From contig JAGHQL010000042.1 of the NCBI GenBank assembly GCA_020080175.1, positions 111,532-154,387 on the forward strand: a stretch of 42,856 nucleotides of DNA, given 5' to 3'. The position numbers and the translations under genes were made by a program. Positions within the stretch are counted from its first letter, which is position 1; every line of letters starts with the position of its first letter. Origin of the DNA: Glutinoglossum americanum. Taxonomy: Eukaryota; Ascomycota; Geoglossomycetes; Geoglossales; Geoglossaceae. Shown one piece after another: positions 1 to 42,856 of this stretch. A model generated the notes under the pieces. That model saw only the letters and a list, made by a program, of their open reading frames with translations, searched no databases and had not been told where the DNA came from.

Positions 1-135
1 TTCTTCCTTCGACCGACATCTTCCTCCTTTAACCAACGTCTTCCTCCTTCAACCAGCATCTTCCGCTTTCAACCAACGTCTTCCTCCTGCAGCCAACCTC
101 TTCTCCCTTCAACCAACATCCCCCTCACTCAACTC
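1..135. repeat. 20-bp minisatellite, about 6.5 copies, cut by the window edge
   Basis: Direct tandem repeat with consensus close to TTCCTCCTTCAACCAACGTC. Units start near positions 1, 21, 41, 61, 81 and 101, with a degenerate seventh. The plus strand is pyrimidine-rich. The period is not a multiple of three, so the array is unlikely to be coding. It runs off the left edge, so its full length is unknown. Confidence 0.85.
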
Positions 136-355
136 TTTCCTGCTACTGTTCACGCCTCCTTCCTGCCTCCATACAACAACCCACTGAACGGGAGTTCACT
201 CGTAGGAATTCGTCGGACGCGGATGTGAGACACCGCTTGTCTTGCCTCTCGGTCGGAACGGGTAGATCGGCGGCGGGGATGCCCGGTATTGGTGTGCGCT
301 TAGAGTCCGCCACGTGAGGTTTCATATGGCCTCGTGCCTTGACCCTCTGGGCCAG

Positions 356-416
356 GTAAGTGCCAAGTCCATCCCTTAGTATCTTGTCTTAACATATACT
401 AACACATGTTCACCAG
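356..416 (+). other. Orphan intron-like module (61 nt)
   Basis: Donor GTAAGT, branch-like ATACTAACA and acceptor CACCAG are in fungal spacing. No convincing coding exon could be read on either side. The branch region (TACTAACAC followed by TGTT) resembles the modules at 6799-6859 and 9103-9163, which suggests related decayed genes. Confidence 0.5.
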
Positions 417-881
417 ACAACGATAACAATAACGACAGCTCGCCGGGCTTCGTGTTGTGCAAGGACGAGACAGACACTACGTTTTGGGTGTCTATCTCTA
501 GCACACGCTAGTCCGATCCCCCTCCTGCGTTATCGACTGGCGCGGGTCATGCTGGGCCTTCCCGTTGGTCATACCGAACATCCTCTTGACTCGGATCGCC
601 GACCCAGAAGAGAGGAGAGCAGCTACTACGCTCTCTTCGTGCCGTGGAGTGAGCGATGTGGGATTACAAATCGCAATCCGAAATCACTGGCTCCATTCAG
701 CACTGTTGGGGGGGTATCCCGACTGGCCCTGCAGTCCGGGTGGAGGACGCCTAGTAGGCCAGGTCCGAGCTGTTGGTGTCCCCGATGCAGTTCCCAAGTG
801 TATCCTGGCTGGCCGTGGCGGATGCATCTGGTCGGGCTCTGCCGGGATGGCAGTGATAGCGCCGGTGGGCGCGGCGGGTGG

Positions 882-933
882 ACATTTGTTTGGGCCCAGA
901 TCCGCATGAGAGAATCTGGGCCCGAGCAAATGT
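882..933 (+). repeat. Inverted repeat, hairpin family 1, copy 1 (20-bp arms)
   Basis: Left arm 882-901 and right arm 914-933 surround a 12-nt loop (CCGCATGAGAGA). In plus-strand RNA all 20 positions can pair, two of them as U.G. A related hairpin sits at 3406-3445; the copies share the CCAGAT-CGCATGAG core and the following CAAATGTA. It lies 76 bp upstream of the intron-like module at 1009. It could be part of a small non-autonomous element or a structured RNA; no terminal duplication was found to decide. Confidence 0.8.
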
Positions 934-1008
934 ACAACCGCAACAATAGGCTCTGCGTCTGTGGTGGCGGCGGGGCTGCGGTGGCGGCGCCAGTGCGGTG
1001 AGGCCTCG

Positions 1009-1065
1009 GTAAGTATTCTGTATTCTTCTCCCGACCATCGCTTGTACTAATATATGTTTCTCTAG
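1009..1065 (+). other. Orphan intron-like module (57 nt)
   Basis: Donor GTAAGT, branch-like TACTAAT and acceptor TCTAG. The 5' part (GTAAGTATTCT) closely matches the module at 9103 (GTCAGTATTCT), so the two probably derive from a common ancestor. Flanking exons cannot be read. Confidence 0.5.
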
Positions 1066-1548
1066 GTAACCCTCTGGAGAGACTGGGTCCTGGCGATGCC
1101 GCAGCCAGCACAATCTCCGGTTGGCTGCCATCCTCGAACTTCTCATAACGAGACGACCTCCCAGCTGATCGGGGAGATCGGCCCGGCCGTGTCGGTCGCC
1201 CCGAAACCCTCCGAGGCTGGGACTTGGAGAACTTTAGAGAGCTCGCCCGGCTCTCCTCCATCCTCCCTGCACTACATATTCCGACTGCGAACGCCGTACG
1301 TCACCATCCGTCGTCCTGACCCGGCTTCATATGGATTCGACAACGACAATCCTGCGCTAGGTGTATCATCCAGGGAGCCTCGGTCCCGCAGCAGACCCTT
1401 CCCGGCGGCCCCGGGTGCCAAACACCAGGCCGACCACTCCCTCTACACCTCTCCGCGCCCACCGCCGTACCATCGTTGGTCGCAGCCGGCCTAGCCGAGG
1501 GATTGGAACTTCCTGTGGACCCCGCCACCTGTACGTCGGGGCCAGATC

Positions 1549-1599
1549 GTAAGTCACCACTGCCGAGAATAAATTCTCATGCTAACTAGTATATTACAG
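1549..1599 (+). other. Orphan intron-like module (51 nt)
   Basis: Donor GTAAGT, branch-like TGCTAACTAG and acceptor TTACAG. The preceding and following sequence could be exon remnants but show no recognisable domain. Confidence 0.45.
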
Positions 1600-1741
1600 G
1601 ATCTTGCTCACACAGACCCACCTTAACCTGAATCTCGCCTGAGGCTTTCTCAGTGTCCCCCCGGGGACGAGCGAGAGATATTATTTGAGTTGAACGCGTA
1701 CCCCGTGGGACGCCGAAGCACCCTTGAAACCCTACGATGTG

Positions 1742-2270
1742 CTATCCCGACGGCCTCCTCCGGCCATGGTTGGGCTATATCGGCGGCTTTGATACTGGCG
1801 ATGGGTGTGGTGAGTAGCGGGTCAACAGCGGCGACTGAGCCCAGAGAACAACACCGAAAGCCAGGGATAGGGGCTCCGCATCGCTAGGGATGGAGCCCAT
1901 CACACGGTCAGTGTACCGCACCGGCTGGTAGGTAATCGCACCTAATGGGGCTCGTACTGGGGTTGGCTGACTCAGACTCATACTAAAGTTGGCGGCGAAG
2001 GATCGAGCTAGATGGCCATGGACTCTGCGCTAGTCTCTGGCGATCCAACCTTGGTAAGACGGAAGCCTGCCGTGTCGCAACCTTCCACTTCTACCTGTCG
2101 CTCCGCTCCGCCATTCCTATCACCGGTTGAGCGGCATCGCAGCAGGATATCGCCCGAATTAACCCGCGACGAAGTAATTCCTGCTCGCAATCGTCGGTAT
2201 AGCCGAGCGGTGGGGCACTCCCCATCTCGCTGCCTCCTTCGGCCGTGTTTGGGCCATATCGGCGTCTTTG
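1742..2270. repeat. Diverged direct duplication of about 50 bp, 479 bp apart
   Basis: Segment 1742-1791 and segment 2221-2270 align without gaps. Over their last 40 bp, 34 positions agree by hand count (shared cores GCCTCCT, GGCC, ATATCGGCG and CTTTG). The sequence between them shows no recognised gene. Confidence 0.6.
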
Positions 2271-3345
2271 CGGCAGCCAATATGCGAGGTGAGGACTAGA
2301 GGTTCGAGAAATTTTGCGTCCCGGCACGTCTTATCATCGACTCTTCGATCCCGTCTTTAGGTACCGTCGGCTAAGCTAGGAGAAGGAAACGCGCGGAGGC
2401 GCGGACGCGGTGCGGGAGTCGGTTGCGTAGAGGAGACCGAGCAGCCGATGTGCGTGTGCTCCGGTAACCCTCGTCAGCGATTCAGGGGATCCTGGGGGGG
2501 CTGTCGAAAGGGCATGGGAGCCGGCTGTGGGAATTAGACAGCCAATGAGGGCACTCCTGGGCTGCAACCCGGTATCCCGATCCGAGCCCTTGGCGTTTTA
2601 TTCTCGACGCACTCCCTTCCCATGCATCTCCCGATCTACCTACCTCTTCATAGCTCCACAGTGTTGGTGGTTGGCCTCGACCTCGAATATCGCGAGTCTA
2701 GGACGGCTGGGATCCGGAGATATCGGAACCTTTCGCCTGTTCAAGTGCCAGCTCAGTCGCATTCGCCAAGTCCAGCCTTCTACGGTCGTCGTATGGTCCC
2801 CTGAGGCCCCGCACTCGATGGTGCATTCATTTGTTGCTTGTTCCCCGAACCGACACTCGAGGATGTCCCTATCGAAACTGACATTCACACGCACCTCCGG
2901 GGATTGCAGCATCCGTTCGAAACCCCTAGATCCACAACACCTTCCGTATTCAACTGATAACGATCTCTACAAATTCCAGCAAATTAGGCTCTCCGTCAGC
3001 CTGCTTGCTACTACCACCACTGTCTTATGCCGAAAGCCTCTCAGGCTCACAGCCCCTGGCCCAAAACGCTTTTCCCCATTGACTCCACGCCCTTATTGAC
3101 GCTTGATTCGACATACACCGCCCCAACAACCTTCACACGGTCCGCTCGAGATGCCCGCCCCACTGCCCGACTGCCGGCCCCACTCTCGTTATCCCTTCAC
3201 CCGAACCCCGGGGGGGGGGACGTGGTCGCTAACAGCCTTATGCCTAGCCGCACTGCCGTCAACACCTCCAATAGGTATACCTTCGAGCCGCCCTAACAGA
3301 TGAAGTGGAAAACCCTGGTGAGGCGTTGTGAGTTTTGTCTCCCAC

Positions 3346-3483
3346 CCTCCCCACGAACCCGGTGGGGAGGTTTGGGGGTAGCGGCGGATGGCTGGGCCGA
3401 TGGAGTCTGGGTCCAGATTCGCATGAGGGCGAGTCTGGACCCGGCAAATGTATGTGGGGGTCCTCGTGGGAGCCGAGGACCCC
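3346..3483 (+). repeat. Cluster of three consecutive hairpins; the middle one is hairpin family 1, copy 2
   Basis: Hairpin a: perfect 9-bp arms 3346-3354 and 3362-3370 (CCTCCCCAC / GTGGGGAGG), 7-nt loop. Hairpin b: 17-nt arms 3406-3422 and 3429-3445, 6-nt loop; 16 positions pair in plus-strand RNA, two of them U.G; this is the second copy of the element at 882-933. Hairpin c: perfect 10-bp arms 3457-3466 and 3474-3483 (GGGGTCCTCG / CGAGGACCCC), 7-nt loop. Three stems within 140 bp is unusual. A G10 run lies 135 bp upstream. Confidence 0.8.
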
Positions 3484-4494
3484 ATAGGTGTGGGGGTTGC
3501 CATGCTGAAGGCTGCCAGTGCACTGGCTGGCTAGTTCGGTCAGCTTCAGGCAGCCAAATCAGGAGATGTCTACATTCAGGCCATCAACGCCAATGCCAAT
3601 ACCCACTCATGCGCCAAGGCAGAAGCCAACCCAACCCTCGGGCTCCCAGCTGAGCTAAGGCTGGCCGTTTGTTCTTGTGTGGCGAGCACTGAAAGGTGCC
3701 TAATACACCGGGAGAGGATGGCATTAGCGCCCGGTGGAGTAGTGAAGGGCGATGTCTGGGACTAGAGATGGATCCTTTAGAAAGAGGAGGGAGAACTTGA
3801 ACTCCATAAGTGATATCCCACCGGATCTCATCCCTGAGCTGAGCCATTTGTATCGGAGGTTGCGGGCTAACATCCGTTGTTCGAAGCACACAGGCAGCGG
3901 GCGAGCCCTTCAGGCGCGCCGGGCCCAGTCCCTACAAAGCTGGGAGCCCGGTTTCGCTCATCACAGGTGCCCAAATTTCTGTCTGGACCCGCCGCCACGA
4001 AGATCACCAAAGGAGGGATTCAACTGCTCCCTTCCGGCCCCCCTCCATCCTTCTACCTCAAGAGATGAAAGAGGAGATAGATGGAGGGGGCAGGACGACG
4101 GAACCGCATGCCTCTGTCCTGCCCCCTCAAACATCACTCGCCCATGGTTCGTTCCCTCTGCGATCCCCTGCTGTCGTTGGCCGGGCGCTGTAGGCGGCTT
4201 CAAGGAGTGGCCGCTCGGGATCATGGAAAGGTTACCGGGGAAAGGGTCCTGCACGCACATCAGCGAAGACGAGACAGCTCTCCAAGAGGTCTCCCGGTGC
4301 AGGCGGAATGCGAAGGAGGAAAAGGGCCGCTTCCACCAGCCTTGGCAACATACACGCCTCGTCCTCGTCCTCGCCCATCACCCAAATCGGGGCTCTGCCC
4401 CCATCTCGGAACCAGACCCGAAAATCACTGGGTTCCGACGGGACGGCAACGCAAATACGCTAACGCTCTTTCCAGTTTGGTCTTCATTTGAAAC

Positions 4495-5510
4495 TCGACT
4501 ATCGATACCTCGGGAACAGGACCCTCACCCACACGCTCTCCAGCCGTGGTGAGTCCTGCAGCGAAAGGGATCACCAAGTTGTTTCTGTCAAGGATCTTCA
4601 AGCAATGGCGTAGGGGGGTAATATTGCTCCAATCGGAGCTTGTCCAACAAAAAACGCATCCTACGGGACACGGGTCGCGCCCGCCCATACTATCTGCTAT
4701 CGACTCGACTGCCTTGCCCATCCGCCCCAGGGCACCGCGCCACGAGCAGCCAGCCCCTCTCCTGCCACCCACTCTCCTCCTGCGCGTGGGGCATTCCGGG
4801 CTCGCTTCCCTAACCATAGCACCTACAATTTACTCAAGAACTCATTTCCCACGAGTCCCGGCGGTAGCATGGCAATAGGGGGCCAAAAACCTCGAGGCTT
4901 GTCGAGTAGCCCGCACCTGTCAAACAAGCAGGCTCCGCGAACTATTTGGGGGAGAACCGAGCGACGCCAACCCGTCAACCTCTCCCTCGGCGACGAACCC
5001 CTCGAGGACACTCGGCAACCGACGCCTCGGGGGCAGAACCCTCATCCGCACGCCCTACGGCTGGGGTGGGTCCCGCAACGAAAGGAGATCAACAACTCGC
5101 TTTCGTCGAGACCTATCCAGCAATGGAACAATCGGAGCTTGTCCAACGAAAACCACATCCCACGAGACATGGATCGCGTTCCCCCGGCATCCTCCACCCC
5201 CGGCTGCGCCGCCTTGGCCATCCCTCCCCAGGGCGTCGTGCGGCGGCCAACCAGCCCCTCCGCTCTTGCCCTTTGATCTCCCCATCCAACGGGACATGGA
5301 CCGCATCTCCCAACATCCTCCACCATCGCTCCACTGGAGACTGATCCCGTCTACCTGCCGTATTTCTGCCAAGGTATGACGGGATACGGGCGTTTTGGGG
5401 GATGTAATGCATGCGGATATTCTCCACCATCGACCCGACCGCCTTGGCCATCTCCCCCCGGGGCGCCGCACGACGAGCAGCTAGCTCCTCTGCTCCTGCG
5501 CCTCGTTCTT
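4495..5510. repeat. Segmental duplication, three diverged copies (about 250, 230 and 100 bp)
   Basis: Copy 1 covers about 4495-4790, copy 2 about 5005-5280 and copy 3 (partial) about 5403-5510. The clearest match is 4631-4680 against 5130-5178, both opening AATCGGAGCTTGTCCAAC and ending near ATCGCG/GTCGCG. The tails share GACTGCCTTGCCCATC-like and GCCTTGGCCATC cores followed by CACGAGCAGC/ACGAGCAGC-like sequence. Frames differ between copies, so no protein can be defended; it could be a fragmentary non-LTR or host gene duplication. Confidence 0.65.
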
Positions 5511-5795
5511 CCATTCAAATTCTTGGCCTCGCAGATGCACGCACCCCAACAGTTCTCTACACGTGATCACCGCAACTCCTACTCCGCAACAATCGCAAAC
5601 TCTTGCACCTAGGCTTCTTTGCCAGTGCAAACCAGCGTTTCGGTTGCAAGGATCCTCTACTTGTCTTTATATTCTGTTCTGTCTGGCCGGGCTTCGTTGT
5701 GCGCCTCGGTCCGGGCTCGCAGCCGGCGACTCTTCAGCGAAAAGCACCAAAAGTAACCTGGTGTGTGGCGTCGAGGGATCTGTGCCTGGTGTTTG

Positions 5796-5861
5796 GTGAG
5801 TTCCATAGTTATCTTTCCTGCGATGGCATGCAGAGTGCTTACGAGTGGTTTTCTCTCACAG
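5796..5861 (+). other. Orphan intron-like module (66 nt)
   Basis: Donor GTGAGT, weak branch-like GCTTACG and acceptor TCTCACAG. This is less convincing than the others because the branch motif is non-consensus. No exon domain could be recognised. Confidence 0.35.
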
Positions 5862-6246
5862 TGTTGTAGTTATATTATGGTTGAGGTGGGGCCGTACAAG
5901 CGGCACGTGCTTGGCGCTCTCTTGGCCGGGCAGGATCGAGCAGGTGGTGCATCCGCCTTCCGTGCCAGACGACCAGCAAGAGTGCCCGGGACCTATCCCG
6001 GTCCGCGGTGGTTGGGTGGAGCTATTGTGATCTCGGCTTGCTCTTGGGATGCATTGATGTGGTTATTTTTTCCCTTTGTAGGCTGGCATTCGGACTCTAG
6101 GAATATCGGCTCCCTCGGGCGAGAGGTGGTCGAACTGTCAGGCACCTCTCAGTGCCGGCGTGTTGGTGGGCCGTCTTCTAGGTGGCCAGTCGACCTATCG
6201 TGTGCTCCTCAGATCCGGCCTATAGAGAGCCGAGCCATGGAGAGAC

Positions 6247-6452
6247 CTACCGCCCGCCCCGAAAATTCGGCGGGCCGGTCCCGTTCTCGAAGACGGCCAA
6301 CCGTCCCGCGTTCCTCAGGCTCGGCAGGCGCAAAACTAGTCCCTGGGGGAATCTACTGCCTGCTCCCCAGACCCGGCGGGCTGGTACTCGAAGAAAGCCA
6401 ATGGCATCACCTACTCACCGTCCCACCGCCTGTCCATTAGGCTCGGCGGGCG
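6247..6452. repeat. Tandem duplication, unit about 106-122 bp, with an older degenerate copy upstream
   Basis: The unit begins CTACCGCCCGC (6247) and CTACTGCCTGC (6353), continues with CCCGGCGGGCTGG-like sequence and a CTCGAAGA(C/A)-GCCAA stretch, and ends with TCGGC(A/G)GGCG at 6321-6330 and 6443-6452. A third, weaker copy may start near 6193 (CGACCTATCG). An indel changes the period between start and end of the unit, so it is not a coding repeat. Confidence 0.6.
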
Positions 6453-6798
6453 GGGGCCTTGGCCCTGAAGAGATCTACCAGGCAATGGAGGATGCTAGAA
6501 GCTGATGGGCTCCATGCCCGACTTGCCTGATTTGCTCTGCTTGCAACACCCCAAGAGGTGGAGGCTGGGGTGATCCAGCACCAAGAGGTGCGGAGCCCTT
6601 TGTACATGCACCATGGGCCGTAAAAATGGTGTACCCGCGGACCACGACGACATCAAGCATGCGGCTGGTGTCCGTTCCCCGGAATCGGCGGGCGGGGAGT
6701 CGGTCCTCGAAGGCGGCGTCCCCTTCCCAGCTATGCTTTGATGGTTGGTGGCGCTGGCGTGGCTGAGGGTGGTATCTCACCAACCCTTTCGGGATCCG

Positions 6799-6859
6799 GT
6801 AGGCTATATCTTCCTGGATTGCTTATGTATGAACACGCTTTACTAACATCCCCGGCTAG
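6799..6859 (+). other. Orphan intron-like module (61 nt)
   Basis: Donor GTAGGC (non-consensus), strong branch-like TTTACTAACATC and acceptor GGCTAG. Same length and same branch core as the modules at 356 and 9103. Confidence 0.4.
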
Positions 6860-7563
6860 TCAGACATCTGGGTCCCTAAGTGGCTAGTAATTCGAGACAA
6901 CCCTATCCACCGTTTAGCGGGATGGTGTGTTCCGCAGGCCGCAGTCTGTACTTATGGGTCATTCAACCAAGAACTAACATCCAACAAACAACCGAGCTTC
7001 AGCAGAATCCGTCAGCACCGGGGCGGTCGGCGCCCACAAAACCCCCAAGCCCGAACTCGTCTTCGGCTACCGTACCCTCAGTCTTCAGGCCCAGGCGATC
7101 CGTCCATGACTGAACTCTCACACATCTCCCCCGGCGGTCTCCACCCCTTATCGTCCTCCAGCTACAACCCCCGCTGGAAATTGATTTGCTCGCGACGGAG
7201 AGCCGATCTCGCGCTCTTCGTTTTTTGGCCTTTTACTCGCCTGGTTGGGGTGATATGTTCTCATCATTCTCACTCTTACGGTAGCAGGCACCAAGCAAGG
7301 GATGGGCTGGAGGGGTTTATTAGATCACTTATACGGTTCGGGCCTTTCCATATCCCCCGACGCCAAATTATCTCAGGGCTGAGATATTATCAACAAACTA
7401 CATAATGACGACCCAGCCCGACACCGGATGCCAGGGTGGTCACCGGCCGAAGCCGGGGCAAGCGTAAGAGATACTCCAGATACCAGGATGGGCACATCGG
7501 TCGGCCGGGGGTTTCCAACTAGACGGACCCAGCACGTCTCACCTCCTGACAACGCTACGCTTG

Positions 7564-7604
7564 CCCCCGGCGCCGTTGCGGTATATCCGCAACGGCGCGG
7601 GGGG
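7564..7604 (+). repeat. Inverted repeat, hairpin family 2, copy A
   Basis: Arms 7564-7581 and 7587-7604 (18 bp, 17 paired, one G/G mismatch) flank a TATAT centre. The core GCCGTTGCGG-TATA-CCGCAACGGC is shared with copies at 8999-9055 and 11567-11621. The next intron-like module starts 20 bp downstream. Confidence 0.85.
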
Positions 7605-7623
7605 TGGTAGGATAGTGGTTCCG

Positions 7624-7684
7624 GTACGTAATGAGTTATCCGTCTGATATTATATGCATGTCGGACTGACGGTTTTCCCAATAG
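7624..7684 (+). other. Orphan intron-like module (about 61 nt)
   Basis: Donor GTACGT, branch-like GGACTGACGG and acceptor CAATAG (or CAG three bases later, 7687). It lies directly after hairpin copy A. No exon could be read. Confidence 0.4.
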
Positions 7685-8099
7685 CAGGTGTTCGCTCCCT
7701 CGGGGAGCCTACCAGATAGCTGGTGGGCTGGTGAGCGAGAAATTCGGTCCGGTCCGCGAATCGGTCGTAGAGGCGGCATGTGCGCCATTTCCAACGACAC
7801 TACCGGCAAAGAGACGGCAGCACCGACGCTGGGCGGAACGCCCCACCCGTTGTTAGGCCAGGGACACGCACACCCATACTGTCTACTAGGCGATCCTTTT
7901 GGGCGGAGGGGTCGAGACACCAAATGGTTCCTGGCTGCTTTCCTACCCACCCACCGACGAGCGCCTCAAGAACACAACTAGATCAAATCCCGATCACCTC
8001 CCTCAAAATGCTACATACCCCCCAGTCGGAGTTTCCCGGAGCACATGCCCTCTATCCAGGCACCGGCTCCCTAATTCTCACCACCATTAACGCGGCGGC

Positions 8100-8397
8100 C
8101 AGAGATTACGAGAAATTGCGTGTGGTACCGAAACAAATCGTGGCAGAGACCGGATCAAAGCCGCTGTCCATCGGCTACCCATCTTGCCTCCTGCGCATCC
8201 AGTACCGGATGCTGCCTTCCATCTCAAAGCTGCCGAACAAGGAGTTCTACGGGGGAAGGCTCATCGATCACTCCTCAACCGCTCACAACTCGCGTCCGTT
8301 GGCCGCAGTCTTTTCTAATTTCCTCAAATCCGCCTATGACATACGGTATACGAATAGGTTGATGGCACACCCTAACCCTTGTCGGGGAACCGGTTAA
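8100..8397 (+). pseudogene. Decayed fragment of a UPF1-like superfamily 1 helicase (AAA_12 region)
   Basis: One frame reads LLRIQYRMLPSIS, then PNKEFYGGRLID, at about 8191-8271. This matches the hallmark (L)xxQYRMxPxISxFPxxxFYxGxLxD block of DNA2/NAM7/UPF1-like helicases, in the C-terminal RecA-like domain. Fungal genomes carry many such proteins, often in NFX1-like or nucleotide-dependent families. The Walker A and DEAA motifs expected several hundred residues upstream are absent, and the frame closes at 8395-8397 before motifs V-VI. I read it as a fragment of a formerly larger gene; the flanking sequence does not continue it in any frame. The motif identification is fairly sure; which helicase family member it came from is not. 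Confidence 0.6.
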
Positions 8398-8998
8398 AGA
8401 CCACAAGTGGTCTATGTGGGATGAGGATGGGGCCTACGAGAACGTGGATATCCTCATTGGATTCCAAGATTGTAGGTGGACTTGAGGCTGTGGGACGTGG
8501 AAACCAATGGATTTCCGCATTGTCGGTGGGTCTGGCGCTCAGCGTCCAAGAAGGATGGCCAAGGATTATCTCGGGCCCTGGAATGCCCAACTTCCCTTCT
8601 CCGCCCACACTACCTCTTCGGCGCACTATCTTCTAGGCAATCTAGTAACCGCAACCAGTAAGGGTCTCCAGCGACGCGACCAGCAGGGTGCCGAATTCGA
8701 TTCTCTCGCGGCTCCGCCTGTTCTTCGTATCTGCGGCAGAAAGTCCGCCTAAAAACGACAACGGCAACAGGCCCTGGCTACCGAAATTATCGCATCCCAG
8801 GCGTTTGCGTCCATCCGCCGTCCAGTTTGCCCCGATTCCCCGTTCTCTACCGCACAGAGCCTGCTGCGATACTTAGTCAGGGCCCACCCCAAATCTCTCG
8901 CCCCGCGGCGACAATGACAGACAACGCCGATATCCGGGGCGCTGTGACTTGTTGCCGCCCAGTTCGCTCTCGTTTTCGATATACTCGAGGTGAGGGCA

Positions 8999-9055
8999 TC
9001 CCCGCCCCCCTTGCGCCGTTGCGGTATATTCGGGACGGCGCGAGGGGGGTGGGGA
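8999..9055 (+). repeat. Inverted repeat, hairpin family 2, copy B
   Basis: Arms 8999-9024 and 9030-9055 flank a TATAT centre. In plus-strand RNA 25 of 26 positions can pair, four of them as G.U; one G/G mismatch. The core GCGCCGTTGCGGTATA is shared with copies A and C. A good intron-like module begins 48 bp downstream. Confidence 0.85.
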
Positions 9056-9102
9056 GGTGGATGTTTCAACCCCCGACGATGTAGCAGTGTGCGTGGGGAC
9101 AG

Positions 9103-9163
9103 GTCAGTATTCTATCCTGCCTTCCAGCGGATCGTATATACTAACACTTTGTTCCCCTCCTAG
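9103..9163 (+). other. Orphan intron-like module (61 nt)
   Basis: Donor GTCAGT, branch-like TATACTAACAC and acceptor CTCCTAG. It resembles the modules at 356-416 and 1009-1065, supporting a repeated, spliced, now decayed gene family. Confidence 0.45.
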
Positions 9164-9399
9164 ATGGTCGCTAGCGCCACATCACCCTGCACTCAAGCAA
9201 CTGAAATGCTGGCTTGTCACTAGAAACCTTTATCTGCCGGCTATGTGTGTGCCGGTAGGCGAGGCATTTCTCCGGGACTATCGCCTCCCAGTATGCGTTT
9301 GCCATGTGTCCGTTCCCTCTAGACGCCGAGTGGGACGCTCTCAGCCCTCACTAGGTCTCCAAGTCTTCCCGAGCCCCACTCACGACTACTCCAAGGGGC

Positions 9400-9427
9400 C
9401 CCACTAACGGGGGCGGAAATTAGTGGG
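9400..9427. repeat. Short perfect inverted repeat (8-bp arms)
   Basis: CCCACTAA (9400-9407) pairs with TTAGTGGG (9420-9427) across a 12-nt purine-rich loop. Isolated; no T-tract follows and no role can be assigned. Confidence 0.5.
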
Positions 9428-10545
9428 CAGGCCCACAGTCAGAAAGCCGCCCCTCGGAACCTATCAAAGACGCGATAGATTTACTATCTCCGATCGGACG
9501 TTCCTCTAATGCTGTCGGGGTAAACAAGGAGTCTTAACACACAGCTACTAAGGGCACAGAGTCGGAGCCCCGAGGCGCTCCACAAGCCTTCTGTTTCACC
9601 CTCTCCCAGCATCTCGGGATATAACCAGATACACCGGGGACATTTCGAGCCTTGGTTGTATAGGCGTTTGGAAGCACCCTAGCGGCGAGGCCATTGTACA
9701 TGCCTAGAGAAGTATCAGGGAGCCAGAGAGGGCTATTCCACCAAGCTTAGGGCAAACAAAAAGAGCGAGCAAACGACCCACGCGGGGAGGACCGGAGAGC
9801 AGATCCTCCTGAATGCCACTTTCCGCGAATTCGCTACCCGATTCCGCCAACGACGGTACCCCCAGCAGAAATAACTCTAACAACGACGCCCCAAAGAGCA
9901 GTATCCCCAACGACTCTAGCAGCGAATATTATTATCTCTGATGATATCTCCAACCACAATACCTCCGACGTCGATGCCGGCTACGAACTTAGTGCTTATT
10001 GGAGCCGGACCGCACGCACACCACAAGATATCCACCCAAATCCGGTCTGTGGGTTCCGCCGCGCCGCTACCTCGCGGAATATGCAGACTGGAATACGAGA
10101 ACACACCCGGCTTGTCACTCCCCGCCGAGATGCACCAGAAGCACCATCTCGGGGGTACCGTTAATGATCGGTCCCCTTAGCGGCTTAGGCCTGGCCAAGC
10201 ATGCCAGTGGGAAAGGGTGGAACGCGCCTTTCTGGTGAGAGGCATTTCCTCCACCCATCTGGTGCCGGGCACCGATTTCCCGACAGGAGGCCCAATCCAA
10301 CGAACCGCTATCCCCCACCGGTCCGCTGGGCTCCATCCCCATTCATTCCTCCCCCGCCTCGATTTCGCGCAACCTGCCACAATTGCGCGCGAAGTATCTT
10401 CGACCCTTCCATGCCGCGGGTGGGCGGTTACGGAGCCCCACCGAACTCCGTCGAGTGGGGAGCTTCGCAGGCCCAGCGCCGTGCGAAACACGGGACAATC
10501 CGACAGCCCGAGTCCCTGCGGACTCGGTGTCGGATGAGAACCATG

Positions 10546-10860
10546 GTGGCCTGGGGGTTTGGCGTCCCACCAATCCGGCGCCGGGTGGGGGTGCGCGATT
10601 ACCAGACGGTTCGGGGTTCGCAGATCCAGCCCAGAGTAAGGTGCGAGTGGCCCGGGGGTTTGGCGTCCCACCAATCCGGCGCCGGGTGGGGGTGTGCGAT
10701 TACCAGACGGTTGGGGGCTCGCAGGCCCAGCCCAGAGTAAGGTGCGAGATGGCCCGGGGGTTTGGCGTCCCACCAATTCGGCGCCGGGTGGAGATGCGCC
10801 AAGACCAGGTAATTGGGGGTTCGCAAACCCAGTGTAGGATGAGAGGTGCTGCAGCGTAGC
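10546..10860. repeat. 101-102-bp tandem repeat array, three full copies with degenerate flanks
   Basis: Units start at about 10546, 10647 and 10749. Each carries GGGGGTTTGGCGTCCCACCAA, a CGGCGCCGGGTGG core, AGACCAG/CCAGACGG-like sequence and a CGCA-CCAG(T/C) tail. A degenerate unit precedes (about 10420-10545) and a partial one follows (about 10859-10900). Copies 1 and 2 are nearly identical; copy 3 is more diverged. The period is not divisible by three and the open frames shift between copies, so it is not a coding repeat. Confidence 0.85.
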
Positions 10861-11369
10861 GGTTGGGTGTTCCGCAGATCCGGGCCCGCATACCGATACG
10901 ACCACTGATGGCGAAAAAGCCGAACCCAGCCAAGCGGAAACAGCCGGTAACCCACTACGAGGTGGAATGAGCTATGGCGTCCGGGCCGCCACGCGCGTAG
11001 GGACTCGAGAGAAGCCCATCCCTACTCAACCCAGTCTAATTCCCCAACAAAGGGTGGGAGTCTACGAGAGGGAATACCGCCCGTCCGCCCCAGATACGGC
11101 AATTAGAGCCAGCACAGTCGATCGGCTAGGATTAGGGCGAGAGTATACCAGGGTGGGGAAGCGTAAGAGGGACGCCACAAAAGTGCGAGCGAGTAGCTCG
11201 AGAGGAGAAGAAACGAAAGAAACGCAGGGTTAAAGAAGTGCGGGAGAGGAACCTGTGGATGAGACAGGCAGCCAAGGGCTAAGAAGCAGAAAGGCCCGAG
11301 CAGGCAGGCCCCCAAAGGTGTTACGAGGCCATCGTAGAGAGGAAAAAGATGGGAGGGGAGGACGGCGAA

Positions 11370-11478
11370 CCACCCGCCTCCAATCCAGCGCGGCGCCTCG
11401 GGTTCCCACCCATCTCCAGTCCAACGAGGCGGTTCGGATTCCCACCCGCCCCAAGGCCAACGAGGCACCCGGGATTCC
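11370..11478. repeat. Degenerate 36-bp tandem repeat, three copies
   Basis: Units begin CACCCGCC (11371), CACCCATC (11408) and CACCCGCC (11443) and carry CAA-GCG/GAGGCG and GG(G/A)TTCCC cores. The minus strand reads as repeated Trp-Glu-Pro-rich 12-residue units, but the unit length varies (37 and 35 bp), so I do not call a protein. Confidence 0.6.
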
Positions 11479-11566
11479 CGGATCCCCATAGCCCTATCTT
11501 CCCAAAAGCGCCTAACCCCTTTCCCTCCAGAAACCGCCGATACCTACAAAACACACCAACCGCTCA

Positions 11567-11621
11567 TCCTTCCCCCCTCGCGCCGTTGCGGTATACCCGC
11601 GACGGCGCGAGGGGGGAAGGA
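11567..11621 (+). repeat. Inverted repeat, hairpin family 2, copy C
   Basis: Arms 11567-11591 and 11597-11621 flank a TATAC centre. All 25 positions can pair in plus-strand RNA, one as U.G; 24 are Watson-Crick. This is the best-preserved copy and matches copy B beyond the core (CCCCCCT-GCGCCGTTGCGGTATA). No intron-like module follows it. Confidence 0.9.
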
Positions 11622-12440
11622 GAGGGCTAAGTCCCGTCCGCCACCTTCTGGTGCGAGATGCCTGCATACGGTTAAACGGCAACCACGGCGTCGACACCCG
11701 CATATTAGTCAAGCTCGAAGGGTCACCAGCGCACCGGAGTCCGGCTCGAGACCTAGATCCCGGGCAGCGAGGGCTTCTTGACGCGGCAACGTTCCAACGC
11801 TCGAACTTTAGGACCGAAAGGGGGGAGCATATCGCTCGTATAGGTCCAACTGCGTGGCCCATCACGCCTTGGAGGTGCAACGGGCGCCAGAGGGAATTGT
11901 GTCCCTGTCTGGAGTCCGAGGTGGCGGGCGGTGCGAAAATAGTGGGTCGGGAGGCGCGAGATGGGGAGTAATTCTCCTGTGCCATCTCCCGGTGCCTGGC
12001 GATGGGCATCCATCCCAGCCACCTCTCACCCCTGCACCCTTCGCCCGCGCCATTGCCCTCAGTCAACTACCTACCTCTTCGATAGTCTTCCTTTAGCAGT
12101 TCGGCTCTAGGTTGAGCTGGCACACCGTCGCTTCTGCCGCCCGGATACTCCCGCCCTGGGGGTGTGCTGTGGAGGTGATTTCTATGCAGTGGAAGTGGTA
12201 GCTAGTCATTAGTCATTCTCTTGGCAGGGGTAGCTTACCTACCGCGCCCACGACCTGCCTAATATAATCGTCCTTCTACCTACCGACGAACTCTTACCTC
12301 CACAGTATCTGCCCGGGGAGTTCCAGATCCTCCCCACAACATATCGCGAGCGGCCACATATGTGTTCGTGCGGGAGATCAAGTGCGCTCTACTCCAAGCG
12401 CACGTTGGGCGGGCCGCCATTCCTGTGCCCGCCCGACTTT

Positions 12441-12527
12441 GGGCAGTTTGAAGGCACTGAGCTGTGCAGTACTCCAACTTCATACTTCTTGCTCCGCACT
12501 GCATAGCTCGGTGCCTTCGAACTGCCC
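12441..12527 (+). repeat. Single-copy 30-bp hairpin, fully pairable as plus-strand RNA
   Basis: Left arm 12441-12470 (starts GGGCAGTTTGAAGGCACTGA) and right arm 12498-12527 (starts ACTGCATAGCTCGGTGCC) flank a 27-nt loop. Checked base by base: 27 Watson-Crick pairs and 3 G.U pairs, no mismatch, no bulge. As minus-strand RNA the same three positions would be A.C mismatches. The size and shape resemble a small-RNA precursor, but a MITE relic or recent inverted duplication is equally possible. It lies 323 bp upstream of the 2EXR-like gene, on the same strand. Confidence 0.85.
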
Positions 12528-12849
12528 TTCACCTAAACGTCGATTCTGGGGGTCCGCGTTTGCTCCGCTTTGTGTGGGCGGACATCGATCGTTCCGCCCG
12601 CAAACACCATCGTGCGTGGGCGGCCAGAACACAGGAGTGGGAGGTGGTAATTCTGGCGGCGGTGGCGGGTTGGGTAGTTCTGGGGGATGTATTGGTAGGC
12701 GGATTAATAGGAGAGTAAGGAGGACCCCTATGCGAGAGAGTATGAGAGATGCAAACAAGCTCTGGCGTGACCACGAACTCGGGTCACGCCCACACAAACC
12801 GATCCGATCCTGCATTTAGATTCTTAACACTAACAAACTCGCCAACACC

Positions 12850-13605
12850 ATGGAAGCAACCCACCGCCACGATCTGCCCGGACTATCCTTCCTCTCTCTT
12901 CCTCGTGAGATCCGAGATGAGATCTACTCTCTCGCCCTAAACATTCCGGCCTACAACCCCACAACGATGATACACATCCATCCTCGCCCCACTTCCGTCG
13001 GCTACTGGAACTCAGGCCCCCCCTATTTCTACAACGCCGTCAACTGCCAGCCATTCGCACCAAACACTGCTTTGCTCCGTGCCTCCCGGCTCATCTCCGC
13101 CGAGGCCGCAGGCCTCCTTTACACAAAACCGATATTCCATTTCGGCGATCTGGATGCCTGGGAAGTCCTTCATCTCTTCCTCCTCCGAATCGGCGAGTCG
13201 GGCCGCGCTAGACTCCACGAGATCCACATCCACGCTCCAACCCCAGAGCATTACGTCCGCACCCCGCGAGGCACGCTTGTCCTAGAATCCGTGGCCACTA
13301 ATTTCTGGCCCACGACGGACATGCCCAGGGAGGTGGATCCGGTGCTGAGAGAGACACTGGATATGCTGGCGGAGCTATCCACGGGAGGAGGCGGATTAAA
13401 GCGATTGCAATTGCGAATTCTGGGAAGGTATCCGATAGGCAGGCTTGAAGTGGTCAGGGAGGCCCTTGCGGATGCACCGGCGGAGGTGGTATATGATACC
13501 CAGTGGTGTGAGAACAGGGCGGAGGTGGAGGAGGCGCTGAGGGGGTGGGCATCGCTCGCTAGAGGACGGAGGGACAGAGGGGGTGGCAGCAACAGGTGGT
13601 GCTAG
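12850..13605 (+). CDS. 2EXR/F-box-like domain protein, intact single exon
   Basis: Encodes 251 residues. The N-terminal segment at about residues 12-30 (LSFLSLPREIRDEIYSLAL) is the signature (FxxLPxEIRxxIYxLAL) of the 2EXR/F-box-like proteins that are greatly expanded in Pezizomycotina. The rest is consistent with that family: a region ALLRASRLISAEAAGLLY around residues 75-92, where these proteins typically have a helix with LL-v-r-i-eaa--ly, and a Gly/Arg-rich tail. Function is unknown; some relatives are thought to act as F-box-like adaptors, but no partner can be inferred here. The start fits a good context (ACACCATGG) with CAC/ACA-rich leader. No intron is needed. It is the only clean coding unit in the first 16 kb. 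Confidence 0.85.
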   Translation: MEATHRHDLPGLSFLSLPREIRDEIYSLALNIPAYNPTTMIHIHPRPTSVGYWNSGPPYFYNAVNCQPFAPNTALLRASRLISAEAAGLLYTKPIFHFGDLDAWEVLHLFLLRIGESGRARLHEIHIHAPTPEHYVRTPRGTLVLESVATNFWPTTDMPREVDPVLRETLDMLAELSTGGGGLKRLQLRILGRYPIGRLEVVREALADAPAEVVYDTQWCENRAEVEEALRGWASLARGRRDRGGGSNRWC

Positions 13606-13851
13606 CCATGAATTCCAATAGGCACCCAACCACAACGGGTCTCCTTCGGTCTTCAGAGGCAGTCCAATGCCCACATTGCAAACTACCATACAGCCCGCAA
13701 TTGCATGTCCAGTCACATGGATATGCGACCAGCATCCAATACTCAACCCCAAAGATGACGCCAATTACTTTCGGTGTGATTACGGAGGCCAGAATCGAGC
13801 CCGGTACGGTCCAAACGCCTATCGAATCCACGACACCATAACTAGGCCAAC

Positions 13852-14039
13852 CAGCTACTGCACCACCACACCGACCCCAACTGCCCGACGACATGGCTCA
13901 GATCCCCGAGGGTTATCAGCGTCTCGATGGCAGCGACCGGTATCGGGCAAAGACAGTGAGGTTAAGGATCAGACTCAAAGCCTTCCATCTATTGCAGTAG
14001 CACCGCGGTGGACTTCACCGACAATCCAACAATGCCTGA
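13852..14039 (+). pseudogene. Truncated 5' duplicate of the sedolisin gene at 16705
   Basis: From 13892 the sequence reads ATGGCTCAGATCCC, then GGGTTA(T/C)CAGCG(T/C)CTCGATGGCAGC, the same as the intact gene at 16705 onward minus one short in-frame repeat (the SQIPQG segment). Similarity extends about 40 bp upstream of the ATG (CCAGC...CGACATGG) and downstream to the ATGCCTGA segment equivalent to residues 54-57 of the intact protein. Deletions and a premature stop separate the two matches, so it cannot make a peptidase. It ends exactly where the probable solo LTR begins, which suggests the element inserted into the copy. No convincing sedolisin sequence was found beyond the LTR. Confidence 0.75.
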
Positions 14040-14444
14040 TGTCACGGGTTCGTCCCATAACACTGTTGTTGTTTGTTTGTTGGCGTTCCTGGCGTTATCC
14101 ACGTGTTCGCTCAGCGAGCCTACCGGCTCACTTCTTAACACCTTATGCATATAAAGATCTGTTTCAATATATCACGTGTAGATTAGTCAGCGTGACGTGG
14201 TAATACACAGTTTCTTTAGAATCAATCAAGAACAACATCAACTACGGAACCGACCACGTCCGTACAGACACCTTTTCTCAACTAGCTAGTACTTGCTGAA
14301 AACTAGTTCGATCGACCCTGTCAATCCAACTAGATCTTCCCTCACTTACATTCCTCCCTCATACGGCCTCTTGTTCTTACTACCAAATAATAAGTTCGTT
14401 CTTCTGACAGCACTCTTACTCCATTCCACGCCTTATCCGTGACA
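14040..14444 (+). mobile_element. Probable solo LTR of a fungal LTR retrotransposon (405 bp)
   Basis: Begins TGTCACGG and ends CCGTGACA, an 8-bp terminal inverted repeat bounded by the canonical TG...CA. It contains a TATA-like TATAAAG at 14150-14156, as an LTR promoter would. The flanking pentamers (14035-14039 and 14445-14449) are near-identical, as expected of a target-site duplication. No internal region or second LTR was seen, so it reads as a solo LTR. The superfamily (Ty1/copia or Ty3/gypsy) cannot be told from an LTR alone. The near-matching flanks suggest an insertion of moderate age, later than the sedolisin duplication. Confidence 0.65.
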
Positions 14445-16566
14445 CCCGACCATATTTTGCGTGTCGTGTTGATCTCTAGAATACAGATCCACCGCTCGGA
14501 TGGAACGGGCATCGTATTCCGCATTCAATTACCTAGATTATTTGCGTTTTTCATTCGAGCATAAGAACCTTCGGGACCGCTCGTTCTCGTAGTATCTATT
14601 TTAGTTAATTGAATTCTATGCTTCTTACTATACAAGACTTCGAATCGCTTGTGTAATGACAGAATATATCAACTACTTTAGATACACCACTTCTAACTAG
14701 GAGAGCCTTCCAACAACGCCAAGCAGGATCCCAAGACCTTATGGTAGATTCCCTTGATCCCCTTGGTTCGACTTAGTAGTAGCGCTGCAGTAGCGATTTC
14801 GTGGACCGGCCGGCCATCCCATCAACATCATAGCATCCACAAAACCAACTTGAACAGCCCAGCTCACGGACGTCGCCTCATCTCATGTTTTGCTTGCCTC
14901 CAAACGCAAGCACCAAGGCAAACCAATAAACCGAAGTGTGAGGAGGCCAACTAGTTTCCGGAGGAAAGAGGGGATCCCTCCAAAATTCTCATGCATCCAT
15001 AACCATCTCCATCCACAAAGCAAAAAAGAGGGGGGATAACACTCAAAGCCCCACCACCACGGCGTTAGGTTCCAGATTGGCTAATTTAGTCTTCTAGAGA
15101 GAACCACCATGGGACCTGCCTAATACCCCCATCGGAAAAATAATTCACCCATCACCAAAATCAAGGTCGTCAGACCATGCCGCTGTGCCTGTACTTGCTG
15201 CTCCATGCCTCGCTCAGCCTGAGCGCAGCGAGTTTCAGTGGACAGCCTGAGAGCGGTGCACAGGGTACGTATAGATATATAATTTAAAATCCCAAGGGAG
15301 TACCGTATTTACAAGAGTATGGTTAGGCCTTAGGATATGCCACCGGCACTCTACGCATATAAGAACCATTGGGTTCGCCCCTCCTAATAGCTGGGTCGAT
15401 AGCAATTCAATTCTACCCTATGACTACAATTCTAACGCACATAGCCTGAAACGTAACACTTTCCACATTTCCCAAGGCCTGACACATGACTGCAGTTATC
15501 TCCAACGCGTACGCTAGTACTACCCGACACCTGGAGGTGCTCAACTCCATGGCCCTCTCCAGTGTCTGGCGGCGCAGGTAGAGACATACGAAAGTCGCCG
15601 GACCCGCTTCCGATCAATACCGATCTGAGAGAAGCAATAAGAAACCCAGCTTATCTACCTAGAATGCAGCTAGCGTCAATAATATGTATATGCATGCAAA
15701 CATACATAGAGGCTCGGTGTTAATGATGTATGACGCAGCTATTGAAAGGCTAGGCTACGGGCATGTAAATAGACGGGACGATGGAATTGAACTAGAACCA
15801 ACCGCCTAATGGGTGCTGTTGACATCATGGCGAGTTCCGCGGAATGCCCCAAAAGAGCTCTACCGCTTAGCGAAGATGCTACTGTAGCATCCAACAGTAG
15901 CCATCGTCGTCCAACACCGGGCTCGGTAGCACACGCCCTCCCCGCCGGACCGTCTAGATCAACGAAAGGCCATAGTCGAGAGATTCCAGTCGATCACCTG
16001 CCTGTTTCGGTTGATCTATATCAGAACCTGTTTGGAACGGGGTCCAGGTAAACCCAGATCTCGAGATAGCGAAGGCCTCCGAGTCCTGCCGCATACGTTG
16101 AGACGACTTGACAGGGGCGGAGTTTTTCAGCTTGCCGACGTTTTGCGCCCCGCCCTTTTCATTTCATTTCTTTTTTTTTTAGATGAGGCGGTCGACAGGA
16201 TATGCTTTTATTGCTGGGCCAGAACAAGAATCCAAAGCGGGGTAGGGCGACTTCCCACCAAGGCGAGATGGCCAACAGCCGGTTTAGATGGGGGTGATCG
16301 GCGGTTTCAGCTCAGCAGTCTATTGTGGCGTCTTTTGGCTGGCTGGTCGTCGGTAGGTTGTTGCCTGATTGATGGGGGCTTTATGCGATAAGGTAAGGCT
16401 GATGCAGGAAGAGGGGTATCAGAGTGTAAGGGCGGCGCAATATTGAGGCCGTTGGTGGTTACAGTAGCACCAACACTGTATCTTCCTGTTCGCTTGTTGG
16501 TTAGTCTTCCTTCATCCTTACTACACCAATACGGGTCAGGCTGGCCGCCGTATCTATTTCCCACAC
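14445..16566. other. No recognisable gene
   Basis: Mixed-composition sequence with no ORF of defensible family on either strand. It contains short AT-rich patches and a T10 run near 16170. Two ORFs (15809-16051 and 16011-16391, plus) have no recognisable domain and I treat them as chance. Confidence 0.5.
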
Positions 16567-16576
16567 TATATATATA
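16567..16576 (+). promoter_or_regulatory. TATA-like element upstream of the sedolisin gene
   Basis: TATATATATA lies 128 nt before the ATG at 16705, followed by a pyrimidine-rich stretch (CCCCTCTATTACC). Position and form fit a fungal core promoter; there is no direct evidence of use. Confidence 0.4.
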
Positions 16577-16704
16577 GGCCCCTCTATTACCTTCATTGGG
16601 AGATCAGCAAGCCGTTCTTGCAACTTTTCAACAAATACTTGCTGTGGTAATCTGCCTTGCACCAGCATACCGCTATTCCACCCATACCTCAACCGTTCCA
16701 CGAC

Positions 16705-18390
16705 ATGGCTCAGATTCCCCAGGGTTCTCAGATCCCTCAGGGTTACCAGCGCCTCGATGGCAGCAGCCGGCATCCCCAACAATCCGCGACGTTGCTTGGA
16801 CCTGCCGATGCCAACGAGAACGTTACGGTTACCATTGTGCTACGACGTCGCCCAGATGGACCACCGATGCCTGACCCCGAGTCGTATGTTAATACGCCAC
16901 CCTCTCAACGCCAGCGCTTGCCCGCAGATGAGTTTGCAGCTCTATATGGGGCATTACCTGCGGACATCGATAGGGTGACGGATTTCGCCAACTCTAACGA
17001 CCTTACGATTGTCGAATCCAATGCCGCACGGCGCACAGTCGCCCTTTCCGGGACGGTGGCCCAGTTTAACCAGGCATTTGCGGTGAACCTGTGTAACTAC
17101 GAACACGAAGTTGTACGCCGCCCCGGTGATGACCCCCAAGCCGAGACCTATCGCGGTCGAGACGGCTACATTCATGTCCCCGAAGATCTATCGGAGAGTA
17201 TCGTCGGGGTCTTTGGTCTTGATAACCGCCGCATCACAAAGCGCAACGGCGGAGATCCTCCCAACACGACAACCATAACGGTTCCACAGATCATGTCACT
17301 TTACAGATTCCCAACAAACTCTGCTGCAGGGCAGACCATCGGCATCTTTTCTGAAAACGGTTACTTGACGAGCGACATCACGGAGTACTACGCCACACTA
17401 CCTGGCCTCACAGCCCCCACCCTTACAGATGTTTCGATCGATGCGGACAACGACGGCACTCCCGATTCCGAAACTACTCAGGATATTTGCATTGCAGCTA
17501 CTGCTGCGCCGGGTGCCTCAATTGCAGTATACTTTACGAGAAATTCCCAAAAAGGATGGGTCGACCTAGTGCAGAGGGTCGCCCACCCAGACCCAGGCGA
17601 TCCTATCTGCTCAGTCCTCTCCTCCAGCTACTATGTCTCAAATGGCGATGATAAAAAAACCCTCGCTGACGAGGGTGTCAGCAGAGCTTGGGTTACAGCG
17701 TTGTCAATGGCATTTCGCGATGCGGCTGTGCAGGGTGTTACAGTTTGTATCGCATCCGGCGACACCGGCACAGAGTCGAAAGTTGGCGATGGCAAAGCTC
17801 ATGTTCAATACCCAGCCAGCGATCCATGGATACTGTCGGTTGGCGGAACGACGGTCGGCAATGTCAGCGGCGCGTCATTCAGCGAATACGTTTGGAACGA
17901 CACATTTTTCGGCGGCATCCCAGGCGCAACGGGTGGCGGCATCAGCGACTTTTTCCCGCTGCCTCCCTACCAAAGGAGGGCGGGCGTTCCCCCCTCGCTG
18001 AACGACAGGCACTCAGGACGCGGAGTCCCCGACGTGGCGGCCAACGCGAGCCCAAACAGCGGCTTCCCCGTGATCGTAGGCGGCGCCCCGGCCGTGGGCA
18101 ACGGAACGAGCGCATCGGCGCCGCTGTGGGCCGGGCTCATCGCCGTGATCAACGCGGCGATCGGGCACAACGTCGGATTCGTAAACCCCGCACTCTATAC
18201 GCTGGGCTCGTCCGCATTCCGGGATATCGTTGGAGCCCCGGGCCCCGCGGATAATGGGCTGAAAGGCGTGGCTGGGTATCCCGCTCATCCCGGGTGGGAT
18301 GCGTGTACGGGCTGGGGCAGCATCAACGGCACAGCGCTACTTGCGGGTCTACGGCGATTATTCTCCCCGGGCCATCATGATCCGCACTGA
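16705..18390 (+). CDS. Kumamolisin-type sedolisin (serine-carboxyl peptidase, family S53)
   Basis: Encodes 561 residues with no intron. Sedolisins are acid-active endopeptidases with a Ser-Glu-Asp triad. All key residues are visible: Glu256 and Asp260 in SETTQD, oxyanion Asp353 in SGDTG, nucleophile Ser469 in GTSASAP, and the C-terminal Ca-binding signature (Asp507-Ile508 and GWDxCTGWGSxxG, Asp532). Residues about 33-180 are the Pro-kuma_activ prodomain, opening LGPADANENVTVTIVLRRRP, a typical bacterial kumamolisin start. I chose ATG 16705 because the duplicate at 13892 begins at the same Met and upstream codons lack an ATG. Unlike most fungal secreted sedolisins (TPP1/SED type) it has no signal peptide. 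Bacterial-type sequence, no intron and no signal peptide suggest acquisition from bacteria, but the partial duplicate in flanking fungal DNA argues that it is resident, not contamination. Predicted active; location of the product is unclear. Confidence 0.92.
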   Translation: MAQIPQGSQIPQGYQRLDGSSRHPQQSATLLGPADANENVTVTIVLRRRPDGPPMPDPESYVNTPPSQRQRLPADEFAALYGALPADIDRVTDFANSNDLTIVESNAARRTVALSGTVAQFNQAFAVNLCNYEHEVVRRPGDDPQAETYRGRDGYIHVPEDLSESIVGVFGLDNRRITKRNGGDPPNTTTITVPQIMSLYRFPTNSAAGQTIGIFSENGYLTSDITEYYATLPGLTAPTLTDVSIDADNDGTPDSETTQDICIAATAAPGASIAVYFTRNSQKGWVDLVQRVAHPDPGDPICSVLSSSYYVSNGDDKKTLADEGVSRAWVTALSMAFRDAAVQGVTVCIASGDTGTESKVGDGKAHVQYPASDPWILSVGGTTVGNVSGASFSEYVWNDTFFGGIPGATGGGISDFFPLPPYQRRAGVPPSLNDRHSGRGVPDVAANASPNSGFPVIVGGAPAVGNGTSASAPLWAGLIAVINAAIGHNVGFVNPALYTLGSSAFRDIVGAPGPADNGLKGVAGYPAHPGWDACTGWGSINGTALLAGLRRLFSPGHHDPH

Positions 18391-19313
18391 TTGTAACACT
18401 CCTGGAAAGGGGAGGCTTCCGCGGTTGGGAATGCGAGGACTGGCTGGAAGCCTTGTTAAGGGGGCGTAGGTATGCGATTCGAGACTGGGCATGTACCGCT
18501 GGATAGGCTTCATTTCGATTACTGTGCTTTATATGGGCCTAGTCCTCTCATTGTCGTACCTGTTTTGGAACTCTATTAGGGGTCTCCGAGATCCGGCCAT
18601 AACATCCTGTATCTCTGCAACGGTCCTGTCCCTATATAGCCGTGCCAATTCCTTTAGTACTCAGCCCAACGAATCAAGTATATTTCCTATACCGTATGCT
18701 CTATATCCAACCATTGCTCTGCTGCACTTACTGAGACCTATAGTCATACTGACTGCGCTGTGTATTGGGGCGGGTGAATTCGGACCAGGTGGACGTGGCA
18801 TATCAACTGCCGACCTAGTTAGGGTGTCTGGTGTAAACCCGAAAATCACCCCGGTGAGCCTGGTGGCGGGAACGGCTAGGCGACGATATCAAAGGCGAAC
18901 CTTCAGCCCTTCGGGCCCTTGTTCTAACTTGAGGCTTTGCTTTATATCAGCCAAGAGCCATATAGAAATGTTGACTGAAAACGAATTAAATGAATTTCCG
19001 TACAGGCATAATTTGGCTGGCTAACTTACAGACCGGCAACGCCATATCGACCCAACTCCTTTCCCACGATCTTAGCCCTTCCTCACCGGTAAGAAATCAC
19101 AATCTAGGGCGAGACGATGCGTAGTAGTGGTACTTATTAGCAATCAGATTTGGTAGCTAATATGTCGACCTTACTAATCCGAAGGATTAGGAATATGTCG
19201 GCGATAGCCACCGCCAATTCCGTAACATTACATATATTTTAGCCAGAGCTTAGGACCGCCCAACTAAGAACTGTCCTCGGCAGTAATGATCTCCAATCCA
19301 AAAGCAGGCCAGG
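18391..19313. other. No recognisable gene between the sedolisin and the terpene cyclase
   Basis: A plus-strand ORF (18491-19024, 177 residues) has two hydrophobic stretches but no recognised domain, and its codon pattern looks random; I do not call it. The part from about 19080 to 19260 is AT-rich with many CTA/TAG steps and reads as decayed intergenic DNA. Confidence 0.5.
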
Positions 19314-20910
19314 TTACTCATAATACCCTTCTATGGCTTTGATTGCGTTTATAGCGAGGGCTGTGGTGAGCCCCCGGCTACCAACCCTAGTGAGCGTGGT
19401 TGGATGCTTGTACATCCAACCGAGCTCCCAACCCCCATCCTCGCATTGCAAGGGCAACAAAGAACGCGCATCAACCTCGTTCCTGATTCCCACGGATTTA
19501 CACACTAGGATCCTCATTGCCAGTGCCATCGCGTCGCCACTTGCACCAATGCGTTCCTGAACCCGATCCCGAAGAAGCGGGTTCAGCTGCTGGTGCACCT
19601 CTGGGCTTCCGGAGAAGCGAATCATACGGCTTACGAACCACAAAAAGCATTCGGGAGTGCAGTAGTATCGTGTTCCGTCGAGATATGCCCGGTTAAGGAG
19701 GACTTTGCAGACCCATTGAAACGTTCGGGTCAGCTGATGTCCTCGCCCGTACAGATAGAACAGACTCAGGACGTTTGCGCACACAGCAGGGTCCAGCCGA
19801 GGCCGAGTATGGTCAAAGTAAGTCTACCATCATTAGCTAGCTCAGAATTCTGGTCCATGATGGACAGCAATATCACACACAAGAATAATACCGTCAACAT
19901 TCTGATATGTCATCATTTCGTCTAAGATGGAGTGGACAACTTTCTCTTCACGCTCCAGCACCGTCAGAGCGACCGCAGTCGTGTCCAGATCGTGTGGGAA
20001 AGATACAAGCTGTTTGTCTGTAGCAACATGCGTCAGCGGGATTGCATGAAATGAGTATGCAGGCACCGACCCTTGAAGAAATTCCACGTTCGTGGATACT
20101 CTTCAAATTCGACAATATCCCTGAGGCAGCAAGTCAGCCGGTATCCATATGGGCACGGAGAATTCGCCTCAAGTACCGGTTATTAGTGGCCTCGAGAATG
20201 AGAAGCTGACAGAAATTCTCATGTATACTGTAGCTCTTACTGTTATCGGACTCTGCAAGCAAATTCTTCGAATTCCTCTCCAGGAAGGCTTCTCCTCTCT
20301 TTACCGGATTACCCAGAAGGTTGCGAAGCGCCCGGACCACCTGTTGCTTGTTGTCATAGACGATGCCGTGCAGCCCCATCGATCGCGCGGACAATACGTT
20401 ATCCGTTTTGTCATCAACGAAAATGGTACTCTGGGGGTCTGCACGGGTGGCATCTAGGACGTGCTGATAGAAAGCGAGGTTCGGCTTCCGCTCGCCCACC
20501 GCGCAGGAGGTGAACACTTGGTCGAAAATAGACCAGTCCATAGGCTTCGTGCGGAGGAACTGATAGTCCGGTTCTGAAATGTTCGACATGGCGTAGACCC
20601 GCAAGGTATTGTTAGACTCGATTTTAAGCTGCTGGATGCTTAGCATCAGTTCGCTGTCGAGCGACAAGGTCTCCCGGGCCTGCGCAAATGTGCTCGCCAC
20701 CTCGGAGGGATCGATGCAGAACTGTTCGCCGATGCGCTGGTAGCATGCGTCTCGCGAGATTTTTCCACACTCATAATCGGACCAGGTAGGCGTGAGAAAA
20801 ATCCTCCTCAGGGTGATTGGCGATATTTTTGTTTTGGTTGGAGGCGACCAGTTGAAGAGGACGTCACCCAGGTCAAGGATGAGCGTCGTGATATTCTTTA
20901 AGATAGTCAT
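19314..20910 (-). pseudogene. HAD-fused class II terpene cyclase (AstC-like), one apparent frameshift
   Basis: Three exons on the minus strand: 20910-20071, 20017-19881 and 19823-19314, with introns 20070-20018 (53 nt, GTCGGT...CTACAG) and 19880-19824 (57 nt, GTGTGT...CTAAT...TAG). The N-terminal ~220 residues are a HAD-like domain: nucleophile motif DLGDVL (Asp13), AMSNIS, GERKPNLAFY and FVDDKTDN. Asp+2 is Gly, so phosphatase activity is doubtful. The C-terminal part is an alpha-barrel terpene cyclase domain with the class II motif DLDTT (about 19977-19991), TYFDHTRPRLDPAVCANVL across the second splice, and LQCEDGGWELGW. Known relatives (AstC and similar drimane-type synthases) cyclise farnesyl diphosphate to drimanyl diphosphate; I infer a related sesquiterpene product. 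Around 20134-20145 the frame must shift by one base (TGA after MDTG, then LTCCLRDIVEFEEYPRTWNFFK in the next frame); no intron restores it. Either early pseudogenisation or a sequencing error. No tailoring genes were recognised nearby. Confidence 0.85.
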
Positions 20911-22923
20911 TGTTTAGGAGGTTTGAAAGAGATGAACCGATATGAACCTGTAGAAGCAGGTCGTCCCCGTAGAGAAACTGCAAGTGGCTGTTGGAAATAG
21001 TTGAGGGGATTCGCCGATGGGTAGAGGATTCCGTTAGGACCGTGCAGGTATAAGGTATGATAGAGAGGATTCGCAGATATATAACCTATGGGCAAGGCTC
21101 GAGCCCTGTATCTAGTGGATGCAAATGGCATTCCGAGTGGTAGATTCGCTCGAAGGTTCACTTATAGTCTAAATAACTCACTGGCTAATGGAATGCCTGA
21201 ATGAATTAGACTGGTTCATCTTCGTGAAGAGCTACTGTTACCCTAGACAGCAAGCGTGTGGGATTGTGGTTTATCCGCAGCCCGAAGTCTACATATGGTT
21301 ATGCAGGTGGATGTCATGCAGGCGAATGCCATGCCAATATCAAGCAGAACACTGGTTGGGTCGATCGTATAGACCAGGGATTTGGCGCAGCGGTGTTCCG
21401 TGCGCGGAGGAAACCGCCAGCTTGCATCTGGGAAAATTAGCTGGTCTGAGTTTTCCAATTGGTGGTTTTGGTGCCGAAGGTTTCGTCGTGCATGCCTCCC
21501 TGCAACTCGTCCACAGATGGGGTCTAGCGGCAGTGCATGAACCAGGACGAGCAATCTCAGTTTGCAGTAGACTTGCTTTCCGAGTGGTGTTTAAGTTGGA
21601 ATTCAGCCCCAAAAACTGAGTCAATAACCTATTATGTAACGGAGTTCATGCGTTTAATATAACGTAGACGCACCGCAGGATGCACTCAGCTAGTCTCCAA
21701 CATACCCAAAAGCCAAATGATGTTTTAGCCTTATAAGTACCTTCAGTGGGTATCATTGGCCGTGTCGTATAGCATGCAGAATGCTTGAATTGTCTTGATT
21801 CCGCCCCGACCAGATACATAAACCTGGGATATATGTATGATTAAGCGACTTCGGCTTAACGAAGTACAGTACATACGGTGGGGTGTGCAAAGTCTGCATA
21901 CGCCTCAAGTCACCACGAAACAACCAAAAACTCTCTAAAATATCCCAACATTGTATCAAAATGGGCTAGCAACCTGTGGTGAACAAAACCTAGCGTTTGG
22001 GACTGGAGTATCCGCCGTGGTAATGGCCTGGTGCACGGAAGGGTGTTTCGGTTGGGGGATCTTGAGGAGATTTCCCTTGGACTAGGAAGCGCAGGGCAGA
22101 CGTACCCACTTCTTCGACACCCGTGCCACATCTCCCTTAGCCACAGGAACCATTTCGCGCAGAGTAGATAGTTACCTCCGTCTCCGTGTCCAGCAGAGCG
22201 CAGCCAACACCCAAGGGGCACCACCACTGGGCGACATGGTTCTGTATCAGCCCAAGACCTAGAACGATGAAGAGCATAACGCCTAGTCAGGAGACAATAT
22301 GGCCGCACAGACTCTCTCTTCCCCTGGCACTCGGCCCGGGCGGATCTACCAGCCACACGACTCCACACACCCACCCCGCCCGGCCTCCCGAACCCCCATC
22401 GCAAAGGAAAAAAAGGGAGCCTCTGGCAGTGCGGACCGCCCCTGGCAAAGCGGGTGTTTCATTTTTTTAATAAACTACGCGGACCGACGAACCCCGAACG
22501 CGCCTCCACCCTACAACACGCGAGCTTTTTATATATTTACTTGTATATTATTTTCTCAGAGGGAAAGTTCAGCGGGCTGCGATAGGGATCGTTTTGAATG
22601 AAAAAGCGTGATTAGGAGCGGAGATTACGGCCGCTCTCGCAACGAGAAAGGGAGTGTGTGTGTGCGTGTGAATTTTATGAGATAGCCCCAGCGCCGCCTC
22701 TTCGAGCCCCCCGGCATGTAGTCGCTGTGGCTCAGCGGCTCGTCAACCCGACTTTTCCTGGTGTGCAATGAGTGGCGGGGGTGCCGAAAGGGAATACCCC
22801 ATTGATATCGAAAAAAAACTAATACCCGTCTGCCGCTGCCTACGCCCTAAGGAGGAAGCTTTTTCAGCACCACCACCCCCCCTTTTCCGAACCCCGCTGG
22901 CTCGCTCGCTCCGCTCCGCCTCA
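20911..22923. other. No intact gene; possible short hydrophobic fragment at 22170-22310 (minus)
   Basis: The 5' flank of the terpene cyclase and beyond hold no ORF with a recognisable domain. On the minus strand at about 22310-22170 one frame reads VMLFIVLGLGLIQNHVAQWW followed by CPLGVGCALLDTETE, which could be a membrane-protein remnant, but I cannot name a family. The part 22440-22700 has AT-rich and GT-rich low-complexity patches. Confidence 0.4.
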
Positions 22924-23526
22924 CTACTCGTACGTAAGGTACCACCCCGCGGGCGGCTGTCCCCAGTGCGAGGGCCCGTTGCTCTGCGCGAACGTCACTT
23001 CCCCCATCCCGCCGCTGTCCCGGCTGATCTCGATCCTGAAGGTCATGCTCTTGTCGCAGACCGCGGAGTTCACGTAGCCGCTCGAGCCGGAGCTGAGCCG
23101 CGTGGTGCCCCACAGGCTCACCTCCTTGGGCGCGTTATTCCACGAGTCGCCGTCCTTCGCCTGCCGGTCGACGGAGTAGATGTTCAGCAGGCTGACGCCC
23201 ACGGTGTAGATCTGCCAGCCCGGGGGAAACGCCCACCGGAGCGCGCACTGCTTGGCCGACTTGGGGATGCCGGTGAAGGAGATGAGCGAGTCGAGGCGGT
23301 ACGAGGGGCTGGGGTTGGGGCTGTAGTAGGTCAGGAAGAGGCTGTTAGGGAACTGGATGGTGTTCGGGGCCACGTAGGAGGGGTTCGAGGAGTCGATGTA
23401 TTTCATGAGCGAGGGGTAGACGGTCGTGGTGACGAGAGCGAGGGGGGTCTGTTCGTCGGGGACGATCGTTGGGACCGCGGAGGCGAGCGACAGGGCCGCG
23501 GCGAGCCAGATGAGGAGGCGCTGCAT
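22924..23526 (-). CDS. Secreted But2-domain protein
   Basis: Encodes 200 residues, single exon. Residues 1-18 (MQRLLIWLAAALSLASAV) form a clear signal peptide. The mature part matches the ubiquitin 3 binding protein But2 C-terminal domain common in ascomycete secretomes: VYPSLMKYIDSSNPSYVAPN near the start, two conserved cysteines (QCALRW and SAVCDK) that probably form a disulfide, a SWNNAP segment and the terminal PAGWYLTYE. The role of these proteins is unknown; they are extracellular and sometimes surface- or host-contact-associated. GC content is visibly higher than in the flanks. I chose the ATG at 23526 because the long in-frame upstream extension to 23820 has no signal peptide and covers the promoter. 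The gene stands alone. Confidence 0.85.
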   Translation of the reverse strand: MQRLLIWLAAALSLASAVPTIVPDEQTPLALVTTTVYPSLMKYIDSSNPSYVAPNTIQFPNSLFLTYYSPNPSPSYRLDSLISFTGIPKSAKQCALRWAFPPGWQIYTVGVSLLNIYSVDRQAKDGDSWNNAPKEVSLWGTTRLSSGSSGYVNSAVCDKSMTFRIEISRDSGGMGEVTFAQSNGPSHWGQPPAGWYLTYE

Positions 23527-23560
23527 CGTTGACGGTGGAAGAACGGTGGGTACAACCGTA

Positions 23561-23580
23561 TCGAGTTTATTTTTTATATT
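23561..23580 (-). promoter_or_regulatory. AT-rich TATA-like element upstream of the But2 gene
   Basis: On the minus strand the sequence reads AATATAAAAAATAAACTCGA, 35-54 nt before the ATG at 23526, in an otherwise GC-rich region. Beyond it (23700-23930) is a C/CT-rich low-complexity tract with GCCCAGCC repeats, typical of fungal promoters. Confidence 0.4.
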
Positions 23581-26500
23581 TTGTTCGTGCGGGAACAAAG
23601 AGCGTTCGTATGAAGTTCGATACCGGCTAGACAGAACACGCACGTCCGGCTCAATGGAGGGAGAGGGGAAAGCTGTAGTTTTTCGAAGAAGGGGGACGTA
23701 TCGCACTATTGTACCAACCACCACCCCCTCCCGCCCAGCCGCCCAGCCGCCCAGCACCCGGCCCCCCACCGCCGATTCCCGCCAACAACAACCCCCTCCC
23801 TCCAGCTCCCCCCGTCCCACGTCTCACGAAAAAAAAAAAGAAAAGAAAAGAATCCCAGCTTCAGCCTTACCCCGCCCGCGCCCCCCAACCCCCCTCAATT
23901 TCCCATCCACCCGCTCCCCGGCTCGCGGGAGCTAGGGACAATTAAAACTCTATCGCGGATTGAGTTGAGCCTCCCTCTTCGGATTTTCCCCGGACGCGCG
24001 GGGCGGGCAGGGCCTGGGGAATTCGAGGCACGGTCGGCGGGTCGTGCTCGGGAGGAGGTTCGTACGAGGACAGTCGGGGCTGAGGTGCGACGGGCGGCTC
24101 GATGGAAGCGTCAGCGTAGATGGTTCCCCCGCTCGACGCGCAGCTTTGCGGGTGCATGCTGGACTGGGGTCGGTATTGGTCCTGCGAAAGGCGGCGATGG
24201 GCGGTTTCTAGGCGTCGGGCCTAACTGGGATGCGGGTGAGCGCGAAAGTGGAGACGCACGAGGTTTGCTTGCAGGTTGTCCCCGCAGTTCGGCGTGCCTG
24301 TTTGGTTTGGGGGAGCTGAAAGAGTGCAGCCTGGTGCGGTGGGTTCTTGCCAATGGCTGGCACGGTGAGGTGATCTTGGTCTGATCTCGGTCTTTTTTGC
24401 CCGTCTCGGGGCGGTGGTTCGCTGCTTTTATCTGCCAGAGGCATGCACGACTGATCACTCACGACACTGCGGGCGCTGGCTGCAGCTGTGGCTCTGGCGG
24501 TTCTACGGTCACCAAGGGCCTGGATTCAACCTTGGCTTCGTGTGGAAAGCAGAGTGAGGCCTTGGCTATCGCCGATGCCCGACTAAGCTGCCGCTTACAT
24601 CACGCAGTACATGCAATTGACGGGGTACGGTAGGGATAGGGGGTAGTATCACCGGGTAAAAACGGTAGTACCACAGGGCCCCAGTTAAGCAATATCCAAG
24701 CTCTAGTTAAGACCTATTTTAAGGCGACCATGAGAGCAGGATACTCCTCAGTGACTACATGGCCAGCTTGTGATTAATAGCTGTGGCGAGTTCTTTTAAG
24801 TCCCATTGTCGGTCGTATGGCCGAGCGACTGGTACCGGCAGCTAAATTTGGGTATCGCACTCTAACACTTGCTAGGTGCTCTATATGACACTAACGGAGA
24901 GCCTGAAGAATCCAGGTTTATCTGGCATCTCGTCGGCATGACTCTGCGGGGGGTGGTTCCCGTGTTGCATACGGGCTTTCTCCCAGTCTCAGAATTGCCG
25001 TTTGCTCCACTTGCCTTATGTGCGTACTCCGTTTCATTAAGTATACTCTACATGCCCGCTCCGCACTCACAACAACATAACAACACCGTCAGGGAAGGGT
25101 TTTCTCTGCGCTGTGTATGGAGCTGGTAAGAGTGATGGAGTAGATGCAATCGGCAGGACTTCTCTCTCCCTGCTGTGGGCGTCTCAAGAAGGTGGATTAC
25201 AATCATAGTTTTTCAAAAGCTCTTTGTAGAATCCAAGCAAATGTGTATGGCGATCATGGCGATTGTTCACATGAAGCGTCACGTTGCTGAAAGCCCTGCG
25301 TGCCTGGGATCGGGGTACGTACAAGACTGCATTCGCAACCCTGCTTCCGGGACAGCAAGACGCCTTCAGAAGCGCCATCACATGGCTCTTGTACGCGATA
25401 GAGCACACAGGGGCGCCAAGCAGCGGCAAGATGATAACCCTTCGGCTTCCTCAAGTGGATACATTTCCTCGCGGCATTCGGTTCGAGCAGAAAGAATGCG
25501 CTCACGGTTGGATATCTTCCTCAGCCCTGCCGGACAGGTCGCAGAGGTAGAAGCACTGACACGGAACCTTTGCCTGGGGCTCAAGTATCCCTTAGCCTGC
25601 GCCAGAGACGAGTTTATAAAGCCATTCGTAAGGGTGATCGATGGCCCCGAGGCGACTACAGTTCTAGCCGCAGCAGCGGTGGCTACAGCGACAGCAGCGG
25701 CAATTGGGGTGGGAGTGAGGGAGAAGGTGATTTCGAGGATTTAGGGCAAGACGCCATTATCTATTGAAAGCTTCTGCCATCCCGCGGAGGGTACAAAGTT
25801 TATGGATTTCACCTGTTTTCGCTAACACCCCGTCGAGCGTTTCGCGTAAGCTGGCTGTCGACACCTAAATAGTGTTGGAAATTCCCCTTGGTGTGGCGAC
25901 GTGGGAACGTCTCATTTTAGCCGTGGTCGGCCCTGGGAGCCCACAAAGGCCTATCATTATATAATTAGTATCGTTATTCAAGAGTGACAAGTAGTCGCTC
26001 AGTTAACTTACAATAAAGAGCACCTTGTGGAATTGTGAGGCTAAAGCCATTACCTAGCTAGTGAATCCAAGACTGCCCGATAAACCCTCCACGCCAGGGC
26101 TCCAATCCTATCGGCTAGTCATCGATCCCGCCAACTCGCAAGGGAAGTGCTGGTATTGATTACATAGCCGGTATCTTCTCCTAGTGAGACGCGCTCTCCA
26201 CCAGAACCTCTAGCTAGTTATATTCTTACTAATTTGGTTCTAATGACTTGATAGATGCTATAAAACTCGGCTTAACTAATCTTTCCGCCTTGCCGAGGCA
26301 ATCCACGGGAGGCCGGCACAGCCTTTGTAATACACTACCCTAGGTGTTCGTTCGAATCTCAAAAGGCTGCTAAACTGTTGGCTCAATGGGGGCAATAAAT
26401 CCAACCGTGATTTCTAAACGTTTCTCACCCATTCGTACGACTAAGGTACAAGGGGCGGCCTCGGTGCGCTTACAGAGCAACCGGTCAACCTCCCACACGA

Positions 26501-27434
26501 GACTCGAGTTCCGCATATGGTTATCCGCAGCTCCCCTGGTTGGAAGGGATGACGCCCTAGGCAAGGCACTGCTTAAGCGGGGAGGGGCCGAATAGAGAGG
26601 AAGGGTCAGTGTGCCCGATCGACGCATGGTGTAAATAGTTATTAGCCGAAGCTTTCCCCGCATCTTTATATACATCTACACATGTATGTATGGATATATT
26701 TTTCACGACTCTCCAAGGCCGTCCAGAACTGCTGGAGAGAAGCCCGAATTTACTCGAACCCTGCCGCGGGTATGCGCACCGGAAGTTGCGTATGCTCCCG
26801 CTGCGCATACAAGCCACCCGGGTACATGTCGAATATCCTCCCCGGCTGTTTGCTCCCGCCATCCATTACGTCATGGAGTCTCGTTGAAGATACAAGTCCT
26901 GGGTCGGTTTAATCAATCACATCTAACCTTCATTCCATACGGCACTATTAACGGTACGGCTCCTGTCTGCCCAAAGAAAATACCACGGTTCTCCGCCCCC
27001 GCTTGTTCCCACGCCATGCGTGCTGGCGTCCTGCGCTCTTCGGCAGCTAAGATGCTCCCACGCCCGCATCTATACAAGCTGGGGACAGTGTCTTGATCGT
27101 CATGTTCGATCCGTACACATGTAATTGGTCCCTGAAATCTCGAAGCAGAGCCCAGTGGTAGGGCAGGAGTTAGCGGTCGTGCAGCAATGGCTGGGGTGGC
27201 AGTGGCAGCGTTGAAGACCGTGTCCCTGGTGGAGGAGGTACTGTCGGAGAAGCGGCGGGGATGGCGGGAGCAGGATAGGGGGTTATGGAGATAGTAGGTA
27301 TGGTAAGAGTGATATCGGAACACCTCGGTCCATCGTTGGTTGGATTTGCGTTTACAGAGTGTTGCAATATTCTGGAGCAGCCGATTGACTTGAATTGGGC
27401 GCGGGTTGAGCCCGCATTAAATACACGTCAAATG

Positions 27435-27455
27435 GGCGATGGCTTCGCCATCGCC
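27435..27455. repeat. Perfect 9-bp hairpin followed by a T-tract
   Basis: GGCGATGGC (27435-27443), loop TTC, GCCATCGCC (27447-27455), then AACCC and TTTTT at 27461-27465. The shape is like an intrinsic terminator, but it stands in decayed fungal sequence with no gene upstream, so I call it only a hairpin. Confidence 0.55.
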
Positions 27456-27876
27456 AACCCTTTTTCTATAATCTTTGTTTGCCGGTATGGCCGCGCAACA
27501 AGAACGAATGCATTGAATTGATCGTAAAAGTGCTGCAGGCAATAGAAAACTATATAGATCCGCCCGCCAGGGGCTCCCTAACCTCAGGAGTTGCGACGTG
27601 GAATTCCCGTCTCAGGGGTAGCTGAGTCGCAGACTGCAACAATCTTAACACCGTGGCAACAATGCTGAGTCACCACCTTCAACATTAGCCCATCCGATAG
27701 AACTGCTCTAAGGCCTCTTGCTCCTCCCACTATCCCACCATATCGTTCCGCGCCTCCGTGGAATCTCGAGTCAGGCCGTGACACCCATTAGAACTCGAGA
27801 ATCCACCTACGAGCGCCCGAGAGCACCTCTCCTAGCAACCTCGACGGCCCCGGCGCCCGCGGCACCTCCTAGGACC

Positions 27877-28140
27877 TGATATTATATAAATATATGACTT
27901 GATTCTTGTAATAACATCTTATCTGTCATAAGTAAGTCAGAAAATAAAATAAAAGTAATGTCAGAAGAACAAACTTATTATTTAGTATTGATAACAAGAT
28001 TGTATAGAGAAAGATGGGTGGTAGGAAATTTTTATATATATATAATATTAGTGGGTAAGCTGGTAAACTCAGTAAGCAAATAATATGAATAAAATAAATA
28101 GATAAGAGCAGAGTTACATACATTTTAGACTCCGGTTAAA
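27877..28140. other. AT-rich block
   Basis: About 260 bp with strong A/T bias, including TATATATATATAA near 28032-28044. The minus-strand ORF inside it is rich in Leu, Ile, Tyr and Phe merely because of composition. I see no mitochondrial gene or transposon signature. Confidence 0.55.
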
Positions 28141-28939
28141 GCTACTAGAAAAGCATTGTCCCGATGGCAACATGATAAGAGAGGACTAGGTTGGCCTTTG
28201 ACAGCCTTTCCCAAAGGTCATTTGGTACTGGGGGGCAGTAGCAGTTGCAGGTTCCGTTCATTGTGGTGGGAAAGAAATAGTTGAGTTGTCGCGGGCTCAG
28301 TAAAGAGAAAGAAAAGAAGAGAAAGAAGAGAAAGCTAGTGAGCGGCCGTTGACTTGCACTTGCGAGACCCATGTCACTTTCCTCTTTGCTCTCCTGTGCT
28401 CTACCTTCATGGCTGGGTAACTGTGCAGCCTGTCTCCGGCCAGTGATTTCGGAGAGTCGTGATCTTAAAGATTGTATTCGGGGACTCGATGTCCGAGCTG
28501 TATACAGGCACTCTCGCGCTCGTCTGTAGGAGGGGAGTTTTTCATGGCCAACCTAGGCAAGGTCAGCACACGGGTGGCGGGAAAGGGCCGCGAACAAGAA
28601 GGGACCTACCGGATACCGCAGGAGACTGATTGTTTGATCTTGCTACTCCTGGACCCGTACGCGTACCGACGTCTAAACGGCATCGTGGGACAGCGTCGGA
28701 CCGCCGTAGACTTTTGATGTCCGCGGATCTCTTCCAAGGTGTTGGCTATTGGAAATATCGAGTACCTATTAGCGGTTGCTAGTTACGCGAGTGGGAGAAC
28801 TTACCGTTAGGGTTTCCGCGTCGCTTTCTTGGCAATTCTCGCATGACTTCCAGCGGCTTCCCTCTTACTTGGCATGCCGACTCCGTGTTTCCTGGTGGAC
28901 CGAGTGAACTATCTTGTCTCTGCAAAGCTCATTCGCTTT

Positions 28940-29654
28940 TCTCGTGTCGCCGTCTAATGCCGCCAATGTCTCCGTTGGGGATTCCCTAGCACTGCAACCT
29001 GGTTGGTCGCTTCTGCACTCCCTGGTAACGCCTTCATCTTCATTAAGGTTGATCGCCTCTGGTTGCCCTGGGGTGCCTCCACAGCCGTGCGTGGTGTGCC
29101 TAACGAACACCCTAGCTCCGCCGTCGGCGCACTCGCGGAATCGCTCGATCTCCTCGACCCCGTCCGGCGAAGGTGAGGGTAGTATGTGCGAGAGCGGCTG
29201 GAGGAATCGATTGTTGAAGACGATGGCAGGCTCGTCATCGCCATCTCGGTTGGCCGGGTTTCGTCGCTTTAGTTGACCGTGGAGGCCCTCGTGATACTCT
29301 ACGTACTCGTCTTAGGCCTCGTTGGACATGGCGGGTTCGACGGTGCTCGCGGCGATGGGGGGGATGGCGTCTAAGCTTGCTGTTGTTTTCTGGAGCTGGA
29401 GCACCCGGAAGAGAGGAACGTGCCTGGCCCGCTCAGTGGGCATGTATCCGGTAACCACATTGCAGTCGAAGAGCTCGGGATCCGGGAGGTGAAGGCCGTT
29501 CTCGATAGTCTGCTCGACAGAATCCGGGGCCAGGTGCCTGGTATGGCCGGTTCGGGTTTTTGTCTGCTGCCTCTTGGGCCCATCTCCAGTCGAAGAAGAG
29601 AGAGAGGTAGCCGGAGCAGTCGATTATAGCGTTATTTCGTGTTGGAAATGGCAC
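28940..29654 (-). pseudogene. Decayed protein-coding gene of unknown family
   Basis: The minus strand from ATG 29654 reads MPFPTRNNAIIDCSGYLSLF then FDWRWAQEAADKNPNRPYQA. One frame change near 29545 is followed by a long sensible frame: DSVEQTIENGLHLPDPELFD, GYMPTERARHVPLFRVLQLQ, an internal stop near 29314, then DEYVEYHEGLHGQLKRRN and PAIVFNNRFLQPLSHILPSP down to about 28940. The residue mix (acidic and basic clusters, few rare residues) is that of real coding DNA, unlike neighbours. I do not recognise the family; a host gene or an ORF of a DNA element are both possible. It carries at least one frameshift and one stop, so it is inactive unless the sequence has errors. Confidence 0.5.
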
Positions 29655-32600
29655 CTATGCTACGGCTTGAACGAAATTGCTAGAAATTGCTAGTTCAACC
29701 CAACTCAGGCATGCTTGCTTGCTTGGTTGTAACCCCCAGACCGCGGCGGAATTCAATTGTCATTCTTCCTCCCTAAAGGAGATTTGTAAAGTTCCACGAG
29801 AAATATCTGTCTTCTCCGTTGCTGAGAAGATGTACGATACCACCATTACTGGCGCAGGGTGGATACCCGATGTCCGCGTGAGTTGACTTGTGTTGTGTCA
29901 AGGCAAGCTGACAAGCGAACAGGAAGAAAACCTCGTGCTGGTATTGTGGAGGGTAATTCTGGGCCCGCTTATGCATGATAATCTTGGCAGGGGCAGGCCT
30001 ATTCGCGGCTCCACCGCTCGTTGGAGTCAATCATTCTTCTATCCACCGGTTGAACTTTAGCCTCCATGGTATCAACACCAGCCGTGTCGACACCACACTG
30101 ATTAGCACCGGGCCGTCCTACTGAAGAGTATCTGCGCATGCAGCGAGCTTCTCCGCCACCGCCCTAACTTCTAAGCTAAGCCTGTCCCAGTCCGCTTTCC
30201 GCCTCTCTGTAGCCTGCACAAACGCCTACGCTCATCGTCGATAATTGTCATCTCAACTGCATAGGAGTAGAGCGTTGTTGGAAGACAAGGAAAAAGTAAG
30301 GTAGCCAGTACCGGCACACCCCATTTCGAGTCGGCCACACCCTTCCGTTTTGATGCGGCCACACCCCATCCAATCTGTTAATCCTTCTCTGTCAACACGG
30401 CATACCGTGTCACATTGATTGCAGGGCCATCCTTTGTTTTCGCAAGATACCCACCAACCGCATTCGCTGTGATGGCTGCGAGGCAGTCTAAAGCCCAGAT
30501 AGGCGGCGTCGATCTCTTCTCCTTTGGCGATGGGAGACACCACCCACCAGAGAGTTTCGGGCTTCCGTATTTGCTAGCTGAATCGCACCAAACGAACCGC
30601 TAGATGGTAGCTGATGGGTGACAACCGGAGGACACTACGATTCGCCCCTTCCACGCCGCCAAATGCTAGTATCCCTTTTTAGGCTGTTGCTGAGTGGTGA
30701 GATAATGGAAGATCCACCTGATAGTAATATTCCTTGAGCGTATAGGAAATCGAGTAGAAAAAGCGGCGGAGGAAGGGGTGGGGAGGGCATGGTCCACCAT
30801 AGCCTGTTTCGCCCTTGGCGCTCACCGGAAATACACCGCCTTCTGAACAGATGGCCACCGCCCCTGCAGGCCTCAGCAAGATATCCCATCCGTCTCCTGC
30901 CTACACTGGACCAGGACACAAAATTTTTAGAAACCGCACGCTCTCCGAGGGGAGACGCTGAGGGTTGAGTTGAGGGTGCGGTCGGCCGCTCTGGAGACAT
31001 TGGGGGGTCGGATCCCTGCGATTAAACGGGCTGATCGGAAGGCTTGTAGTCCCTATTAGCTCGACTCCAGAGAAGTATGTCGAGATCGGATACCGGGAAG
31101 TCCGGTTTCTGAAAAGGTAATTCTATTCCGGGAGTCCATACTCCAGGGGGTGCAACAGAAAGGGAACCCTCTCATTAGGGTTGATAGTCTTTCCTGGATG
31201 CTTGGGAACGTTCACCGATGGTAGCACTATGCCCCTACAAAGTCCCAACAGGACTCTCCCACCAAAATGATTTCCCTGGACTGAGGTCGTCAATCTCTGC
31301 GTTCGTAGCTTTCGGCTGGGTCCCACCGGGGATTTGCCACACCGAGGGTCTGAGTCTGCGATGGCTTGGGGATGCGCTTAGGCCTCGCTCTGGGAAGCGC
31401 CAGAGGCATAATAGACACTCATTTTGCTTCGGGTATCTCCTGGGCAGAGCTCTTGCTCGTTCATATAAACGTGTTTTTAGTAGGTAGCTGGTCTGACGAC
31501 TATGGAACTCAAGCTCTTGTACGAAATGTGTAGGCAGACCCTGCGTCAGCTTAGGCTCCATTACCCTACCTAGGCGTACCTCGATTCAACCCATTTTCCT
31601 CGACACTGCCTGCCGCAAGCGGAGTATCGGCGGTTGACAAGGAGTCAATGGCGGGCGCCATAAACGCCCAGAGGTTGGGCTAGAGGGCCCCTATCTGCTC
31701 CTATGGGTGCTGTAATAACACCCACTGCCCGGTTCGCTGCTGATTTGGAGTGGTGCAACGCCAACACTCGAATAACATGCTCTCCTGATGCCAGGTACCG
31801 AAAGAAATGGTTAGTGTTGGAGATGGTACAACATTGGGAGTCTCGCTCGACACGGCGACGTCACTTCACCGCTGGCCACACTGCCCTCCCACGCTCTCTC
31901 TAAAATCCCCCGCCCAAGCGTCACCACGCGCCTCATCCGTAGCCCTATGGAGAGCTGTGGGGCCTTTGGAAAGGTGGCGTTTGTATCTGCCGCTTGAATT
32001 CCAATTCGGCTCCGGGTAGTCCTTCCGAAACCTGCCGAGAAGACTGGAGGCTGCTAGTCAAATTGAAAATTTAAAACCAAAATATATGGTAAGGTACATT
32101 GGTCGCCCAGCCCGACTGGCCAGACAGTCGTCACAAGGGTCGCCTTCGTTCATGCGTGGTGACTTGAGTAGACCTTCCTGGCTGGGCGAGATCGCATGCC
32201 GCCTGTTATGCCCTCCAGTGCAGGCGAAATTAGCCAATGTCCAAATTCCCTAGTTGAGCTCGTCGACGCCCCGCTCGAGCTCGCAGTATTCCTAGAGCTT
32301 CCGTAAGGACGAGACGTGAATTGGTTGCTAGAAGGAGTGGGTGGAGTCCCCCGGCCTGAGATTGCTAGTGGCTGTCAAGACACCGCCCGGTCGAGCACAT
32401 CCTACCATCCACCTAGTTGGTGGCTGGAGCAAGGGGAGTCCCATAGCCTGAGACCGCTAGTGGCTGTGAAACTACTGAGGTGATGGTGAGAGCAAATCTA
32501 ATGTTGCACACGATAGCAGCCCATGCACTGGAGAACCACTTGCTCTGCCAGCTGGCGAGATCCCCAGGCCCCGCGCTCGGCCGGCACCGTGTCCTCTCTG

Positions 32601-35600
32601 GGATCGGCAAATATCTTTGGTAGCCTCCGCTCGTCGCGACAAGTAACTTGACGCGAGGGATAAAGTGGTGAATACCTCTTATCAGAGAGCGGTTTACCTG
32701 GCGGGTCGCCATTGCGAGCACTTGGGTAAATGTTCTAAAGCTCCCTGCGCTTGGGGTAAACCGAACTAGGCCTCGATCTCCTGCGCGTGCTGTGGATCGC
32801 GCTAACAAGAACCAGCACATACATAGTGTGCACGTATCTCCAGTAACCTGCGAAACAACCCAGGAAGGTGGGGCTGGATGTGTTTAGGGGACGATTTGCT
32901 TCGAAACCAAGGAGGGCATTCTTTTTGCACACCCAAACGCCGCAGTGGTTCCTCTGTCTGCTCTGAGTGCATCTGTCGTTACATAAGATTCTTCTCTGAG
33001 AGCGAAGTTGAAGAGGGGGGGGGGCGGAACTGGGAGCGGAGGTGATGAATTTTACCTAGGTATTCGGGATGGCGGCGGGCTGGCTAGTGGAGCCTGGTAT
33101 TCGGTGACCGGTGCGATTTCTCTGAGGCTAGACTAAACATTATCCCTGCAGACACTATAGGTCGTAGAGATCGTTGATATATATGGGACGAGGGGGCACC
33201 GGCGCTTCCGCCTTTATCGGGTTAGGCGGAATCTTATGTGCCTTAGCATGAGTTGTGGTTTATTTTCGGCTTGGTGATGTGTGTTCGCTCCTAGTAACGA
33301 TTGCCGTCCCCTCGATCCCGTGGTTCTCTAAGTCGGCCAACCCGTGGATGGCCCCCCCTTATCTGCCCCACATCCTGAACGGCATGCAGCATTCCCGCCG
33401 ATCTGCCGTCTCGAAATGCCCAAAGTCGGTCGTTTCTCGGGGGAAAGTAATTCGTCGTCATCACTAGTGGTGGGGTAGAAGAGAAGCGCACTGAGCAGAG
33501 TGGTCCTGGTATTACCTGCAGCTTCCACTACGTCCATGCCTGTAAGCACGGGGTGAGTGACTCCAGCAACTAGCTCGAAGCAATTCCTAACTCCTTTCGC
33601 CACCGCGATCTCTCTTATTATCTTGTGACAGATGTTGCTGGCTTCATTGACTAGCGTAACGCAGTGGCTGGAGTCAGCTTTCGGGGACTCCTTGTGATAA
33701 CAGGAAGGGTCTATTAGAAGGAGCAACCACCCACCAGCGATGCAATAGCGCCCCGAGTGATGAGAAGGGGGAGACGGGGGTGGAGGCGAAAGAGAGTGGT
33801 GATACCTCTGAGAAGCGCTTAAGTAGATCGCCGTGCTCGAGATGGGCACAGCCAGGGATATATCGATTCCCCAGTTCCCTTTGCCAATATGGCTGCTTCT
33901 GGGTATCAGCCTGGATTGCCAATGGGGATGAAGGGCTTGGGTTGACATCAGGGAGATTGGATCGCAGACGCATTGGTAAGGCCTGGCATCGATAGGCCTG
34001 GCAGACGGATTTGGAACCCTACCCAAGGCTCCGATAGTCCCTAAGCACGACTTGGTAGCGGTTGGAAATCTGGTATTGAAATTTCGTGGTCCTCAGTGGC
34101 CTCCCCGTTGGTAGGGAGTTGAGACTCTCGTCGTAATCGTCACCTCTTCCTTATGCGGTTATATTTGAGCCCCCATAGTATTTGCGAGTTCTGCTGGCCA
34201 TTCAGGAGGCTCCCTCGATGCCATTAAGCAGATGTAGTCTCACCGCCTGCCTTTAGGCCAAGGTTCCCAAATGTTCCTGTCACCCACCCGGGGCTACAAA
34301 GACAAGATTAGAAATCCAGGAATCCGAATTAACGGAGCGTAGGGGATGGGCTACATACACTGTTTTTGGATGCCGTTGAATCCATTTCGTGATGATGTTG
34401 TGTGGATAACGTAGGTGGTTAGCTGCTTCCGTATTCGCTTTACATGGACTATTCTACCCCGCCTCCGGCAGCACCCGCTATACGCGAACAAGCGCATTCA
34501 ACTCGTAATATTTGCCAACGTAGATGCCAGTGACAGCGCCGCTTCGCTGCTGCCTTAAACAGATGGAAGGCGCCTGCTTCCTGCCTATTGCTAGGGCCGT
34601 GGCTGTTGGAAGGGCCTATTGAGAATGCGTGTCCGGTAGTGCTGTCTGCTAAAATATTTCCGGGGATTCTAGGCGCCCGCTTCCCTCAAAACCTCCCGGA
34701 TACGCCCCTGGCCGGCAAACGCACAAATAAACGGGACGGAGCTGTCCCAGCTTTCGACCCAAGCTAGCGGTCGTAGGCTGCCTAGTGATGCCGCCCAAGT
34801 TGCTTGTGAGGACGTCTCCCTACCGGACCCCGGGGCCGGGGATCGAGCAGAGACCACCGCCTCTTCTAGACTGGGGCTATCGGGGTAGTCTAGGGCGGTA
34901 ATATTAGCTAAGCCATAGTCGTCTAACAGGTCCTTGCTGTTCCGCTTTCCGCTCTGGAGGTGTTTCAAATATCCTCATAGCGTTTGCGGTGCGATCTTCT
35001 CCCTTCATCTGGGGGATGCGCACAGGTGATCAAGAAAATGCTCCTAACATTTCGCAGAATCAAGAATCTCTACCTGGGCCTCCGTGGCTGTCGAAACGAA
35101 GGAGGCTGCTCGCGCACTTTGAGCCATGACATAAGAATGAGTCGCTGGTACCCACCAAACAGCAATATTGCCCGCTGAAGCTCAGGAGTTGCAAACCCCC
35201 CTGGCTCTAATCTCATGGTATGGTTTATGTCCGTGATCTGAAAGTGCAATGACCTTAGCTGGGTGGAGTAGAGAGATGGAGGGAAAGGGACGGTGGTATA
35301 CTCACATCGGAATATCGGTTGGGATTCGGAGGGATCCGGTAGGTAGGGGGGGAAAATGCACATCCTTCCCTTGTATATAGTTGTCTCAAGATATGGATGG
35401 GATGAGAGCAGATGAGTCAACATCTCTCCCCCTTCTTGTCTCAAAAATCGTGCGTGTCCCACTTGCAGACTTCCAAATTGTCCACCCCATTTAAAATATT
35501 GCCTGTAGTCGAACTGCGCTGGGCAAAGCCTCCTCATTTTGCGTCTTTTCTCTGTGGCTAAGAGCCTTGACGCGCGTCTATCCCCTCGAGGCGCACAGCC

Positions 35601-36183
35601 TTGCGGTGCGCGTTAGGAATTGAGTCCCGGGGGAAAGCTATGATGGGCCTCGCCAGCCGCTAAAACACACGGACGTTTGGGGACCGCATGTCGATTGCCA
35701 TGTCAACTAGGCCAAAGCGCCGATTCTAGCACACTCGTGGGCCATCATAGGACCGGAACCGCTCCTATAGGGCCGCACTTCCCCACATCCTCTTAACCCA
35801 ATATGACCAGATACTGATGGACCCCTTTGCTCCACCTTCCTTACTTGTTTTCCCCGCCCCCACGCCTACGTAGCTGCGTTGAGCGCCATGACTGCTGACT
35901 CTACTCTGGCCTGCGGACTGAACCTAGCCATCTCTGGTAACTATGGCCACTATTTGGGTTCGAGGAAGCGGTGGATTTTCGCAAGACCCCTACACAGGCT
36001 GACCCGGTCGCCCCATAGCGGCCCGGCCGTATCTATTCCCAACACGGCACTAATCCACTTGGTATCCCTGGCAAAAAATAAGGCCTTTCCTGACCCAAAT
36101 TGTTAACGGGCTGGGAATGGTGCAGCCCGACTTGGCTCCTCGAGAAGAATTAGACCCTCACTGTTTGTAGTGCGGCAAGTCGC
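29655..36183. other. Long stretch with no recognisable gene
   Basis: No ORF on either strand shows a domain. The longest frames (33328-34026 and 35070-35537, minus) look like chance or unrecognisable decay. A G10 run is at 33015-33024. A two-copy direct repeat near 32.4 kb is listed separately. Confidence 0.45.
32317..32478. repeat. Two-copy direct repeat, period 92 bp
   Basis: GGAGTCCC (32343 and 32435) is followed in both copies by GCCTGAGA, GCTAGTGGCTGT and a short purine run. The preceding TTGGT-GCT-GGAG stretch is also shared. Differences are mostly transitions. It is non-coding as far as I can tell. Confidence 0.6.
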
Positions 36184-36549
36184 TTACACCTTGCCCGGAC
36201 GCCATTTATGGTCCCGCAGGCGGACGGACGACAGGAAGCTGGCGAGGGGGAGGAGAGGTACGGGGGCAGCGAGCGAGAGGAAAAGCACGTCGATGGCGGC
36301 GAGTGGGAGAGGGATCATCCACGGCGTGGGCGCTAGGGCCGGGATCGCGGCGAGGAAGCACGGAAGCCCGAGGTCCCACGGGAGCGGGGTCGCGACGGCC
36401 AGGACTGATGGCTGTAAGGGCAACAGCAGCCACAGAGGGCCTAGGAATGCGAGTAGGCGGCGGCACGGGAGCAGGAGCTGACCTAGGATCTGGCTAAGGG
36501 AGCACTGCAGATCAGCACCACGTCAGGAGATGAACGGAAAGGGACTTAC
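36184..36549 (-). pseudogene. GC-rich fragment encoding a hydrophobic, possibly multi-pass membrane protein tail
   Basis: On the minus strand, from about 36490 to the stop at 36184, one frame reads ILGQLLLPCRRLLAFLG, then PLWLLLPLQPSVLAVATPLP, LAAIPALAPTPWMIPLPLAA and FLSSVRLRDHKWRPGKV, giving three likely membrane segments and a basic tail. Just upstream is a plausible 45-nt intron (36549-36505: GTAAGT, CTGAC, CTGCAG). The upstream exon could not be identified, so this is at best a 3' remnant. GC bias could also produce such a frame by chance. No family named. Confidence 0.3.
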
Positions 36550-37370
36550 CGAGGGACACTTGGTCTGGGGAGGGACTGCAACCCCCAAGAACCGGCTGGC
36601 AAGACGGTGGTGGCAGGAGCCACCAGTAGGAGGTTCGGAGCAGAGGGAAACGGGACCGCTAGCGAATGGGACAGCACCTACGAGGCCGCGAGGGCGCGGA
36701 AGAGAGGAGAGTCGTCAACCATAGCGAGGGTTGGGGGTAGAAAGGAGAAGGAGAAACGATCGGATGTGGTGTCGTAGACGACGCGACGGGAGAGTTGCGA
36801 ATGGCTGTGTCGCTGATGAAGCGGAGCATTGGAGCCGCTGTTCCGTATTCATAGGTATTGTCCTGCGCCCCGCTTCAGCGTTTTTCGATGTAGTAGTGAG
36901 TTGGTCAGGTTCTAGGCGTATCCGGACTAACCCCTGTCCATGTTGAGGGTCCGAAGAGGGAACGAAATGAGCTTTGACTTAAGCTACCGCGGTGTAGGCT
37001 TAGCCCCGTTATCAACTGGGGGGGTTCTGCCAACAGCTTGTCCAGGATCCAGCTTCTAAGGCGTGCCGACGCACCGGGCTTCGCTGAATGAGCCCAGGAC
37101 CCCAGGGCTTAATACTTTCCCGCGAAACTGGAAGTCGGTCTCACTGGTATGGGGGCGGCCCAAAGGTAGCCCCGAAGCCATCATGGGATGTGTTGATGGG
37201 TGGACAGTATCGCTAAGGGAGCGATCTGGCGACATACGGGGGTGCTCTGGCCCCCGGCAGTATACCTTCTGTCTTGAGCTTCATATATGGAATGCACTTG
37301 AATTGGATATGCGTAAGGGCGGTGATTGCCTCTCCCTCATGGTCTATCTCACCAGCGAGCGAACCACCAA

Positions 37371-37397
37371 GCCGAGCGAAGCCGAGCGAAGCCGAGT
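37371..37397. repeat. Decamer tandem repeat, nearly three copies
   Basis: GCCGAGCGAA occurs at 37371 and 37381, followed by GCCGAGT at 37391. Short and simple; probably slippage. Confidence 0.7.
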
Positions 37398-38042
37398 GGG
37401 GGCTTTGAGCTGCTACTAGGGTAGGGGAAGCCTTCCGGGGCTCCGAGATGTAACACCTATCGTTCGAGGCCCCTTCCCTAGGTTTTCCCCGACCGTATGG
37501 TCTTCCGTGAGTATCGTTGAGGCCCTGCAGTTTGCGCAAGTGCATTCCAGGCAAGCTGCTCGTTTTGACGGTGTCGGGGGAGGGAGCTGCCCGAGCTTGG
37601 GGCCTGGCTCATTTTGTTAGTACTTTCGCTCCTGCTGCGACTGTAGGAAGTCGATAGCTTCGGGGAGTCATTCGCCCGGCCGGGGCGAGGACATCGCGAA
37701 CGGCGGCCGGACAGTGGTCTGGACTTCTTGCGGACTGCTGCAGAGATAGAAAACCTACCACGCGGTTGGCACACGCTGAACAAGACGGTGGGATTAGACT
37801 TACTGGGTTGTACGGCTTCTTCAACAGTGCACACCATTCGTAGCGCTGCCCTCCATGCGGCGGCAGCACTGCAGCGATGCCTCCTCGCCATAGCGCTCCG
37901 GGAAGACAGTGCTCGCGCTGAACGTTGAGCATGCTATCCAAGACTTTAGCCAGATCCGGGCCCATAGGTCACTTCTTCCGCTTAGCCGGTACCTTGAATC
38001 CAAGGGATGTGGAGATAGCGTTCGGCGGTTGGTTTTAACGTC

Positions 38043-38061
38043 GGGGGGGGGGGGGGGGGGG
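38043..38061. repeat. G19 homopolymer
   Basis: Nineteen consecutive G on the plus strand, directly after ACGTC and before TTTCTC. Such runs are prone to length error and can mark contig joins or gap closure. Confidence 0.9.
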
Positions 38062-39839
38062 TTTCTCATCTCGCACCTAGTTGCCCACTTAATATACTGT
38101 GGGCTCAGGACGCGACCACACTGAGGCCAGAAGCCATCATCTCCCGCCGTGGCTGGTTATGCGAATGGGGTACTACTAGGTTGCTTTCTGGGCGTAGCAT
38201 CCAGATGACAGCTCTGCACCGGTGGGCCGTCAGAGGGGCACGAGCTCCGTGGCTAGGGTCGTTGTGCAACCGAATGACCCAAGTCCCCCATTCCGGCCTG
38301 GTCGACGCACGGCTGGCAGTATATTCGATACCTAACAGGCCCAGCAACACCTCCGCTAACCACATCACAAGAGGCCACTCCGCAGACAAGGTGGTTCATG
38401 TTCGCCTCTCCGCATCACCACGTTCGCCAGGATGCCGCAAATATAGACCGAGGGGGCGATTCTCAAGCTGTGATTGTGCGGCTACATCGTAGAGGAATTG
38501 AACCTCTGGGCAGGAAGCCTTGGGGGACCGGCAGTTGGGTCCTACGAGCCCTCCGCATCCATACACCTTCGAATAAGTTGCCGCGAGGCCCAGAGGCGCA
38601 GCAATCCTGCCGACTTGCTAATTCCTTGAAGGTTATGGGTGCTGGAACTAAGGACGAAGGCGCTAACTAACCACCGTGACGTCGCTCAATCTTAGCAAAC
38701 GATTGGCGGTGCGACGAAGGGGGAGCCGATGTAAACCTACCCCGAAATCAACGCGTCCCCGATGCCGCTTCGCGACCGGGCGCTCCAAACTGCCATCTAG
38801 CCCTCCAGACAGATACTGCCTACCAGAAGTACGGCGCCGGGGGCCAACGAATCACGAAATCTCGGACATGGGATGGTTCCGGGCTGATCCGCCCCTGGCT
38901 GGGTCCAATTTTCCGTACCTGAAACCCCTAGTAAATCAAATATCTACCCTCGATACAACCAGCCAGCCCTGGTAGAGCAATTGATAATGCGACCTGCAGG
39001 TGATAAGAGCGTAGGGGTAGACGTTAGTTATTTCTTCCCCCGAAATGCCAGTAGAAGGTGGGGTCGTCAGGTTGGTGGAGGCGCTGTGTCGGCACTCCTC
39101 GTTGAGGGACCGGAATCTCGACCGGCCAGTCATTCTATTGGTAGGGAAGGTGTCTGAGAGACTCCGAGGTTGTGTTTCTGGTCGCAAAGTTCCGTGCTTG
39201 GTCTGTTTCTGCAATACTCGGCACTCCACCTCTCGCGGGCGCAGGCGCCTCAAAGGTCCGCTTCATCCGCGGTGCTATATACTCGATACTATTGAGCACT
39301 ATAGCTGGGGCTGACCGCGCCCAACGGGAAATTGTCGAGTGACGGCACTCCAGCGTTAATTAACACCTATGGGTGGCCTTTCAATCGGTCAACGGAGCGT
39401 CGGGGGTGGTAACATGTGATTCCGTGGCCACTGAGTCCACAGTGTATTGATTAGTGTTCTTTCCCCTCTGGGAAGCGAACGGCCGATATAGCTCCACTGG
39501 TGGTGGTCATGGATCCCTGTGCGCAAAGATAGGACCAAAAGCGGCACGCGGGAGTGCATACGGAATCCCCAAACGTCTGATGGATCCTATGGTTTGTCCT
39601 AAGTCGAACCTCTGGAGGCAGCGATAGAGGCACCAGGCCGTAGCTGGGTGGTCATGGCTACAGCGGACCAGCAGAAGGAAAGAACAAACTAGGAGAGGGC
39701 CCGGGTACGTGCCGAAGTAGAAGTGAAGGAGGAGGCAGCACTACTTGTTGAGTGCCACCACTTTCGGACCCCCCGGCCGCCAAAATGTTTCGCTGCTGGT
39801 GTCCTACGGGAATAGGGTTTGGGATTTAGGCGGTGGTAG

Positions 39840-39979
39840 AACGAACACCGAGAATGACCTTGGTGAGCATCAGAGCGATTGCAACTGTAGCCGGGCTCAA
39901 CTCCGATGCATTTCGCACAACGAATGCAGGGTATGGGGGGAGCTGTCTCCGTAGGAGGGTTGGCGGTGAGGGTATCCAT
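39840..39979 (-). pseudogene. Cys-rich (zinc-binding-like) protein fragment
   Basis: From a possible ATG at 39979 the minus strand reads MDTLTANPPTETAPPIP followed by CIRCAKCIGVEPGYSC and SRCSFYHRLN. The CxxCxxC...C...C spacing resembles small fungal Cys-cluster proteins, but the final cysteine expected after SRCxxC is Tyr/His here. The frame continues to 39689 without further motif. It could be a decayed gene 5' end or chance; family unknown. Confidence 0.3.
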
Positions 39980-40426
39980 CGCGGGGGGGCAGTAGCTATT
40001 GGCACTTCGACGCCGGTGATAAAATACTGGGCGTGAGTTTCGAGAGAGGAATGGAGAATGGTGGTAGTTGTCTGGCCCTAGGTGCATGACATGGCGTATG
40101 CCATCACACGGTGACTTGCGGCCTCGCGTGGGGAGTCCCCTGACCGCCATCGGAGGTGCCTTATTCACCCGTTCTACGCGGGGCCAACATTTTTTCGACC
40201 ATATTATATCCTAGTCCACCGTAAAACGCAGTGCACCGACTTGTTGGGGCGAGTGTACTCCCAGGCCCCCCCAGCTGGGCTGGTAATCTCCAGGTGAAAG
40301 CATATCATGGGGCTGGTACGAAGCCCTTTAATGATAGCTGGATTTTCCAAACTGGTGGAGGGACTCCACCACATAGGCTACCGGCATGACTTCAGTAGCG
40401 ATAGCTCGCATATCCCACAGGGGAGA

Positions 40427-40537
40427 TGCTGCCCATGACAGCGGGGTCCGGCCGCCGCGGCCGCCCTCCGAATCCGGGTCGACACCGTCCTTCGCAAGGA
40501 GTAGTATCACCGCCGCCTCGTGGCCATTCCCGGCCGA
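40427..40537 (-). pseudogene. Single ankyrin repeat, remnant of a fungal ankyrin protein
   Basis: The minus strand reads SAGNGHEAAVILLLAKDGVD followed by PDSEGGRGGRTPLSWAAS. This is the NGHExxVxLLLxKDGVDPDS...GxTPLSWAA form characteristic of ankyrin tails in fungal NACHT/NLR-type and lipase-type proteins. Only one unit survives; the flanking frame (40328-40696) does not contain a second repeat. I read it as a fossil of a larger gene. Confidence 0.6.
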
Positions 40538-41876
40538 CAGAGTAAATACCATGCATATATTCTGAGTCTCGGCAATAGCAAAGAAAGGCCCTACGGGCAG
40601 GGCACCCAAGCGGTTGACGAGCACTAGAGGGTGGGGTGGTTTGATAATAAAACTCTCTGGTTCCCTAGCATATCTTATCGCTATCAGCACCCGCATATTT
40701 AGCGGAAAAGACTGAAAGAGGGCGGACTAACGGTGTGCTGACAGCTAAGGAATTGGGCCTGGGCTAACCCCCCGATGACGGGCCAACCAGGCGCAAAGCA
40801 AGAAGATGTCCGCCTTCCGATATCCCCAAAGGGCGAACCCATCCCCGGATGTCCTGCGGTAGGCCCAGAAGAGAAACGCGCATGCACTGACGCTTCCTGA
40901 ACCACTGATCAGCCGATAGTATCCCTGTGCTGGCGCTCTCGGGTGCGGTAGAGAGATTCTTGAGATTTGGAAGGATAACACCAAACGAAATGATGTCACC
41001 ACGAACTAGCATGGTAACGTCCTCAGCGCAGGAGGCCCCTCACTAGCCCCCATCTCTTCTGGGAAAAGGCAGGGACCCTCTCCATCCTTAGCCTCCCTGC
41101 GGGGGTCTCACGAGCAAGTCTTCATCGGCATCACCCCTGCCATACCCGGCTCGAAGATCCATCCATGGTTGCCGATTTGGAGGCTCAGATCCTAGGCACG
41201 AACTCACCCCCCATCGCCAAGAATTCAGCGGCAACGCAAGCCCATTGCGTCCCAGGGGCGCCTCTAGGATGACTCCAGGAGTGTATAACGCATTTTCGAA
41301 GGCATTAAGCGCCTCGGGCTAGCTCGTAAAGTCGGAGTGGCGGAAGCAGTTGCTACGGTGAAGCACGGGGTATCAGGGATCCGGGCATAAAACCCATTTA
41401 ACATGGAGCGTGTGGGGCCCCCATTGCGAAGGACTCCCGTCTCGTTGAGTGTGAGGAGACGGACATCTGTGCTTTGGCCGTCTCCCCTAGGGCTCCACGG
41501 TTGCTCATTCCCCTACGCAAGGGCGCAGCAGGAGGCCCTCTAGCCAAGTTGATGTATCAAGGGCGACTGCCAGTAAGTAGGACCACGTCCAGAGAGGCTC
41601 TCAGCACAATCTAGTGACACCCTCCTGGGTCGCCAGTCTTTCGGTCTAGGGTCCCGCCTAGAGAAACCCCTTAGCCTATCTGGGTTCTCTACAAGACTAT
41701 CTTCCCCAGGGAAAACGAAACCTGGGGCCGGCCACAACCTCGCTCTTGGGGTCCCGTGGTGCGGGACTGGGGCGCTGTTGCGTTTGTGGTGGCTGTGTGC
41801 CTGTTCCTAGCCTTGGAGGCTCTAACCGCCCCGGACAATCACTACTTGATCAAGTTCCGTCCCTGCCATGTAGGGG
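40538..41876. other. No recognisable gene
   Basis: Decayed or intergenic sequence between the ankyrin fossil and the palindrome at 41877. ORFs at 40745-41012 (minus) show no domain. Confidence 0.45.
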
Positions 41877-41908
41877 CGAGCGGGAGGCAGGCCTCTGCCT
41901 CCCGCTCG
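41877..41908. repeat. Perfect 14-bp palindrome near the fungal/bacterial boundary
   Basis: CGAGCGGGAGGCAG (41877-41890), loop GCCT, CTGCCTCCCGCTCG (41895-41908). All 14 positions pair. It lies about 150 bp left of the first sequence that reads as bacterial. Perfect palindromes are frequent sites of chimeric joins, but it may equally be an unrelated hairpin. Confidence 0.8.
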
Positions 41909-42052
41909 AGTCTCTCGGTGTACTCCACCAAGTCACTCGTAGACTTGAGTGCCCGGAAAAGGAGGTTGGCGGGATTGGAAGGGGAGTCAGTGGAGTGGGA
42001 GGGCGAGTTGGTAGGGGGTCGCCGAACTCGAGAAGACGGTTCGCGACCTTCG

Positions 42053-42358
42053 AAGCTTTATGTCCCAGACGACGATCTCGGCTTTCGTCCAAGGCGCCGC
42101 CGATCCAACCTTCAACAGGTCGGCGGCGGCCTGCGCCGGGCTAGCGTCTGCGACATCCCGCCGAACGATCAGACTCTTTCCGTCGGCGGTCCAGAGCATT
42201 TGCCCGGCGGTGGCCCCGCACGCCGTCTCGGGCGCCAACATCACGTAAGCGTCCTTTTCACCCGCCGCCATCGTGCGCCTCAGTTCGGGTGGCTCCGACT
42301 GCTGAACGAAGAAGGCGAGAAGCGGCGCGAACATCTGACGTGTAGCATACGACGGCAT
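42053..42358 (-). CDS. 5' part of a beta-propeller (PD40/WD40-like) protein, bacterial-looking, probably truncated
   Basis: From ATG 42358 the minus strand reads MPSYATRQMFAPLLAFFVQQ, then LRRTMAAGEKDAYVMLAPE, GQMLWTADGKSLIVRRDVAD and WTKAEIVVWDIK. The W-x-x-D-G-K-S-L-I-V and E-I-V-V-W-D-I blocks are typical of TolB/WD40-like propeller blades. A weak signal peptide may start at an alternative ATG (42334). The frame stays open to 41987, but past VWDIK (about 42053, at an AAGCTT site) it no longer looks like a propeller, so the gene is probably cut there. The start is 24 bp from msrB, divergent. No fungal homologue of this arrangement is known to me; I infer bacterial origin. Confidence 0.5.
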
Positions 42359-42382
42359 GCCGCGACGTAGGAACAAAGACCT

Positions 42383-42781
42383 ATGCGAAAGGTGGAAAAA
42401 ACCGACGCCGAATGGCGTGCCCAGCTCGACCCCGAACAGTACCGAATCCTCCGCCAAGCCGGAACAGAGCGACCTTTCACCGGCGAGTACACCAACACGG
42501 AAGAAGAAGGTACCTACAAGTGTGCCGGTTGTGGCGAACCTCTTTTCACGAACGAAACAAAGTTCCACTCTGGTTGCGGATGGCCGGCCTTCTACGCCCC
42601 GACCGCCGAGGCCGCAGTCGAGGAGCATGTTGATAACTCTTTTGGGATGCGCCGCGTCGAGGTTCTTTGTTCCTCTTGTGGCGGCCACCTGGGACATGTC
42701 TTCCCCGACGCCCCGCACATGCCCGGCGGTCAGCGCTACTGCATCAACTCGAAGAGCCTCGACTTCGATCCCGCCTCCTAA
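42383..42781 (+). CDS. msrB: Peptide-methionine (R)-S-oxide reductase MsrB, bacterial type
   Basis: Encodes 132 residues, complete. MsrB reduces the R form of methionine sulfoxide in proteins, with thioredoxin as the usual donor. The zinc site is present (Cys47-x-x-Cys50 and Cys96-x-x-Cys99), as are SGCGWPAF (Cys65, likely resolving), GGHLGHVF and the catalytic RYCINS (Cys120). Length fits a free-standing MsrB. The wording (TYKCAGCGEPLF, GGQRYCINSKSL) is that of bacterial enzymes; fungal MsrB usually ends with RHCVNS. No intron. A weak purine-rich stretch (AGGAAC) lies about 9 nt before the ATG. Together with the divergent propeller gene it points to bacterial DNA joined to, or transferred into, the fungal sequence. 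Confidence 0.92.
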   Translation: MRKVEKTDAEWRAQLDPEQYRILRQAGTERPFTGEYTNTEEEGTYKCAGCGEPLFTNETKFHSGCGWPAFYAPTAEAAVEEHVDNSFGMRRVEVLCSSCGGHLGHVFPDAPHMPGGQRYCINSKSLDFDPAS

Positions 42782-42856
42782 CCGTGGCGCCGCCTTCCAG
42801 GGCATCCCGCCCTCCAGTGAATTTTTCACATCCTGCCTGCGGACCGGCCGGGCTGG

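Follow-up and report, generated by a model that had tools for sequence, protein, structure and literature searches.

Why do the two arms of imperfect hairpins in a fungal genome differ almost only by changes that would read as G.U pairs in RNA of one strand? This question is raised by 42,856 nucleotides of Glutinoglossum americanum (contig JAGHQL010000042.1, positions 111,532 to 154,387), referred to here as the window, an apparently gene-poor stretch. An earlier note had counted 12 transition-type differences between the arms of five stems (882-933, 3406-3445, 8999-9055, 11567-11621, and 12441-12527), all of which give G.U and none A.C when the plus strand is read as RNA. We obtained the same 12:0 (2, 2, 4, 1, and 3, respectively), although setting stem limits with G.U allowed works in favor of G.U. 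The single transversion-type mismatches listed in that note were also found (T3406.C3445, one G.G in the hairpin at 7564, and one G.G in that at 8999), and two further ones, both G.A, lie in 874-941, beyond the limits it had drawn. Furthermore, the 12 differences are not independent, because 882 and 3406 are copies of one hairpin while 7564, 8999, and 11567 are copies of another.

With G.U and A.C scored alike over positions 1-12850 of the window, the ratio of G.U to A.C was 9:0 at a transition score of -1 (strict), 10:2 at -0.5, and 14:2 at 0 (loose), with two-sided binomial P values of 0.004, 0.039, and 0.004. The two A.C, C902.A913 and A12471.C12497, sit at loop ends, inside what had been drawn as loops, and the former arises if its stem is carried on into the loop. 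Across the analysed stretches of two contigs, that of the window (C255) and C260, the remaining stems gave 12:8, 20:16, and 84:76 in the same scan (P 0.50-0.62), a set that takes in the C260 copy of hairpin B described below. Among these other stems, those with two or more transitions all of one kind numbered 1 of 26 at score 0, 1 of 9 at -0.5, and 2 of 5 at -1, and the C260 copy of hairpin B was the sole such stem present at every setting. It could be argued that chance and counting are at work, with few independent events, common descent, and post hoc selection: the symmetric counts give P values of 0.004 to 0.039, the copies are related, and two A.C enter once the limits are loosened. We consider this account quite unlikely, since separate events counted by hand over all copies amount to 19:2 (10 in family B, 6 in family A, and 3 in 12441, versus the two A.C; P 2.2e-4), and since the orientation and intron results below are independent of the G.U to A.C event count. 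A related palindrome array (C255:104565-104906) is mixed, with nine G.U and five A.C, and adding it to the hand count gives 28:7 (P 5e-4).

The hairpins are of three types. Three copies of hairpin A were found, all on C255: copy 1 (874-941, plus strand) has 28-nt arms, a loop at 902-913, G.U at 889.926 and 891.924, and the two G.A, and copy 2 (3406-3445, plus strand) has two G.U and some pairs that are changed on both sides relative to copies 1 and 3. Four copies of hairpin B were found, three on C255 and the fourth on C260. Copy 1 (7561-7607, plus strand) has its core at 7564-7604, the loop TATAT, one G.G, and three outer G.U that appear when G.U is allowed; copy 2 (8999-9055, plus strand) has four G.U and one G.G; copy 3 (11567-11621, plus strand) has 24 Watson-Crick pairs and one G.U. 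These copy numbers are lower bounds because BLAST with copy 1 of hairpin A retrieved itself alone, missing two copies that a pattern search added. The third type (12441-12527, plus strand) has 30-nt arms, three G.U, and a 27-nt loop, and BLAST, a search able to miss diverged copies, reported no second copy of it. Stem length ranges from 14 to 30 pairs, and all six stems, judged by eye, fold as single stem-loops without secondary stems or large duplex loops.

We found that compensatory changes in the stem of family B exceed chance. Pairing is kept in 93% of 100 cells and both-side changes occur at 6 of 25 pairs, and none of 500 shuffles reached either value; four of the six both-side changes fall within columns 6-12, an outer part of the stem in which the flanks differ and the alignment is loose. 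The same cells hold 12 G.U, no A.C, and seven transversions, the 12:0 falling at nine pairs, and the covariation partly depends on the G.U count because its cells include those same G.U. Family A shows the same trend, yet not above shuffles (146 of 500). Part of the loop is constant in each family (TATAY in B, CGCATG in A), and the stems of B are very GC-rich. Covariation in the stem together with a constant loop segment recalls the structured fungal ncRNA motifs identified through comparative genomics in PMC5640933; unlike those motifs, the hairpins here are known from one genome, and no Rfam family matches the window at its gathering score. The section list of that study names no GC-rich hairpin preceding a splice site.

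The earlier note had offered a second explanation, strand-biased C-to-T change. Such change on the plus strand, through deamination of the non-template strand, could yield each G.U from a G-C ancestor, and RIP was considered beside it. Strand-biased change is contradicted by repeat copies of the same zone, which differ by C/T 217 times and by A/G 238 times, and by hairpin B, which has seven C/T-only and seven A/G-only columns, yet no A.C. For two pieces of the zone, the RIP product index is 0.72 and 0.78 and the substrate index 1.29 and 1.11; by the usual cut-offs these values mean no RIP, which was rejected. We regard strand-biased C-to-T change as highly improbable. A point against a plus-strand RNA is that folding across the zone gives this strand no advantage: for 100-mers, the mean z is -0.43 on the plus strand and -0.41 on the minus strand, and the mean MFE is -28.6 versus -30.3, the minus strand being the stronger (Wilcoxon P 0.02).

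A third account is palindromic DNA without an RNA role, either foldback- or MITE-like elements or quasi-palindromes from template switching, that decays neutrally and shows a G.U excess by small-sample accident. MITE and foldback elements are inverted repeats whose copies lie in either orientation and whose arms accumulate both kinds of difference. Families A and B likewise consist of inverted repeats within a repeat-rich zone, other stems of the two contigs fit this account (e.g., C260:110537-110676, which is mixed with four G.U and three A.C), and so does the mixed palindrome array. The hairpins appear to differ from such elements in that the A and B copies identified on C255, six in all, are on the plus strand, 5-12 nt separate their arms, and transition differences are almost only G.U (12:0 in B, one A.C in A), though the copies are few. 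Template switching makes and maintains hairpins with compensatory changes, according to PMC8794818, but a preference for G.U over A.C would not be expected from it alone. Given the 12:0 in B and the single orientation on C255, we hold this account to be possible, on the unlikely side.

Five intron-like stretches of 57-61 nt were found on the plus strand, all five low in GC, compared to one of four on the minus strand; the scan retains the lowest-GC start per 3' end on both strands alike. These lie at 356-416 (61 nt, GC 0.39, with the branch-site-like TACTAAC), 1009-1065 (57 nt, GC 0.37, beginning 67 nt past hairpin A copy 1), 6799-6859 (61 nt, GC 0.44), 7624-7684 (61 nt, GC 0.41, 19 nt past the core of hairpin B copy 1), and 9103-9163 (61 nt, GC 0.46, 47 nt past hairpin B copy 2). 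Three of the six hairpins thus have their end 19-67 nt upstream of an intron-like stretch (random placement P 2e-4 within 70 nt and 0.012 within 300 nt); the motif and the cut-offs for distance (70 nt) and GC were set after inspecting the data. Hairpins 3406, 11567, and 12441 have no intron-like stretch in the 300 nt downstream, and on C260 a distance of 294 nt separates the copy of hairpin B from one whose GC is 0.49. A looser intron pattern gave five stretches on the plus and four on the minus strand (shuffle mean 1.5, maximum 4). A sixth stretch, at about 1531-1599, fits the looser pattern only, and none of the listed hairpins ends immediately upstream of it. The six stretches resemble one another weakly (P < 0.05 for 3 of 15 pairs, best 0.007), and their origin as one repeated family was rejected. 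Global alignment of the hairpin-intron flanks revealed no conserved exon. The association of repeated inverted sequences with spliceosomal introns recalls the symmetric stwintrons and introner-like elements of Hypoxylaceae, as described in PMC8469720; there the inverted repeats are part of the intron, whereas here the hairpins fall outside the intron-like stretches and precede the putative 5' splice site.

In the exon-like stretch 417-1008, all three plus frames are interrupted by stops. Among 15 of 52 zone ORFs (at least 100 residues) scanned with Pfam, one passed its family cut-off, a 40-residue AAA_12 match at 8179-8298 on the hairpins' strand that is likely a gene relic, and two were sub-threshold; a coding origin was rejected. 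A tRNA search found none, and eight sub-threshold Rfam matches in 800-12600 fall on both strands, mostly to generic miRNA models (best 35 bits, 76 needed). A viral-collection scan with a 16-base word returned 25 stretches, which were taken for chance matches by estimate rather than computation. In the genome, Piwi (PF02171) has seven matches, six over the cut-off and one below; apart from the latter, three of the seven have stops that were read through. Both Dicer_dimer (PF03368) matches are over the cut-off; judged at the level of domains, the genome appears to carry Dicer and Argonaute. Criteria for fungal miRNA-like and hpRNA loci, as given in PMC9757828, are a single stem without secondary stems or large duplex loops, small RNAs with precise ends that derive exclusively from the strand of the hairpin, and Dicer and Argonaute in the genome. 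The strong single stem-loops and the Piwi and Dicer_dimer domains here are like those loci, while the two multi-copy families and the very GC-rich B stems are unlike them.

We suggest, with a probability of roughly one half, that the stems are kept by selection for plus-strand RNA. The proposal of selection on a folded plus-strand RNA, made in the earlier note, thus gains from the covariation in B, from the mixing of G.U and A.C in other stems, from the orientation of six copies, and from the intron-like stretches after three hairpins; it is held back by the few copies, by family A being non-significant alone, and by the 9:5 array. Under selection for plus-strand RNA, the stems would have been born as inverted duplications, perhaps via template switching, types A and B would have been copied locally, and B would also have reached a second contig. 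Changes preserving plus-strand pairing would have survived, G.U steps coming before full compensations, and most A.C-making changes would have been lost. In a published study of RNA genes (PMC8794818), G-U or U-G intermediates occur in 78.5% of two-step compensations. At least three hairpins would lie within putative exon sequence, 19-67 nt ahead of a 5' splice site. Their likely use would be to supply a duplex within a transcript that is spliced and probably non-coding, either as a substrate for the apparent RNA interference proteins of this genome or as a processing signal. There is a slim chance that, in a gene-poor zone, two unrelated hairpin types have each come to sit directly upstream of 5' splice sites in non-coding transcripts of the plus strand, hairpin and splice site forming one RNA module (e.g., an exon cut by Dicer or controlled by splicing) that spreads along with the zone repeats. 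If selection for plus-strand RNA is the right reading, differences between arms would by themselves show which strand is transcribed and that hairpins act at the RNA level, even for assemblies that lack RNA data, and the locus would contribute a family of hairpin RNAs absent from Rfam. The method, in which G.U is compared with A.C under symmetric stem limits and with other stems as control, is applicable to any assembly. On C260, an unrelated stem (145831-145927) is also all G.U, 3:0, at the strictest setting.

The earlier note had counted 12 transition-type arm differences in five hairpin stems, all of them G.U and none A.C on plus-strand RNA, and we obtained the same count with G.U permitted (2, 2, 4, 1 and 3 G.U in the stems at 882, 3406, 8999, 11567 and 12441). 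Since permitting G.U skews stem limits, we repeated the count with equal scores for G.U and A.C. We found that G.U:A.C in window 1-12850, the repeat-rich zone that bears the hairpins, was 9:0, 10:2 and 14:2 at transition scores of -1, -0.5 and 0, respectively, with both A.C (902.913 and 12471.12497) located at loop ends. In the remaining compared sequence the ratios were 12:8, 20:16 and 84:76; the comparison covered the contig (C255) whose positions 111532-154387 form the window, minus its N run at 107720-111531, plus positions 70001-148594 of a second contig (C260), approximately 1% of the genome. Among zone stems with at least two transitions at score 0, three of five were all G.U and the other two had one A.C apiece. 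Single-kind stems outside the zone made up 1/26 at score 0, 1/9 at -0.5 and 2/5 at -1; the one recurring at all three scores, C260:98932-98982, is a copy of hairpin B, and the additional one, C260:145831-145927, appeared at -1 only. A foldback at C260:110537-110676, with 59-nt arms and mixed differences (G.U 4, A.C 3), resembles a decaying MITE.

Hairpin B occurs at 7564, 8999 and 11567 and at C260:98935, and neither BLAST nor a 29-letter pattern with three mismatches found a copy beyond these four. Hairpin A occurs at 874, 3406 and C255:104477. Every one of the six A and B copies identified on C255 has plus-strand orientation. The A pattern had two further matches on other contigs, which we take as chance because the reversed control also matched once. 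BLAST with the copy at 874 returned only itself, so diverged copies escape this search, and the single-copy status of the 12441 stem, for which BLAST found no second copy, is not firm.

We found standard pairs in 93 of 100 cells of family B and both-side changes in 6 of 25 pairs, and none of 500 shuffles was as high for either. Shifting the partner by 1-3 columns lowered pairing to 48-62%, a comparison in which the unshifted structure has an advantage since it was derived from the same sequences. The cells comprised 81 Watson-Crick, 12 G.U, 0 A.C and 7 transversion pairs; four of the six both-side changes fall in the loosely aligned outer stem, and those in the core are columns 17-49 and 30-36. 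Family A (33 Watson-Crick, 7 G.U, 1 A.C, 1 transversion) shows C-G, U-G and U-A forms at three pairs over three copies, and covariation among these three sequences did not exceed shuffles (146/500). Palindromic DNA originating by template switching can also make compensations, as one published account describes for hairpins (PMC8794818), but we would expect no preference of G.U over A.C from it.

Strand-biased C-to-T change, the other option of the earlier note, found no support. Between repeat copies in the zone we counted 217 C/T and 238 A/G differences (11 repeat pairs, two of them hairpin B copies that supply 4 and 3 of the differences), and family B has seven columns with only C/T and seven with only A/G differences; such evenness is not what strand-biased change would produce. 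RIP indices showed no rise in the zone.

We scanned for intron-like stretches with the motif GTNNGY, then CTAAY or CTGAC, then YAG. On the plus strand of window 1-12850 it marks five stretches of 57-61 nt (GC 0.37-0.46; 60-mer mean 0.586); of the four that it marks on the minus strand, a single one has low GC. A stricter motif gave two plus and no minus stretches (shuffle expectation 0.02), and a looser one five and four (1.5). Three of six hairpins stop upstream of an intron-like 5' end: that at 874-941 by 67 nt, the core at 7564-7604 by 19 nt and that at 8999-9055 by 47 nt; the other three have no intron-like stretch within 300 nt. Under random placement this proximity has P = 0.0002 at 70 nt, a limit picked post hoc (0.0016 with either side allowed), 0.002 at 150 nt and 0.012 at 300 nt. 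Among the literature titles listed, none describes such hairpins ahead of splice sites, which is not proof of absence in print. Folding of the whole zone was no stronger on the plus strand than on the minus.

Judging from sequence, we give roughly even odds that the hairpins would be stems of a folded plus-strand RNA, one of the two options in the earlier note. This option matches the G.U bias, the family B covariation, the shared orientation of the copies and the splice-like sites close by, and it is based on three copies of A and four of B.

The genome (317 contigs, 25.77 Mb) encodes Piwi and Dicer_dimer domains by domain search and 2EXR-, pro-kumamolisin- and But2-type proteins by Pfam; together with its size and the short intron-like stretches, these are consistent with a filamentous fungus. 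From C255:69922 to the N run there are only three ORFs of at least 200 residues. Long ORFs in window 1-12850 lie within GC-rich sequence, and among the 15 of 52 scanned by Pfam one exceeded the cut-off: a forty-residue AAA_12 match (8179-8298, plus) between the first two B copies, probably a gene relic. Segments 13866-13944 and 16678-16774, 2.8 kb apart, are 80-85% alike; since the right one lies at the start of a pro-kumamolisin protease ORF, the left may be a relic copy.

The GC-rich zone also holds diverged tandem arrays at window 10546-10849 (101-bp unit) and C255:105048-107587 (longer units). The N run C255:107720-111531, directly left of the window, may be an assembly gap; it adjoins tandem units that carry the hairpin B 5' core (GGCGCCGTTGCGG). 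An array at C255:104565-104906 has five units spaced 92 or 74 bp. Every unit bears a palindrome of 28 nt, of the type TACATTTGCTYGGGCCCRAGCAAATGTA, that is similar to the outer arms of the hairpin at 874-941; the array's differences are mixed (G.U 9, A.C 5 across 12 pairs per unit). Shortly past the hairpin at 3406-3445 is a perfect 10-bp stem, GGGGTCCTCG / CGAGGACCCC, at 3457-3483.
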